Assembly: GCF_003581645.1 (NCBI RefSeq)
Contig: NZ_QXFK01000016.1
Coordinates: forward strand, 248,001 to 312,000
Direction: 5' to 3'
DNA: 64,000 bases
Origin: Pelagerythrobacter aerophilus
GTDB taxonomy: Bacteria; Pseudomonadota; Alphaproteobacteria; Sphingomonadales; Sphingomonadaceae
Shown: positions 1 through 64,000 of the stretch, one piece after another
How the letters are laid out: each line of letters starts with the position of its first letter
Numbering within the stretch: the first letter of the stretch is position 1
Notes under the pieces: model-generated
Told to the model about the DNA's origin: nothing
Databases searched by the model: none
The model's input: the letters and a program-made list of their open reading frames with translations, nothing else
Translations under genes and position numbers: made by a program

Positions 1-283
1 GCGTCTCGTCCTCGTCGAGCTTGTCGGGCACCAGCGTCCACGCCGCCATGACGATGAAGGAGGCGGCGACCAGATAGCGGAACCAGATCCCGTCGAGCAG
101 GAAGCTCGCGACCTCGCCCAGAAACGCAGCGAAGGCGTGGTTGGCGAGGGTGGCGAAGAGAATGCCGAGCACGATCGGCAGCGGTTGCTTGAACCGGGCC
201 GCGAGCACGATCGCGAGCAACATGGTCTTGTCGCCGATCTCGGCGAGGGCGACCACGGCGGTCGATGTCAGAAAGGCTTCCAA
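1..283 (-). CDS. TMEM165/GDT1 (UPF0016) family cation exporter, N-terminal part
   Basis: Only the first 94 or so residues lie in the window; the gene continues past base 1. The translation carries the family hallmark EIGDKT near residue 11 in the first membrane helix, followed by a second hydrophobic stretch. Known members export Mn2+ or Ca2+ across the membrane. The start is taken as TTG at 283 because GGAGA lies about 6 bases upstream and no ATG fits the frame. The manganese riboswitch-like leader directly upstream (340-462) supports a role in Mn2+ efflux. The family is clear from the motif; the substrate is inferred from the leader. Confidence 0.85.
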   Translation of the reverse strand, partial: MEAFLTSTAVVALAEIGDKTMLLAIVLAARFKQPLPIVLGILFATLANHAFAAFLGEVASFLLDGIWFRYLVAASFIVMAAWTLVPDKLDEDET

Positions 284-339
284 GATGAATCTCCGGGCCG
301 GGCAGCGACAAGACGAACGGCATCGCACCGCGCGCCCGG

Positions 340-462
340 CCAGGCGGGGTGCCATGCCATCGGTCTCGCCCGAACGGTGTCCCGTCCCCCGCGCGCCACG
401 GCCTCTCGGCCGAGTATGTTGACGCGCAGGCCCGCCCGCAGGCGGTCGGCTACTCCCCAGAT
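340..462 (-). promoter_or_regulatory. yybP-ykoY-like manganese riboswitch
   Basis: Read on the minus strand, the leader contains GGGGAGTAGCCGA (458 downward), then GCGTCAACATACTCG (about 424-410) and GGCGAGACCG (370-361). These are the conserved blocks of the yybP-ykoY riboswitch, which binds Mn2+ and precedes Mn exporter genes such as mntP and GDT1/UPF0016 homologues. It ends about 60 bases before the TTG start of the exporter gene. The blocks are seen directly in the right order; ligand and mechanism come from knowledge of the family. Exact boundaries are approximate. Confidence 0.88.
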
Positions 463-496
463 GACGGGCCGGGCCTAGCCACGCGGTTCGTGAAGA

Positions 497-1273
497 TCAA
501 CCCGCCGTGGTTCGGCGCAGGATGACAGTGTGTCCATGTCCGGAAAAGTTGCCGGGCAAGGGCTTGCGCACGGCATCGGCGCGCGCGCGGTTCAGGATCG
601 CGAGGGACACGTCGGCATCGTGCAGGATCGTGTCGGCCTCGCCCAGCAGCCGCGCCTGCCGCAATGTCAGATCGTCGGGGTCGTCGCTGGCGAGCACGAT
701 CTCCACGCAGGAGCTGGCGGCACCATCGGCGGCATCGTCCAGCCATTCTTCGATCCGTTCCGCCGAGTCCTCCCGCAAGGGATCGAGCGGACCGCCTTCC
801 GCCAGCGCGGCATCGAGCGCGCGGCGGCGATCGGCGGTATCCGGAAAGCGCCCGCGGATCGCCTCGCGCGCGGCATAGAGCCCCTCCGCCAGCCGCCCGA
901 GCGATGGCGGCAGCAGCGCCTCCAGCCGCAGCCGCACGTGCTTGGCCAGCCCTGCCGAGGCGCCGCCGGTCCCCACCGCGACCAGCACCGGATCGCGGTC
1001 GAGCACGCTCGGCACGGTGAAATCGCACAGCTCGGGCCGGTCGGTCACATTAACCAGCAGCCCCTTGCCCTTCAGCCGCATGGCCGCCGCTTTGGCCTCC
1101 TGCGCGTCGTCGAGCGCGACGAACGCGAGCCGCGCATGATGCGCCTCCGCCTCGCCGCAGCACTGGCCGTCTGCGCGTTCGACCAGCCGCCGCTTCGCCT
1201 CCGCCGCATCGCCATCGCCGAGCACGACCACGCGCTCGCCCGCGACCCGGTGGAAGAGCGGCAGGCTCCTCAT
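497..1273 (-). CDS. Siroheme synthase, precorrin-2 dehydrogenase/ferrochelatase part
   Basis: A 258-residue protein resembling the N-terminal half of CysG. The NAD-binding glycine motif VVLGDGDAAEAK is near residue 15, and a NVTDRPELCDFTVPSV block plus GTGGASAGLAKHVR match precorrin-2 dehydrogenase/sirohydrochlorin ferrochelatase, which makes siroheme for sulfite and nitrite reductases. Oddly, the last 70 residues resemble only the start of the uroporphyrinogen methyltransferase domain (DDPDDLTLRQARLLGEADTI), so that domain looks cut short. The ATG overlaps the lysA stop as ATGA, so the two genes are translationally coupled with lysA upstream. Confidence 0.85.
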   Translation of the reverse strand: MRSLPLFHRVAGERVVVLGDGDAAEAKRRLVERADGQCCGEAEAHHARLAFVALDDAQEAKAAAMRLKGKGLLVNVTDRPELCDFTVPSVLDRDPVLVAVGTGGASAGLAKHVRLRLEALLPPSLGRLAEGLYAAREAIRGRFPDTADRRRALDAALAEGGPLDPLREDSAERIEEWLDDAADGAASSCVEIVLASDDPDDLTLRQARLLGEADTILHDADVSLAILNRARADAVRKPLPGNFSGHGHTVILRRTTAG

Positions 1274-2529
1274 AGCCAGTCGGGCACCCGCTCGGCGTCC
1301 ATGATCGCGTCGGCCGGGATGCGGTCCGCAACGACTGCGAACCGGTCGCCGTCGACCAGGACCTCGGGCACGAAGCCGCGGCTGTTGTAGCTGCTCGCCA
1401 TCGTCGCGCCGTAAGCCCCCGCGGTGCGGAACACGGCGAGATCGCCGGCCGCAAGCGCGTCGATCTCGCGGTCCATCGCGAAAGTGTCACCGGTCTCGCA
1501 GATCGGGCCGACGACGTGCGAGGTCATTCTGTTTCCGTTGGGCGCGACCGCCTCGATGTCGTGCCAGGCCCCGTACATCGCGGGGCGGGCAAGGTCGTTC
1601 ATCGCCGCATCGACGATCACGAACGGCGGGCCGTTGCCGCTGCGCTTGGAGCGGATCACACGGGTCAGCAGAATGCCCGCGTTGCCTGCGATCACGCGTC
1701 CGGGCTCGAAAGTGAGGCGCACGTCCCACCCGCTCGTCACCCGCGCGACCATGGCGCCGTAATCGGCAGGGGAGGGCATGACCTCGCCCGGCTTGTAGGG
1801 CACGCCGAGCCCGCCGCCGAGGTCGGCATGGGTGACCGAAAGCCCGGCCGCGCGCAGTTCCGCGATCAGGGCGCCGAGCTTGGTGAAGGCGCTCTCGAGC
1901 GGTTCGAGATCGCCGAGCTGGCTGCCGATGTGCACGGCCACGCCCCGCATATCGAGCCCGTCCTCCGCCGCCAGCGCGGCATAGATCGCGCCGGCGCGGT
2001 CGAGCGGAACGCCGAACTTGTTCTCCCGCTTGCCGGTCGAGATCTTCTCGTGCGTGCGGGCGTCGACGTCCGGATTGACCCGCAGCGCGCAGGCCGCCGT
2101 CTTGCCGAGGCGGCGTGCGATCGCGGCGAGCTCGTAGCCTTCTTCCTCGGACTCGATGTTGAACTGGCCGATGCCGGATTCGAGGCCCTGGACGAGCTCG
2201 GCATGGGTCTTCCCGACGCCGGAGAACACGACATCGGCCGGCGCCATCCCGGCTGCCAGCGCGCGCGTCAGCTCGCCGCCCGAGACGACATCGGCGCCGT
2301 AGCCTTCCTTCTGCAGGACGCTGAGCACCGCGAGATTGGGGTTCGCCTTGACTGCGAAAGCGAGGTGCGGCTGGTCGAGCGCCGACAGCCCTTCGCGGAA
2401 CACGCGGGCGTGGCGCACCAGCGTGGCGCGCGAATAGACGTAGACGGGCGTGCCGACGGCTTCGGCGATCGCGGAAAGCGGCACGTCCTCGGCGTGAAGG
2501 ACGCCGTTCTTGAGCTGGAAATGGTCCAT
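1270..2529 (-). CDS. lysA: Diaminopimelate decarboxylase
   Basis: A 419-residue PLP enzyme of fold type III, the usual family length. It decarboxylates meso-diaminopimelate to L-lysine, the last step of lysine synthesis. Visible motifs are AFAVKANPN near residue 60 (the PLP lysine), the HIGSQLGD block, the glycine-rich LGGGLGVPY, the FEPGR phosphate-binding motif, and C-terminal CETGD and GAYGATMASSYNSR that complete the dimeric active site. It lies downstream of argH and the LptM-like lipoprotein gene and overlaps the siroheme gene by 4 bases, suggesting one leftward operon. Confidence 0.97.
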   Translation of the reverse strand: MDHFQLKNGVLHAEDVPLSAIAEAVGTPVYVYSRATLVRHARVFREGLSALDQPHLAFAVKANPNLAVLSVLQKEGYGADVVSGGELTRALAAGMAPADVVFSGVGKTHAELVQGLESGIGQFNIESEEEGYELAAIARRLGKTAACALRVNPDVDARTHEKISTGKRENKFGVPLDRAGAIYAALAAEDGLDMRGVAVHIGSQLGDLEPLESAFTKLGALIAELRAAGLSVTHADLGGGLGVPYKPGEVMPSPADYGAMVARVTSGWDVRLTFEPGRVIAGNAGILLTRVIRSKRSGNGPPFVIVDAAMNDLARPAMYGAWHDIEAVAPNGNRMTSHVVGPICETGDTFAMDREIDALAAGDLAVFRTAGAYGATMASSYNSRGFVPEVLVDGDRFAVVADRIPADAIMDAERVPDWL

Positions 2530-2618
2530 GCGCGGGCGCTTAGCCGGTGCGCATGCGGCAGTCGAGCAAGCCTTGCTTGAAAGGGGAAAGGCAGGCCCTT
2601 CGCGTTTGGCGACAGGCG

Positions 2619-2861
2619 CTACTCCGGCGGCAGGTCGAAGGGATCGTCCTCGCGCTCTTCCGAGCGCTTGCGCAGTTCGACGCTGCGTTCGGGCGCGGCC
2701 TGCGGATCGAGCGCGAGCAGGTCTTCCGCGGTCGGGCGAACCTCGCTGCCGTAAGGCGCCGGCGGCAGCGATTGCCCCGGCAGCGGTTCGAGATCAGCCT
2801 TCTGCCCGCATCCGGCGAGAGCGGCGGCGAGGGCGAGCGGTGCGAGGATCCGGCGCATCAT
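2619..2861 (-). CDS. lptM: LptM-like small lipoprotein
   Basis: An 80-residue lipoprotein. A hydrophobic signal ends in the lipobox LAGC with Cys18, immediately followed by [10 protein letters not shown]. This resembles the CGQKGPLYLP pattern of LptM (YifL), a small outer-membrane lipoprotein that helps the LPS translocon LptDE mature. LptM genes usually sit next to lysA or dapF, as here. ATG codons occur at 2861 and 2858, overlapping the argH stop (ATGATG), so either could be used. The C-terminal 40 residues are charged and probably disordered. The family call rests on a short motif plus position. Confidence 0.65.
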
Positions 2862-4234
2862 TCCTCCATGCCGAGCGCAGCGCGCGCTTCGGCCACCCGC
2901 TGCCTTACCTGATCGGGCGCGGTCCCGCCATAGGAGGCCCGCGCCGCGACCGATGCGTCGACCGACAGCGCGGCGAACACGCCTTCGCCGATCCGCCCGT
3001 CGATCGCCTGGAGGTCCGCCAGCGAGAGCTGGTCCAGCGCGACGCCCCGCTGCTCGGCCAGCTTGACCGCGGCGCCGGTGATATGGTGCGCCTCGCGGAA
3101 CGGAATGTCCGCCTCGCGCACGAGCCAGTCGGCGAGATCGGTCGCGGTGGCATAGCCGAGTTCGGCCGCAGCGCGCATGCGGGCCGTGTCGAACCGGCTG
3201 TCCGCGACCATTCCGGTCATCGCCGCGATCGACAGCGCGAGCAGGCCCGCGGCCTCGAACACCGGCGGCTTGTCGTCCTGCATGTCCTTCGAATAGGCGA
3301 GCGGAAGGCCCTTCATCGTCACCATCAGCGAGGTGAGGCAGCCGACGATCCGCCCCGCGTGCCCACGGACCAGTTCGGCCGCGTCCGGGTTCTTCTTCTG
3401 CGGCATGATGCTGCTGCCGGTGCTGAGCGAATCGGGCAGGCGGATGAAGCCGAAAGGCTGGCTGGCCCAGAGGATCATCTCCTCCGCCAGCCGCGACAAG
3501 TGCAGCGAGCACTGCGCGGCCGCCTGCAGATAATCGAGCGCGAAATCCCGGTCGGACACGGCGTCGAGGCTGTTCGCGGTCGGGCGGTCGAAACCGAGCG
3601 CGTCGCAGGTCGCCCGGCGGTCGATCGCAAATCCCGTTCCCGCAAGCGCGGCGGAACCGAGCGGGCATTCGTTGAGCCGCGCCCGTGCGTCGGCGAAGCG
3701 GCTGCGGTCGCGGCGCACCATCTCGTAATAGGCCATCAGGTGGTGGCCGAGCGTCACCGGCTGCGCGGTCTGGAGGTGGGTGAAGCCGGGCATGACGCTG
3801 CCCGCATGCTCGTCCGCCCGTGTGACCAGCGCATGCTGGAGCGCGGCGAGACCCGCGTCGACTTGATCGATGGTCTCGCGCACCCAGAGCCGGAAATCGG
3901 TCGCCACCTGATCGTTGCGGCTGCGCGCGGTGTGCAGCCGCCCGGCCGCCGCGCCGATCAGCTCGGCAAGCCGGCTCTCGGTGGTCATGTGGATGTCTTC
4001 GAGGTCCCAGTTCTCGGGAACGCCGTTGGTTTCGTATTCTGCGGCGACCGCATCGAGACCGCGCGCGATCTCCGCCGCGTCGGCCTGCGAGACGATCCCC
4101 TGCGCGGCGAGCATCGCGACATGCGCCTTGCTCGCGGCGATATCCTGCCGCCAGAGAGCCTTGTCGAACGGGATGGAAGCGTTGATTTCGCGCATGATCG
4201 CGCTAGGGCCTTTGGCGAACCTGCCGCCCCACAT
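2858..4234 (-). CDS. argH: Argininosuccinate lyase
   Basis: A 458-residue enzyme splitting argininosuccinate into arginine and fumarate. The start is set at the ATG giving MWGGRFAKG, the conserved N-terminus of the family; the open frame runs further upstream but into unrelated sequence. Diagnostic blocks are [29 protein letters not shown] and the fumarase-superfamily signature [12 protein letters not shown]. It is divergent from the thioredoxin-like gene, with start codons only about 16 bases apart, and its stop overlaps the start of the LptM-like gene. Confidence 0.97.
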
Positions 4235-4250
4235 CGCATTGGAACCGCCC

Positions 4251-4829
4251 TTGTCGCCGTCCCTGTCGTCCCGCTTTTCGCTCACGATAATCGCCTTGGC
4301 CCTGGTTGTTGCCGGCTGCGATAGGCAAGCGCCCGAGGAGGCGCAAGGCGAGGCCGCGTTGGCGGCGGACAAGGCGGACTTGTCGAGCGTGATCGACCGC
4401 AGCCGCGCAGGCGATCTGATGCCGGCCATGACCGTCTCCGACCCGGCGGGCAACCAGCTCAACCTCGCGGCGGCGCAGGGAACGCCGGTGCTGCTCAACT
4501 TATGGGCGACGTGGTGCGCACCGTGCGTGAAGGAATTGCCGCAGCTCGACGATCTCGCCGGCGAGTATGGCGACTCGCTGCGCGTCATCACCGTCAGCCA
4601 GGACATGGGCGGGGCGGAGAAGGTGGAGCCGTTCTTCACGCAGATGCAGTTCGAGCACCTGGAGCCCTGGATGGAACCGGACCTCGAACTGGGCTTCGCG
4701 CTCGAAAGCCAGAGCTTGCCGACCACCGTGCTCTACGATGCCAGCGGCCGCGAAGTCTGGCGCGTGGTCGGCGAATATGACTGGTCCAGCGCCGAAGTGC
4801 GCGAGGCGATTGCGGAGGCGACGCGCTAG
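4251..4829 (+). CDS. TlpA-like thioredoxin-fold lipoprotein
   Basis: A periplasm-facing thiol-disulfide protein of about 192 residues. A hydrophobic N-terminus ends in the lipobox VAGC (Cys23 with the chosen start), and the thioredoxin motif WATWCAPC places the redox cysteines near 89 and 92. The later [14 protein letters not shown] supplies the cis-proline region. No ATG exists before the signal sequence: TTG at 4251 is chosen because GGAA lies upstream; TTG at 4239 is the alternative. Likely role is reduction of periplasmic disulfides, for example in cytochrome c maturation, but no ccm genes are adjacent, so the partner is unknown. Confidence 0.85.
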
Positions 4830-4832
4830 CCG

Positions 4833-5975
4833 TCAGCGAGTCCCCTTCGTCACGACCGCCGCCGACAAGGGCACCAAGCAGAGCAGCCCGGCGAGCATCC
4901 AGAACGCGGCCGAAAGGCCCACGCCATGCGCAATGAACCCGATGACGGCGGGCCCGGCGAGAATTCCGGCATAGCCCATGGTGGTGATCGCGCCGATGGC
5001 CAGCGCCGGCGGCATCGCGTCCTGGGAGCCCGCGCGGCGGAAGAGCACGGGCACGATGTTGGAGGCACCGAACCCCACGAGAAGGAAACCGGCGAGTGCC
5101 ACCGCGCTCGCGGAGGCAGTCAGCAGAACGGCGAGTCCGGTGACCGCGAGCGTGCCGCTGCCGATGAGCGTCGACCGGTCGCCGATCCGCGCCGTGAGCC
5201 TGTCGCCACCGAGCCGGCCGATCGTCATTGCGATGGAAAAGAGGATATAGCCGAGGCCTGCCTGATCGCGCGCGACCAGCCCCTCCTCCGCGATCAGGAG
5301 AGCGCTCCAGTCGAGCATCGCGCCTTCTACAAGGAAAGTCGCCGCGGCGAGTATGGCCAGCAGCAGAACTACACCGCGCGGGCGCACGAAAAGCGGCTCG
5401 TTTTCCGCAGCCGTGGCGGCGAGCAATCGCGGCGACGCGAGCAGGATCGCCGGAACGATCAGAGCGGCGAAAATCAACGTACCGGCGACCGGAGGAATGC
5501 CTGCGGTCAGAAAGACCGTCATCAGCGCGGCGCCCGCGAAACCGCCGATGCTGAAGAGCGCGTGAAAGCCCGACATCAGCGGTCGGGCGGCCGCTCGCTC
5601 CACCTCCACGGCATGGATGTTCATCGCGACGTCGATGGAACCGAGCGCGCCGCCGAAGACGAACAGCGTGGCGCCAAGGGCGAGCGGGGTGGCGGCGATG
5701 GCCAAGAACGGCAAGGTCGCCGCAAGGGCGAGCCCGCCTGCAACGATCACCGGCTTGCTCCCGAATCGTGCGCTGACCGGCCCCGCCGCGACCATCGCGG
5801 AAATCGACCCCAGGCCGATACAGAGGAGCAGCAGGCCGAGCTCCCCCTCATCGACACCGACACGGAGCTTTGCGAAGGGAACCAGCGGCGCCCAGCACGC
5901 CATCCCGAAACCCGCGACCAGGAATGCCAGGCGGGTAGCGGTACGCGTGGCTGGACGATCGGCGGAAAGCGACAT
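4833..5975 (-). CDS. MFS transporter, YbjJ-like
   Basis: A 380-residue integral membrane protein with about 12 hydrophobic segments. It has the loop motif GPVSARFGSKPV after helix 2 and the conserved GALGSIDVAMNIHAVEVE block near residue 110, seen in the YbjJ/FucP-like branch of the major facilitator superfamily. The substrate cannot be told from sequence. It converges on the thioredoxin-like gene with 3 bases between stops. tRNA-Val lies 12 bases before its start on the same strand, so it may be expressed by readthrough from the tRNA promoter. Confidence 0.85.
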   Translation of the reverse strand: MSLSADRPATRTATRLAFLVAGFGMACWAPLVPFAKLRVGVDEGELGLLLLCIGLGSISAMVAAGPVSARFGSKPVIVAGGLALAATLPFLAIAATPLALGATLFVFGGALGSIDVAMNIHAVEVERAAARPLMSGFHALFSIGGFAGAALMTVFLTAGIPPVAGTLIFAALIVPAILLASPRLLAATAAENEPLFVRPRGVVLLLAILAAATFLVEGAMLDWSALLIAEEGLVARDQAGLGYILFSIAMTIGRLGGDRLTARIGDRSTLIGSGTLAVTGLAVLLTASASAVALAGFLLVGFGASNIVPVLFRRAGSQDAMPPALAIGAITTMGYAGILAGPAVIGFIAHGVGLSAAFWMLAGLLCLVPLSAAVVTKGTR

Positions 5976-5987
5976 CGAGGAATCCGG

Positions 5988-6063
5988 TGGTGGGCGGTGA
6001 CGGGTTCGAACCGCCGACCCTCTCGGTGTAAACGAGATGCTCTACCAGCTGAGCTAACCGCCC
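5988..6063 (-). tRNA. tRNA-Val (anticodon UAC)
   Basis: On the minus strand the sequence folds as a complete cloverleaf: acceptor GGGCGGT paired with ACCGCCC, an anticodon stem TCTCG/CGAGA around the loop TTTACAC (anticodon TAC), and a T arm with TTCGAAC. The discriminator A is followed by an encoded CCA. It decodes GUA/GUG valine codons. Confidence 0.97.
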
Positions 6064-6141
6064 CACGGTGCGCGGCGCTTCTAGCGTGCTCGCGCCGAGA
6101 ATCAATTGCGAATGCCGCGCCTGCGCGTCTAGGGGCGGATC

Positions 6142-7122
6142 ATGGCGCAGGCGCATCTTCTGGTTCTCGCAACGGGCGGCACGATTGCGGGGGTGGCGGG
6201 GTCCGCCTTGCGGCACGACTATCGCCCCGGCCAGATCGGGGTGGAGGACTATCTCGAAAAAGTCGGCGCGCTCGGGCTGGAGGCGCGGCTCGTCGGGCGG
6301 CAGATCGCCAATATCGGATCGGAAGATATCGGCGCGGCGATCTGGACGCGACTGCACGAGGAGATCTCCGCCGCCTTTGCCGATCCCGAATGCGAGGGTG
6401 TGATCGTCACCCACGGCACCGACACGGCGGAGGAAACCGCTTTTCTGCTCGACCTGACGCTGCCGACCACCAAACCGGTCGTGCTCGTCGGCGCGATGCG
6501 GCCGGCGGATGCGGTCGGATACGACGGGTTGCGGAACTTTGCCAACGCCGTGCGCGTGGCGAGCGATCCGGAAGCTGCGGGGCGCGGGGTGCTGGTGGTG
6601 ATGGGCGACCGGGTGTTCGCTGCGCGCGACGTGCGCAAGGTCCGCACGCGCGGGACCGATGCCTTCCGCGGCTTCCCGCGCGACGCGGTCGGGCTGGTCA
6701 CGCCGAGCGCGCTCGACTGGTTCGGCGCTCCGTGGCGTGCGGGCGAGGGTGCGCAATACGCCTATCACGCCGAGCTGCCGGAGGTACCGATCCTCTACAT
6801 CTACGGCGGAATCGCCCCTGACGCGGCCGCGCGGCTGACCAGCGAGGCGACGCGCGGCCTGGTGGTCGCCGGGGTAGGCGAGGGCAACATGCCTGAGCCC
6901 CTGCGCGCCGAGCTGGTTCGCCTGCGCGAGAGCGGTGTCGCGGTCGTCCGCTCAAGCCGCCTCGACGAAGGGCTGGTCGACCGCGAGCCGGAGGACGACG
7001 CCAACGGCTTCATCGCCGCGCGCGCGCTCAACCCGCAGAAGGCGCGGATATTGCTGCAGGTGCTGCTGGCCAACGGGGTCGACGATCCGGCGGCGATCCA
7101 GGCGGCGTTCGACCGGCGGTAA
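6142..7122 (+). CDS. L-asparaginase
   Basis: A 326-residue amidohydrolase that hydrolyses asparagine to aspartate and ammonia. Both family signatures are present: TGGTIAG at residues 11-17, with the nucleophilic threonine, and VTHGTDT around 89-95. The motif LVGAMRPADAVGYDGLRN also fits. No signal peptide is visible, so a cytoplasmic enzyme is expected. It is transcribed away from the tRNA and followed by a hairpin. Confidence 0.93.
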   Translation: MAQAHLLVLATGGTIAGVAGSALRHDYRPGQIGVEDYLEKVGALGLEARLVGRQIANIGSEDIGAAIWTRLHEEISAAFADPECEGVIVTHGTDTAEETAFLLDLTLPTTKPVVLVGAMRPADAVGYDGLRNFANAVRVASDPEAAGRGVLVVMGDRVFAARDVRKVRTRGTDAFRGFPRDAVGLVTPSALDWFGAPWRAGEGAQYAYHAELPEVPILYIYGGIAPDAAARLTSEATRGLVVAGVGEGNMPEPLRAELVRLRESGVAVVRSSRLDEGLVDREPEDDANGFIAARALNPQKARILLQVLLANGVDDPAAIQAAFDRR

Positions 7123-7254
7123 AATGAAATAGATGCGTCATCCACTCTCTTCCCCGTCCAGAGGAGAGACACGCAGGCTTGCAAGCTTGCTCGCTAGCCG
7201 GAGTTGAGAGGAGGGACGATAGGGCCAGCGTCGCGCGATTCCCCCTCTCCCAAC

Positions 7255-7278
7255 CCTCTCCCCTGAAGGGGAGAGGGC
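7255..7278. terminator. GC-rich hairpin between convergent genes
   Basis: A perfect inverted repeat, CCCTCTCCCC-TGAA-GGGGAGAGGG, lies between the convergent asparaginase and dehydrogenase genes. There is no strong T tract, so termination in either direction is inferred only. The rest of the 165-base gap shows nothing recognisable. Confidence 0.45.
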
Positions 7279-7287
7279 TATGGTCGC

Positions 7288-8400
7288 TCACCCCCAGGGC
7301 GTGACCAGATACTTCTCGCCCGTCTTCATCGCGCGGTAGTCGGTCGCCGCGTCCTTCTCCAGCATCTGCTCAAGCGTGACTTCGCGCTTGTAGTGGCTGG
7401 CGAACGTCGTGGTGATGTTGTCGAGCACGCGCTTGCGCATCCGCGCCATAGTCTCGGCGCCCGCCTGCGCGAGGAACGGCGTCAGCAGCCAGCCCGACAG
7501 CGTCCAGCCGAAGCCGTAGCTGGGGGTGAGGATCGTCGGCCCGAGGTCGAGCCGGCCATAGATGAACATGCGCTTCGGCTGGTTGGAACCGTAGCGGTTG
7601 TAGTCCTTCATCTTGGACACCGCGACGCGCTCCATCGCCTTGAAGCAGGCGTCGACCGTGGTCCCGCCGCCGATCGGGTCGAAACCGTAATAGGCGTCGG
7701 TCGCGTCGATCGCCTCGCACAGCTTCGGCAGGAAATCGTCGACCGAGGAATTCACGACCCACTTGGCGCCCAGCCCCTTGAGCAGATCGACCTGCTCCTG
7801 CTTGCGGACGATGTTGACCAGTTCGATCCCGTCTTCCTGGCAGATGCGGTTGAGCATCTGGCCGAGGTTGGACGCGGCGGCCGCATGGATGATCGCCTTC
7901 TGCCCGTCCATCTTGGCGTTCTCGATGAAGCCGAGCGCCGTCATCGGGTTGACGAAGGCGCTCGCCCCGTCGCGCGCGGACACGTCGCCCAGCGGCAGGC
8001 ACATGGCGGCATCGGCGATCGCATACTGGGAATAGGCGTGGCCCGGCACGCAGGCGACGCGCTGGCCGACGAGCGCCTGCGCAGCTTCCGAATCGCCCGC
8101 CGCGACCACAGTGCCCGCACCCTCGTTGCCGACCGGCAGCCGCTGCCCGTGGCGGCCCTTGGCGCCCGAGTTGAACGGTTCGGGCATATTGGCGACGAGC
8201 TTGCCGGCGGAGAATTCGGCATTGTCGATGTCCGCGGGGCCGAACAGCAGCGCGAGGTCGCTCGGATTGATCGGCGCGGCTTCCATCTTCACCAGCACCT
8301 GGTTGCCGGTCGGATCGGGAAACTGCGTTTCGGCGACCTCCACCGTCAACGTGCCGTCGGGCGCGAGGGTGGTGAAAAGCTGCTTTCCGGTGGTGGTCAT
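7288..8400 (-). CDS. Zinc-type alcohol dehydrogenase-like oxidoreductase
   Basis: A 370-residue medium-chain dehydrogenase/reductase. The N-terminal GroES-like part contains PINPSDLALLFG and PVGNEGAGTVVAAG; the cofactor domain contains AAASNLGQMLNRIC instead of the usual GGVG-type Rossmann loop. Catalytic zinc cysteines are not evident, so it is closer to the NADPH:quinone reductase branch. The start is ATG at 8400, with AGGAGA about 8 bases upstream; the open frame extends 27 codons further but lacks a ribosome site. The substrate is unknown. Confidence 0.8.
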   Translation of the reverse strand: MTTTGKQLFTTLAPDGTLTVEVAETQFPDPTGNQVLVKMEAAPINPSDLALLFGPADIDNAEFSAGKLVANMPEPFNSGAKGRHGQRLPVGNEGAGTVVAAGDSEAAQALVGQRVACVPGHAYSQYAIADAAMCLPLGDVSARDGASAFVNPMTALGFIENAKMDGQKAIIHAAAASNLGQMLNRICQEDGIELVNIVRKQEQVDLLKGLGAKWVVNSSVDDFLPKLCEAIDATDAYYGFDPIGGGTTVDACFKAMERVAVSKMKDYNRYGSNQPKRMFIYGRLDLGPTILTPSYGFGWTLSGWLLTPFLAQAGAETMARMRKRVLDNITTTFASHYKREVTLEQMLEKDAATDYRAMKTGEKYLVTPWG

Positions 8401-8564
8401 CGGTCGATCTCCTCTCTCTGGTTCATCGAGACGGCTCTGCCGCGGCATCGCCTCCTCCGAATGAACGGTTTTGGTTTGCAACCCTCCCTAGCGGCGTTCG
8501 GGGCCGGGCGCGAGACCTGTCTTGAGCATACCCAAAAAACGAATAACGGGCGGCTCGCGGAGAT

Positions 8565-9305
8565 CTAGGGATAGACCGCGCGCACGAAATAGAGCCCGCT
8601 CGGCGGAGCGTTGAGGCCCAGCGCTTGCCGGTCTCGCGCCGCCAGCGCCTCGGCCACCTGCTCTTCCCGCCAGCGGCCCATGCCGACGAGTGCGAGGCAG
8701 CCGACCATTGATCGCACCTGATGATGGAGGAAGCTGCGCGCCTCGGCCTCGATCAGCACCTCCTCGCCCGCGCGCCGCACGGCGAGGCGGTCGAGCGTCT
8801 TGACCGGGCTCGCCGCCTGGCAATGGGCGGAGCGGAAAGTGGTGAAGTCGTGCTTGCCGATCAGCGCCTGCGCCGCGCGGTGCATGGCATCGGCATCGAG
8901 TGGCTGCGGCACCTGCCACGCGTGGTCCTTGTCGAGCGTGAGCGGCGCGCGCCGGTTGACGATCCGGTATTCGTAGGCGCGCCCGATGCAACTGAAGCGC
9001 GCGTGCCAGTCGTCCGGCACGATTGCGCAGGCGATCACCGCGATCGGATCGGGGCGGAGGAGGGCGTTGAGCGCCTCCATCAGCCGGAACGGCTCGAACG
9101 GCTTTTCGATATCGACATGGCTGCGCATGGCGAGCGCGTGGACGCCGGTGTCGGTGCGCCCTGAGGAATGGAGCGTCGCCTCCTCGCCCGTCACCGCATG
9201 GACGGCGCGCTCGACCGCTTCCTGCACGCTCGGCCCGTGCGGCTGGCGCTGCAGGCCCATGAACGGCGTACCGTCGAATTCGAGGGTGAGGGCGAAGCGG
9301 GTCAA
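8565..9305 (-). CDS. truA: tRNA pseudouridine(38-40) synthase
   Basis: A 246-residue enzyme of the usual length that forms pseudouridine at positions 38-40 of the tRNA anticodon stem. The catalytic motif GRTDTGVHA, with Asp52, is intact, as are [13 protein letters not shown] and the C-terminal [13 protein letters not shown]. It follows fmt on the same strand, separated by an 85-bp paired palindrome. Confidence 0.97.
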
Positions 9306-9328
9306 GTTCGTATTCCGACCGAGTTGCC

Positions 9329-9413
9329 CGTCATCCCCGCGAAGGCGGGGATCCAGCTAACATTTTCGCCAGCCCCATAAGGTAGCTGGGCCCCCGCCTT
9401 CGCGGGGGTGACG
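9329..9413. repeat. Paired palindromic element, copy A
   Basis: Two inverted arms lie between fmt and truA. The first reads CCCCGCGAAGGCGGGG after GTCAT; the second reads CCCCCGCCTTCGCGGGGG followed by TGACG. The unit can fold as two small hairpins or one long one. The loop bases differ slightly from copies B-F (GCGAAGGC rather than GCGAAAGC). Confidence 0.8.
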
Positions 9414-9426
9414 GATAAGGGAGGTT

Positions 9427-10332
9427 TCATTCCACCAACGTCCCCGCCGGCACCGCTTTTCCGCGCAGGAACGCCGCGACGTCCATCGCCGGCTTGCCCG
9501 CGCGTTGAATGCGGGTCGGGCGCAGGGCGGCGTAGCTGCAGGCGATGGTGAGCTCGTCGTCGAGCGTCGTGCCTGGCTTCCCCTCGCGCGCGACCACCTC
9601 CGCTTTCAGCACCTTGATCCGCTCGCCGCCGAGGGTGAACCAGGCGCCGGGGAAGGGGGCCATGGCGCGGACCTGGCGCTCGATCGCTTCGGCATCGCCC
9701 GTCCAGTCGATCCGCGCCTCGGCCTTGTCGATCTTGGCCGCATGGGTCGCCTGCAGGTCGTCCTGCGGCACGGGCTGGAGCGCAGGGAGATCGATCAGCG
9801 TGCCGACCATCAGGTGCGCGCCGATTTCGGCCAGTTCCTCAGTCAGTTCGCCCGCGGTCTTGTCCTCGACCGGCGTGCGTGCGGTGGCGAGCATCGGGCC
9901 TGTGTCGAGCCCGGCTTCCATCTGCATGATCGTGATTCCCGTCACCGCATCGCCTGCGAGGATCGCGCGCTGGATCGGCGCCGCACCGCGCCACCGGGGC
10001 AGCAGGCTGGCGTGGATGTTGAGGCAGCCGTAAGTCGGCACGTCGAGCACGGCTTGCGGCAGGATCAGCCCGTAGGCGGCGACAATCGCCACCTCCGGCT
10101 TGAACGCCGCGAATTCCGCCTGCGCTTCGGCCGATTTCAGCGAAGCGGGGTAGCGCACGGGAATGCCGCGCGTCTCGGCCTCGCGCTGGACAGGCGAGGG
10201 CTGGAGCTTCTTGCCCCGGCCCGCCGGGCGCGGCGGCTGGGTATAGGCCGCGACCAGCGTGTGCCCCGCCTCCGCCAGCGCCGCGAGGGCGGGGACGGCG
10301 AATTCGGGCGTTCCCATGAAGACGATGCGCAT
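9427..10332 (-). CDS. fmt: Methionyl-tRNA formyltransferase
   Basis: A 301-residue enzyme that formylates initiator Met-tRNA with 10-formyltetrahydrofolate. The start is set at [16 protein letters not shown], the conserved N-terminus; the open frame extends 16 residues upstream without support. The folate-binding and catalytic block [17 protein letters not shown] contains the catalytic Asn and His, and [13 protein letters not shown] follows. Its partner peptide deformylase (def) lies 0.9 kb away on the other strand. Confidence 0.97.
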
Positions 10333-10337
10333 CGTGG

Positions 10338-10553
10338 TCAGTCTTTGGCAATGAATTGGGTGAACTTGACCACTACCCAACCGATGATCGAACCTAGCAC
10401 AAGGATCGCTAACCCTCCAAGGAGATCAGTGCGATCCAGGTCGGTTTGATCATTGAAGAGAAAATCAACCCATGCCCACAGATTCAAGAGTAAGGCACCG
10501 ATCACGAACAGCACCACAACAACTAGCGCGAGATTGGCGTTGAGCTTCTTCAT
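10338..10553 (-). CDS. Small two-helix membrane protein, unknown
   Basis: A 71-residue protein with two hydrophobic segments (about residues 8-30 and 44-65) separated by an acidic loop [10 protein letters not shown]. No family is recognised. It ends 5 bases before the fmt start on the same strand and starts 43 bases from the divergent recR start. Its base composition is visibly lower in GC than its neighbours. The long frame, clean start and tight spacing suggest a real gene. Confidence 0.6.
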
Positions 10554-10596
10554 GAAATGCTTTCCGTTGCCTTAGCGAGGCCCTATCTCCCGCCCC

Positions 10597-11193
10597 ATGG
10601 CATCGCAAGAGATCGAGAACCTCGCATCGGCGCTCGCGCGGCTGCCCGGGCTCGGGCCGCGCTCGGCACGGCGGGCGGTGCTGTGGCTGCTCAAGCGGCG
10701 CGAGACGGCGCTGGACCAGTTGCTCGGCGCCATGGCCGAAGTGCGCGACAAGCTGGTCGAGTGCCCGGTCTGCGGCAATATCGACACCCGGGCCCCGTGC
10801 GGCATCTGTGCCGATCAGCGGCGCGATGCGCGGGCGATCTGCGTGGTGGAGGACGTCTCCGATCTGTGGGCGCTCGACCGAGCGAAGCTGTTTACCGGCA
10901 AGTACCACGTGCTCGGCGGCCGCCTCTCGGCGCTCGACGGAGTGCGGCCGGAGGACCTGACCATCGGCGCGCTGCTCGAAAGAGTCGGGCAGGGCGGGGT
11001 GGACGAGGTCGTGCTCGCCATGAACGCCACGCTGGAGGGGCAGACCACCGCGCATTATCTGGCCGAGCGGCTGGAGGATTTTCCGGTGCGCGTGACCCAG
11101 CTCGCGCATGGCCTGCCGGTGGGCGGGGAGCTCGACTATCTCGACGACGGCACACTGGCGCAGGCGCTGCGGGCGCGGCGACCGGTGGGGTAG
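10597..11193 (+). CDS. recR: Recombination mediator RecR
   Basis: A 198-residue protein of usual length that acts with RecF and RecO to load RecA at single-strand gaps. It shows the N-terminal helix-hairpin-helix [14 protein letters not shown], a four-cysteine zinc site (Cys56, 59, 68, 71 in [16 protein letters not shown]) and a Toprim region beginning ICVVEDVSD. def follows 52 bases downstream in the same direction. Confidence 0.97.
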
Positions 11194-11245
11194 CGCACCG
11201 AAAGCTCACTTGTCGTTTGCGCCGGGCCGCACTATTTTAGGGCGT

Positions 11246-11812
11246 ATGGCCATCCGTGAAATTCTCGAAGTGCCGGATCCCCGGCTCAAAGTCGTGTCCG
11301 AACCGGTCGCTGCGTTCGACGGCGAGCTCAAGACGCTCGTCGAAGACATGTTCGAATCAATGTATGCCGCGAACGGCATCGGTCTCGCCGCGATCCAGGT
11401 CGGCGTGCCCAAGCGCGTGCTGGTGATCGACATCCAGCCCGAGGACCCGGATGCCGAGCCCGAAGTGTGCGACCATGGCGGGCACCAGCATACCCACCAG
11501 CCGACGAAGAACGAGCCGCGGATCTTCGTGAACCCGGAAATTCTCGATCCGGCGGACGAGCTGGCGACCTATCAGGAAGGGTGCCTCTCGGTGCCCGACA
11601 TCTACGCCGACGTCGATCGCCCGGCGACCTGCCGCGTGCGCTGGCAGGATCTCGAGGGCAACGTCCACGAAGAGCAGATGGAGGGTCTGATGGCGACCTG
11701 CATCCAGCACGAGATGGACCACCTCGAAGGCATTCTCTTCATCGACCACCTGAGCCGTCTCAAGCGGCAGATGGCGCTGAAGAAGCTGCAGAAGCTGCGC
11801 CAGGCCGCCTGA
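11246..11812 (+). CDS. def: Peptide deformylase
   Basis: A 188-residue metalloenzyme that removes the formyl group from nascent proteins. All three motifs are present: GIGLAAIQV at 44-52, EGCLSVP at 111-117 and QHEMDHLEG at 154-162 with the metal-binding histidines. An unusual histidine-rich insert, CDHGGHQHTHQPTKNEP, lies at about 75-91 between motifs 1 and 2 and makes the protein longer than the common 165-175 residues. The start is ATG at 11246, where the MAIREILEVPDPRL N-terminus is typical; the open frame extends upstream into the recR end. Confidence 0.96.
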   Translation: MAIREILEVPDPRLKVVSEPVAAFDGELKTLVEDMFESMYAANGIGLAAIQVGVPKRVLVIDIQPEDPDAEPEVCDHGGHQHTHQPTKNEPRIFVNPEILDPADELATYQEGCLSVPDIYADVDRPATCRVRWQDLEGNVHEEQMEGLMATCIQHEMDHLEGILFIDHLSRLKRQMALKKLQKLRQAA

Positions 11813-11907
11813 CGCCGGGCTTCGCGGCCCTCACCGACATCGACCGAGTTGCGCAAGCGGGCGGGGCTGTTTAGGCCCCTGCCTTCGCACGGGCGAGGGA
11901 GGTGATG

Positions 11908-13227
11908 ATGCGCAAGGGATTGTCTGTTCTGGCGGCACTGGCGCTGGGCGCCTGTGCGACGGGCCCGGACGGGCCGGCCGATACGCTCGATGCGATCGCC
12001 GACGATTACCTGCTCCTCCAGCTCACCATCGGTGAGAAGGAAGAGGGTTATATCGACGCTTATTACGGCCCCGAGGACGTCCGCACGCAGGCAGAAGCCG
12101 AGGCCGCGGGGCAGACCCTGCCGATGCTCGCCGCCCGCACCAAGGCGCTGGAGACGCGCGCGGCCCAATTCGCCGACGACGGCGCTCCCGGCGACAGCCT
12201 GGAGGAACGGCGCGCACGGTTCCTGGTCGCGCAGCTTACCGCGGCGGGCACGCGGCTCAGGATGATGCAGGGCGAGAAACTGTCGTTCGCCGACGAGGCC
12301 GAGGGGCTGTTCGGCGTGCGGCCCGAGCTGCCGCCGCTCGAGAGCTTCGACCCTTTGCTGGCGCGGATCGAGCGGCTGGTGCCGGGCAAAGGGCCGCTGT
12401 GGCAGCGGATCGACACCTTCCAGAAACGTTTCGACATGCCGGCGGACCGCGTGCGCCCTGTGATGGATGCGGCGATCGCGGAGTGCAAGCGGCGCACGCT
12501 CGACCATATCGCGCTGCCCGAAGGCGAGAGCTTCACGCTCGCGCTGGTGACCGACAAGCCGTGGAGCGGCTACAACTACTACCAGGGCGACTATCATTCG
12601 AAGATCGAGGTCAACACCGACCTGCCGGTGCGGCTCGACCGCGCGATCGATCTCGGCTGCCACGAGGGTTATCCGGGCCACCACGCGTTCAACTCGCTGC
12701 TCGAGCGCGAGCTGGTGAACGGGCGCGGATGGCAGGAATTCTCGGTCTATCCGCTCTATTCGCCGCAGTCGCTGATCGCCGAGGGCTCGGCCAACTACGG
12801 GATCGATCTCGCCTTCCCGGGCGAGGAGGACGTAGCCTTCACCCGCGATGTGTTGGCGCCGATCGCCGGGCTCGCGGACCTCGACGTGGAGCGCTACATC
12901 GCGCTGCGTGACGCCATGCAGGAGCTGGGGCCGGCGCGCTACACGATTGCCTCGCAGTATCTCGCCGGCGAGATCGACGCGGCGCGCGCGACCGAGCTGC
13001 TGCAGCGCTACCAGCTCGTCTCGCCGGAACGGGCGAAGCAGTCGCTCGATTTCATCGACACCTACCGCAGCTACATCATCAACTACGGGCTGGGTCACGA
13101 CATGGTGCAGGCCGCGATCGAGGCGGGCGACGCAGGCGAGGACGTGCGATGGGAGCGGATGGAGCATCTGCTCCGCGAACCGACACTGCCGGCGGACCTC
13201 GTGGCGATGGCGCAGCAGGCGGAATAG
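11908..13227 (+). CDS. DUF885 family lipoprotein, putative metallopeptidase
   Basis: A lipoprotein of about 439 residues with the lipobox LGAC (Cys16 from the chosen start). The hallmark of the DUF885 family, CHEGYPGHH, spans about 251-259, with a second glutamate block [10 protein letters not shown] some 45 residues later. This arrangement suggests a zinc-dependent hydrolase, though the reaction is not known. ATG at 11908 is preferred because AGGGAGG ends 5 bases before it; GTG 11902 and ATG 11905 are also in frame. Confidence 0.85.
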
Positions 13228-13285
13228 CGTCCGGCGCCGCGGGGGCTTTCCCCGGCGCGCGCGAACGCCTACATGGCGCGGCCTT

Positions 13286-13768
13286 ATGGCCCGTCCCAAA
13301 CCCGCCACGTTCGACAAGCAGAAGACCGTCGCCGAGAACCGGCGCGCGCGGTTCGATTATTTTATCGAGGACAAGTTCGAGGCCGGAATCGCGCTGCAGG
13401 GCACCGAGGTGAAGTCGCTGCGGGCCGGCGAGGCCTCGATCGCGGAAAGCTATGCCGAGGTCCGCGACGGGCAGGTGTGGCTGGTCAACGCCAACATCCC
13501 CGAATTCAGTCACGGCAACCGCTTCAACCACGAGCCGCGCCGGCCGCGCAAGCTGCTGCTCCACACACGCGAGATCGAGAAGCTGTTCGGCGCTGTCGAG
13601 CGCAAGGGCATGACGCTGGTTCCGCTGAGCGTCTATTTCAACGCGACCGGCCGCGCGAAAGTCGAACTCGCACTCGCCAAGGGCAAGCAGGCGCAGGACA
13701 AGCGCCAGACGATCAAGGACCGCGACTGGAAGCGCGACAAGGCCCGCCTGCTGCGCGAGAACCGCTGA
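13286..13768 (+). CDS. smpB: SsrA-binding protein SmpB
   Basis: A 160-residue protein that delivers tmRNA to stalled ribosomes for trans-translation. The N-terminal block [19 protein letters not shown] and the motif [10 protein letters not shown] are conserved. The C-terminal tail [17 protein letters not shown] is basic, as needed to occupy the mRNA channel. The start is the ATG giving MARPKP. No ssrA (tmRNA) gene was recognised in the window. Confidence 0.97.
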
Positions 13769-13776
13769 CGGACCTC

Positions 13777-13857
13777 CGTCATCCCGGCGAAAGCTGGGAT
13801 CGCGTGCCGCACCGTACGACCTGTCGGATAGCGATCGCAGCTTTCGCTGGGATGACG
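13777..13857. repeat. Paired palindromic element, copy B
   Basis: An 81-bp unit just after smpB. The left arm reads CCCGGCGAAAGCTGGG after GTCAT; the right arm ends CAGCTTTCGCTGGGATGACG. The interior (GCGTGCCGC...GACCTGTCGG) is shared with copy D read in reverse, so the whole unit, not only the arms, is repeated. The remaining bases up to 13989 hold nothing else recognisable. Confidence 0.85.
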
Positions 13858-13988
13858 AGATCGTGTTGTGTTCACCCGCTGGCTATTCGCGGCCTGCTAC
13901 CCATATCGCCCGCAATGACCGCTTCACCAGATTCCGCGCCGCCCCACTTGCCCTCGGCCTCCTGCGCGAGCATTGCGGCGGCGAGATC

Positions 13989-14582
13989 ATGATGCGCAAA
14001 CCTTCCAAGACTTTCCTCGCCGACTGGCTGCGCAAGAACATGCCCACGCGAGAGGACATGGCGCAGAACAAGTACCTCGCGCCAATCGCGCACCGGTTTC
14101 TCAGCCCGGAGCTATGGCGGTTCACGCGGCGCTCCGTGCCGCGCGGTGTCGCGCTGGGGCTGTTCGCGGCCTTCATCGTGCCTGTCGGGCAGATTTTCCT
14201 GGCGGCGTTTCTCGCGCTCCCGGCCCGTGCGAATGTGCCGCTTTCCGCGGTCGTCACTTTCGTCACCAACCCGTTCACGCTCGCGTTCTGGCTGGTCGTC
14301 GCGAACAAGGTCGGCGCCTTCGTGCTCAAGGTGGACGCGGCGACCGTGGGCGTCGCCAACGACGAGCTTGCCAGCGGACGCTGGGAGGGATGGGCGCTCG
14401 GTGCGGTCGAGGTCGCGGGAGTGACCGCCTTCGGCTTCATCGTACTGGCGCTCTGCTCGGCGGCAGCCGGCTATCTCATATCCAGCGTGGTCTGGCGCTT
14501 TGTCGTCGCCCGCAAGCGCAAGCGGCGGCTGCGGCAGATGGAAGCGCGGCTCGACCGGCGCCTGGGGGCGCAGGAAGGCTGA
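13989..14582 (+). CDS. DUF2062 family membrane protein
   Basis: A 197-residue membrane protein with the DUF2062 pattern: RRSVPRGVALGLFAAFIVP, then TFVTNPFTLAFW, and a further hydrophobic helix near the C-terminus followed by a basic tail. Function is unknown. The stop overlaps the cckA start (TGATG), so cckA translation is probably coupled to this gene. Two in-frame ATGs (13989, 13992) could start it. Confidence 0.85.
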   Translation: MMRKPSKTFLADWLRKNMPTREDMAQNKYLAPIAHRFLSPELWRFTRRSVPRGVALGLFAAFIVPVGQIFLAAFLALPARANVPLSAVVTFVTNPFTLAFWLVVANKVGAFVLKVDAATVGVANDELASGRWEGWALGAVEVAGVTAFGFIVLALCSAAAGYLISSVVWRFVVARKRKRRLRQMEARLDRRLGAQEG

Positions 14583-17026
14583 TGGCCGGGCCGATCGGGC
14601 AGGGGCAGGGGCGACTGTCGCTTGCCACGTGGATCGCCGCCGCCCTGGTGGTGAGCGCGCTGCTGATCTGGCTCGCGACCGGCGATGGCATGCTCACGCT
14701 CGGCTATGCGGTCGGCCTCGCCGCGCTCATGGCCGCAGGATATGCGTTCTCGCGGATGCGCACGGGTCCGGGCGAGGCGGCTTTTGCCCCGCCCGACTGG
14801 TCGGTGACCGTCGCCGCGATCGAGCAATCGGACATGGCCGTCGCGCTGACCGACCGCGCCAACCGGCTGGTCTGCGCCAACCGTCTCTACGGCGACTGGT
14901 TCGGCATCGCGCACGCGCCGCCGAACCTCGATCTCGACCGTCCCTCGCTCGAGCGGCTGGTGCGCGCCGCGCGGGAGGCATGGCGCGACGGCACGTCGTC
15001 CGTGGATCTGCTGGAGCGCGAGGATGGCAGCGGCTCGTGGCGGGCGGAGACCGAACGCGCGGGGCGCGGCGACGACTATCTGGTCTGGCGTTTCACCGCG
15101 CTGACGCTGGAAGATCCGGTGGCGCGGTTCGCGGAGTGGATCACCGGCCCGTTCGGTGCCGTGCTCTCGAACGCCGGGATCGAGACGGCGATCGTCGGGA
15201 CCGACGGCACGATCCGCGCCGCCAGTGCCGGCTTCGCCGCGCGCGCGACCGGGGATGCAGCGGCGACGCTGGCAGGGCAGGAATTCGTGGCGCAGCTCCG
15301 CTCCGACAGCCGCGAGCGGATCTATTTCGCGCGCGAGGGGCAGCGCGGCACGCCGCAGATGCTGATCCAGGTCTCGCTCGCCGATCCCGACGCGGCGCGC
15401 CCCGCGCGGGCCGACGAGGCGCCCTCACTCATGATGCTGGTGGAAAGCGGCATCGGCATCGGCGGCGGCTGGGAAGGCGTCGGCCAGGCGGCCACGCCGC
15501 AGCTCGAGGCGCTGCTCGGCGCGCTGCCGCTGGGTCTGGCGATGACCGACCGCGACGGACGTTTCCTGTTCGCCAACGAGGCTTTCCTCCGCGCGGCGGA
15601 GATCGAGCGGGAAGGGCTGCCCTCGTTTCCGTCCGACCTCGTGGTCCGGGAAGACAAGAGCGCGCTGGCCGATGCGGTGCGGCGCTTCGCCCGGGGGTCG
15701 ATCGCCAGCGCGGACATGGCGGTTCGGCTGCGGCATCAGCCCGACGAGCCGGTCTCGCTCGGCCTCGCCGGCGTGCGCGGACTGGGCGAGGCCGCGGTCT
15801 TGCTGAGCCTGGTCGACACGACCGAGGAAACGCGCCTCAAGCGCCAGGTCGCGCAGGCGACCAAGATGCAGGCGGTCGGCCAGCTCGCCGGCGGCGTGGC
15901 GCACGATTTCAACAACGTGCTGACCGCGATCATCGGCTACTGCGATCTCATGCTGCTGCGCCACACGCCGGGCGACAGCGATTACGACGATATCCAGCAG
16001 ATCCGCGCCAACTCGAACCGCGCGGCGAGCCTGACGCGCCAGCTCCTCGCCTTCAGCCGTCAGCAGACGCTCCGGCCCGAGGTCCTGCAACTGCCCGACG
16101 TGGTGAGCGAGGTCAGCCAGCTCCTGAAGCGGCTGCTGGGCGAGAAGATCGCGTTCAAGGTCCACCACGACCGCGATCTGGGCCCGGTGCGCGCCGATCC
16201 GCAGCAGCTCGAGCAGGTGATCGTCAATCTCGCGGTCAATGCGCGCGATGCCATGCAGGCGCGCGGCGACGGGACCGGCAGGCTGACGCTGGCGACGCGG
16301 CGGGTCACGGCGGCGGACGTGCGCAAGATGGGGTCGGACATCATCCCGGTCGCCGATTATACCGTGCTGGTGGTCCAGGACACCGGCGGCGGTATCCCGG
16401 CCGAGCTGATGGGCAAGATCTTCGAGCCGTTCTTCACCACCAAGGAACAGGGCAAGGGGACCGGGCTGGGGCTTTCGACCGTCTACGGCATCGTCAAGCA
16501 GTCGGGCGGGTTCATCTTCTGCGACAACCTGGTCGGGGTCGACGGCCGTCCGCAGGGTGCGCGGTTCACGATCTATCTGCCGGTCCACGGAGGCGGCGCG
16601 CCGCACGAGCCGCGGCCGGCACCCGACGAGCCGCAGGCGACCAGCGAATGGTCGGGCGGCGGCCGTGTGCTGCTGGTCGAGGACGAGGACATGGTCCGCG
16701 CGGTCGCCGAGCGGGCGCTGTCGCGGGCGGGCTACAGCGTGACGACCGCGGTCGACGGAGAAGAGGGCCTCGCCGCGATCGCCGAGGGCGGCGAGTTCGA
16801 TCTCGTGCTGAGCGATGTCGTCATGCCCGGGATGGACGGCCCGGCAATGGTCCGCGCGATCCGCAAGGTGCGGCCGAACCTGCCGGTACTGTTCATGTCG
16901 GGCTACGCTGAGGAGCAGCTCCGCAGCGAGATCGACCTTGCCGACATGCATTTCATTGCCAAGCCGTTCAGCGTGCAGGAAATCGGCGACAAAGTCGCGC
17001 AAGTCCTCGGCGCCGTGCACCGCTAG
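14582..17026 (+). CDS. cckA: Hybrid sensor histidine kinase CckA
   Basis: An 814-residue cell-cycle kinase. Two N-terminal membrane helices (about 13-55) precede PAS-like sensory regions. The phosphoacceptor H-box is [17 protein letters not shown] with His441; ATP-binding blocks [17 protein letters not shown] and [13 protein letters not shown] follow. A C-terminal receiver domain begins [11 protein letters not shown] with Asp745 in [11 protein letters not shown]. In Caulobacter, CckA passes phosphate through ChpT to CtrA and CpdR; a cpdR gene is present at 30520. The start overlaps the preceding stop by one base. Confidence 0.94.
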
Positions 17027-17111
17027 GGGGCGATTGGCGGTGGACCGCCTGGTTCACGCGCCGTAAACCCCTCCTCGGCAACGTCCACGGACTTGGTAGG
17101 GGAGGGTTCGC

Positions 17112-18623
17112 ATGAAGACGTATCGCTTGTTGGCCGCATTCGGAGCGGCCCTGCCGCTTGCGCTTCTCGCCACCGCTGCGCCGGCGCAGACCGATCCCGA
17201 CGAGACCGCGCAGGGCGACGTTTCCGTCACGATCTACAACAACGGCCAGGCGCTGGTGCAGGACGTGCGGCAACTGCCGATCGCGCAAGGGCGCAGCCGG
17301 ATCGAATTCCCCGACGTCTCGGCGCAGATCCGGCCGGAGACGCTCAGCTTCGCCGCCGATGGTGCGGCGATCGTCGAGCAGAATTTCGACTTCGACCTCC
17401 TGACCCCGACCAAGCTGATGGAGAAGGCGATCGGGCAGACGGTGACGCTGGTGCGAACCAATCCGGCGACCGGCGTCGAGACGCGCGAGCGCGCGACTGT
17501 GCTTTCGACGGCCGGCGGCGTGGTGGTGAAGATCGGCGACCGCATCGAGGTGCTGCGCGACGACGGATTGCCGGTGCGCGCCGTGTTCGACCGGGTGCCG
17601 CCCAATCTGCGCGCCCGCCCGACGCTCTCGGTCACGGTCGAGAGCGACCGCGGCGGCAGGCGCCCGGCCTCGATCCGTTACCTCACCCCCGGGCTCGGCT
17701 GGTCGGCCGACTACGTCTCGCTCTACGACGAAGCGACCGGCGCGATCGACATGCAGGGCTGGGTGACGCTGACCAATCAGACCGGTACGACTTTCCATCG
17801 GGCCGACACGCTGCTGGTCGCCGGAAGCCCGGGATCGGCGGCGCCCGGTAATCGGCGCTATCCGCCGGCGCCTCCGCCGCGGCCGGGCATGGTTCGGCCG
17901 GGCACGGAGAGCTCAGGCCGCGAGCAGGTCGGCGAGTTCTATCTCTATCCGATCGAGGGCCGCACCACGATCGCCAACAACCAGACCAAGCAGGTCAGCT
18001 TCCTCGACGTGCAGGGCGTGCCCGCGCGCAAGGTCTATGCGCGTACCGTCGGCTGGCTCGCAAACGACGATGCGCCGGTGAACGTCTCGAGCGAGATTGC
18101 ATTTTCGTCCTTGCGGCAGGGCGGGCTCGGCGATGCGCTGCCGGCGGGGACCGTGCGCTTCTACCAGCGCGACAGCCAGGGCACGCCGCAGTTCATCGGC
18201 GAGAGCGCGATCGGCCACACGCCGATGGGCAGCGAGCTTTCGCTGCGCACCGGCGACGCGTTCGATATTTTCGTGCAGGCCGAGGTCGAGAGCCGCGAGC
18301 GGATCACCGCGGCCGAATGGGAGCGCAGCGCCCGCTATCGCGTGATCCGTGACGGTCAGGTGGTCGAGCAGCTCGAGGTCGAGCGGCCGAAGGACTTCTA
18401 CCGCACGACGATGCGCTACACGCTGACCAACGCCAAGGCCGCGCCGGTCGAGGTGGATCTGGTGCAGGCAGGGCTCGACCGCGGCTGGTGGGGCAACGAC
18501 TTCCGCGTCGTCAGCGAGGATATTCCGGGCGAGCAGCTCAATGCCGATCGGCGCAAGTGGGTCGTCCCCGTGCCGGCCGAGGGCGAGCGCGTGGTCCGCG
18601 TGACTTACGAAACGCGGTACTGA
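17112..18623 (+). CDS. DUF4139 domain exported protein 1
   Basis: A 503-residue protein with a cleavable signal peptide (cleavage near APAQ, about residue 26). The body matches the DUF4139 pattern: VSVTIYNNGQALVQDVR near the start, GWSADYVSLYDE and GWVTLTNQTGTTF in the middle, and the C-terminal KDFYRTTMRYTLTN block. A proline-rich stretch PPAPPPRPGMVRPG sits near 255-270. Function is unknown; a surface or periplasmic role is expected from the signal. It is followed 13 bases later by a paralogue. Confidence 0.85.
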   Translation: MKTYRLLAAFGAALPLALLATAAPAQTDPDETAQGDVSVTIYNNGQALVQDVRQLPIAQGRSRIEFPDVSAQIRPETLSFAADGAAIVEQNFDFDLLTPTKLMEKAIGQTVTLVRTNPATGVETRERATVLSTAGGVVVKIGDRIEVLRDDGLPVRAVFDRVPPNLRARPTLSVTVESDRGGRRPASIRYLTPGLGWSADYVSLYDEATGAIDMQGWVTLTNQTGTTFHRADTLLVAGSPGSAAPGNRRYPPAPPPRPGMVRPGTESSGREQVGEFYLYPIEGRTTIANNQTKQVSFLDVQGVPARKVYARTVGWLANDDAPVNVSSEIAFSSLRQGGLGDALPAGTVRFYQRDSQGTPQFIGESAIGHTPMGSELSLRTGDAFDIFVQAEVESRERITAAEWERSARYRVIRDGQVVEQLEVERPKDFYRTTMRYTLTNAKAAPVEVDLVQAGLDRGWWGNDFRVVSEDIPGEQLNADRRKWVVPVPAEGERVVRVTYETRY

Positions 18624-18636
18624 GCGGCGGCGGGCG

Positions 18637-20229
18637 ATGCGGCATGCCGCATTCCTCCTTGCGCTGATCGCCGCCTCGGCCGCGGCGCAGGCACGTGAGA
18701 CGGTCGATGCCTCGGCGCCGGGCGCGCTGGCGGTTACCATCTATCGCGATCCCGAGCGCGGACCGGACGAGGCGATGAACCGCACCTTCCCGCGCGGATT
18801 CGCGATGATCAGCGAGACGCGCACCGTCACCCTGCCGCCGGGCGAGAGCACGGTGCGCTTCGAAGGCGTGGCGGAAGGGATGGTGGCGGTCTCCGCGATC
18901 GTCACCGGCCTCCCGGGCGGGACCGTCGAGAAGAACCGCAATGCGGAGCTGCTCTCCCCCGCGGCGCTGGTGAACGGCATGCTCGGCAACCGGGTGACGA
19001 TCACGCGCACCAATCCGGCCACGGGTGAGGCGAAAAGCGAGGAAGCGATCGTCCGCACCCGTGCCGACGGCGGACTGGTGCTGCAGACGGGCGAGGGCTT
19101 CGAGGCGGTGCGCTGCGCCGGCCTGCCCGAGAAACTGACCTTCGACCGCGTTCCCGCTAGGCTCTCGGCGCAGCCCGTGTTCTCGATCGACACCCGCGAC
19201 ACGAGCGGCGGCACCTACCAGGTCGTGCTGACCTATCTTGCCTGGGGTTTCGACTGGCAGGCGAACTACGTCGCGACGCTGGGCAAGGGCGACGGCAGGG
19301 GCGGGGTGGAACTCGGGCTGACCTCGTGGCTCACGCTGCTCAACGACAATGCCCAATCGTTTTCCGATGCCGAGCTGATGGCAGTGGCGGGCCGGCTCAA
19401 CGTCGAGAGCGACTACGAGAGCTTGGCTGAACCGCCTCGTGCGGAGCCGCTGCGGCTGACCTGCTATCCGATCGGCAGCACGGCGAGAGGCTCGCCGGTC
19501 GGTTATCTGCTTCCGCCCCCTCCGCCCCCTCCGCCCGCGCCACCTCCGCCGCCAACCGCCGACGCGATCGTCGTCACCGGATCGCGCGTGCAGAGCATGG
19601 AAGCGGCCCCCGCGATCATGGCGGCCGAGGAGGAACTCGGCGATCTCAAGCTCTACCGGGTGCCGGAGCCGGTCACTGTTGCGGCGAAGGGCCTGAAGCA
19701 AGTCGCCTTCCTGCAGAAGGACGAGATCGAGGGCGAGCTGATCTACGAGATCGGATGCGCGGCGAATCGCGAGAGCGAGGAGGAGTTTCGCGCGGCCCAG
19801 CGGCTGCTGGCGACGGTCAACGACGAAGCCCACGGTCTCGGCGTCGCGCTGCCGTCGGGCGGGGTCGCGGTGTTCGAACCATCGTCGCGTGGTCCGCTGC
19901 TGGTCGGGGAAGAGCGCCTGCGTGACCATGCAAGTGGGCAGGACGTAGAGATCGCGCTCGGCACCAGCAGCCGGGTGCAGATAGCCTGCACGCGCACGAG
20001 CAAGCACGATCCGGCGAGCAAACCGGAGAAGTGGGTGCGGATGGAGGCGGAGCTCGCCAACGCGCTCGGTCATCCGGCGCGCTTGCGCATCCGGCTGGGC
20101 TCGGCGGCGGATTGGGAAGTCCGCGGCCGCGGGCTCCGGATCAAGGATGGCGAGCGGGTGATCGAGACGACGATTCCCGCCAATTCGGATCGGAAAATTC
20201 GCTGGCGAGTCCGTTCGGCGCACCGCTGA
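18637..20229 (+). CDS. DUF4139-like exported protein 2 with TonB-box-like motif
   Basis: A 530-residue paralogue of the preceding protein; both share NRVTITRTNPATG-type blocks and the WQANYVA region. The signal peptide ends near AQA (about 20). A polyproline run begins near 293 and is followed by ADAIVVTGSR (309-317). That string is the usual TonB-box region of sphingomonad TonB-dependent receptors and is unexpected here. Function is unknown. The two genes probably form one transcript. Confidence 0.75.
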   Translation: MRHAAFLLALIAASAAAQARETVDASAPGALAVTIYRDPERGPDEAMNRTFPRGFAMISETRTVTLPPGESTVRFEGVAEGMVAVSAIVTGLPGGTVEKNRNAELLSPAALVNGMLGNRVTITRTNPATGEAKSEEAIVRTRADGGLVLQTGEGFEAVRCAGLPEKLTFDRVPARLSAQPVFSIDTRDTSGGTYQVVLTYLAWGFDWQANYVATLGKGDGRGGVELGLTSWLTLLNDNAQSFSDAELMAVAGRLNVESDYESLAEPPRAEPLRLTCYPIGSTARGSPVGYLLPPPPPPPPAPPPPPTADAIVVTGSRVQSMEAAPAIMAAEEELGDLKLYRVPEPVTVAAKGLKQVAFLQKDEIEGELIYEIGCAANRESEEEFRAAQRLLATVNDEAHGLGVALPSGGVAVFEPSSRGPLLVGEERLRDHASGQDVEIALGTSSRVQIACTRTSKHDPASKPEKWVRMEAELANALGHPARLRIRLGSAADWEVRGRGLRIKDGERVIETTIPANSDRKIRWRVRSAHR

Positions 20230-20282
20230 TCGGCCAGAACCGGCGGAATTCCGCCATCCTGCGGCTCTACGAAAAAATTTCT

Positions 20283-20297
20283 GTTCCACTCTTGTTC
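20283..20297 (+). promoter_or_regulatory. SOS box (LexA operator) upstream of recA
   Basis: GTTC-CACTCTT-GTTC matches the alphaproteobacterial LexA site GTTC-N7-GTTC exactly. It lies 77 bases before the recA start, consistent with damage-inducible control. Confidence 0.9.
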
Positions 20298-20374
20298 TGT
20301 TGGAACAAAGAGGATACATAGCGCATCAGTCGATAACGGGAACGAAGCCCTAGGCAAGCGAAGGAGCCCATGCG

Positions 20375-21433
20375 ATGGCGGCCGAACTGAAGCTGGTTGA
20401 GAAGGAAAGCAACGTGGACCGTCAAAAGGCGCTCGACGCCGCACTGGCACAGATCGATCGCGCATTCGGCAAGGGTTCGGCGATGAAGCTGGGCCAGAAG
20501 GAAGCGATGCAGGTCGAAGCGATTTCGACGGGCTCGCTCGGCCTCGATATCGCGCTTGGCGTGGGCGGCCTGCCCAAGGGCCGGGTGATCGAGGTCTATG
20601 GGCCGGAAAGCTCGGGCAAGACGACGCTTGCGTTGCACGTGATTGCCGAGGCGCAGAAGAACGGCGGCACCGCCGCTTTCGTCGATGCCGAACATGCGCT
20701 GGATCCCGTCTATGCCAGGAAACTGGGCGTCGACATCGACGAACTGATCGTCTCGCAGCCCGACACGGGCGAGCAGGCGCTCGAGATCACCGATACCCTG
20801 GTGCGTTCGAACGCGATCGACGTGCTGGTGGTCGACTCGGTTGCCGCGCTGGTTCCGCGCGCCGAGATCGAGGGCGAGATGGGCGACAGTCACGTCGGCC
20901 TTCAGGCCCGCCTGATGTCGCAGTCGCTGCGCAAGCTCACCGGATCGATCAGCCGTTCGAAGACCATGGTGATCTTCATCAACCAGCTTCGGATGAAGAT
21001 CGGCGTTATGTACGGCAATCCGGAAACGACCACCGGCGGCAATGCGCTCAAGTTCTACGCCAGCGTGCGGCTCGACATCCGCCGCACCGGGCAGATCAAG
21101 GATCGCGACGAAATCGTCGGCAACTCGACCCGGGTGAAAGTGGTCAAGAACAAGGTCGCCCCGCCGTTCAAGCAGGTCGAGTTCGACATCATGTACGGCG
21201 AAGGTATCTCGAAGATCGGCGAGATTCTCGATCTTGGCGTCAAGGCGGGCATCGTGGAGAAGTCGGGCAGTTGGTTCAGCTACGACTCGATCCGCATCGG
21301 CCAGGGCCGCGAGAACGCCAAGCAGTACCTCAAGGAAAACCCAGAAGTTTGCGACAGGTTGGAAGCCGCCATCCGCGGCCGGACCGACGAGGTCGCCGAG
21401 GAAATGATGACGGGTCCGGACGCGGACGACTGA
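20375..21433 (+). CDS. recA: Recombinase RecA
   Basis: A 352-residue recombinase that forms filaments on single-stranded DNA, drives strand exchange and triggers LexA self-cleavage. Walker A GPESSGKT is at 76-83. [14 protein letters not shown] and the acidic C-terminus are typical. AAGGAG lies 8 bases before the ATG. It is preceded by an SOS box and followed by a strong hairpin terminator, so it is probably monocistronic. Confidence 0.99.
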
Positions 21434-21477
21434 CATCATCGCCTCAAGCGGGTGCCGCAGGGCGCCCGGGAAAACGG

Positions 21478-21524
21478 GAAACCGGCGCGCGCATCCATAC
21501 GGAGGCCGCGCCGGTTTCTCTTTT
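21478..21524 (+). terminator. Rho-independent terminator of recA
   Basis: GAAACCGGCGCG pairs with CGCGCCGGTTTC across a 17-base loop, followed by TCTTTT. It lies 45 bases after the recA stop. Confidence 0.85.
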
Positions 21525-21631
21525 GGTCTGAAGGCCTGCTGCGATAGGAGATGCTTCATCCCGACCAAGTGCACCGTCCGCGCTCGGGCTGCGCCACGCC
21601 GAGTCGGGCCGCGAACGAGGAGCGAGCATCC

Positions 21632-22462
21632 ATGACGGACCGGGCGGAATGGGAAGGGCGCGTCGGGCGCACCTGGGCGGCTGAGTGGCAGCGCACCGAC
21701 CGCAGCTTTGCGGCTTTGACCGAACGCCTGCTAGGCGCCGCGACGGATGCTGCCTTTGCGCAGGCGCTCGATATCGGCTGCGGGGCGGGCGAAGTCTCGC
21801 TTGCACTCGCCCGCGCCAACCCCAGCGCACAGGTGATCGGAGTCGACGTCAGCGACGAACTCCTCGCCGCGGCGCGGGTGCGGGGCGCGGATCTGCCGAA
21901 CCTCGCTTTCGAGCTGGGCGACGCCGCGGGCTGGACGCGTGCCGGCGTCGCCCCCGATCTTCTCGTATCGCGGCACGGCGTGATGTTCTTTCCCGAGCCG
22001 GTCGCGGCCTTCGCCCATTTCGCCGACGTCGCAGCAGCGGATGCGCGGCTCGCTTTCACCTGCTTCCGCGACCCGTCGGAGAATGCTTGGGCGAGCGGGC
22101 TTGCAGCGCTGCTGCCTCCGGGGTTGGGCGCGCCGCCGCCACCTGGTGAGCCCGGCCCTTTTGCTTTCGCCGACAAAGCGTACGTCGAGCGCATTCTCAC
22201 CGAAGCTGGCTGGCGCGACGTGACGTTCGAAGCGGTCGATTTTCCGTATGTCGCAGGGGCGGGCGATGATCCGGTCGAGGACGCGCTTTCATACTTCCTC
22301 GTCATCGGCCCCGCTGCACGCGCTGCGGCGCAGATGGAGGAGCACGAACGTGCCGCCTTCGCCGAGCGGCTACGTGGGTTCCTGCGCGATCATCTCGAGA
22401 ACGGCCGCGTCGCGCTGCAAGCGGGCGCCTGGCTGGTCACGGCGCGCGCGTCAGTGCGCTGA
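21632..22462 (+). CDS. Class I SAM-dependent methyltransferase
   Basis: A 276-residue protein with the AdoMet motif ALDIGCGAGEVSLAL near residue 45, an acidic post-I motif VIGVDVSDELL, and SRHGVMFFPEPVAAF in place of motif II. The substrate cannot be told. The start at MTDRAEW is chosen because GAGGAG lies upstream and the extension to 21551 has no support. It lies alone between recA and alaS. Confidence 0.82.
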   Translation: MTDRAEWEGRVGRTWAAEWQRTDRSFAALTERLLGAATDAAFAQALDIGCGAGEVSLALARANPSAQVIGVDVSDELLAAARVRGADLPNLAFELGDAAGWTRAGVAPDLLVSRHGVMFFPEPVAAFAHFADVAAADARLAFTCFRDPSENAWASGLAALLPPGLGAPPPPGEPGPFAFADKAYVERILTEAGWRDVTFEAVDFPYVAGAGDDPVEDALSYFLVIGPAARAAAQMEEHERAAFAERLRGFLRDHLENGRVALQAGAWLVTARASVR

Positions 22463-22534
22463 TCGTCCGTCTGGCCTGGGGGAATGCACCTTAATCCGCT
22501 TGTCGCACCGCGCTCCAGCAACTAACTGCGCTGC

Positions 22535-25204
<2,670 letters not shown>

Positions 25205-25210
25205 GGCCCG

Positions 25211-25381
25211 CTACCGCCTGACGCTACTGGACCCGCGGGTCTCGGGCTCGCTTCCGCGCGGCAGGTCGCGCCCGCGGGCATCGGCCGGCTGGTCCGCGCC
25301 GCGCTTCTGCTCCTCGGCCACATTCTGGGGCTTGAACTTCTCTTCGTTGGGTTCCGGTTTCGCCGGGTTGCGGTCGGCCAT
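25211..25381 (-). CDS. Small hydrophilic protein, unknown
   Basis: A 56-residue highly charged, probably disordered protein beginning MADRNPAKPEPNEEKFKPQN. A strong AGGAG lies 7 bases before ATG at 25381, which is the main support. It converges on alaS. Composition and the PNE-K element resemble the 52-residue gene at 36724, though the similarity is short. No family is recognised. Confidence 0.6.
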   Translation of the reverse strand: MADRNPAKPEPNEEKFKPQNVAEEQKRGADQPADARGRDLPRGSEPETRGSSSVRR

Positions 25382-25439
25382 CTGAATTCTCCTTCCATCG
25401 CTCAACGCATGGAGCGCGGGAGAGTTCACGATTCCTCGT

Positions 25440-27203
25440 TCAGCCGGCCTCGGCTGTCGTCGTACGCAACTTGGGCTTGTACTGGAGCGCGCCTTCCTCG
25501 CGGATCTGTTCGCGAAACTGGTCGCGCTTCTCGTGAATGGAGGCGATCACGGGACCCATCGGGACGCCGATATCCGCCAGCACCGCTTCGGATAGCTGGA
25601 GTGAGCTTTCGAGCGTTTCCGGGACCGCATGGGTGGCGCCTGCACGATAGAGTCCGGCGGCGTCCCTCGAATCGCGGGCGCGGGCGACGATGAGGAGGTC
25701 TGGATACTGCCGGCGGATCTTCTGAACGAGCCGCTGGACGAGAACCGGCTCGTCCATCGTCAGAACCACGGCCAGCGCATTGCCGAGCCCTACCCTTTCG
25801 AGCGCATCGCGGCGCGAGGCGTCGCCATAGAGCACACGGTAGCCGTCGCGCTTGGCGCGATCGGCGATATCCACATCGGAATCGAGCGCTATGTACGGCT
25901 GATCGTGGACCGTCAGCATGTCCGCCACCAGGCGGCCGACACGCCCCGACCCGACCACGATCACGCGCGGATCCTCGCTGTATTCGGGCGGCAGTTCCGG
26001 CACGCTGTCGATGCGCCGGGCGACCGCGCGCCCGATCTTGGCGAGTATCGGGGTGATAGTGAGGCCGATGGCGGTCACGATCTGCCAGAACTGCGCCGTG
26101 CCGGGCTGGATCAGCAGCGCGGAGGTCGCGGCGGCGAGCACGATCAGCGTCGTCTCCGAGGGGCTGGCCATCATCATGCCCGTTTCCGCAGCCGTGCTCC
26201 GGCGTGCCCCCATGAGGCGCAGGAGCAGGCCGGTGACCAGCGTCTTGAAGCCCAGCACCAGCACCACCGCGAGCGCGATCGCGCCGATGTTCTCCCAGAT
26301 CGTGGTCAGGTCGATGCTCATGCCAACGGTGATGAGGAAGATGCCGAGCGCGAGGCCCTTGAACGGTTCGATGATCGCTTCGACTTCGCCGTAATACTCG
26401 GTCTCGGCGATTAGCAGGCCCGCTATGAGCGCGCCGACGATCGGCGAAAGGCCGACGACCGCGGTCGCAAGGCTGGCGCCGATCACGACGAGCAGGCTGG
26501 CCGCCAGGAACAGTTCGGGGCTCTTGGTCCGGGCGGCTTGCGCGAACAGTCGGGGCAGGGCGATGCGGCCCACGACGAGCAGCGCGACGATCACCAGCCC
26601 GCCTTGCCACAGGGTGCCGACGAGCCCTTCCCATCCCTCTGCCTGCGCATTGGGCGCCATGGCGCCCAGCAGGAAGATGATCGGAACGATCGCGATATCC
26701 TCGAACAGCAGCATCGACAGCGCGGCCCGCCCGACGGGGGTGTGCGTGCCCGAGATCGGTAGCACGATCGCGGTCGAGGACAGTGCCAGGGCAAGGCCGA
26801 GCCCGATCGCACCGGTCCAGTATTGCCCCATCATGGAGAGGGCGATGGCGATGCACGATCCGATGATGGCGAGCTCCAGCGCACCCAGCCCGAAGACGAG
26901 TTTTCGCATCTGCCACAATCGGTTGAATGACAGTTCGAGACCGATTGTGAAGAGCAGCAGGATGATCCCGAACTCGGCGAATGGCGCCAGGACCTCGGGG
27001 TCGCTGATCGTTATATGGCCGAGCAAGGGGTACTCGTAGATCAGCTTGCCGAGCCCGAACGGCCCGACCGCGATGCCGATCAGAATGAAGCCGATGACCG
27101 GGGTGATCCGGAAGCGGGTGAAGACCGGGATCACGATGCCCGCCGCGCCGAGGATGACCAGAGCATCCGTGAGTGCGGGGGAAGGTGCGATCTCTCCGGC
27201 CAT
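25440..27203 (-). CDS. CPA2-type cation:proton antiporter with RCK/TrkA-N domain
   Basis: A 587-residue KefB/KefC-like protein. About 12 membrane segments span residues 15-390, with FAEFGIILLLFTIGLELS and the LALSSTAIVLP and LFEDIAIVPI blocks of the exchanger core. A cytosolic nucleotide-binding domain follows from about 405 (VIVVGSGRVGRLVADML). Such proteins exchange K+ or Na+ for H+. No glutathione-binding or KefF-like partner is adjacent, so regulation by glutathione conjugates is not supported. Confidence 0.92.
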   Translation of the reverse strand: MAGEIAPSPALTDALVILGAAGIVIPVFTRFRITPVIGFILIGIAVGPFGLGKLIYEYPLLGHITISDPEVLAPFAEFGIILLLFTIGLELSFNRLWQMRKLVFGLGALELAIIGSCIAIALSMMGQYWTGAIGLGLALALSSTAIVLPISGTHTPVGRAALSMLLFEDIAIVPIIFLLGAMAPNAQAEGWEGLVGTLWQGGLVIVALLVVGRIALPRLFAQAARTKSPELFLAASLLVVIGASLATAVVGLSPIVGALIAGLLIAETEYYGEVEAIIEPFKGLALGIFLITVGMSIDLTTIWENIGAIALAVVLVLGFKTLVTGLLLRLMGARRSTAAETGMMMASPSETTLIVLAAATSALLIQPGTAQFWQIVTAIGLTITPILAKIGRAVARRIDSVPELPPEYSEDPRVIVVGSGRVGRLVADMLTVHDQPYIALDSDVDIADRAKRDGYRVLYGDASRRDALERVGLGNALAVVLTMDEPVLVQRLVQKIRRQYPDLLIVARARDSRDAAGLYRAGATHAVPETLESSLQLSEAVLADIGVPMGPVIASIHEKRDQFREQIREEGALQYKPKLRTTTAEAG

Positions 27204-27265
27204 TGAATTTCACCTAACGGCGGCCGCAGCCGTTGTCACGGCAATCGCGCGCCGGGAATTTGTCG

Positions 27266-28921
27266 TCAGCCTCCGCCGACGGTGGAGGGGCCGAGCGGCT
27301 CGCGGCGGGGCCGGGGCTTGCCGGGGTGTTCGCCGGCCTCGTCCCACTCGATGCGGTAGAGGTCGAAGCGGCGGTCGGCGAGATTGCGCACCGTGCCCTC
27401 GGCGCGCGCCCACGACAGGTCGGCCAGGTTGATGTCGCTGATCGTCAGCGTCTCGACATTCTCGCTCGCCTCGGCCGCCACGCCGTCGCGCGCGAAGGGG
27501 AAGTCGCAGGGCGTGAGAATGCAGCTCTGCGCGTACTGGATGTCCACGTTACCGACGTTGGGCAGGTTGCCGACATTGCCGGAAAGGACGACGAAGCACT
27601 GGTTCTCGATCGCACGTGCCTGCGCGCAATAGCGTACGCGCAAGTACCCCTGCCGACTGTCGGTACAGAAGGGCACGAAAATGATCCGCGCGCCTTCGTC
27701 CGCGAGACGCCGGGCCAGTTCGGGAAACTCGCTGTCGTAGCATATCAGGACGCCGATCGGCCCCACGTCCGTAGGGATCACGTCGATGCTGTCGCCGCCG
27801 CGGATGTTCCACCAATAACGCTCGTTCGGCGTTGGATGGATCTTCTCCTGCTCGTGCACCGATCCATCGCGCAGGCACACATAGGCGACGTTGTGGATGT
27901 CGCCGTCTTCCATGCGCGTCGGATGCGATCCGGCGACGATGTTGATGTTGTAGCGCATCGCCATGTCGGAGATGTCCGCCTTGATACGGGGGGTATACTC
28001 CGAAAGCCGCTCGATCGCTTCGACCGGCGAGAGCTGCTTCTCCTCGAAGCTCAATAACTGAAGAGTGAAGAGCTCGGGAAAGACGATGAAGTCCGACTCG
28101 TAATCGCTTGCAACATCGACGAAATACTCGACGGCGCGGTGGAACTCCGCATAGTCCGCCACTGCGCGCGCCTGAAGCTGACAGGTCGCCACGCGCACCG
28201 CCTCGACGCCGCGTGGGAGGCGCTTCTTCACCGGCTGATCGCGCTCCACGTAGGGATTGCGCCATACCATCAGAACGGCATTCGCCTCCGATTTCTTGTC
28301 CTCGGGCAGGTAGCCATGCATGATCCGTGCGGGCTCGAAGCCGTTGGCGAGCTGGAAGCGCAGGACCGGGTCATGGATCTTTGCCGCGACGACTTGCTCG
28401 AGATAGTCGTCCGGTCCGTCCACCTTGCGCTTGTTGCGTCGGTAGTTCGGCATGCGGCCGGCGAAGACGATGCCGGTCAGGTCGCGCTCCTCCGCCAGCG
28501 CGCGGCGTTCCTCGTAGAGCCGCCGGCCGATGCGCACGCCGCGCACTTTGGGGTCGACGCACATCTCGTAGCCGTAGAGCCAGTCGCCGGTCGGATCGTG
28601 CCGGCTGCCGAAGCCATTGCCGGTGATCTCGTCCCAGTCGTGATCCTGGAACGCCAGTGTCTCGGCGATCTGCATCGTCGCGCAGTAGCCGACGACCTCG
28701 TCGTCGAGCAGGGCGACGAAGCAGCCTTCGGGAAAATTGTTGATCTGCCCGCGGATCTCGCCGTGCGTATAGGCGGGCATGTCCTCGTAGACTCGGCGGA
28801 CGAGCGCGGCGATCCCGCGCACGTCCTTGGGCCGGGCGTTACGTATCTCCAGCCGCCGCTTGCCGAATTTCTCGGATGCCTTGCGGCGTGCCGGCTGCTT
28901 CTTCTTCGGTGCCCTGGCCAC
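27266..28921 (-). CDS. GNAT acetyltransferase - carbon-nitrogen hydrolase fusion
   Basis: A two-domain protein of about 551 residues. The N-terminal part (about 25-220) is a GNAT fold with the acetyl-CoA loop VRGVRIGRRLYEERR. The C-terminal part (about 240-530) is nitrilase-like with an intact triad: Glu283 in FPELF, Lys360 in EKIHPTP and Cys394 in CYDSEFPE. The combination is known as a fused family, but the substrate is not. The start is unclear: GTG 28921 is chosen because AAGGGGG lies upstream; GTG 28945 would sit inside the inverted repeat after icd and has no ribosome site. Confidence 0.88.
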   Translation of the reverse strand: MARAPKKKQPARRKASEKFGKRRLEIRNARPKDVRGIAALVRRVYEDMPAYTHGEIRGQINNFPEGCFVALLDDEVVGYCATMQIAETLAFQDHDWDEITGNGFGSRHDPTGDWLYGYEMCVDPKVRGVRIGRRLYEERRALAEERDLTGIVFAGRMPNYRRNKRKVDGPDDYLEQVVAAKIHDPVLRFQLANGFEPARIMHGYLPEDKKSEANAVLMVWRNPYVERDQPVKKRLPRGVEAVRVATCQLQARAVADYAEFHRAVEYFVDVASDYESDFIVFPELFTLQLLSFEEKQLSPVEAIERLSEYTPRIKADISDMAMRYNINIVAGSHPTRMEDGDIHNVAYVCLRDGSVHEQEKIHPTPNERYWWNIRGGDSIDVIPTDVGPIGVLICYDSEFPELARRLADEGARIIFVPFCTDSRQGYLRVRYCAQARAIENQCFVVLSGNVGNLPNVGNVDIQYAQSCILTPCDFPFARDGVAAEASENVETLTISDINLADLSWARAEGTVRNLADRRFDLYRIEWDEAGEHPGKPRPRREPLGPSTVGGG

Positions 28922-28931
28922 TGATGTCGTT

Positions 28932-28971
28932 CCCCCTTCCGTCACTGTCTGTAGTCAATGACGGAAGGGGG
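28932..28971 (-). terminator. Inverted repeat after icd
   Basis: CCCCCTTCCGTCA and TGACGGAAGGGGG form a 13-bp stem with a 14-base loop, starting 12 bases after the icd stop. No T tract follows, so it may stabilise the icd transcript end or regulate the next gene rather than terminate. Confidence 0.5.
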
Positions 28972-28982
28972 CAAACGTTTCA

Positions 28983-30203
28983 TCAGGCCCAGTTGGCCAT
29001 CTCCGCTTCGAGGTTGTTCACGATCGCCTCGAAGAACTGCTCGGTGGTGAGCCAGCTCTGGTCGGGGCCGATCAGCAGCGCGAGGTCCTTGGTCATCTGG
29101 CCGCGCTCGACGGTCTGGATGCAGACGCGCTCGAGGGTTTCGGCGAACTTCACCACGTCGGGCGTGCCGTCGAACTTGCCGCGGTACATCAAGCCCCGGG
29201 TCCAGGCGAAGATGCTGGCGATCGGGTTGGTGCTGGTCGCCTTGCCCTGCTCGTGCTGGCGATAGTGGCGGGTGACGGTGCCGTGCGCCGCTTCGGCCTC
29301 GACGGTCTTGCCATCGGGCGACATCAGGACGCTGGTCATCAGGCCGAGCGAACCGAAGCCCTGGGCCACGGTGTCGGACTGTACGTCGCCGTCGTAGTTC
29401 TTGCAGGCCCAGACGAACTTGCCGTTCCACTTGAGCGCGGAGGCGACCATGTCGTCGATCAGGCGGTGCTCGTAGGTGATGCCGGCCTTGTCGAACTTGT
29501 CCTTGAACTCCGCGTCGAACACTTCCTGGAACAGGTCCTTGAAGCGGCCATCGTAGGCCTTGAGGATCGTGTTCTTGGTCGAGAGATAGACCGGCCAGCC
29601 GCGGTCGAGACCGTAGTTGAAGCTGGCGCGCGCGAAGTCGCGGATCGAATCGTCGAGATTGTACATCGCCATCGCGACGCCGCTCGACTGGAATTCGAAC
29701 ACGTCGAGGTCGATCTTCTCGCCGTTCTCGCCTTCGAATACCAGGCGCAGCTTGCCCGCGCCGGGGATGAGCGTGTCGGTCGCACGATACTGGTCGCCGA
29801 ACGCGTGACGGCCGACGACGATCGGATCGGTCCAGCCCGGCACCAGCCGCGGCACGTTGTCGATCACGATCGGCTCGCGGAAGACGACGCCGCCCAGGAT
29901 GTTGCGGATCGTGCCGTTAGGGCTGCGCCACATCTTCTTGAGGCTGAATTCCTCGACCCGCGCCTCGTCCGGCGTGATGGTCGCGCACTTCACGCCGACG
30001 CCGTGTTCCTTGATCGCATTGGCCGCATCGACGGTGATCTGGTCGTCCGTCTCGTCGCGCTTCTGGATCGACAGGTCGTAGTACTTCAGGTCGACATCCA
30101 GGTAAGGGAGGATTAGCCGCTCGCGGATCCATTCCCAGATGATGCGCGTCATCTCGTCGCCGTCGAGTTCGACGATGGGGTTCTTGACCTGAATCTTCTG
30201 CAT
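28983..30203 (-). CDS. icd: NADP-dependent isocitrate dehydrogenase
   Basis: A 406-residue enzyme of the eukaryote-like, homodimeric NADP family common in alphaproteobacteria. It oxidises isocitrate to 2-oxoglutarate in the TCA cycle. The start is [20 protein letters not shown]; substrate-binding SPNGTIRN and [13 protein letters not shown] are present. The open frame extends 20 residues upstream without support. Confidence 0.97.
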
Positions 30204-30317
30204 GTGTGCCCTATCTGTCTGGATGGTTTGCGCGGGCTTTAGCAGAGGCGGGGGAGGGCGCAAGGGAAGCTACCGGACGCGGCGGAGGCGAACGCGCCGA
30301 GATCATCGCAGATGCAG

Positions 30318-30344
30318 AAAAGGCGCCGCAATCGCGGCGCCTTT
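30318..30344 (-). terminator. Terminator downstream of tRNA-Val(GAC)
   Basis: AAAGGCGCCGC-AATC-GCGGCGCCTTT is a symmetrical hairpin with T residues on both strands. It lies 19 bases past the tRNA 3' end on the minus strand and before icd. Confidence 0.8.
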
Positions 30345-30362
30345 CGTAGCTTAGTCAGCCGA

Positions 30363-30437
30363 TGGTGGGCGTAGGAAGGATTGAACTTCCGACCCCTGCG
30401 ATGTCAACACAGTGCTCTACCACTGAGCTATACGCCC
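30363..30437 (-). tRNA. tRNA-Val (anticodon GAC)
   Basis: On the minus strand, acceptor GGGCGTA pairs with TACGCCC. The anticodon stem CTGTG/CGCAG encloses TTGACAT (anticodon GAC), the T arm is GGAAG-TTCAATC-CTTCC, and the discriminator A is followed by encoded CCA. It decodes GUC/GUU valine codons and complements the UAC isoacceptor at 5988. Confidence 0.97.
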
Positions 30438-30519
30438 AAGCCATCGATTGTGCCGCGGCGAGCGGCAGGCGCGCCATCTAGCGATTGGGTCAATGCCGCG
30501 CAAGCCCTCATTCTCACGG

Positions 30520-30909
30520 TCAGACCGTCGCGTGCAGACAGTCCTCGAACACGCGCTCGATCTCGAGCACGAGGTCGCGCAGATGGAACGGTTTTGAGAG
30601 GATCTTCGCCTGCGGCTGCTCGCGGCTGACTCGCAGCGTGACCGCGGCGAATCCGGTGATGAACATCACCTTGGTCCGCGGACTGACTTCGTTGCAGCGC
30701 TGCGCGAGTTCGATCCCGTCCATCTCCGGCATGACGATGTCCGACAGCAGGAGGTCGAAGTGCTGCGATTCGAGCAGCGGAACGGCCCGCGTTCCGCGAT
30801 CGACCGCCGTCACGTCGTAGCCGGCATTTTCCAGCGCGCGGGCGAGATAGCCGCGCATCGCCTCCTCGTCTTCGGCGAGGAGTATTCGGAGGCCGTTGCG
30901 TTCGCTCAT
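30520..30909 (-). CDS. cpdR: Single-domain response regulator CpdR
   Basis: A 129-residue receiver-only protein. The acidic pocket is in LLAEDEE, the phosphorylation site Asp57 in LLLSDIVMPEMDG, and the C-terminal MFITGFAAVTL...KPFHLRDLVLEIE is characteristic of CpdR. In Caulobacter, unphosphorylated CpdR primes ClpXP to degrade cell-cycle proteins and receives phosphate from CckA via ChpT. cckA is 13 kb away in this window. Confidence 0.92.
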   Translation of the reverse strand: MSERNGLRILLAEDEEAMRGYLARALENAGYDVTAVDRGTRAVPLLESQHFDLLLSDIVMPEMDGIELAQRCNEVSPRTKVMFITGFAAVTLRVSREQPQAKILSKPFHLRDLVLEIERVFEDCLHATV

Positions 30910-31006
30910 GGGAGTTCGCTTAGCGCCCGCCGCTTAAGAAATCTTTCGCCTTGTCGACACTGCCCTGCTTTGACACATCGTTGCTAACGGTCCAGCAAGG
31001 ATGCGA

Positions 31007-31951
31007 ATGGACGAGCGCGATTCCAGCGGGTGCGGCGAGCGGGTCTCGGGCGGGGCGATCCCCGGTACCGTCGAGCCGTCGTTCACGCTGGAGATGCCCC
31101 GTCAGACGCCGATCCCGGTGCTGATCGCAGCGCCGCACGCCGGTCGCTGCTACCCCGAAACCCTGAGGGAACGCATGCGCGATCCCGAATACAGCGCGCT
31201 GCGGCTGGAAGACCGCTACACCGATCTGCTCGCGCGCGACATCGCTGCCGCCACGGGTGCCGCGCTGCTCGTCGCGCATGCGCCGCGGGCCATGCTGGAC
31301 CTCAATCGCGCTTGCGACGACATGGACTGGTCGATGGTCTCCGGCGGCGCTCCCAGGAAGACGCGCCATTCGGCGCTCAACCGCCGGTCGCGCAGCGGAC
31401 TGGGCCTCGTGCCGCGCCGACTCGGCGGGCTGGGGGAGATCTGGAAGGGGCCGATCGACCGGGACGAGCTCGATGCGCGCATCGAGGGAATTCATCGCCC
31501 CTACCACGCACAGCTGGCCGGCGCGCTGGAGACCCTGCGCGATCGCTGGGGCGCTGCGCTGCTGATCGATCTCCATTCGATGCCGCCGCTCAGGCCCCGC
31601 TTTCCCGGCGACCGCACCGCGGAGTTCGTGCTCGGCGACCGGTTCGGCGCCTCATGCGAGCCCGCACTGGCGGCGCAAGGGCTTGGATACTTCGCGCGGT
31701 TGGAGCGGCGCACGGCGCACAACCGACCCTATGCGGGCGGTTATATTCTCGACCGGCACGGCGCGCCGGCGCGTGCCATCCATGCCTTGCAGCTCGAAAT
31801 CTGCCGGTCGAGCTATCTCGATGCGCGGCTGGCGGAGACCTCTGCGCGCATGCCTGCGGTCGCGCGCCTGCTGATCGGACTCGTCCGGGAACTTGGCGAT
31901 GCGGTTGCCGCGCTCGGAAGGAACGGGGCCCTTCCACTCGCTGCCGAATAA
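31007..31951 (+). CDS. N-formylglutamate amidohydrolase family protein
   Basis: A 314-residue hydrolase of the HutG-like family, which releases formate and glutamate from N-formylglutamate, the last step of one histidine-degradation route. Motifs visible are PVLIAAPHAGRCYP, RLEDRYTDLL and LLIDLHSMPP, which hold likely metal ligands. No hut genes are nearby, so a different physiological substrate is possible. ATG 31007 is preferred because AAGGA ends about 5 bases before it; ATG 31001 is also in frame. Confidence 0.85.
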   Translation: MDERDSSGCGERVSGGAIPGTVEPSFTLEMPRQTPIPVLIAAPHAGRCYPETLRERMRDPEYSALRLEDRYTDLLARDIAAATGAALLVAHAPRAMLDLNRACDDMDWSMVSGGAPRKTRHSALNRRSRSGLGLVPRRLGGLGEIWKGPIDRDELDARIEGIHRPYHAQLAGALETLRDRWGAALLIDLHSMPPLRPRFPGDRTAEFVLGDRFGASCEPALAAQGLGYFARLERRTAHNRPYAGGYILDRHGAPARAIHALQLEICRSSYLDARLAETSARMPAVARLLIGLVRELGDAVAALGRNGALPLAAE

Positions 31952-31982
31952 AAAACCACCTCGTGCTAAATGCACGAGGTGG
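31950..31982 (-). terminator. Rho-independent terminator, minus strand
   Basis: CCACCTCGTGC pairs with GCACGAGGTGG around a 5-base loop. On the minus strand the stem is followed by TTTTTT. It ends transcription coming leftward from sapC or from the candidate small RNA, and its T tract overlaps the stop codon of the opposing amidohydrolase gene. Confidence 0.9.
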
Positions 31983-32118
31983 CCAAGGTTCAGGGAGGAG
32001 GTGCACCGCAGTGCACCGATCGGAACAGGCTATGAGGGGAGCGCCGTTCCGATACCGATGAAATAGGTTGCAGGCCGGGATGTTTCAACCCCGGCTATCG
32101 CGAGACGATCTCGTGTTG
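31950..32118 (-). ncRNA. Candidate small RNA or sapC 3' UTR
   Basis: The 170 bases between the sapC stop and its terminator hold several stems on the minus strand: GCCGGGG/CCCGGC-type, CGGAACGG/CTGTTCCG, and GGTGCAC/GTGCACC. Just before the terminator stem is CCUCCUCCC, an anti-Shine-Dalgarno string typical of alphaproteobacterial 'cuckoo' small RNAs. No protein-coding frame is credible. It may be an independent RNA or processed from the sapC transcript. 5' end unknown. Confidence 0.45.
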
Positions 32119-32123
32119 TCGCC

Positions 32124-32906
32124 TCAGTTCGTTGCGGCGGGTGCCAACTCGGGGCCTTTGCCCTGCTGTTGCTGGCGGGCGAAGATCGCGCGCATCAGGT
32201 CCAGCGAGAACATGTGCGCGTAAATCAGCGCGAGCAATCCGTTCTGGCACCACGTGCGCAGCACGTCGCCGCGCACTTCGCGCAGCTTTTCCTGATTGAT
32301 CATCTGGAAACCACGATAGACGTACGGACGATCGGGATTGTCCTGCAGGGAGATCGCGATCTCGCCATCCATCAGCAGGTCGTGCTTCTTCAGTTCCTCG
32401 ATGAAAGCCTTGGTCCGCTGACCGGCTTCCTCGAAGTGCTGGCAGAACTCGAGCGCGCGCTTGGTCGCGTCGGCCGGCTGACCCTCACCGTCGAACAGGG
32501 CTTCGCCTTCGGAGAATTCGCCGAGCGAGTCCGTGGTCGGGTCGAAGCAGAGCGACAGCTCTTCCGAATCCGGCTGCAGCTTGGCGAGCATGAACGGATA
32601 GCGGCGAATGTAAGCCGGGAGATAGACCGGCTCGTTCACCTTGCCCTCTTCATCGACGAACGTGTTCACACCCTCGTTCAGGCCCATGAGCGCGAGCGGC
32701 AGCGGGTTTTCGCCCGAGGAGAAGACGATCGGATAATCGCGCTGCGCCTGGACGAATTCGTCCACCGTCAGCGGGATCGCATGTTGGGTGCTCAGCCACT
32801 TCGCGGAATCGATGCCCTTGCTGTGCCACTTCGCATGATCGCGGCTGTTGAGGGGCATGAGGTCGTTGTAGAACAGGGGCAGGTTGGGCTGCGGCGGGCT
32901 GGCCAT
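32124..32906 (-). CDS. SapC family protein (orphan copy)
   Basis: A 260-residue SapC-like protein with the family blocks HAIPLTVDEFVQAQRDYPIVF near 42 and LPAYIRRYPFML near 96, and an ending rich in glutamine. SapC was named from a Campylobacter S-layer-linked gene; its molecular function is not established. Unlike the copy at 60203 it is not beside a TonB receptor or halogenase gene. Followed by the candidate small RNA and a strong terminator. Confidence 0.88.
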   Translation of the reverse strand: MASPPQPNLPLFYNDLMPLNSRDHAKWHSKGIDSAKWLSTQHAIPLTVDEFVQAQRDYPIVFSSGENPLPLALMGLNEGVNTFVDEEGKVNEPVYLPAYIRRYPFMLAKLQPDSEELSLCFDPTTDSLGEFSEGEALFDGEGQPADATKRALEFCQHFEEAGQRTKAFIEELKKHDLLMDGEIAISLQDNPDRPYVYRGFQMINQEKLREVRGDVLRTWCQNGLLALIYAHMFSLDLMRAIFARQQQQGKGPELAPAATN

Positions 32907-32974
32907 GGATTCTCTCCGGATCGCTAGGATTGTCTACTCGGCAAGGCATGCACCCCGCGCGTGAAGCGCGCGCT

Positions 32975-34423
32975 TTAGTTGCTGCATGCCTCCGGCGCAA
33001 GCGGCACGAGCTTGCCGGGATTGAGCAGGCCCTGCGGGTCGAGCGCCTGCTTGATACTGCGCATCATGGCCAGTGCGACCGGGTCACCCAGCCGACCGAG
33101 CTCGTCCCGCTTCATCTGGCCGATACCGTGCTCGGCGCTGATCGAACCGCCCCAGCGGGTAACGAGGTCGTGCACGAAGGCGCTGATCGCCTTGCCTTCC
33201 CCATCCTCCCATTCGCCGCGAACCACGTTCGGGGGCGCCAGAACGTGAAAGTGGACATTCCCGTCGCCCAGGTGTCCGAAAGCGACTGCCGAGGTTCCGG
33301 GAAAGCGCGCCTCCACTTCGGGCACGGCTTGTTGGACGAAATCGGCCATCCGCGCCACCGGAACGGAGATGTCGTGCTGCATCGCCGGGCCGATCGCCCG
33401 CTCGGCCGGCGAGATCGAGTCGCGCAACAGCCAGAACTGCTCCGCCTGCGTCTCGCTCGCAGCGATCGTCGCATCTTCGATCGTCCCCGCCTCGAACGCT
33501 TCGGAGAGTATCGATTCCGCCAGTTCGGAAAGGCCGTCGGTGGCACCTTCTTCTGCGACAAGCTCGATCAACGCATGCCACGCGTGTTCGCTGGCCAGCG
33601 GTCTGCGGGCGTCGGGCAGATGATCGAGCACAGCGGTCAGACAGTGCGCGGGGATGACCTCGAAGCCTTCGAGGTGATTCCCGGCGCGCGCTTCGCAATG
33701 GAGCAGCAGACGGCGCGCGTCGCCGATCGACCGGAGCCCGGCCCATAGCACCGCCCGCTCGCCGATCTCTGGCAGCAGCCGCAGCGTCGCAGCGGTCACG
33801 ATGCCAAGTGTCCCTTCGGACCCGATCAGCAACTGCTTGAGGTCGAACCCGCGGTTGTCCTTCTTGAGCGGAGTAAGCGCGTCGAACACGCTGCCGTCGG
33901 CCAACACCGCCTCCAGGCCCAGGACCTGCGTGCGCATCGTCCCGTGGCGGAGGACCTGGGTGCCGCCGGCATTGGTGGCGATCAGCCCGCCGATCGTGGC
34001 CGAGCCTTTCCCGCCAAGAGTGAGAGGGAAGCGCATCTGCTTGCCGGCAGCGGCGTCGTGCAGGTTCTGCAGAATCACTCCGGCCTCGCACACCGTCTGC
34101 CGCGAATCGGCATTCACTTCGCGGATCGCATTCATGCGGCGGAGCGAGAGCAGCAGGGCGTCGCCATCATCGTCGGGCGTCGCGCCACCTGACATACCGC
34201 TGTTGCCGCCCTGCGGTACGATCGGCACGCGATGACGTGCGCAGAGGCGGACAATGGCCGAGACTTCCTCCGTGCTCGCAGGTGAGGCCATGGCGAGCGC
34301 ATTCCCCGCATAGCGGCCGCGCCAGTCGGTCAGCCACGGCGCCATCAGCTCCGGGTCCCGGGTGAAACCGCGCTCGCCGAGCAGTTCGGCCGCGCTTGCG
34401 AGAAAGGCGTCAGGATCGCGCAT
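32975..34423 (-). CDS. FAD-binding oxidase, D-2-hydroxyacid dehydrogenase type
   Basis: A 482-residue flavoprotein of the VAO/FAD-linked oxidase family. The FAD-binding PIVPQGGNSGMSGG is near residue 70; GSEGTLGIVTAATLRLLPE and the C-terminal SAEHGIGQMKRDELG blocks match D-lactate or D-2-hydroxyglutarate dehydrogenases. It probably oxidises a D-2-hydroxyacid and passes electrons to a flavoprotein or quinone acceptor. The exact substrate is not decided by sequence. Confidence 0.9.
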   Translation of the reverse strand: MRDPDAFLASAAELLGERGFTRDPELMAPWLTDWRGRYAGNALAMASPASTEEVSAIVRLCARHRVPIVPQGGNSGMSGGATPDDDGDALLLSLRRMNAIREVNADSRQTVCEAGVILQNLHDAAAGKQMRFPLTLGGKGSATIGGLIATNAGGTQVLRHGTMRTQVLGLEAVLADGSVFDALTPLKKDNRGFDLKQLLIGSEGTLGIVTAATLRLLPEIGERAVLWAGLRSIGDARRLLLHCEARAGNHLEGFEVIPAHCLTAVLDHLPDARRPLASEHAWHALIELVAEEGATDGLSELAESILSEAFEAGTIEDATIAASETQAEQFWLLRDSISPAERAIGPAMQHDISVPVARMADFVQQAVPEVEARFPGTSAVAFGHLGDGNVHFHVLAPPNVVRGEWEDGEGKAISAFVHDLVTRWGGSISAEHGIGQMKRDELGRLGDPVALAMMRSIKQALDPQGLLNPGKLVPLAPEACSN

Positions 34424-34581
34424 GGGACGCCCTATGGCACAGCGCGGTGATTCTGCGCCACCCGGTTTGCGCCTTTGCGGCGGGTGGGATTAAGCCGTCG
34501 TTCAAGCGTTTGCCCTATTCTGCGCAGTCGGATAAGGCCGCTTCATATGCAGCGGCCGCACGGAGAACGCGACCAGCGCCG

Positions 34582-35130
34582 ATGACGAGTCCCGCTGCCT
34601 TTCTTGCCCCGATCGTCCTGTTGCTCAGCCCGCCGGCACCGGTGGATGAAGCGGGGAATGCATCGGCGTCGCGGAACTCCGTCGTCGAGGGCCGAACGGA
34701 GCCGGGCTGGCGCGTGTTCGATGAAGTTCGCAGCGCGCCGGTCCAGCGTCAGGTTCGGATCGAGCAGCGGGTGGTCATCCGGATCGTGCCCCGCAGCGCC
34801 GCGACCCGGCAGGGAACGTCCTCGTTCGTCGAGGCGTCACGGCCGAACACGCGGCTGGTCGAGCGCAAGGCGGGCGACTGTGTGCCAGCCGCCGCGGTCG
34901 GGGCGGTCCAGCCTGCGCCCGACAATCGCCTGATGCTGTTCATGCGCGACCGGCGCCTGTACAGCGTGAAGCTGGAGCGCTCGTGCCACGCGCGCGATTT
35001 CTACTCGGGTTTCTATGTCGAGCGTAACGACGACGGAATGATCTGCGTCGACCGCGACAAGCTGCAATCGCGCACCGGATCGAAGTGCGAGGTCACGGCG
35101 ATCAGCCAGATGGTGCGCCAACGGGACTGA
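34582..35130 (+). CDS. Hypothetical exported protein
   Basis: About 182 residues with a short hydrophobic N-terminus (SPAAFLAPIVLLLSPPAP) that may be a signal sequence. Four cysteines occur in the second half (GDCVP, RSCHARDFYSGFYVE, MICVDRDK, SKCEV), which could form two disulfides in the periplasm. No family is recognised. The start at MTSPAAF is chosen as the first codon giving a signal-like N-terminus. Confidence 0.6.
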   Translation: MTSPAAFLAPIVLLLSPPAPVDEAGNASASRNSVVEGRTEPGWRVFDEVRSAPVQRQVRIEQRVVIRIVPRSAATRQGTSSFVEASRPNTRLVERKAGDCVPAAAVGAVQPAPDNRLMLFMRDRRLYSVKLERSCHARDFYSGFYVERNDDGMICVDRDKLQSRTGSKCEVTAISQMVRQRD

Positions 35131-35262
35131 CGTCCTGGGTGCCGGCGCGCTTTTCTTGACTTTTGCCCACGCGCCGCGCAAAGGGCGCGGCGCTTGTGCA
35201 AGTGCCAGCGCGCTGCACATTTGTGGGCGTGCACCCTCGAAACCCGGACAATTCGAAACCAG

Positions 35263-36633
35263 ATGACATTTGCCGACCTCGGCCTCTCGCCAGAACTGCT
35301 CAAAGCCGTCGAAGACGCCGGCTACACCGAGCCGACGCCGATTCAGGCGCAGGCGATCCCGCCGGTACTGATGATGAAGGACATTATCGGTATCGCACAA
35401 ACGGGCACGGGCAAGACGGCGGGCTTCGTGCTGCCGATGATCGACATCCTCGCCAACGGCCGCCGCCGGGCGCTGATGCCGCGCAGCCTGATCCTCGAGC
35501 CGACGCGCGAACTGGCCGCGCAGGTCGCCGAGAACTTCGAAAAGTACGGCGTCAATCACGACCTCCGCATGGCGTTGTTGATCGGCGGCGTTCAGATGGG
35601 CGATCAGGTCAAGGCGCTGAACGAGGGCGTCGACGTGCTGATCGCCACGCCGGGCCGCCTGATGGACTTGTTCGAACGCGGCAAGATCATGCTCAATGGC
35701 TGCGAGCTGCTGGTGATCGACGAGGCTGACCGGATGCTCGACATGGGGTTCATCCCCGATATCGAGTTCATCTGCTCGAAGCTGCCCGACACGCGCCAGA
35801 CGATGCTGTTCTCGGCCACGATGCCGCCGCCGATCGAGAAGCTGGCGAAGAAGTTCCTCGACAATCCCAAGCGGATCGAGGTCAGCCGCGCGGCGAGCAC
35901 GAATAAGGACATCACCGCGTTCAAGGTACCGGTGAAGAGCCGCCAGAAGCGCGAGACGCTGCGCTGGCTGCTCAGGAACGACCTGGTCGAAACCGCGATC
36001 ATCTTCGCCAACCGCAAGACCACCGTGCGCGAGCTCAACAAGAGCCTTCGCAGTCACGGCTTTGCGAGCGGCGAGATCCATGGCGACATGGACCAGACCA
36101 GCCGCATCGCCGAACTGAACCGCTTCAAGGGCGGCGAGATCAACATCCTCGTGGCATCCGACGTCGCGGCCCGCGGGCTCGACATCAAGGGCGTCAGCCA
36201 CGTGTTCAACTTCGACACGCCTTGGCATCCGGACGATTACGTCCACCGCATCGGGCGCACCGGCCGCGCGGGCGCCAAGGGACGGGCGTTCACTTTCGTC
36301 GCCGAGGAAGACGCCGAAGCGATCGAGAACGTCGAGAAGCTGACCGGCGCCGAGATCCCGGTGTTTGGCAAGAAGGACGTGCGTGTCGAACTCAAGCCCG
36401 CGCCGGAACCCGAGCCGCGTGAGGAGCGCGACGAGGACGAAAAGCCGCGCCGCTCGCGCCGCGAAGGCGGCGATCAGGAGCGCGAGCCGCGTCCGGCAAA
36501 GCCGCGGCGTGAGAAGGCAAAGCCCGAGCGCTCCGAACGCCCGCGCCAGCGCCGGGACGAGGACAACGAGCCCGTTCCTGCGGGCGAGTGGAACGGCCCG
36601 ACGCCGGACTTCCTGAACGTCAGCGCGCTCTAG
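35263..36633 (+). CDS. DEAD-box RNA helicase, RhlE-like
   Basis: A 456-residue ATP-dependent RNA helicase. Helicase motifs are in order: Q motif PTPIQAQAIP, Walker A AQTGTGKT, PTRELA, TPGR, DEAD variant VIDEADRML, SAT, then ARGLDIKGVSHV and HRIGRTGRAG. The last 85 residues are highly charged and arginine-rich, a likely RNA-binding tail. Such proteins remodel RNA in ribosome assembly or decay. The start is MTFADLGLS; frame extension upstream to 35194 lacks support. Confidence 0.95.
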   Translation: MTFADLGLSPELLKAVEDAGYTEPTPIQAQAIPPVLMMKDIIGIAQTGTGKTAGFVLPMIDILANGRRRALMPRSLILEPTRELAAQVAENFEKYGVNHDLRMALLIGGVQMGDQVKALNEGVDVLIATPGRLMDLFERGKIMLNGCELLVIDEADRMLDMGFIPDIEFICSKLPDTRQTMLFSATMPPPIEKLAKKFLDNPKRIEVSRAASTNKDITAFKVPVKSRQKRETLRWLLRNDLVETAIIFANRKTTVRELNKSLRSHGFASGEIHGDMDQTSRIAELNRFKGGEINILVASDVAARGLDIKGVSHVFNFDTPWHPDDYVHRIGRTGRAGAKGRAFTFVAEEDAEAIENVEKLTGAEIPVFGKKDVRVELKPAPEPEPREERDEDEKPRRSRREGGDQEREPRPAKPRREKAKPERSERPRQRRDEDNEPVPAGEWNGPTPDFLNVSAL

Positions 36634-36640
36634 AGCTCGG

Positions 36641-36668
36641 CGTCATCGCAGCGAAAGCTGGGACGACG
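36641..36668. repeat. Paired palindromic element, copy C (half unit)
   Basis: A single arm just after the helicase stop, GTCATCGCAGCGAAAGCTGG, with an imperfect end GACGACG. The partner arm seen in other copies is missing, so this looks like a decayed or half unit. Confidence 0.65.
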
Positions 36669-36723
36669 GCGCTTTATGGGCCGTTCAGATCATGACCCCT
36701 TCAAGCGGACGCCACCGAAGCAC

Positions 36724-36882
36724 CTAAAGCGCTTCTGCGTTGTCGCCGCCCTTGCGATTTTCGCGATCGCGCGCGTTCGAGTGATTGGGATCGCGTTCTT
36801 CCTGCTTCTGCAGCTTCTCGTTGGGATTGCTGCTGCCGCGGTTTTCCTTCCGCGCCTGGGCGTTGCCGGTTTCGCTGGTCAT
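36724..36882 (-). CDS. Small hydrophilic protein, unknown
   Basis: A 52-residue, lysine/arginine/asparagine-rich and probably disordered protein. Start ATG 36882 has AAGGAG about 8 bases upstream. The piece SSNPNEKLQKQEERDPN recalls PNEEKFKPQN in the 56-residue gene at 25211. No family recognised. It converges with the helicase gene. Confidence 0.6.
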   Translation of the reverse strand: MTSETGNAQARKENRGSSNPNEKLQKQEERDPNHSNARDRENRKGGDNAEAL

Positions 36883-36963
36883 GTCGGTTTCTCCTTCAGC
36901 GAAACCAACGGCCGCAGGACGAGAGGTTTCCACTTCGCGTGCGGCGCGTAGGCCAAAGCGCGA

Positions 36964-37362
36964 TCAGTCGGTGTGTTCGACGTCGTCGCCGACGATTGCG
37001 ACCCAGCGATGCCTGCGCTCCTCGTAGACCGAGAATTTCGGTGAGGGGAAATCGGGATCGGCGAATGCCCCGACGGGCACCGCTGTCACGCCCGGCATGC
37101 CGTCGTTGACGTAGGCGACGGTGGAGCCGCAATCGGGGCAGAAGCGATAAATCGCCTGGCCCCCGCTATCGCCCACCCGAGACCACTCGCAGAACGTGCC
37201 CGTCAGTTCGAACCGCTCGTCGGGCCAGCGCGCCTGAACCGCGAAGGCGCTGCCGCTCCGCTGCTGACAGGCGAGGCAATGACAGACCGAAACGCGCACG
37301 GGATCGCCCGTGCATCTGGCCTGCAACTGCCCACATCGGCAGGTGGCTACGCGATCGGTCAT
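36964..37362 (-). CDS. GFA family zinc protein
   Basis: A 132-residue protein of the glutathione-dependent formaldehyde-activating (GFA/CENP-V) family. Zinc-binding cysteines occur as CRCGQLQARC, CHCLACQQRSGSAF and CPDCGS. Most family members have no proven role. The start is MTDRVATC; an earlier ATG at 37383 is in frame but less family-like. It lies 39 bases after the helicase stop codon region on the same strand. Confidence 0.85.
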   Translation of the reverse strand: MTDRVATCRCGQLQARCTGDPVRVSVCHCLACQQRSGSAFAVQARWPDERFELTGTFCEWSRVGDSGGQAIYRFCPDCGSTVAYVNDGMPGVTAVPVGAFADPDFPSPKFSVYEERRHRWVAIVGDDVEHTD

Positions 37363-37401
37363 GATGCGAGGTCTAGAACCCATCGCGTGCTCTCTGCAAC
37401 A

Positions 37402-39708
37402 TCACGCCGCCGTTACGAAGCTGTCGATCACTCGCTTGGTTCCGGCCTGTTCGAACTCGATCTCCAGCCTGTTGCCTTCCTGATCGGTCACCGTGCCGTA
37501 GCCGAACTTGTCGTGGAATACGCGCTGGCCGATCGCGATGTCGGTGCGGGGCTTGGCGGCGAAGCTGGCGGCGCTGCGGGTGGTTTCCTTGAGGCGCTTG
37601 GGTGTCGCGTCGTAGCCGGTAGTGAGGGCGCGTTGCCAGCCGGGGCCGCGGGTCTGGGTGCGGGCGGGGCGTTCGCGGGCGAGGTGGGCGAACGGATCTT
37701 CGCGCTCGGTCATGCCGGCGCGCCAGAGCGAGGCGCCGCCGGTCAGGGTGGTCTCTTCCTCGATGTGGTCGGCCGGAAGCTCGCCAACGAAGCGGCTGGG
37801 GATCGAGCTCGTCCACTGGCCATAGATGCGCCGGTTGGCGGCGTGGAGGATCGTGCAGCGCCGCCGCGCGCGCGTGATCGCGACATAGGCGAGGCGGCGT
37901 TCCTCTTCCAAGCTGGCGAGCCCGCCTTCGTCGAGTGCGCGCTGCGAAGGGAACACGCCTTCCTCCCATCCGGGCAGGAAGACGTTGTCGAATTCGAGCC
38001 CCTTGGCGGCGTGCATGGTCATGATGGTGACCTTCTCGCTGTTCTGGTCGGCATCGTTGTCCATCACCAGGCTGACGTGTTCGAGGAAGTCGCCGAGCGT
38101 CTCGTATTCCTCCATCGCGCGCGCGAGTTCGGAAAGGTTCTCCAGCCGGCCGGAAGCCTCGGCGGTCTTCTCCGCCTCGAGCATGGCGTTGTAGCCGGTT
38201 TCGTCCAGCACCGTGCGCAGCAGCTCGGCCGGGGTGACCTTCTCGGCCTGCTCCCGCCACTTGAGGAACTGGCGCATGAGGCCGCCGATCGTGTTCGCGG
38301 GGCGAGCGGGAAGTTCGTCGCTGTCGGCGAGCTGGAGCGAGGCGGCGGCGAGCGGCAGACCGGTGCGGCGTGCGTGCTGGTGCATCTTCTCCAACGTCTT
38401 GGCACCGAGGCCGCGCTTGGGCTGATTGTAGATGCGCTCGAACGCGAGATCGTCCTGCGGCTGGGCGATTACGCGCAGGTAGGCGAGTGCGTCGCGGATC
38501 TCGGCGCGTTCGTAGAAACGGAAGCCGCCGACGATGCGGTAGTTGAGGCCGATCTGGATGAACCGGTCCTCGAACTCGCGCGTCTGGTACTGCGCGCGCA
38601 CAAGGATGGCGATCTGCTCGAGCGGGGCGCCCTCGCGCTCCAGCCGCTCGATCTCCTCGCCCACACGGCGCGCTTCCTCGGGCGCGTCCCACACGCCGAT
38701 CACGCGTACCTTGTCGCCGCCGTTCACCTCGGTCCACAGCGTCTTGCCGAGCCGCTGGCTGTTGGCGTCGATCAGGCCCGAGGCCGCGCCGAGGATGTGG
38801 GGAGTGGAGCGGTAGTTCTGCTCCAGCCGGACCACGTGCGCGCCGGGAAAGTCCTTCTCGAAGCGCAGGATGTTGGCGACCTCGGCCCCGCGCCAGGAGT
38901 AGATCGACTGGTCGTCATCCCCCACCACGCAGATGTTCTTGCGCTCCTGCGCGAGCAGGCGGAGCCAGAGGTACTGGACCTGATTGGTGTCCTGATATTC
39001 GTCGACCAGGATGTATTTGAAGCGTTGCCGATAGTGCGCGAGCACCTCGCGTTCGCGCCGGAACACATTCAGCATATGCAGCAGCAGATCGCCGAAGTCG
39101 CAGGCGTTGAGCGCCTTCAACCGGTCTTGATAGAGGCGGTAGAACTGCTGTCCGCGGCCGTTGGCGTAGGCTTCGTTCTCGACCGCATCGAGATCCTCGG
39201 GATTGAGGCCGCGGTTCTTCCATCGGTCGATCAGGCCGGCGAGCTGGCGCGCGGGCCAGCGCTTCTCGTCGAGGTCGTTCTCGACGATGAGCTGCTTGAG
39301 CAGGCGGAGCTGATCATCGGTGTCGATGATCGTGTAGTTCGATTGCAGCCCGACCAGTTCGGCATGGCGCCGCAGCATCTTGGCGCCGATCGAATGGAAG
39401 GTGCCGAGCCACGACATCCCCTCGACCGCTTCGCCCAGATGGTGGGCGACCCTCTCGCGCATTTCGCGGGCGGCCCGGTTGGTGAAGGTGACGCAGAGGA
39501 TTTCGCTCGGCCACGCGCGCCGGGTTGCGACGAGGTGTGCCAAACGCGCGGTAAGCGCCGCCGTCTTGCCCGTGCCTGCGCCGGCGAGCATCAAGACGGG
39601 GCCTTCGGTGGTCAACACCGCTTCCCGCTGCGGGGCGTTAAGCCGCGCTGCGTAAAGGGGAATTTCGCCGCTTGGGGCGGAGTTGGAGGCGGTGCCGGGC
39701 AAGGTCAT
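37402..39708 (-). CDS. ATP-dependent DNA helicase UvrD/PcrA
   Basis: A 768-residue superfamily 1A helicase, the usual length. Motifs: Walker A LAGAGTGKTAAL near 47, TFTNRAAREMR, VDEYQDTNQVQ, GDDDQSIYSWRGA, LEQNYRS, and VTIMTMHAAKGLEFDNVF near 570. A C-terminal KFGYGTVTDQEG block gives the RNA polymerase-interacting tudor-like domain typical of PcrA. It unwinds DNA in excision and mismatch repair. The start is MTLPGTA; the long upstream frame (to 40206) is antisense to the next gene. Confidence 0.95.
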   Translation of the reverse strand: MTLPGTASNSAPSGEIPLYAARLNAPQREAVLTTEGPVLMLAGAGTGKTAALTARLAHLVATRRAWPSEILCVTFTNRAAREMRERVAHHLGEAVEGMSWLGTFHSIGAKMLRRHAELVGLQSNYTIIDTDDQLRLLKQLIVENDLDEKRWPARQLAGLIDRWKNRGLNPEDLDAVENEAYANGRGQQFYRLYQDRLKALNACDFGDLLLHMLNVFRREREVLAHYRQRFKYILVDEYQDTNQVQYLWLRLLAQERKNICVVGDDDQSIYSWRGAEVANILRFEKDFPGAHVVRLEQNYRSTPHILGAASGLIDANSQRLGKTLWTEVNGGDKVRVIGVWDAPEEARRVGEEIERLEREGAPLEQIAILVRAQYQTREFEDRFIQIGLNYRIVGGFRFYERAEIRDALAYLRVIAQPQDDLAFERIYNQPKRGLGAKTLEKMHQHARRTGLPLAAASLQLADSDELPARPANTIGGLMRQFLKWREQAEKVTPAELLRTVLDETGYNAMLEAEKTAEASGRLENLSELARAMEEYETLGDFLEHVSLVMDNDADQNSEKVTIMTMHAAKGLEFDNVFLPGWEEGVFPSQRALDEGGLASLEEERRLAYVAITRARRRCTILHAANRRIYGQWTSSIPSRFVGELPADHIEEETTLTGGASLWRAGMTEREDPFAHLARERPARTQTRGPGWQRALTTGYDATPKRLKETTRSAASFAAKPRTDIAIGQRVFHDKFGYGTVTDQEGNRLEIEFEQAGTKRVIDSFVTAA

Positions 39709-39815
39709 GAACACGCGAACAGCTAGGGAACGCGGAGGAAACACGCAAGGGTCACGCGGAACCTCATCATCTGTGCCGCGTAGTCGGATCGATGATAACG
39801 ATGGAGACAGCTCCA

Positions 39816-40469
39816 ATGCGTAGCATAATTCTGGCCGGCGCTGCGGCGCTGGCGTTCGCCGTGCCCGCTGCGGCGCAGGATACCACGACCACGACCGAGG
39901 CCGAAACGCAGGTCGAGGCCGAGACTCCTCCGGGCACCTACACCATGACCACGGGCCAGCAGACGTCCTACGACGCCTGGCCGGCCGACCGTCAGGCCGC
40001 CTACGACGCGTGGACGGCGGAGATCCAGGAGTACTTCTGGTCCTTGACGCCCGAGCAGCAGACCGGCTGGTGGGCCCTGACCGACGAGCAGCGCAGGCAG
40101 GTCTATCAGATGACGCCGCAGCAACGCACGTCAGCCTGGGCGCAGATCGCCGCACAGATGAATGGCGTAGCGCAGGGCGCCGCTGCTGCGACCGCCGCGA
40201 CGACATCCCGCACGACCACCGGACCCGCGAGCACGACGGCGTCGACGAGGGCGAGCGGCGATATGCGGTTCGTCGAGAGCGAGACGGTGCAGACCGCTCC
40301 TCCGCCGAAGGAGGAGTATCCGGTCTGCAGCGCCAAGGTGCAGGACGGCTGCATCAACCCGCGAGAGGCCGGCAAGAACTACGGCAATGTCCCGCTCGAT
40401 TACTGGCCAGGTAAACCGGCGAGCGAGATCGACGAGCCGCTGCCGGCGAAGAAGCCCGACGACGCCTGA
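39816..40469 (+). CDS. Exported YDAW-repeat protein 1
   Basis: A 217-residue protein with a clear signal peptide (cleavage near PAAAQ, about 21). The mature part has TSYDAWPADRQAAYDAWTAE followed by YFWSLTPEQQTGWW, a tandem YDAW pattern shared with the next gene. A Thr/Ala-rich linker leads to a C-terminal block VCSAKVQDGCINPREAGKNYG. No known family recognised. Periplasmic location expected; divergent from the helicase gene. Confidence 0.75.
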   Translation: MRSIILAGAAALAFAVPAAAQDTTTTTEAETQVEAETPPGTYTMTTGQQTSYDAWPADRQAAYDAWTAEIQEYFWSLTPEQQTGWWALTDEQRRQVYQMTPQQRTSAWAQIAAQMNGVAQGAAAATAATTSRTTTGPASTTASTRASGDMRFVESETVQTAPPPKEEYPVCSAKVQDGCINPREAGKNYGNVPLDYWPGKPASEIDEPLPAKKPDDA

Positions 40470-40515
40470 CCGCATTTCTCCAGGCCGCCCTGGCGGGCGC
40501 GCCGATACCTGAAGA

Positions 40516-40551
40516 GGGGTGGAGCCGCTTTCTCGGCTCCGCCCCTTTTTT
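40516..40551 (+). terminator. Terminator between YDAW genes
   Basis: GGAGCCG-CTTTCT-CGGCTCC, extended by outer GGGG/CCCC pairs, followed by TTTTTT. It isolates the two paralogues into separate transcripts. The rest of the 302-base gap contains no recognised feature apart from the second gene's ribosome site. Confidence 0.9.
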
Positions 40552-40771
40552 GTGCCTCCCTGCAATAAGTTGCAAGAAAATCAACAGATTACAGCTCGCC
40601 CCGATTCTGACACATTTCCCGGCGAGGCGTTTTGTCCATGCGATTGTGGTCGAGCGGAAGTCTTGCCGCTGCAACGCAAAGTCCCCACCCTTGATGCAAT
40701 CCTGACGGGGGACTGATTGTCAGGAAGAGTTCGCGTTCGTCGCTTGGGAATATTTTGAAGGAGACTTCCCA

Positions 40772-41260
40772 ATGCGTATCCGTAATCTACTCCCCGCCGT
40801 CGCCGCAGTGGCGATCATTTCCGGCCCGGCGCTGGCCCAGGACACCGAGATGGCCGAACCGCCGGTCGAATCCGCGGAGCCGGCCGACACTGCTACGGCG
40901 ACCACATTGGCCCCGGACCAGCAGTCGACCTATGATGCCTGGGCGCCCGCGCAGCAGGCGCAATACGACGCCTGGCCATCCGAGACGCAGACCTACTTCT
41001 GGTCGCTGACGCCGGAGCGTCAGGAGCTGTTCTGGCGCATTTCCGATGCCGACAAGAGCACGCTCGCGACCCTGCCGCCGGAGCAGCAGACCCAGGCCTG
41101 GGCGCAGATCGAAGCTCAGGCGGCTGGCATGCCGGCACCGACTGCGGACCCGGCGGCCGATCCCACACAGCCGGCAGACCCGACTGCGGACCCGATGGCC
41201 GATCCCACGACGGCTGACCCGGCCACACCCGACGAGCCCGAAACCGACGAACCGATGTAA
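40772..41260 (+). CDS. Exported YDAW-repeat protein 2
   Basis: A 162-residue paralogue of the previous gene. The signal peptide ends near GPALAQ; STYDAWAPAQQAQYDAWPSE and YFWSLTPERQELFW match the first protein at the same spacing, while the end is a low-complexity Pro/Asp/Thr tail with repeated ADPT units. GAAGGAGA precedes the ATG. Function unknown; the cysteine-containing C-terminal block of copy 1 is missing. Confidence 0.75.
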   Translation: MRIRNLLPAVAAVAIISGPALAQDTEMAEPPVESAEPADTATATTLAPDQQSTYDAWAPAQQAQYDAWPSETQTYFWSLTPERQELFWRISDADKSTLATLPPEQQTQAWAQIEAQAAGMPAPTADPAADPTQPADPTADPMADPTTADPATPDEPETDEPM

Positions 41261-41287
41261 TCGGCCGGTCGAGCATAGCTCGCAAGA

Positions 41288-41839
41288 TCAGTCGGCAAGG
41301 CGGAGCAGAGTCAGCTTCGCCTTGCCGACACGTCTTTCGGCATCGATCGAAAGTCCCTTTATCACCACCGTCTCGTCCGCTCCGGTTTCCAGGGCGATCC
41401 AGGTAGCTTCCCCGATCCAGCCCAGTCGCAGCAGCCGATCGAGCGCCACCGCGCCGGCGCCGGTGCCGTAGGGCGGATCGAGCAGTATCAGATCCAGGGC
41501 GCTGTCGACCGGTCCCAGCGTCATGACCGATCCGGCGCGCACTTCGCTCCGCATGCGGGCGTCGAGCGCGGCGATGTTGGCGCGGATCGCCTTGAGTGCC
41601 GCGTCCTCCTGCTCCACGAACAGGCACTGTGCCGCGCCGCGCGAAAGCGCCTCCAGGCCAAGCGCGCCCGAGCCGGCAAACAAGTCGGCCACTGCAAGGT
41701 CCTCGAAGCTGCCGAGCCGGCTGGCGAGCATAGAGAACAGCGTCTCGCGCGTACGGTCTGCGGTTGGACGCGTCGCGTCGCTCTTCGGCGTGACGAGTTT
41801 GCGCCCGCGCCACTCGCCGGCGATCACCCGCATGCTCAT
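41288..41839 (-). CDS. rsmD: 16S rRNA (guanine966-N2)-methyltransferase
   Basis: A 183-residue methyltransferase. The RsmD N-terminus MRVIAGEWRGRKLVTP and RPTADRTRETLFSML are present, with the AdoMet motif VADLFAGSGALGLEAL and catalytic DPPYGTG. It modifies G966 of 16S rRNA. The start overlaps the stop of the upstream pseudouridine synthase gene, so both rRNA-modifying enzymes are coupled. Confidence 0.96.
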   Translation of the reverse strand: MSMRVIAGEWRGRKLVTPKSDATRPTADRTRETLFSMLASRLGSFEDLAVADLFAGSGALGLEALSRGAAQCLFVEQEDAALKAIRANIAALDARMRSEVRAGSVMTLGPVDSALDLILLDPPYGTGAGAVALDRLLRLGWIGEATWIALETGADETVVIKGLSIDAERRVGKAKLTLLRLAD

Positions 41840-42600
41840 GCGTTGCGCGTCCGCTTGAGGCTTGAGCGGAACCGCTCGATCTCGTGCTTCTGGATTTCCA
41901 CGACCGCGCCGCGGGGCAGTTCGCCGAGCGCGAAGGGGCCATAGCCGATGCGAATCAGGCGGCTCACTTGCAGGCCGAGGTGCTCAAGCACCCGCCGGAC
42001 CTCGCGGTTCTTACCTTCGGTGATGGTCAGCTCGATCCACTGGTTGCGGCCGGTGCGCCGTTCCATGTTGGCATCGATCCGGCCGTAGCGAACCCCGTCG
42101 ATGGTCAGGCCGTCGATCAGGTCCTCGAGCTGCCCCTGGGTGATCTCGCCGAACGTGCGCGCGCGGTAGGTGCGCGGGATGCCGCTGGCGGGCAGTTCCA
42201 TCGCACGCTTGAGCTCGCCGTCGTTGGTCAGCAGCAGCAGTCCCTCGGTATTGAGGTCGAGGCGGCCGATCGGCATCACCCGCCCGGCGCCTTTGGGGAG
42301 CGCATTGCGCAGCGCGGTGTAGATCGTCGCGCGGCCCTTCGGATCGCGTTCCGCGGTGATGAGGCCGGTCGGTTTGTGGAACGCGAACAGCCGCGTGCGC
42401 TCGGCCTTGCCGACCGGCTTGCCGTCCACGGTAACGCCGAGCAGATCGGGAATGATCGTCGCCGGGGTGTCGAGCACCTTGCCGTCGATCGCCACGCGGC
42501 CGTCGGCGATCATCCGCTCGACCTCGCGCCGGCTGGCGACGCCCGCGCGCGCGAGCAGCTTGGCGATGCGCTCGCCCTGCGGTTTTGGAATGTCGGCCAT
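41836..42600 (-). CDS. rRNA pseudouridine synthase, RluB/RsuA family
   Basis: A 254-residue protein. An N-terminal S4 RNA-binding domain (RIAKLLARAGVASRREVERMI) is followed by the catalytic MPIGRLDLNTEGLLLLTNDG, with the aspartate in GRLD, and ITEGKNREVRRVLEHLG. RluB acts on 23S U2605, RsuA on 16S U516; length and context favour RluB, but this is not certain. Confidence 0.92.
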   Translation of the reverse strand: MADIPKPQGERIAKLLARAGVASRREVERMIADGRVAIDGKVLDTPATIIPDLLGVTVDGKPVGKAERTRLFAFHKPTGLITAERDPKGRATIYTALRNALPKGAGRVMPIGRLDLNTEGLLLLTNDGELKRAMELPASGIPRTYRARTFGEITQGQLEDLIDGLTIDGVRYGRIDANMERRTGRNQWIELTITEGKNREVRRVLEHLGLQVSRLIRIGYGPFALGELPRGAVVEIQKHEIERFRSSLKRTRNA

Positions 42601-42631
42601 GCGGGGCCTCTACACGTCGCGTAGCGGGAGC

Positions 42632-42700
42632 GGAAGCTGGGATCGCTCTCCGACAGGTCTGACGATGTGGCACGCGATCCCAGCTTTCGCTGGGATGACG
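42632..42700. repeat. Paired palindromic element, copy D
   Basis: Lies between the pseudouridine synthase and Rieske genes. The right arm GATCCCAGCTTTCGCTGGG is complete and the left arm is shortened to AAGCTGGGATCGC. Read in reverse, the interior matches copy B (GCGTGCC, GACCTGTCGG). Confidence 0.85.
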
Positions 42701-42710
42701 GCTTGGACCG

Positions 42711-43874
42711 TCAATTCACTGCCCGCAGCGCCTCCTCCACCGTCTCGTGGAATCGCCGGATACCGCCTTCCAGCGTGCCCAGCGTCAGCGAGGGCACGGC
42801 CCCTGTGGAGAGCCCTTGCTGGCCAAGTTCCGCCGCGCGGAAGTCCTCGCTGGCGAAGACGCCGCCGTCGAGCAGGGCCCAGCTCCGTTCCCAGTGATCG
42901 CGTGCCTTGTCCGTGGCCGGATGCTCGGGGATGAGCATGAAATCCTCCACCAGCGTGTGGTCGTGGGCCTGCGGCATCATCACCATAACGTTGACGTAAT
43001 CCGGGCTGGGAATGATCAGCGCACCAGGAATGAGCTGGTAGGCGAAAGTCACCACCCGGCGCAGCGCGGCCATGTCGGTAAGGTCGACGCCTTCCATCTC
43101 CTCCAGCCGGCCGACGGCGGAGCGGGCGTGGGGCCCGACCATGTCGCCCGAGGTTACCCCATCCTTGAAGAAGGGTCCGATCGTCTGCGCGTGGAGCCGG
43201 GTGACATGGTAGCTCTCAAGGAAAGCATCCATGATGAGCTTCCAGTTCGCCGCGACCTCGTGCGTCTTGCGGCGGAACAGCACGTGCTCGCCCATGCCGA
43301 GCGCGTCGAAGTCATCGCCCAGCCGCTCGGCATCGGAGAAGTCGGCGCTCTCCTCCCGCGGACAGAACCAGATCAGCCCGCCGGTCTCGCGGCTCGGCAG
43401 TTCGATCAGCCCCATCGCATCCTTGTCGAGCCCGGGGAACGTGTCGGGGCGGGGTAGCGCGAGCAGGCGCCCGTCCACCGAATAAGTCCAGGCGTGGTAG
43501 GGGCAGACGAGCCGCTTCTGGCACAGGACCTCGCCGCCCTCGACCAGCCGGGTGCCGCGGTGGCGGCAGACGTTGAGGAAGACGTGCGCCATGCCCTCAC
43601 CGTCACGGGTAATCAGGAGCGGCCGCCCGGTCGCATCGTGCGGTACGGCCATGCCCGGTTCGGGCAGCAGGGCGGACGGACACAGGATCTGCGGCATCCG
43701 CTCGTAGATCGCCGCCTTCTCGCGCGCGAAATAGCCGGGGTCGGTATAAACGCTCGCCGGAACCTGGCTGACGCCCGCTTCGGCCCGGCTCTGCCCCTCG
43801 GCAATCGCGCGGGCGAGGGCGAGCATGCCCTCGGTCGGCCGCCGCGCGGGATGTTTGGTGTCGATAGCTTCCAT
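42711..43874 (-). CDS. Rieske-type aromatic ring oxygenase, large subunit
   Basis: A 387-residue iron-sulfur oxygenase. The Rieske ligands are Cys103 and His105 (CRH) and Cys124 and His127 (CPYH). The mononuclear iron motif lies in NWKLIMDAFLESYHVTRLH near 215-235. No small subunit, ferredoxin or reductase gene is adjacent, so its redox partner is encoded elsewhere. The substrate is unknown. The start at MEAIDTKHP is chosen as the first plausible codon downstream of a low-support extension. Confidence 0.9.
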   Translation of the reverse strand: MEAIDTKHPARRPTEGMLALARAIAEGQSRAEAGVSQVPASVYTDPGYFAREKAAIYERMPQILCPSALLPEPGMAVPHDATGRPLLITRDGEGMAHVFLNVCRHRGTRLVEGGEVLCQKRLVCPYHAWTYSVDGRLLALPRPDTFPGLDKDAMGLIELPSRETGGLIWFCPREESADFSDAERLGDDFDALGMGEHVLFRRKTHEVAANWKLIMDAFLESYHVTRLHAQTIGPFFKDGVTSGDMVGPHARSAVGRLEEMEGVDLTDMAALRRVVTFAYQLIPGALIIPSPDYVNVMVMMPQAHDHTLVEDFMLIPEHPATDKARDHWERSWALLDGGVFASEDFRAAELGQQGLSTGAVPSLTLGTLEGGIRRFHETVEEALRAVN

Positions 43875-43945
43875 AGCGCCTATTCCTGGCCCTCTCCGGC
43901 AGCTAGTGTCGCAGAAAATCGGGACAGACGGAAGGACGCTAGGGA

Positions 43946-45676
43946 ATGGCCGAGGTCGGCGAGAAGAAGAAGATTTCCGCTTGGCGCGCGCTCGGGATTG
44001 CACTCGGCAATCGCAAGACTGGCTTCATGCTCTTGTTCGGCTTTGCCAGCGGACTGCCGTTTGCGCTGTTTCTCGGCACGCTGTTCGCTTGGCTGACCGA
44101 GGCGGATGTCGACCTGGAGACGATGGGGATCTTTTCGCTCATCGGGCTCGCCTACGCCTTCCAGTTTCTCTGGTCCCCGCTGATCGACAAGGTCAGTATC
44201 CCGGTGCTGAGCCGGTTGGGCAGGCGCAAGCAGTGGATCGTGCCGGCGCAGCTCCTCCTCGGCGGCATTCTCATCACGATGAGCGTGCTCGAACCTCGCA
44301 GCCAGCTCGGCATGTTCTCATTGCTTGCCGGGATCGGAGCCTTCGCCAGTGCGACGCAGGACATTGCCATAAACGCTTGGCGTATCGACGTTGCGGACGA
44401 GGTTGCGACGATCGACATCCTCTCGACCGTTTACCAGATGGGCTACAGGCTGTCCTCGCTGGTCGGCGGCGCATTCGGGCTCATCATTGCGGCCCGCATC
44501 GGCTGGCCGGAAACCTATATGCTGATGGGGGGCATATTGCTGGCGGTAGGATTCGTCGGACTCTGGGCCCCGAATGCAACCGAAGAGGCGAGCGAGGTTG
44601 CCAGCGAGAGCGAGCGCCAGGTCCGTGCTCTGCGTCAAGCGGGTGAGCTCGCGCCGGGGGTTCGCAACCGTGCGCTTGCACTCGTCGGGCTCCTGTGGGC
44701 GGGGGCTATCGGCGTCGTGCTGGCGTTCATGATCATGTCGATGACCTACGCGCCCGAGGATCGGCCCAATCCGACCGAATTCACTCTGAATGTCGGCCCG
44801 TGGATCGTGGTCGCTACGATCATTTTGCCGGCTCTCATTGCCGGATGGCTGGCGTCGAAGAAGAGAAACGGCGAACATGTCCTCTCCGAAGACCAGGCGC
44901 CTGCGAAGGGCGGGGCCTATGCGGCGGACCATCTCTATCGAGCGCTTGTCCTCCCGCTCGTCGAATTCGTCGGCCGGATGGGCTGGTCGCTGGTCCTGAT
45001 CTTGGCCGTGGTCCTGACCTACCGCATATGCGATGCGATCTGGGGCACGTTTGCCTATCCGTTCTATCTCGGCGAGCTCCAGTACACGAACGACGATGTT
45101 GCGTTCGCCTCGAAATTCTTCGGGGTGGGGGCGATTATCGCGGGGCTCGCGCTCGGAGGGCTGATGTTGACGACGATTGGTCGCATGGCAACGCTGCTGA
45201 TCGGCGGCATCATGGCCGCGCTGACCAACCTGCTCTACGCGGACATGGCCCTTGGCGGAGCGAATATGCAGGCGTTCAGCGACGCCATCGGGTTCACGTA
45301 CCTCATCGAGCAAATCCCGGGCATCGGCGATGCCGAACTTGCGAAGCTTACCATTACCATCGCGTTCGAGAACCTTGCCATCGGTATCGCGGGCGCAGCC
45401 TATATCGCCTGGTTGTCGTCGATCGTGTCAAAGCAATTCAGCGCCGTTCAATACGCCTTGCTTTCGTCTCTCACGCTCCTCGTCGGCACGCTCGGCCGAG
45501 GCGCACTGGGCGAGATGATCGAGGAACAGGGCTATTACGACGTCTTTATTTTGACCACCTGGATCGGGCTCGCAGCGGCGGTGCTGGTGTGCCTGGAATG
45601 GTGGCGGGAAAGCCGTGGAAAGCGGAGCGCGGGAGTCATCGCGCCCGAAGCTGGCGAAGCAATCCCTGCCAAGTAA
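43946..45676 (+). CDS. MFS transporter, AmpG-like
   Basis: A 576-residue membrane protein with 12 or more hydrophobic segments and AmpG-type blocks: LLFGFASGLPFALFLGTLFAWL near 30, LYSPLIDK-like FLWSPLIDKV, LGRRKQWI, and ATQDIAINAWRIDV. AmpG carries muropeptides from periplasm to cytoplasm for cell-wall recycling. It is longer than E. coli AmpG because of a charged insert around 210-240. It converges with folC, with stops directly adjacent. Confidence 0.82.
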   Translation: MAEVGEKKKISAWRALGIALGNRKTGFMLLFGFASGLPFALFLGTLFAWLTEADVDLETMGIFSLIGLAYAFQFLWSPLIDKVSIPVLSRLGRRKQWIVPAQLLLGGILITMSVLEPRSQLGMFSLLAGIGAFASATQDIAINAWRIDVADEVATIDILSTVYQMGYRLSSLVGGAFGLIIAARIGWPETYMLMGGILLAVGFVGLWAPNATEEASEVASESERQVRALRQAGELAPGVRNRALALVGLLWAGAIGVVLAFMIMSMTYAPEDRPNPTEFTLNVGPWIVVATIILPALIAGWLASKKRNGEHVLSEDQAPAKGGAYAADHLYRALVLPLVEFVGRMGWSLVLILAVVLTYRICDAIWGTFAYPFYLGELQYTNDDVAFASKFFGVGAIIAGLALGGLMLTTIGRMATLLIGGIMAALTNLLYADMALGGANMQAFSDAIGFTYLIEQIPGIGDAELAKLTITIAFENLAIGIAGAAYIAWLSSIVSKQFSAVQYALLSSLTLLVGTLGRGALGEMIEEQGYYDVFILTTWIGLAAAVLVCLEWWRESRGKRSAGVIAPEAGEAIPAK

Positions 45677-46972
45677 TCAGTCCGGCCATTCGTCATTGAG
45701 CCGCAGCACCTCGCCCGCGAGGTAGAGCGAACCGGCGATCAGCACCGGCAGGTCATCGTCGGGCAAGGCGGCGAGGGCGGCGGTCACATCGGGCGCGCCG
45801 CTGGCGATCTCGCCGAAGGCCTCGGGCGGGTAGTGATCGTGGTCGGGCACGGGCACCGCGGTGAGGCTGGCGATGCTCGGCGCGAGGGGAGCGACGAGCG
45901 CCATCGGATTCTTGCCCTCGATCATGCCGATCACGAGGTGTAGCCGCTGCCCGGTGAAGTGCTCCGCGAGGGTGGCCCCGGCGCTTGGGTTGTGGCCGCC
46001 GTCGAGCCAGGCCTCGCGCTCGCCGGTCAGCGGACCGGACGCGAGGCGCTGGAGCCGGGCGGGCCAACGCGCGGTGCGGATACCCGCTGCCATGGCCTCG
46101 GGTGAAACGGACACCGCCTGCTGATGCCGCAGCAGCGCCACCGCCAGCGCTGCATTGAACGCCTGATGCCGGCCCGGCAGCGTCGGAAGGGGCAGCGAGA
46201 GTGTGCCTTGTGCGTCGGCGTAGGCGATGTGATCCTCGGCGACATTGGCGCTCCATCCACCGTCCGCTCCTAGGGCGAACGTCGGCGCGCCCACCCGGTC
46301 CGCCACCCGTTCGACTGCCGTGGCTGCTTGGGGCGGGTATTCGAATGTCACCAGCGGCACACCCGGCTTGGCGATGCCCGCTTTCTCGAACGCGATGCGC
46401 GCGAGCGGTTCCGCCGGCACGTCGTCGTCCGGAGCGAGCAGGAAACGTTCGTGGTCGATGCCGAGTGCGGCGATCCCGCACGCTACCGGTTCGGGGATCA
46501 CATTGGTCGCGTCGAACCGGCCACCGAGACCGACTTCGACCACGCAGGTATCGGCCGGCACGCGGGCGAATTCGAGGAAGGTGGCGGCGATTGTCACTTC
46601 GAAGAAGCTGGGGGCGAGGTCGCTCCCGGCGTCGAGCACTTCCGCGAGCAGTTCGGCCAGGCGCGCGTCGGGGATCAGTTCGCCCGCCACGCGAATGCGC
46701 TCGTTATAGCGCACGAGGTGCGGGCTGGTGGCAGCGTGAACGCGGTGCCCCTGCGCCTCCAGCATGGCGCGCAGGAAGGCGCAGGTAGAGCCCTTGCCGT
46801 TGGTTCCGGCGACGTGGAACACCGGGGGGAGCGCCAGGTGCGGATCGCCGAGCCGGGCCAGCAGGGTGCGGATCGTCTCGAGCCCGAGCCGCCCCTGCGG
46901 CACGGAAAGCGCCGCCAGCCGGTCGAGCTGCGCCTGAACCGCGGGGTCCGAGGAAGTGCCGAAGTCTTTCAT
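45677..46972 (-). CDS. folC: Dihydrofolate / folylpolyglutamate synthase
   Basis: A 431-residue Mur-ligase-like enzyme that attaches glutamate to dihydropteroate and folates. The P-loop HVAGTNGKGSTCAFLRAML is near 53-70; SPHLVRYNERIRV and LGGRFDATNV follow, and DGGHNPSAG is near 320. Its start codon lies only about 5 bases from repeat copy E, so the ribosome site falls within or at the edge of that repeat. It follows accD, trpA and trpB in the usual alphaproteobacterial order. Confidence 0.96.
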   Translation of the reverse strand: MKDFGTSSDPAVQAQLDRLAALSVPQGRLGLETIRTLLARLGDPHLALPPVFHVAGTNGKGSTCAFLRAMLEAQGHRVHAATSPHLVRYNERIRVAGELIPDARLAELLAEVLDAGSDLAPSFFEVTIAATFLEFARVPADTCVVEVGLGGRFDATNVIPEPVACGIAALGIDHERFLLAPDDDVPAEPLARIAFEKAGIAKPGVPLVTFEYPPQAATAVERVADRVGAPTFALGADGGWSANVAEDHIAYADAQGTLSLPLPTLPGRHQAFNAALAVALLRHQQAVSVSPEAMAAGIRTARWPARLQRLASGPLTGEREAWLDGGHNPSAGATLAEHFTGQRLHLVIGMIEGKNPMALVAPLAPSIASLTAVPVPDHDHYPPEAFGEIASGAPDVTAALAALPDDDLPVLIAGSLYLAGEVLRLNDEWPD

Positions 46973-46977
46973 GGCGT

Positions 46978-47059
46978 CGTCATCCCGGCGAAAGCCGGGA
47001 TCGCTGTCCTCACGCTCCGGGCTTGCTGCACGCGATTCCAGCTTTTGCCGGAATGGCGG
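46978..47059. repeat. Paired palindromic element, copy E
   Basis: An 82-bp unit in the accD-folC gap. Left arm CCCGGCGAAAGCCGGG after GTCAT; right arm is degenerate (ATTCCAGCTTTTGCCGGAAT). It abuts the folC start codon. Confidence 0.8.
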
Positions 47060-47065
47060 CTTGCA

Positions 47066-47914
47066 TCAAGCCGCCGCCCTCGGCTGCAGGTAATCGAGCA
47101 GGCTCGCCAGCGTGGCCTTCAGGTCGCGCCGATTGACGACCATGTCGACCATCCCGTGCTTGTGCAGATACTCCGCGCGCTGGAAACCTTCGGGCAGCTT
47201 CTCGCGGATCGTATCCTGGATCACGCGCTGACCTGCGAAGCCGATCAGGGCGCCGGGCTCGGCGATATGCACGTCGCCGAGCATGGCGTAGCTGGCGGTT
47301 ACGCCGCCCGTAGTCGGATCGGTCAGCAGCACGATATAGGGCAGGCCGGCCTCTTTTAGCCGGCGCGTCATCACGGTTGCCTTGGGCATCTGCATCAGGC
47401 TGAGAATGCCCTCCTGCATTCGCGCGCCGCCCGCCGCGGTGACGACGATATAGGCGCACTTGCGGGTCAGCGCGCGCTCTGCGCCCTGGCAGAAGGCGGT
47501 GCCCACGGCCATGCCCATACTGCCGCCCATGAAGCTGAAGTCCTGCACGCCGAGGACCGCCGGACGGCCCTCGATCGCGCCCGAGCCCACAGTGAAGGCA
47601 TCCTTGTGCGGGTTCTTCGCGCGCGCCTGCTTCAGCCGGTCGGTGTATTTCTTCGTATCGCGGAATTTGAGCGGGTCTTCGGCGACATCGGGCTGCTGCA
47701 GCACCTCGTAACCGTCGTCGAGCAACTGGCGCAGTCGCTCGTCGGCGCCGATCCGGCCGTGGTGGCCGCAGCGCGGGCAGACCTTGAGGTTTTCCTCGTA
47801 TTCCTTCGTGAACAGCATCTCCGAGCAGCCGGGGCATTTGACCCACAGCGTTTCCTCGGTCGTGCGCTTGGCCACGAAAGGCAGCGAATTGCGGACGCGG
47901 GTGAACCAGTTCAT
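47066..47914 (-). CDS. accD: Acetyl-CoA carboxylase carboxyltransferase, beta subunit
   Basis: A 282-residue subunit that transfers the carboxyl group from biotin to acetyl-CoA, making malonyl-CoA for fatty acid synthesis. An N-terminal four-cysteine zinc ribbon (CPGCSEMLF and CPRCGHHGR) and the crotonase-like core with [15 protein letters not shown] are present. It lies between trpA and folC. Confidence 0.97.
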
Positions 47915-47950
47915 GGGCTGGGCCTTAAACCGAAATCGAGCGAATGACAG

Positions 47951-47974
47951 CCCCCTCCCGTTCGCGGGAGGGGA
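47951..47974 (-). terminator. Hairpin after trpA
   Basis: CCCCTCCC-GTTCGC-GGGAGGGG sits 3 bases after the trpA stop, before accD. No T tract follows, so it may only modulate readthrough into accD. Confidence 0.4.
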
Positions 47975-47976
47975 GA

Positions 47977-48759
47977 TCAGCGGGCGGTGCGGATCTCCTC
48001 GGAGAGCGCCGATGTGAGCTTGCGCAGATGCTCGGGCGCGTCCCTGCCGTGCTCGCCCACTAGCTCGACGAGCGCAGAGCCGACCACTACCCCATCCGCA
48101 ACCCGGGCGATGGCCGCAGCCTGTTCGGGCGTGCGCACGCCGAAACCGACGGCGACCGGCAGATCCGTTGCCGCCTTGAGACGTTCGACCGCTTCCTCGA
48201 TGCTTGCCTGCACCGCCTGCTGCTTGCCGGTGATCCCCGCGACCGAAACGTAGTAGAGGAACCCGGTCGAGCCCTCGAGCACTTGCGGGAGCCGCGCGGC
48301 ATCGGTGGTCGGAGTGGCGAGGCGGATCGGGGCGATACCGGCCGCACGCAGCGCGGGGCCGAGCGCGTCGTCTTCCTCAGGCGGAATGTCGACGCAGATC
48401 ACCCCGTCGACGCCAGCCTCGGCGGCGGCGGAGGCGAACCACTCGGGCCCGCGCCGCACCATCGGGTTGGCATAGCCCATCAGGACGAGTGGTACGTCGG
48501 GATGGCGCTGGCGGAATTCGCGCGCGATCCGCAGCACCTCGGCCGTGGTCGTCCCCGCGCCGAGGGAGCGGATATTCGCCGCCTGGATCGCCGGGCCATC
48601 GGCCATCGGATCGGTGAACGGCATGCCAAGCTCGATCAGATCCGCGCCGCCTTCGACCAACGCATCGAGATTGGCCGCGGTGTCGCCGTCACCCGCGGTG
48701 ATGAAGGTGACGAGCGCGGGATGCGGCTTGGCGAAGGCGGAGGAGAGGCGGCTGCTCAT
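47977..48759 (-). CDS. trpA: Tryptophan synthase alpha chain
   Basis: A 260-residue TIM-barrel subunit that cleaves indole-3-glycerol phosphate. The catalytic glutamate is in [16 protein letters not shown], and the catalytic aspartate block is [23 protein letters not shown] closes the active site. The start ATG is 2 bases from repeat copy F, so the ribosome-binding region lies inside the repeat. Confidence 0.97.
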
Positions 48760-48761
48760 CG

Positions 48762-48842
48762 CGTCATCCCAGCGAAAGCTGGGATCGCCCTCGGGAAAGG
48801 GCGGCCTAGTGGCATGCGACCCGAGCTTTCGCTGGGGTGACG
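48762..48842. repeat. Paired palindromic element, copy F
   Basis: An 81-bp unit in the trpB-trpA gap. Left arm CCCAGCGAAAGCTGGG after GTCAT; right arm CCGAGCTTTCGCTGGGG followed by TGACG. It lies directly against the trpA start. Confidence 0.85.
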
Positions 48843-48877
48843 GTGATGCTCAGGCGCAGGGTGAAACGGCATATGCA

Positions 48878-50092
48878 TCAAAGCTCCACCCCCAGCTTGT
48901 CGGCCACGGTGAAGATGTCCTTGTCCCCCCGGCCCGAGACGTTGACGAGGATGATCTGATCCTTGCTATAGTCGTCCGCCAGCTTGTGCAGGGCGGCCAG
49001 GGCGTGGGAGCTTTCGAGGGCGGGGATGATGCCTTCGAGGCGGCAGCAGAGCTGGAACGCCTCGAGCGCCTCGTCATCGCCGATCGGCAGGTATTTCACC
49101 CGGCCGCTTTCGTACAGCCACGAATGCTCGGGTCCGATGCCGGGATAGTCGAGACCCGCGCTGATCGAGTGCGCCTCGGTGATCTGGCCGTCCTCGTCCT
49201 GCAGCAGGTAAGTCTTGTTACCGTGGAGCACGCCTGGTGCGCCGCCGGTGAGGCTGGCGGCGTGCTGGCCACTCTCGATCCCGTGGCCCGCAGCCTCGAC
49301 GCCGATCATCGCAACGTCGGGGTCGTCGAGGAACGGATGGAACAGGCCGATCGCATTCGATCCGCCGCCGACCGCCGCGATCAGCAGGTCGGGCAGGCGG
49401 CCGGTGCGGGCGAGCATCTGCGCGCGCGCTTCCTTGCCGATCACGCTCTGGAAGTCGCGCACCAGCTCAGGGTAGGGATGCGGCCCCGCGGCCGTGCCGA
49501 TGATGTAGAAGGTGTCGTGGACATTGGCGACCCAGTGGCGCAGCGCCTCGTTCATCGCGTCCTTCAGCGTCGCGGCGCCGCTGTCTACCGGCACGACTTC
49601 GGCGCCGAGCAGCTTCATGCGGAACACGTTCGGCTGCTGACGGGCGACGTCGGTCGCGCCCATGAAGATCGTGCAGGGCAAGCCGAAGCGCGCGCAGACG
49701 GTGGCGGTGGCGACGCCGTGCTGACCCGCCCCGGTTTCGGCAATGATCTTTGTCTTGCCCATACGGATCGCGAGCAGGATCTGGCCGATGCAGTTGTTGA
49801 TCTTGTGCGCACCGGTGTGGTTGAGCTCTTCCCGCTTGAACCACACTTGCGCGCCGCCCAGCGCCTCAGTGAGCCGTTCCGCGAAATAGAGCGGACTAGG
49901 CCGGCCGACGTAGTGTTCGAGCAGGTCGTCGAACTGCTGCTGGAACGCAGGGTCTGCCTTGGCCGCTCGATATTCGCGCTCCAGATCGAGCACGAGCGGC
50001 ATTAGCGTTTCGGCAACATAGCGCCCGCCGTAGGCACCGAAATGGCCCCGTTCGTCGGGCTGGTTGCGAAACGAGTTGGGTGGCGTGGTCAT
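48878..50092 (-). CDS. trpB: Tryptophan synthase beta chain
   Basis: A 404-residue PLP enzyme that condenses indole and serine into tryptophan. The start is [26 protein letters not shown], a typical N-terminus. The PLP lysine lies in [11 protein letters not shown], with [12 protein letters not shown] and the phosphate-binding [10 protein letters not shown] loop. Open frame upstream to 50311 is not family-like. Confidence 0.98.
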
Positions 50093-50337
50093 GGCGCGAT
50101 CGCGCTTGGCAGAGCCGCCGGGGCTTGTCCAGAATCCAGCAGTTGGCCGGGTGCAGATCGCGGCGGCGGGACCGGTGTTGCACCCGAGCAACACAGCGTT
50201 TTTCTTGCAAGGTAGATACTTTTTGGCGCTGGGATCCGGATGTCCGATCCCCAGATACGGCCTGCCGCAATACAGTGCGGTTAATACAACTCTACCAACC
50301 AATAGATTCAAGTTATACTTGAACGGAGAAAATAATA

Positions 50338-50925
50338 ATGAATACTAAGTTCGCAGTTATCGCCTCTGCTTCTTTCCTCGCGCTGGCAGCAACTCCGGCG
50401 ATGGCCGAGCCGTTTTCAGGGCCGTACGTCGGTGTCGAGGCCGGTCTCGACAGCTACGAAGTCCAGGCCGATGACGTGTTCGCCGCTGGCGACCACTACG
50501 ACGGCCTGAGCGGCAATGGTGTCGTGGGCGCCGTGTTTGCCGGCTACGACCTCCCGCTGGGCACCTCGGCCTTCGTCGGCGTCGAAGGCAAGGCTGCGCT
50601 GAGCGCCGCCGAAATCACCGTCGACACCGGTGAAGACGCGTTCACCGTCGGCGCGAAGGAAACCTTCGGCGCCACCGCCCGCCTCGGTGCGATGCTCAAC
50701 GACAGCACCGGCATCTACGGCCGCGCAGGGTGGGAAAACACCCGGTTCAAGGCAGAGCTGAACGGCGAGGGCGATAGCGATCGCGACGATGCGCTGGTTC
50801 TCGGCGCCGGTCTGGAAACCCGGTTTGGCGACGCGACCTCATTCCGCGTCGAGTACACCTATGCCGACTACAGCGACTTCATCAAGAACAACTCCGTTCG
50901 CGCGGGCGTCGCCTACCGCTTCTGA
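50338..50925 (+). CDS. Outer membrane beta-barrel protein 1
   Basis: A 195-residue protein with a signal peptide (cleavage near AMAEP, about 23) and alternating polar/hydrophobic strands typical of an 8-stranded opacity-type barrel. It ends in aromatic Phe (AGVAYRF), the usual recognition signal for outer-membrane insertion. A low-GC leader with GGAGAA before the ATG is seen. It is opposite in direction to trpF and trpB. Confidence 0.85.
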
Positions 50926-50950
50926 TCGGCAGCGATGCAAGACAACCGGA

Positions 50951-50977
50951 GGGGCGGCCGATCGGCCGCCCCTTTTT
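50951..50977 (+). terminator. Terminator of barrel gene 1
   Basis: GGGGCGGCCGATCGGCCGCCCC, a perfect palindrome, followed by TTTTT, 25 bases after the stop. Confidence 0.95.
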
Positions 50978-51152
50978 GTTGCGAGGCGCCCGCGGCGGTC
51001 AAGTACGACATTCGTCGAGAGTGAAACGATGTTGCTCGAACCGGGAATGTCGTTCGTCGACGGTAAATGAAAGATACAGGATCGGCTCCCCAGATGCGGC
51101 CAATCGAACGGACGGGATGGGCCCGCGCCGGATCGTGGAGTTGAGAAAAACA

Positions 51153-51611
51153 ATGAAAAAGTTCGCTTTGGCAACCCTGCCCGCCCTCGTGGGAATGGCC
51201 GTTATCGCATCGCCCGCGCAGGCGAACGAAGGCCGTGTGGAAGCGCGCGGCGGCATCGCCTGGGCCAATGGCCATGAAGAGGCCGTTGCAGGCGTCGCCG
51301 GCGGTTACGACTTCGACCTGGGCGAGACGACGTTCTTCGGTGTCGAAGGCTCGGCCGACAAAATTCTCGACGACGGCGCGGATGTGGTGTGGGGTGCGAC
51401 GGCGCGCGTCGGCGCCAAGGTGGGTGCGAACGGCAAGCTCTATGCCGCCGGCGGCTACACCTTTGGCGAGGGTGAGGATACGCCCCACCTCGGTGCCGGC
51501 TATCAGCACCGCCTGGGCACCAATCTCTACGTGAAGGGCGAGTACCGCCACTTCTTCAGCGACTTCGTCGACGTGAACACGGCGGCGGTCGGCGTCGGCT
51601 TCACCTTCTGA
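51153..51611 (+). CDS. Outer membrane beta-barrel protein 2
   Basis: A 152-residue paralogue-like barrel. A signal peptide ends near AQANE (about 25). It ends in VGVGFTF, with the terminal Phe insertion signal, and shares FFGVEG with VGVEG in barrel 1. The start is the ATG before MKKFALATLP. It has its own terminator, so it is probably transcribed separately. Confidence 0.8.
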   Translation: MKKFALATLPALVGMAVIASPAQANEGRVEARGGIAWANGHEEAVAGVAGGYDFDLGETTFFGVEGSADKILDDGADVVWGATARVGAKVGANGKLYAAGGYTFGEGEDTPHLGAGYQHRLGTNLYVKGEYRHFFSDFVDVNTAAVGVGFTF

Positions 51612-51632
51612 AGCCAGCGAGTATTGCAAGGG

Positions 51633-51661
51633 AAGGGCGGTCCTGCTGGCCGCCCTTTTTC
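51633..51661 (+). terminator. Terminator of barrel gene 2
   Basis: AAGGGCGG and CCGCCCTT flank a short loop, followed by TTTTT. The tract reaches the trpF stop codon on the other strand. Confidence 0.9.
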
Positions 51662-52299
51662 TATGCGCCGCGCACTGCCGCGCAGAAGGCCGCAATCAAC
51701 GCGGGGTCCTTCACTCCCGGCGCGCTTTCCACCCCCGAGGAGGTGTCGACCAGCGGCGCCCCGGCCGCGCGGATTGCCTCGGCAACATTGCCCGGCGTCA
51801 ACCCTCCGGCGAGGCCCCACGGCAGCGGCCCGCGGTGTCCGCTAAGCAGGGACCAGTCGAACCGCAGACCCATCCCTCCGGGCAGCGCGGCACCCTTGGG
51901 GGTCTTGGCGTCGAACAGGAGCAGGTCCGCCGCATCGCGGTAGGCGTTGGCGCGCGCAACGTCCTCCCGCGAGGCGACCGAGACCACCTTCCACACTGGC
52001 AAGCCGAAGCGCGCGCGGAGCTGCGCTGCGCGTTCGGGCGTCTCGCTGCCATGAAGCTGGATCGCGTCGAGAGCGCCCGCCGTCACCCCTTCGGTGAGCA
52101 ACGCGTCGTCAGGATCGACGAACAGCCCGACCTTGCCGATCCGCCGGTCCGCGCGGGCCGAGAGTTCGCGCGCCGCGCCAGCAGTCAGGTTGCGAGGGGA
52201 AGGGGCGAAGAACACGAAGCCGCAATAATCGGCCCGTGCTCCCATCGCTGCATCGAGCGCCTCGGGCGTGGATATCCCGCAGATCTTGATTTTGGTCAT
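51661..52299 (-). CDS. trpF: Phosphoribosylanthranilate isomerase
   Basis: A 212-residue TIM-barrel enzyme that isomerises phosphoribosylanthranilate in tryptophan synthesis. The start KIKICGISTPEALDAA contains the catalytic cysteine, VGLFVDPDD follows, and the phosphate-binding LAGGLTPGN and VDTSSGVESAPGVKD blocks are intact. It is 1.6 kb from trpB, with two barrel genes on the opposite strand between them. Confidence 0.97.
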   Translation of the reverse strand: MTKIKICGISTPEALDAAMGARADYCGFVFFAPSPRNLTAGAARELSARADRRIGKVGLFVDPDDALLTEGVTAGALDAIQLHGSETPERAAQLRARFGLPVWKVVSVASREDVARANAYRDAADLLLFDAKTPKGAALPGGMGLRFDWSLLSGHRGPLPWGLAGGLTPGNVAEAIRAAGAPLVDTSSGVESAPGVKDPALIAAFCAAVRGA

Positions 52300-52305
52300 G
52301 GGCGA

Positions 52306-52668
52306 TCAGGCGTTTTGGACGAGACGAAGGAGGGAGCCGTCGTGATCGACAAGATAGGCGATGTCGAGCCCGCTATGCTCGCGCTGCGGGGCCTGCAACC
52401 TTGGGAAACCTGAAGAGCCAGCGCTGATACCGGCCGCGCGGCATATCTCGACGAAGGCCGGCATGTCGTCGAGGCGAAGGCAGCAGCCGAACGAACTTTC
52501 CGAGGGATCGAGATGGGGATGAGGGAAGAATTCGAGCTGCACTTCGCCGCGGCGCAGGATCATCCAGCCGCCGTCGCGCCAGGTGCGCTCGAAGCCGAGT
52601 TTGGCATAGAACCTTTCGGTCGTGTCGAAATCGCGCGCGGGCAAGTTGGGAGTGGCGCGGTCCGCCAT
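52306..52668 (-). CDS. VOC family / bleomycin resistance-like protein
   Basis: A 120-residue protein of the glyoxalase/bleomycin-resistance fold. It begins with NLPARDFDTTERFYAKLGFERTW and has GEVQLEFFPHPHLDPS in the middle, like bleomycin-binding proteins. Resistance is not proven; such genes often act as detoxifying binders. It overlaps neighbours closely (6 bases to trpF, 2 bases to pyrF), so it belongs to the same leftward transcript. Confidence 0.8.
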   Translation of the reverse strand: MADRATPNLPARDFDTTERFYAKLGFERTWRDGGWMILRRGEVQLEFFPHPHLDPSESSFGCCLRLDDMPAFVEICRAAGISAGSSGFPRLQAPQREHSGLDIAYLVDHDGSLLRLVQNA

Positions 52669-52670
52669 GT

Positions 52671-53345
52671 CTAAAGGGTCGCTTCGACCGCGATTGCCGC
52701 CGCCACGGGATCGTCAGCGCGGCTGATCGGGCGGCCGATGACCAGCACGCTCGCCCCATCGTCGCGTGCCTGCCGCGGAGTGACGACGCGCTTCTGGTCG
52801 CCTGCTCCGTTGCCGGGCAGGCGCAAGCCGGGGACGACGAAGAACCCGTCCTTCCACTGGCGATGAACCGCGCCGACCTCCTGCCCCGAGCAGACGATGC
52901 CGTCGAGCCCCGCCGCCTCGGCCAGTTCGGCGAGGCGCATGACTTGATCGTGCGCGCCGCCTTTCACCCCGGTGCGTTCGAGATCGCGGTTGTCCATGCT
53001 GGTGAGCATCGTCACCGCGACGACTTTCGTCCCGTTGCTCGCGGCCGCCTTGGCATCTTCCATCATCGCGCGTCCGCCGCTGGCGTGGACGGTGACGATG
53101 GCGGGCTCGAGCACATGGATCGCCTGCATCGCCCCGGCGACCGTGTTGGGAATATCGTGGAGCTTGAGGTCGAGGAATATCGGCAGGCCCAGATGGGCGA
53201 TCTCGTGCACCCCGTGGTGCCCGTGCGCGCAGAAGAACTCGAGCCCCAGTTTTACGCCGCCGACATGTGCCTTGACCCTGGAGGCCAGCGCCTTGGCCGC
53301 GTCGAGCTGAGGCAGGTCGAGCGCGAGGTAGACCGGGTTGCTCAT
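52671..53345 (-). CDS. pyrF: Orotidine 5'-phosphate decarboxylase
   Basis: A 224-residue decarboxylase making UMP. The catalytic block FLDLKLHDIPNTV is intact, with a lysine and two aspartates; GIVCSGQEVG and VTPRQARDDG bind the phosphate. The start overlaps the stop of the upstream LapA-domain gene by 4 bases. Confidence 0.97.
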   Translation of the reverse strand: MSNPVYLALDLPQLDAAKALASRVKAHVGGVKLGLEFFCAHGHHGVHEIAHLGLPIFLDLKLHDIPNTVAGAMQAIHVLEPAIVTVHASGGRAMMEDAKAAASNGTKVVAVTMLTSMDNRDLERTGVKGGAHDQVMRLAELAEAAGLDGIVCSGQEVGAVHRQWKDGFFVVPGLRLPGNGAGDQKRVVTPRQARDDGASVLVIGRPISRADDPVAAAIAVEATL

Positions 53346-53692
53346 GCGGGGTCTTTGGGGCGGTCGTCCGCGACGTCGGTCGTCACGGGTGTCGACGCGG
53401 GTTCATGCACGGTTTCGGGCGGCGGGGGCGCCGCCGCGGTGTTGGCGACCGCGGTGCGATGCGCCGTTTCGAGCGAGCTGATCCGCCGGTTGAGCCGCCA
53501 CTTCGAACCCTGATGCAGCAGCCACATCGGCAGCAGGCCGAGCAGGAAGGACACGACCACCAGCGCCGGTATCTTGGTCTCCAGCACCAGGCCCTGCCAG
53601 ATCGTTATTTCGACCGGCCGCCAGTTGAAGGCGGAAAAGACCAGCAGCGCGGCCAGCAGCAGGACCCAGACGATCGTTCTCACCACTTGCAT
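53342..53692 (-). CDS. LapA-domain membrane protein
   Basis: A 116-residue protein with two transmembrane helices (about 6-24 and 42-62) separated by a short periplasmic stretch WRPVEITIWQGLVLETKIPA, the LapA/DUF1049 pattern. The cytosolic tail is proline/threonine-rich. In E. coli such proteins assist LPS assembly with LapB; no lapB lies next door. Confidence 0.82.
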   Translation of the reverse strand: MQVVRTIVWVLLLAALLVFSAFNWRPVEITIWQGLVLETKIPALVVVSFLLGLLPMWLLHQGSKWRLNRRISSLETAHRTAVANTAAAPPPPETVHEPASTPVTTDVADDRPKDPA

Positions 53693-53771
53693 GCTCTGTC
53701 TCGCTTCTCGTTCAAGGCGGCCCGGATGCTAAACGCCTTGGCAACCCAAGGGAAGCCTGCCGCTGTGCCCC

Positions 53772-55082
53772 TCAGCCGAAGACCCGGGCGAAGATCCGGT
53801 CGACTTCCTTGAAGTGATAGTCGAGGTCGAATTTCTCTTCGAGATCGGCATGGCTGAGCGCCGCCGTCACCTCGTCGTCGCCTTTGAGCAGGTCGAGCAG
53901 TGAGAGCGCGCCGTCCGATTCCCAGACCTTCATCGCGTTGCGCTGTACGAGGCGGTAGGCGTCCTCGCGGCTGACGCCTGCCTGCGTGAGCGCCAGCAGG
54001 ACGCGCTGTGAATGGACGAGGCCGCCCATCCGATCGAGGTTCTTCTGCATCCGCTCGGGATAGACCAGCAGCTTGTCGATCACGCCGGTGAGGCGCGCGA
54101 GCGCGAAGTCGAGCGTGATCGTCGCGTCGGGACCGATGAAGCGCTCGACCGAGGAGTGGCTGATGTCCCGCTCGTGCCACAGCGCGACGTTTTCCAGCGC
54201 GGGGAGGGCATAGGCGCGGATCATGCGGGCCTGGCCGGTCAGATTCTCGGTCAGGATCGGGTTGCGCTTGTGCGGCATGGCAGAGCTGCCCTTCTGCCCG
54301 GGCGAGAAGTATTCCTCCGCCTCCAGCACTTCGGTCCGCTGGAGATGGCGGATCTCGACCGCGACCCGTTCGATCGAGCCGGCGATCACCGCCAGCGTGG
54401 CGAAGAACATCGCGTGCCGGTCGCGCGGGATCACTTGCGTGCTGATCGGCTCGACTACGAGGCCGAGGCGCTCGGCGACGTGTTCCTCCACCCGCGGGTC
54501 GACATTGGCGAACGTGCCGACGGCGCCGCTGATAGCGCAAGTCGCGATCTCCTCGCGCGCCGCGACCAGCCGCTGGCGGCAGCGCGCGAACTCGGCGTAG
54601 GCCTGCGCCAGCTTGAGCCCGAAGGTCACCGGCTCGGCATGAATGCCGTGGCTACGGCCGATGGTGGGTGTGTACTTGTGTTCTTCCGCCCGGCGCTTGA
54701 TCGCCGCGAGGAGCTGGTCGAGGTCGGCGAGCAGAATGTCGGACGCGCGGGCGAGCTGCACTGCAAGCGTCGTGTCGAGCACATCCGAGCTGGTCATGCC
54801 CTGGTGCATGAAGCGCGCCTCGTCTCCCACCTGTTCGGCGACCCAGGTGAGGAAGGCGATCACGTCGTGTTTGGTCACCGCCTCGATCGCATCGATCGCC
54901 GGAACGTCGATCTTCGGATCGGTCGCCCACCAGTCCCACAGCGCCTTTGCTGCGCTCTTCGGCACCACGCCGAGCTCGCCGAGCTTCTCGGTCGCGTGCG
55001 CCTCGATCTCGAACCAGATGCGGTAGCGCGCCTCGGGCTCCCAGATCGCGGTCATTTCGGGGCGGGCGTAGCGGGGGACCAT
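53772..55082 (-). CDS. purB: Adenylosuccinate lyase
   Basis: A 436-residue lyase of the fumarase superfamily acting twice in purine synthesis. The start is MVPRYARPEMTAIWEPEARY with CGGAG about 7 bases upstream. The signature KGSSAMPHKRNPI and the histidine-containing RSHGIHAEPVTFG block are intact. Confidence 0.97.
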   Translation of the reverse strand: MVPRYARPEMTAIWEPEARYRIWFEIEAHATEKLGELGVVPKSAAKALWDWWATDPKIDVPAIDAIEAVTKHDVIAFLTWVAEQVGDEARFMHQGMTSSDVLDTTLAVQLARASDILLADLDQLLAAIKRRAEEHKYTPTIGRSHGIHAEPVTFGLKLAQAYAEFARCRQRLVAAREEIATCAISGAVGTFANVDPRVEEHVAERLGLVVEPISTQVIPRDRHAMFFATLAVIAGSIERVAVEIRHLQRTEVLEAEEYFSPGQKGSSAMPHKRNPILTENLTGQARMIRAYALPALENVALWHERDISHSSVERFIGPDATITLDFALARLTGVIDKLLVYPERMQKNLDRMGGLVHSQRVLLALTQAGVSREDAYRLVQRNAMKVWESDGALSLLDLLKGDDEVTAALSHADLEEKFDLDYHFKEVDRIFARVFG

Positions 55083-55149
55083 TCTCGACTCCGGTTGCTG
55101 GCTGGCGCAGCCGCTAAGGGGCCGGCGCGGGGATAGCAAGGGGCAGTGC

Positions 55150-55360
55150 AATCTCCCGTGCCAGCCCCTCCGCACCGGGAAATCGCCGATCACGACTGAC
55201 GAGACGCAATGTGCCGTCATACGAGGCGAGGGCCTCTTGAGCATCTCGAAGGCGGCGGTGGCGAGGTGGTTGGTCGGCTCGTCGAACCCTAGAAACCGCG
55301 GCGGTACTAGCCGCCCCCATCATGGCGACCCGTACAGCTTCTCGTCGCCGCCGCTCGGCG
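55150..55360 (-). pseudogene. Remnant of an ABC-F ATPase gene
   Basis: On the minus strand, one frame gives PSGGDE (about 55358-55341), a stop codon near 55321, then LGFDEPTNHLATAAFEML (to about 55240), matching the ABC signature and Walker B of ABC-F proteins. The reading then shifts frame to EALASYDGTLRLVSRDRRF, the H-loop region with the usual His replaced by Arg. The pieces are in native order but in different frames with a stop, so this is a decayed C-terminal fragment. The N-terminal ATPase domain is absent. Confidence 0.7.
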
Positions 55361-55473
55361 CGGTCGCGGGCGCAGGCCACGTTGCGGTTGGCGAGAAGCG
55401 CTCTTTCTGACGAGTTCCACCGTCGCCTGGGGGCATATTTCGCTGTCATCTTTGGCACGGCCATGTTGACCAA

Positions 55474-55503
55474 GTGAACGTTATCAATTAGGTGAACGTT
55501 CAC
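55474..55503 (+). promoter_or_regulatory. Palindromic operator candidate before the TonB receptor gene
   Basis: GTGAACGTTCAC at 55492-55503 is a perfect 12-bp palindrome with a central CG, as in LacI-family operators. A half copy GTGAACGTT begins 18 bases upstream at 55474. The palindrome is 50 bases before the receptor start. The LacI-type gene at 63478 is the natural candidate regulator. The palindrome is seen; the pairing is inferred. Confidence 0.65.
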
Positions 55504-55552
55504 ATAAGAATTTTGCATGCCGCGAAGCGCATGAAATCGGGAGGAGAATCAG

Positions 55553-58552
55553 ATGAAATTGAAGGGCAACCCGTTTCTCGTCAGGGCGCTGGCGGGAACG
55601 TCGTTTGTGGCACTGAGCGCATTGGCGCCGGTCGCGCAGGCGCAGGATTCGTCCGCCGACGACTCCGCTCAAGAGACTGCAAACGATACTCCCGAGGACG
55701 AAAACGTCATCGTCGTATCGGGTATTCGCGCAAGTCTTCAGAACGCGATGAACATCAAGCGCGAAGCTGTCGGCGTGGTGGATGCCATCAGCGCGGAAGA
55801 TATCGGCAAATTCCCCGATACGAACCTTGCCGAATCGCTCCAGCGGATCACCGGCGTATCGATCGACCGCCAGAGCGGCGAAGGGTCGAAAGTGACGGTC
55901 CGCGGTTTCGGGCCGGATTTCAACCTCGTGCTTCTCAACGGCCGCCAGATGCCTGCTTCGAGTTTGGGCGACTGCTGTTCGGCTCCCGCTTCGCGCTCCT
56001 TCGATTTCGCCAACCTTGCCTCGGAGGGCATTGCCGGCGTCGAAGTCTACAAGTCGGGCCGCGCTTCGCTGCCGACCGGCGGTATTGGCTCGGTCATCAA
56101 CATCAAGACGCCGCGCCCGCTCGATCGGCCGGGTTTTCAGGGCAGCATCGGAATCAAGGGTGTAATCGATCACACGTTCGAAGACACCGAGATCACGCCC
56201 GAGATTTCGGGCATCATCAGCAAGACCTTTGCCAACGATACCATCGGCATTCTGGTGAGTGGCTCTTACCAGCGACGCAAGGCCAGCCTCGCGCAGTTCA
56301 CGGTTGGTGAGTGGCGCGAAGGGTATCTTGCAACAGAGGGCAACTGGGGCTCGCTGGCGATGCCGGGCGACCCCCGGTACGCCAACATCGAGAACCGTCC
56401 GGAAGGCGACGATATCTACCAGGTTCCGCAGAACGCGGCCTACGACTTCACCGATATCGATCGTGAACGGATCAACGGCCAGGCCGTGTTGCAATTCCAG
56501 CCGTCGGACGAGTTCGGCGCGACGTTTGACTACACCTTCTCGCAAAACACGCTCGATGCCCGCACGAATAGCATCGGTGTGTGGTTCAATCACGATCAGA
56601 CAAGCAGCAGTTGGACCGATGGGCCAGTCGCCGGTCCAAACTTCTACGCCGAGACTTTCGGGGCAGGAAAGGACCTTCCCATCACCGGCGCGGTCGCCGC
56701 CAATCGCAGCATCAATCACTCGATCGGCGCCAACTTCGAATGGAACCATCCGAGCGGTATGCGCTGGGTGCTGGATGCGCACTATTCGACCGCAGAATCC
56801 AAGCCGACATCTCCATACGGCAGCAACATTGCCGTGGGGACTTCGATCTTCGGCGTCGAGAGTCAGCGTGTCGATTTCACCACCGAGATGCCCGTCCTAT
56901 CGGTTGATATGTATCCGGGCTCCGAAATCGATCCGTCGAATATCCGTCCATCGGGCAATGCATTCCGCAATGCCTATATGAAGGACCGGATCATGGAGGT
57001 GTCGCTAAGGGGCGCCTACGATTTCGACGCCGGGTTCATCGAAAGTCTCGACTTCGGTGCGACCTATACCGATAACAAGGTTCGCACCGCCTATGGTTTC
57101 CTCCAGAGCGACAGCTGGGGCGGCACGTTGAGCGCGGAAGAGACGCCGGACGATTTCTTCACGCCGAGGGACCTTCGCACCGATCTCGACGGGATGAATG
57201 GGTCACAAGACCCGAGCATCATCCCGACCTATTTTCGAATCGCCACGGAAGACTTGATCCAGTTCCTTGAATCGGAGATTGGAATCTGTTCTGCGCCATG
57301 GTCCGGCACGCCCACGGGCGAAGGCTGCCTGGCCGAATATACCGTCGACCGCCGGCTCCGTGAAAAGACCATCGCGCCGTTCGTGCAGTCGCTTCACGCG
57401 TTCGACATCCTTGCGGACGAGGCTCACCTGCGCCTTGGCTTGCGGTACGAAACGACCGATATTTCCGCCCCAGCGCGAGTTCCGGTCCCAATCGGGACCG
57501 TACTGATCTCCGACAACGAAATCGCAATCCAGAATGCTGAGGATACGGTAGCCTCGTCGCTGAAAGGCAGCTACGACAACTGGCTCCCGGCAATTGACTT
57601 CGACATTACGCCGATCGAGAACGTCGTTCTGCGCGCGTCATATAGTCACACGATCACCCGCGCGGGCTATGACAAGTTAGGCGGCGGTTTGACCGTTAAC
57701 TCTCCTGCTCGCCCCAACGGCGGCAGTACCGGCAGCAGCGGCGATCCCGGCCTCACCCCGTACAAGTCGAAGAACTTCGATGTGTCGGCCGAGTGGTATT
57801 ACGGTCCGGCAAGCTATATTTCAGTTGGGTACTTCCGTAAGAACGTCAGTAACTTCATCACCGATCAGACGACGCAGGAGCCGGTATTCGACTTGCCTAA
57901 TCCGGCTCAAGGTGCTGCTGTGCAGGCAGCGCGGGCTGCGCTAGGCGAAGACGCGAGCTTCGCCGACATTCTCAGTTACGTGGCGACCAACAATCCAGAC
58001 CTCGTCACCCGGGACAACGCCGGCGAGCCCCGGGGCATTATTGGGCAGCCCGGAGATCCTTCACTGGTTTTCACGATCACTCGGCCAATCAACACCGATC
58101 GGTCGGCGACGCTAGATGGTTTCGAGTTCGCTATCCAGCACGACTTCTGGAACACCGGTTTCGGGGCTATCCTTAACTACACGATCGTAAATAGTGACAC
58201 TCATTACGATAATACGTTACGCTACACGGAAGAGCAGTTCGCTGTGACCGGTGTTTCCGACAGCGCCAATGCCGTTCTATTCTACGACCGGGGCGGTCTG
58301 CAGGCGCGTGTTGCCTATAACTGGCGGGACGAGTTTCTGACCGGTTACGGGCTCGACCCGTTCTACATTGAAGCCTACGGCCAGGTCGATGCGAGTGCGA
58401 GCTACGAATTCGCAAACGGGCTCACCATCTTCGGCGAGGCCATCAACCTCCTGAGCGAAGGCCGTCGGGGCCATCGCCGGGCCGATCAGGCGGTGTATTT
58501 CGCGGCCCCGGGCTACGCCCGATACGCGGCCGGCGTGCGCTTTACCTGGTGA
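55553..58552 (+). CDS. TonB-dependent receptor
   Basis: A 999-residue outer-membrane receptor that imports a large substrate using TonB energy. A signal peptide (cleavage near AQAQ, about 30) precedes the TonB box NVIVVSGIR at 51-59. The plug follows (AEDIGKFPDTNLAESLQRITGVSI, then YKSGRASLPTGGIGSVINIKT), then a 22-strand-type barrel ending in RYAAGVRFTW. GGAGGAG lies 6 bases upstream of the ATG. Its length and plug sequence resemble receptors of carbohydrate loci in Sphingomonadales and Caulobacterales. Confidence 0.95.
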   Translation: MKLKGNPFLVRALAGTSFVALSALAPVAQAQDSSADDSAQETANDTPEDENVIVVSGIRASLQNAMNIKREAVGVVDAISAEDIGKFPDTNLAESLQRITGVSIDRQSGEGSKVTVRGFGPDFNLVLLNGRQMPASSLGDCCSAPASRSFDFANLASEGIAGVEVYKSGRASLPTGGIGSVINIKTPRPLDRPGFQGSIGIKGVIDHTFEDTEITPEISGIISKTFANDTIGILVSGSYQRRKASLAQFTVGEWREGYLATEGNWGSLAMPGDPRYANIENRPEGDDIYQVPQNAAYDFTDIDRERINGQAVLQFQPSDEFGATFDYTFSQNTLDARTNSIGVWFNHDQTSSSWTDGPVAGPNFYAETFGAGKDLPITGAVAANRSINHSIGANFEWNHPSGMRWVLDAHYSTAESKPTSPYGSNIAVGTSIFGVESQRVDFTTEMPVLSVDMYPGSEIDPSNIRPSGNAFRNAYMKDRIMEVSLRGAYDFDAGFIESLDFGATYTDNKVRTAYGFLQSDSWGGTLSAEETPDDFFTPRDLRTDLDGMNGSQDPSIIPTYFRIATEDLIQFLESEIGICSAPWSGTPTGEGCLAEYTVDRRLREKTIAPFVQSLHAFDILADEAHLRLGLRYETTDISAPARVPVPIGTVLISDNEIAIQNAEDTVASSLKGSYDNWLPAIDFDITPIENVVLRASYSHTITRAGYDKLGGGLTVNSPARPNGGSTGSSGDPGLTPYKSKNFDVSAEWYYGPASYISVGYFRKNVSNFITDQTTQEPVFDLPNPAQGAAVQAARAALGEDASFADILSYVATNNPDLVTRDNAGEPRGIIGQPGDPSLVFTITRPINTDRSATLDGFEFAIQHDFWNTGFGAILNYTIVNSDTHYDNTLRYTEEQFAVTGVSDSANAVLFYDRGGLQARVAYNWRDEFLTGYGLDPFYIEAYGQVDASASYEFANGLTIFGEAINLLSEGRRGHRRADQAVYFAAPGYARYAAGVRFTW

Positions 58553-58588
58553 GGGGTGGGGGCGTTCCCGCCCCCTCCTACTTGCAAG

Positions 58589-58628
58589 AGAGTCGCACTG
58601 CCCCCGACGCAGTGCGACTCTTTGTCTC
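58589..58628 (+). terminator. Hairpin between receptor and halogenase genes
   Basis: AGAGTCGCACTGC pairs with GCAGTGCGACTCT around a 7-base loop, followed by TTGTCT. The weak T tract suggests partial termination, giving more receptor than downstream enzyme. A second short GC hairpin lies just before it. Confidence 0.7.
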
Positions 58629-58634
58629 CGGTGA

Positions 58635-60914
<2,280 letters not shown>

Positions 60915-60922
<8 letters not shown>

Positions 60923-61946
60923 GGCCGACCCTCCGATTTTCACGGGCATGGAACAAGTCCCGGAGCGCAAGGCGAGCGATAGTGCCGCGCTGTCCTCGAT
61001 ACTCGATGAGGCTGATTCACCCTTTGTGGTGCGCGGACTGGTGTCGGAATGGCCATTGGTCAAGGCGGGGCTCCAATCCGCACGCACCGCCCGCCGCTAT
61101 CTGCTGGACCGTGCCCGGTCGGCCCCCTTCACGGTGACCATCGGCGAACCGGGTCGTGGCGGGCGACTGTTCTACGACGACGACTTCGGAATGAACTTCC
61201 GCACCGCGCGCGGGAAGCTCGCAGACATCTTTCGCGGTTTCGATGACAACGAAGCCCGCACGGAAGCGCCCGCGATCTACCTTTCCTCGGTCGATATGAA
61301 GCTGTTCTTCGACGGGTTGGTCGAAGAAAATGTCTCCCCGGTGGTCGACCGGCGACCGCTCGAAAGCATCTGGATCGGTACCGACACCTGCGTGGCGGCT
61401 CACAACGACTTTCCTCGCAATCTGGCTTGCTGTGCCGTTGGCCGACGACGCTTCACGATCTTCCCGCCCGAGCAGTTCGCCAATCTCTACATCGGCCCGC
61501 TCGAGAACACGCCCGCCGGCCGTGCGGTGAGCATGGTCGATTTCCACGCGCCCGACTTCGATGCCTTCCCGCGTTTCGCCGAGGCGTTGAAGCATGCGCA
61601 AGTGGTCGAGCTGGAGCCGGGCGATGCGGTCTACATTCCTTCGATGTGGTGGCACCATGTCGAGGGACTCGACCCTTTCAATGTGCTGGTAAACTACTGG
61701 TGGCGCGACACGCCCGGTTTTCTCGGCCAGCCGCATGACGCGCTCAATCACGCCATCCTCGCGCTGCGCGACCTGCCGCGATCCGAACGCGCCTTCTGGC
61801 GTGAGCTGTTCGACCATTACGTCTTCGAGAATCCACCGGAGGTGGCCGAGCATATCCCCCAAAAGGCCCGGGGGATCCTTGCTCCGCTGACCGCCGAGAC
61901 CGCAGGCAGGATAAAAGCCTATCTGCTGAGGGCACTGAGCAAATGA
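60915..61946 (+). CDS. Cupin_8 / JmjC-like Fe(II) oxygenase candidate
   Basis: A 343-residue protein of the cupin-like JmjC group. The iron-binding triad is visible: His163 and Asp165 in AAHNDFPRN, and a later histidine in MWWHHVEG (247 or 248). FVVRGLVSEWPLV near 37 is typical of the family. Known relatives hydroxylate proteins or small molecules using 2-oxoglutarate. It begins with GTG at 60915 inside the sapC end and its stop overlaps the next start (ATGA). Confidence 0.85.
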
Positions 61947-63445
61947 GAAGCGACTTTACACCCATGCGGATCGTGGTCGCCGGAGGAGGCACCGCAGGCT
62001 GGATGGCCGCCGCGGCGTTGGCGTACACCATGGGCGAGACAATCGACCTGACCCTGGTCGAAAGCGACGCCATTGGCACTGTGGGCGTGGGAGAGGCGAC
62101 GATCCCACCCTTGGTTCTGTTCAACCGCCTGATCGGTATAAGCGAAGCCGATTTCATGCGCGAGACGCAGGCGACCTTCAAGCTGGGCATCGAATTCGAG
62201 AACTGGAGGTGCGAGGGGGAAAAATACTTCCATGCCTTCGGGACCACCGGGCGCGATCACTGGTCCGCGGGATTCCAGCACTTCTGGGCCGAGGGGAACG
62301 AGCGCGGCCATTCGGACAGCTACAGCGACTACTGCCTCGAGCTGGTGGCAGCCTATGCGCGCAAATTCGCACATCTGCCCAAGAACGGGCTGAACTACGC
62401 CTATCACCTGAACGCAACGGCCTATGCTGCCTTTCTCCGCCGCATTGCCGAGAAAGCCGGCGCCAAACGCGTCGAGGGCAAGATCGCACAGGTCGAGCTC
62501 GACGGGGACAGCGGCGACATCACCGCCCTGAGGCTGGAAGATGGCCAGAGGCTCGAAGGTGACCTGTTCCTCGACTGTACGGGCTTTCGTGCGCTGCTCA
62601 TCGAAGGGGCACTGCACGTCGGTTATGACGATTGGTCCCATTACCTGCCATGCGATCGCGCGATCGCGGTGCAAACCGAGCTTTCCGGACCGCCCGTGCC
62701 CTATACCCGTGCCATTGCGCACGATGCGGGCTGGCAATGGCGTATTCCCCTGCAGCACCGCGGCGGGAATGGCATCGTCTACTGCAGCCGCTACCTTTCG
62801 CAGGACGCAGCGCGCGAACGGCTCATGTCAACGCTCGAAGGCAAGCCCATCAGCGAGCCCCGGGCAATACCGTTTACCGCTGGCGCACGGCGCAAGCAGT
62901 GGCATCGCAATTGTGTTGCCATCGGCCTTGCGGGCGGATTCCTCGAACCGCTTGAATCTACCAGTATCCACTTGATCCAGCGCGCTGTCGTGCGGCTGAT
63001 GCGGATGATGCCGGCGGGCCAGGTAAGCGAACGGGACATCGCCGAATTCAACGATCAGCAGCTTACCGACATGATCCAGGTGAGGGATTTCCTGATCCTA
63101 CACTACAACGCCACCGACCGGCGCGACAGCCCGTTCTGGCGGCAATGCGCCACGATGGATATCCCGGATACACTGCGCCAGAAGATCGAGCTGTTCCGCG
63201 AAACGGGTCGTGTTTTCCGTAAGAACGAGGAGATATTCGCCGAGAACAGTTGGGTGCAGGTCATGCTCGGCCAGGGCATCAAGCCGCGAAACCACCACCC
63301 AATAGCGAAGAAAATGAGCGACGCGGAACTGTCGCGCTTTCTTTCATCCTTGCGAGAAAACATCACCAAAACAGTGGCGGCCTTGCCAAGCCACGAAGAC
63401 TATGTGGCGCAATTCTGCGGGTCAAAACAGGCGACGGTTGCCTGA
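61943..63445 (+). CDS. Flavin-dependent tryptophan halogenase-like protein 2
   Basis: A 500-residue paralogue with canonical motifs: GGGTAGW at 14-20, GVGEATIP, Lys80 in ATFK (RebH Lys79 position), WQWRIP at 264-269, and EPLEST at 335-340. It is the better candidate for true halogenation. A second in-frame ATG at residue 8 (MRIVVAGG) could be the start, but ATG 61943 overlaps the cupin stop. Substrate unknown; no flavin reductase gene is seen nearby. Confidence 0.9.
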   Translation: MRSDFTPMRIVVAGGGTAGWMAAAALAYTMGETIDLTLVESDAIGTVGVGEATIPPLVLFNRLIGISEADFMRETQATFKLGIEFENWRCEGEKYFHAFGTTGRDHWSAGFQHFWAEGNERGHSDSYSDYCLELVAAYARKFAHLPKNGLNYAYHLNATAYAAFLRRIAEKAGAKRVEGKIAQVELDGDSGDITALRLEDGQRLEGDLFLDCTGFRALLIEGALHVGYDDWSHYLPCDRAIAVQTELSGPPVPYTRAIAHDAGWQWRIPLQHRGGNGIVYCSRYLSQDAARERLMSTLEGKPISEPRAIPFTAGARRKQWHRNCVAIGLAGGFLEPLESTSIHLIQRAVVRLMRMMPAGQVSERDIAEFNDQQLTDMIQVRDFLILHYNATDRRDSPFWRQCATMDIPDTLRQKIELFRETGRVFRKNEEIFAENSWVQVMLGQGIKPRNHHPIAKKMSDAELSRFLSSLRENITKTVAALPSHEDYVAQFCGSKQATVA

Positions 63446-63477
63446 CCGTATGTGGCAGGCGAATGACGAGGACGATA

Positions 63478-64000
63478 ATGGCAGTGGGTAATGGGGGTTT
63501 AGCACCAACGGGCAGGCGCCGCCAATCGGTCACCATCAAGCACGTGGCGGCGGACGCGGGTGTATCGCTGCAGACCGTCAGCCGCGTCATCAATAACGGC
63601 CCCAATGTCCGCCCGGCAATGAAGGAACGAGTCCAGGCGAGCATCGACAAGCTCGGTTACGTACCTTCGATAGCCGCGCAGCGGATGAGTGGTTCACGTT
63701 CCTATCTCATCCTCGCCATCAACGACCGCGACCGCACCATAGCCGACTGGCGCGCGCGCGAGGGACGTGACTGGATCGACCAGATGCTCCTCGGCGGCAT
63801 GCTGACCGCTGCCGAGCGCGGCTATCGTATGATCTTCGAATTGGTCGATACCCACAGCGACCATGTCGAACGAGAGTTGGGTGCGGCGATTGCAGCTTTG
63901 CGGCCCGATGGGATAATCGTGACGCCGCCACATTCGGAAAACCTGCAGATCACCGATCTACTGGCCGAAAGCGGCATTCCCTTCGCCCGGATCGGTTCGA
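63478..64000 (+). CDS. LacI-family transcriptional regulator, N-terminal part
   Basis: At least 174 residues are visible; the gene runs off the window. The DNA-binding helix-turn-helix VTIKHVAADAGVSLQTVSRVINN is at about 18-40, followed by the hinge GYVPSIAAQRM and the start of a sugar-binding-type effector domain. GAGG lies about 6 bases upstream of the ATG. Such regulators usually sense a sugar and control the neighbouring uptake locus; the palindrome before the receptor gene is a candidate target. Confidence 0.9.
   Translation, partial: MAVGNGGLAPTGRRRQSVTIKHVAADAGVSLQTVSRVINNGPNVRPAMKERVQASIDKLGYVPSIAAQRMSGSRSYLILAINDRDRTIADWRAREGRDWIDQMLLGGMLTAAERGYRMIFELVDTHSDHVERELGAAIAALRPDGIIVTPPHSENLQITDLLAESGIPFARIGS

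Follow-up and report, generated by a model that had tools for sequence, protein, structure and literature searches.

Carbohydrate utilisation loci containing a TonB-dependent receptor (TBDR), or CUT loci, are known from Xanthomonas and other Proteobacteria (PMC1790865). The components that they have in common with the system analysed here are a TonB receptor, a sugar-type regulator, degradative enzymes and an inner-membrane transporter, and the words 'halogenase' and 'SapC' do not appear in the main text of that report (PMC1790865). Xcc4156 and BrvH, two flavin-dependent halogenases, were reported to have activity on free indole and its derivatives; the active site of Xcc4156 is open, and it does not accept free tryptophan, while peptides may be accepted (PMC7336383). 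The main text of the latter paper does not contain the word 'TonB'.

Here, we describe a locus at the end of the window (the whole 64,000-nt stretch of DNA that was analysed) in which a TBDR gene and a LacI-family regulator gene enclose a cassette of two halogenase-like genes, a SapC gene and a cupin gene. This cassette is extra relative to CUT loci, and, whereas Xcc4156 and BrvH were studied on model indoles (PMC7336383), the gene for their relative in the window has a conserved receptor context. By analogy, the locus appears to work like a split CUT locus, and it is not a full member of that class, because the degradative and MFS genes of the window genome lie on another contig.

Organisation and conservation of the locus

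Gene calls were based on the list of open reading frames and on profile matches, and all six genes lie on the + strand. The TBDR gene (55553-58552; TIGR01782, 597 bits against a cut-off of 310) encodes a protein with a signal-like N-terminal segment, as judged by eye, and its AF2 model had a pLDDT of 80.5. It is followed by genes for a flavin-dependent halogenase-like protein, FDH1 (58659-60206; PF04820, 395 bits), a SapC family protein (60203-60922; PF07277, 223.5 bits, cut-off 28.9), a cupin_8/JmjC-type oxygenase with a GTG start (60915-61946; PF13621, 229.5 bits), and a flavin-dependent halogenase of the Xcc4156/BrvH type, FDH2 (61943-63445; PF04820, 628 bits). The 5' part of the LacI-family gene (PF00356, 58 bits) runs from about 63478, with 32 bases separating it from the end of FDH2, to 64000; its reading frame crosses the window end and stops at about G000:C3:312566. 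The receptor and its adjacent LacI-family regulator are as expected of a CUT locus, and neither a degradative enzyme nor an inner-membrane transporter was found among the genes next door to the TBDR. These reading frames and family profiles bear out what an earlier, sequence-only reading had said of the existence and placement of the genes. Its description of the locus as compact holds for the FDH1-SapC-cupin-FDH2 genes, which overlap by 4, 8 and 4 bases in turn, but not for the receptor gene, which is separated from FDH1 by a 106-bp gap containing a strong hairpin.

For comparison, we used 74 loci that encode close relatives of SapC (identity 38-94%). Since 43 of the 74 loci contained the complete six-gene set, its occurrence is far beyond chance; the gene order was that of the window in 39 of these 43, and in the other four (L091, L092, L095 and L096) LacI lay ahead of the receptor. 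A conserved, co-directed unit adjoining a regulator, as had been proposed, is therefore borne out. FDH1 was the sole missing gene in 15 further loci and both FDHs were absent from L052, indicating that the receptor can exist without them; eight Pseudoalteromonas loci had FDH1 and lacked FDH2. The earlier reading had named independent scattering of homologues across genomes as grounds for refutation. Close SapC relatives show no such scattering, though remoter SapC and FDH genes were also found apart from one another.

A putative operator shared with predicted glucan-degrading genes

Two copies of a LacI-type operator, neither assigned to a strand, precede the receptor gene. Copy 1, AGTGAACGTTATCA (55473..55486), has one mismatch to the pattern TGDKAACGTTMHCA, and copy 2, GGTGAACGTTCACA (55491..55504), has a perfect GTGAACGTTCAC core. 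In the 3.65-Mb window genome the pattern occurs at only three sites, two before the receptor and one on a different contig (C5), where it separates a GH3-GH16 fusion gene from a divergently oriented MFS gene; a reversed control pattern occurs at one site. A similar operator was located upstream of the receptor in 54 of 69 relatives and was not found in the other 15 receptor loci, which include all eight from Pseudoalteromonas. Of 125 operator sites, 119 fell in the stretches that precede receptor or GH3 genes, which total 51.8 kb, and the remaining six were in the other 1.40 Mb. These are pattern counts, which we used instead of a first weight matrix built from only four sites. Repression by LacI via the double operator is suggested by this distribution.

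The window genome's own GH3 is closest to exo-1,3/1,4-beta-glucanase. GH3 was detected by tblastn in 66 of the 74 relative loci, and ORF clustering, with one member per cluster scanned against Pfam, placed an MFS cluster in 40 of the 74 and a GH16 cluster, whose scanned member was closest to laminarinase, in 29. The clustering figure is quoted for MFS because the tblastn figure of 56 loci was inflated by an ORF that seemingly runs through LacI. Eight recurring neighbour clusters were scanned: six proved to be glycosidases or MFS transporters and a seventh an aldo/keto reductase, and the eighth matched nothing. It had been argued that the set contains no known glycosidase or peptidase and hence may serve to oxidise or halogenate an imported compound and not to degrade a polymer; the GH3 genes of the relatives and the detached GH3-GH16 and MFS genes with their shared operator speak against this. 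Because those detached genes bear the same rare operator, the locus probably provides the outer-membrane uptake for a LacI-controlled beta-1,3(1,4)-glucan (laminarin-like) utilisation regulon, the exact glucan being one that we infer. This assessment applies to the regulon only, which the competing readings of the cassette given below do not exclude, and it assigns beta-glucan turnover to the locus as its setting.

A hairpin between the receptor and enzyme genes

The hairpin in the gap between the receptor and enzyme genes has a 15-bp stem (58587..58623, + strand; region z -3.07). In 56 of 64 loci, a stem of at least 10 pairs was present between the receptor gene and the gene after it, as compared to 16.2 expected from shuffles, and only 38 of the 64 gaps had a hairpin stronger than that of every one of 40 shuffles. 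A consensus terminator scan did not flag the window hairpin. Termination may nonetheless occur at this hairpin, whose position between the receptor and enzyme genes makes the earlier suggestion of co-expression at a fixed ratio doubtful.

We propose that LacI represses the receptor operon via the double operator (55473-55504) and that it also has the same kind of site before the detached GH3-GH16 glucanase and MFS transporter. In the presence of glucan oligosaccharides, LacI would release the DNA and the receptor would be produced in bulk, while the four overlapping enzyme genes would be expressed less than the receptor as a result of the intervening hairpin. The FDH1-SapC-cupin-FDH2 cassette would be a receptor accessory, and not a small-molecule pathway, that modifies the polypeptide of the receptor or of a different uptake protein prior to export.

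The proteins of the cassette

GGGTAGW is an FAD motif, FKxG marks the catalytic lysine segment, and WxWxIP is a motif of flavin-dependent halogenases. In 64 FDH2 sequences these were found in 60, 63 and 64 cases, respectively, and the nearest solved relatives of FDH2 are Xcc4156 (PDB 6y1w, 677 bits) and BrvH (6frl, 455 bits). By these sequence features, FDH2 is predicted to be a flavin-dependent (tryptophan-type) halogenase.

The assignment of FDH1 is partial: it has the PF04820 match and the catalytic lysine of such a halogenase and lacks WxWxIP, which is replaced by WLWDIA in the window and by WxWDI[AG] in all 57 FDH1 sequences. This consistent difference from FDH2, together with a match of both FDHs to the flavin monooxygenase family QhpG (NCBIfam) that is weak and far below the cut-off (34 of 240 bits), raises the possibility that FDH1 is a flavin monooxygenase and that the cassette hydroxylates its target instead of halogenating it. 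We regard this as conceivable but rather unlikely, since FDH1 keeps the FKQG catalytic lysine segment in 55 of the 57 sequences and its nearest PDB entries, 9ltb, 2pyx and 9lu2, were all named tryptophan halogenase by their depositors. By hand count, FDH1 is about 93% identical to 9ltb_A over its full length; our literature search found no paper naming 9ltb.

The retained catalytic lysine and FAD motifs would also suit proteins that help the cell to compete on the surfaces of algae or plants by producing hypohalous acid or some diffusible halogenated product; that the tryptophan halogenases of marine bacteria are bactericidal has been a matter of speculation (PMC11337851). The halogenase-like proteins would then ride with the uptake operon because the presence of glucan calls for both. 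However, no biosynthetic genes were among those identified around the block, and SapC and the cupin would be left unexplained; both the competitive role and this account of the linkage appear very improbable.

HxD...H forms the iron ligands of JmjC/cupin_8 2-oxoglutarate oxygenases. The corresponding cupin residues, H163, D165 and H247, were conserved in no fewer than 73 of 74 sequences, so that the window cupin has the sequence signature of this family. Its best solved matches are the JmjC-type hydroxylases FIH and JMJD5, which act on proteins, and the top alignment is confined to residues 159-268 (E 3.6e-19); C2orf60, a tRNA enzyme, is also among its solved relatives. The cupin therefore resembles protein hydroxylases. 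The AF2 model of SapC had a pLDDT of 93.2 and its fold gave no match at E<=0.001 in the PDB and viral libraries. The SapC family name implies no tested function here; the present comparison gives the protein a reproducible genomic context.

Association of halogenases with receptors

Of 54 FDH regions outside the host family, 42 have a TBDR gene no more than 2 kb from the FDH gene, and a receptor profile search found none within that distance in the other 12. Inside the host family, FDH neighbours include GH13, GH97, GH3, GH43, GH9, GH32 and GH39. This bears on a further reading, along the lines of the one first put forward, in which the target that the cassette halogenates or oxidises is a small phenolic or indolic molecule imported with the glucan or freed from it. 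The kinship of FDH2 with Xcc4156 and BrvH, which are active on free indoles (PMC7336383), is consistent with this idea. Inspection of the N-termini by eye revealed no signal peptide in FDH1, SapC, the cupin or FDH2, as would fit a cytosolic small molecule as natural substrate. However, a single small molecule fails to explain the FDH-receptor pairs, because the neighbouring enzymes act on very different sugars, and the scanned neighbour clusters are mostly glycosidases or MFS transporters. We consider the small-molecule reading unlikely and favour, tentatively and with rather low confidence, a receptor-tailoring step carried out by the cassette. Its extension to a widespread receptor-maturation system of Pseudomonadota, in which newly synthesised TonB receptors for sugars are chemically modified in the cytosol by halogenases, a JmjC-type hydroxylase and SapC before export, is likewise unlikely. 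If it were true, outer-membrane receptors would be the natural substrates of BrvH/Xcc4156-type halogenases; on the logic of the operon itself, the targets of these enzymes would be receptors for sugar uptake or the cargo of such receptors.

A candidate target was sought in an alignment of 69 window-type receptors (the window receptor and 68 orthologues). W265 and W522 were present in 60 of 60 receptors from FDH2-bearing loci and, as read from the AF2 strand list, would lie in long, presumably extracellular loops. L052, the only one of the 69 without FDHs, lacks the W265 loop and keeps W522, and Pseudoalteromonas receptors have a tryptophan one residue off W265. In a discovery contrast, the motif [NDSTE].WG, which was chosen after looking, occurred in 25 of 32 FDH-adjacent paralogues, as against 5 of the 29 receptors taken from genomes without an FDH. 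A hold-out criterion was then fixed in writing. As written, it specified Caulobacteraceae with FDH-free control genomes; the sample used came from elsewhere in the phylum (23 genomes, none of the host family), and these genomes also supplied the control receptors. Of the initial 94 receptors, we excluded 14 whose FDH lay 1.5-4 kb away and four that were situated at the edge of a contig or region.

In the hold-out, M1 was found in 16 of 37 FDH-adjacent receptors vs 11 of 39 others (p=0.23), and M2 in 16 of 37 vs 6 of 39 (p=0.011), missing the stated 0.01; with equal flanks, M2 gave p=0.05. Aligned W519 or W522 occurred in 15 of 37 vs 9 of 39 (p=0.14), and aligned W265 in 5 of 37 vs none of 39 (p=0.024). 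As the criterion was missed, we dropped the notion of one shared target tryptophan in FDH-adjacent receptors. Lineage is a simpler cause of the tryptophan pattern, since the nearest neighbour of 33 of the 37 FDH-adjacent receptors was another FDH-adjacent receptor.

Column 748 of the receptor alignment is tryptophan in 60 of 60 FDH2-bearing loci and tyrosine in 9 of 9 others. W748 was rejected as an FDH2 target: the separation amounts to about two independent contrasts only, the position is in a barrel strand, and the hold-out trend was opposite (15 of 37 FDH-adjacent receptors vs 29 of 39 others). No receptor column fully separated the 45 from the 15 receptors compared for dependence on FDH1. 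In the same hold-out sets, SapC was located near 12 of 37 FDH-adjacent receptors vs none of 39 others, and near 9 of 31 vs none of 37 when at least 2.5 kb of flank was available on both sides.

Gene layout and conservation of the locus

ORF and family searches bore out the six genes and the placement that the sequence-only reading had given them: a TonB-dependent receptor gene (TBDR, 55553-58552), two flavin-dependent halogenase-like genes (FDH1 and FDH2) flanking SapC and cupin_8 genes, and a LacI gene, all on the forward strand. The overlaps of 4-8 bases that it described were likewise recovered, the four enzyme genes (FDH1-SapC-cupin-FDH2, the cassette) overlapping by 4, 8 and 4 bases. FDH1 begins 106 bases after the receptor end, and LacI starts at ~63478 and runs beyond the window end to a stop near G000:C3:312566 (contig C3 of the window genome). 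Judged by eye from the N-termini, the receptor has a signal-like segment and the four enzymes have none. Downstream of LacI, just past the window end, are genes for a VIT/VWA protein and then a sortase (L003 10394-13239), and ~8 kb downstream is a further TonB receptor (L003 17735-19915, reverse strand). A second SapC gene in the window (32124-32906, reverse strand) has no adjoining halogenase; it adjoins an FAD-linked oxidase (32975-34423), with isocitrate dehydrogenase at 28983-30263.

One SapC scan of genome contigs yielded 74 loci, and because these were drawn by SapC similarity, the picture that they give is limited to close relatives. The nearest, in Pelagerythrobacter rhizovicinus, has a SapC identity of 94%. 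When matches had to reach 80% of the query length, TBDR was present in 69 loci, FDH1 in 56, SapC, the query, in 74, cupin in 73, FDH2 in 63 and LacI in 67. All six genes were found in 43 loci; 39 of these share the gene order of the window, and the other 4 place LacI ahead of the receptor. Only FDH1 was missing in 15 loci, eight Pseudoalteromonas loci had FDH1 and lacked FDH2, and one locus (L052) lacked both; short contigs account for some losses (L039, L058, L076, L108). Short overlaps recurred, as counted from script-chosen starts: 4 bases for FDH1-SapC (15/56), 8 for SapC-cupin (44/73) and 4 for cupin-FDH2 (48/63). In Sphingomonas sp. H160509 (L109 5073-11734), the receptor, FDH1, SapC and cupin matches were split into several pieces, reflecting either decay or sequencing error.

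Glucanase partners and a putative operator

Clustering of neighbouring ORFs in the 74 loci, with one member per cluster scanned against Pfam, identified GH3 (59 loci), MFS (40), GH16 (29) and a second MFS (15); tblastn raised the GH3 count to 66. The best solved match of the GH16 cluster member was a laminarinase. In three Hellea loci (L091, L095, L096), a GH16-cluster ORF lies between receptor and FDH1. No GH3 gene was found next door in the window genome or its two nearest relatives (L037 and L038). The window genome holds one GH16 match and four GH3 matches, and a single ORF (G000:C5 38958-42497) carries both domains. The GH3 part of this ORF shares 67% identity with the GH3 of a Sphingopyxis locus and is nearest to exo-1,3/1,4-beta-glucanase 3usz; a divergent MFS gene beside the ORF is 68% identical to the MFS of a relative's locus.

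Promoters were inspected visually to derive the operator pattern TGDKAACGTTMHCA, whose occurrences, with up to one mismatch, were then counted. It occurred upstream of 54 of 69 receptors and, likewise upstream, in 45 of 59 GH3-bearing loci. Of 125 sites, 119 fell within the 51.8 kb that lie upstream of receptor and GH3 genes, and the other 1.40 Mb contained 6, an enrichment that is partly circular because the pattern was derived from those same promoters. The window genome contains only three sites, two before the receptor and one in the GH3-GH16/MFS gap, and one site of a reversed control pattern. The chance of a single site landing in this gap is ~2e-4, with the GH3 start chosen by eye. The locus LacI presumably binds the putative TGDKAACGTTMHCA operator. 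A different palindrome, TGTAAGCGCTTACA, lies 55-60 bases before the receptor in eight Pseudoalteromonas loci. Another GH3/TonB receptor/LacI locus on the window's contig (L117 7862-14807; G000:C3 227861-234806) is preceded by the palindrome TGACAACGTTGACA, and the 20-kb stretch around it gave no FDH or SapC match.

The locus is a real and conserved unit, probably an operon that serves as the split uptake arm of a regulon for beta-glucan and carries a halogenase/SapC/JmjC cassette. The sequence-only reading had seen no known glycosidase and had favoured modification of an imported compound over polymer degradation; the link to a polymer makes the locus less strange than was thought there, and the cassette keeps it interesting.

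Association of FDH and SapC with TonB receptors

SapC was found in 58 of 59 host-family genomes and an FDH match below 1e-50 in 36 of 59, by our own count of the match table. A profile detected TBDR in 33 of 40 selected host-family FDH regions; among the other seven, three showed TBDR domains near FDH and one mainly another outer-membrane barrel domain. In L125, L129 and L157, the one long ORF scanned in each region was not a TBDR. Among 80 further FDH-region neighbours, the first 25 of 64 families included alpha-amylase (9), GH97 (6), GH3 (5) and single GH43, GH9, GH32 and GH39 members. In 23 genomes outside the host family, TBDR lay within 2 kb of FDH in 42 of 54 regions. A hand calculation from at least 168 TIGR01782 matches in ~96 Mb, in which no genome contributed more than 25 scored candidates, puts the level expected by chance at roughly 2%, perhaps a slight underestimate. 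SapC was near 12 of 37 FDH-adjacent receptors versus 0 of 39 others in the same genomes (9/31 versus 0/37 with equal flanks).

Searches of the open literature for tryptophan halogenase together with SapC and TonB-dependent, or with TonB-dependent receptor and cupin, returned no match. Two papers, PMC11337851 and PMC7333567, contain both flavin-dependent halogenase and TonB-dependent; the portion of PMC11337851 considered does not describe their association. The halogenase-receptor association was thus not found in print by these searches of the open literature, a scope outside which most subscription papers and the whole of bioRxiv fall.

Cassette enzymes and possible receptor tailoring

The best solved matches of FDH2 were Xcc4156 (6y1w), 9luq and BrvH (6frl), and WxWxIP was kept in all 64 FDH2 sequences. 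FDH1 matched 9ltb over its full length (~93% identical by hand count of the alignment), then 2pyx and 9lu2; all 57 FDH1 sequences contained WxWDI[AG]. No paper found in the open literature names 9ltb, 9lu2 or 9luq. The cupin best matched FIH and JMJD5, with C2orf60 and JMJD7 lower down. SapC gave one chance-level match to PDB sequences (E 1), and its AF2 model (pLDDT 93.2, pTM 0.89) had no fold match at E<=0.001 in the two libraries compared, PDB and viral models, which makes SapC at most a candidate for a new fold.

Gene order, the resemblance of the cupin to enzymes that act on proteins, and the FDH2-type open site support a tentative proposal that the cassette may tailor the receptor. A shared target tryptophan in the receptor was suggestive within the host family and failed in a hold-out comparing FDH-adjacent with other receptors in the 23 genomes outside it. 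Because the hold-out did not uphold the target site, tailoring rests on context and relatives and not on a residue.

A hairpin between receptor and enzymes

Of 64 gaps between the receptor and the next gene, 56 contained a hairpin whose stem reached 10 or more, scored with one mismatch and G-T pairs allowed, compared with 16.2 expected from shuffled gaps; this count excludes five receptor loci whose gaps exceed 400 bases. In 38 of the 64 gaps, the stem was longer than in all 40 shuffles. By eye, the hairpin sequence varied among loci and T-rich tails were common. The window hairpin region (111 nt) had a fold z of -3.07 and was absent from the output of a simple terminator scan. We infer that the hairpin is a putative attenuator that would keep the enzymes substoichiometric to the receptor. 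In two loci, the receptor-FDH1 gap has an extra operator-like site (L046 8456; L110 ~8453), which suggests that the enzymes may be subject to additional control there.
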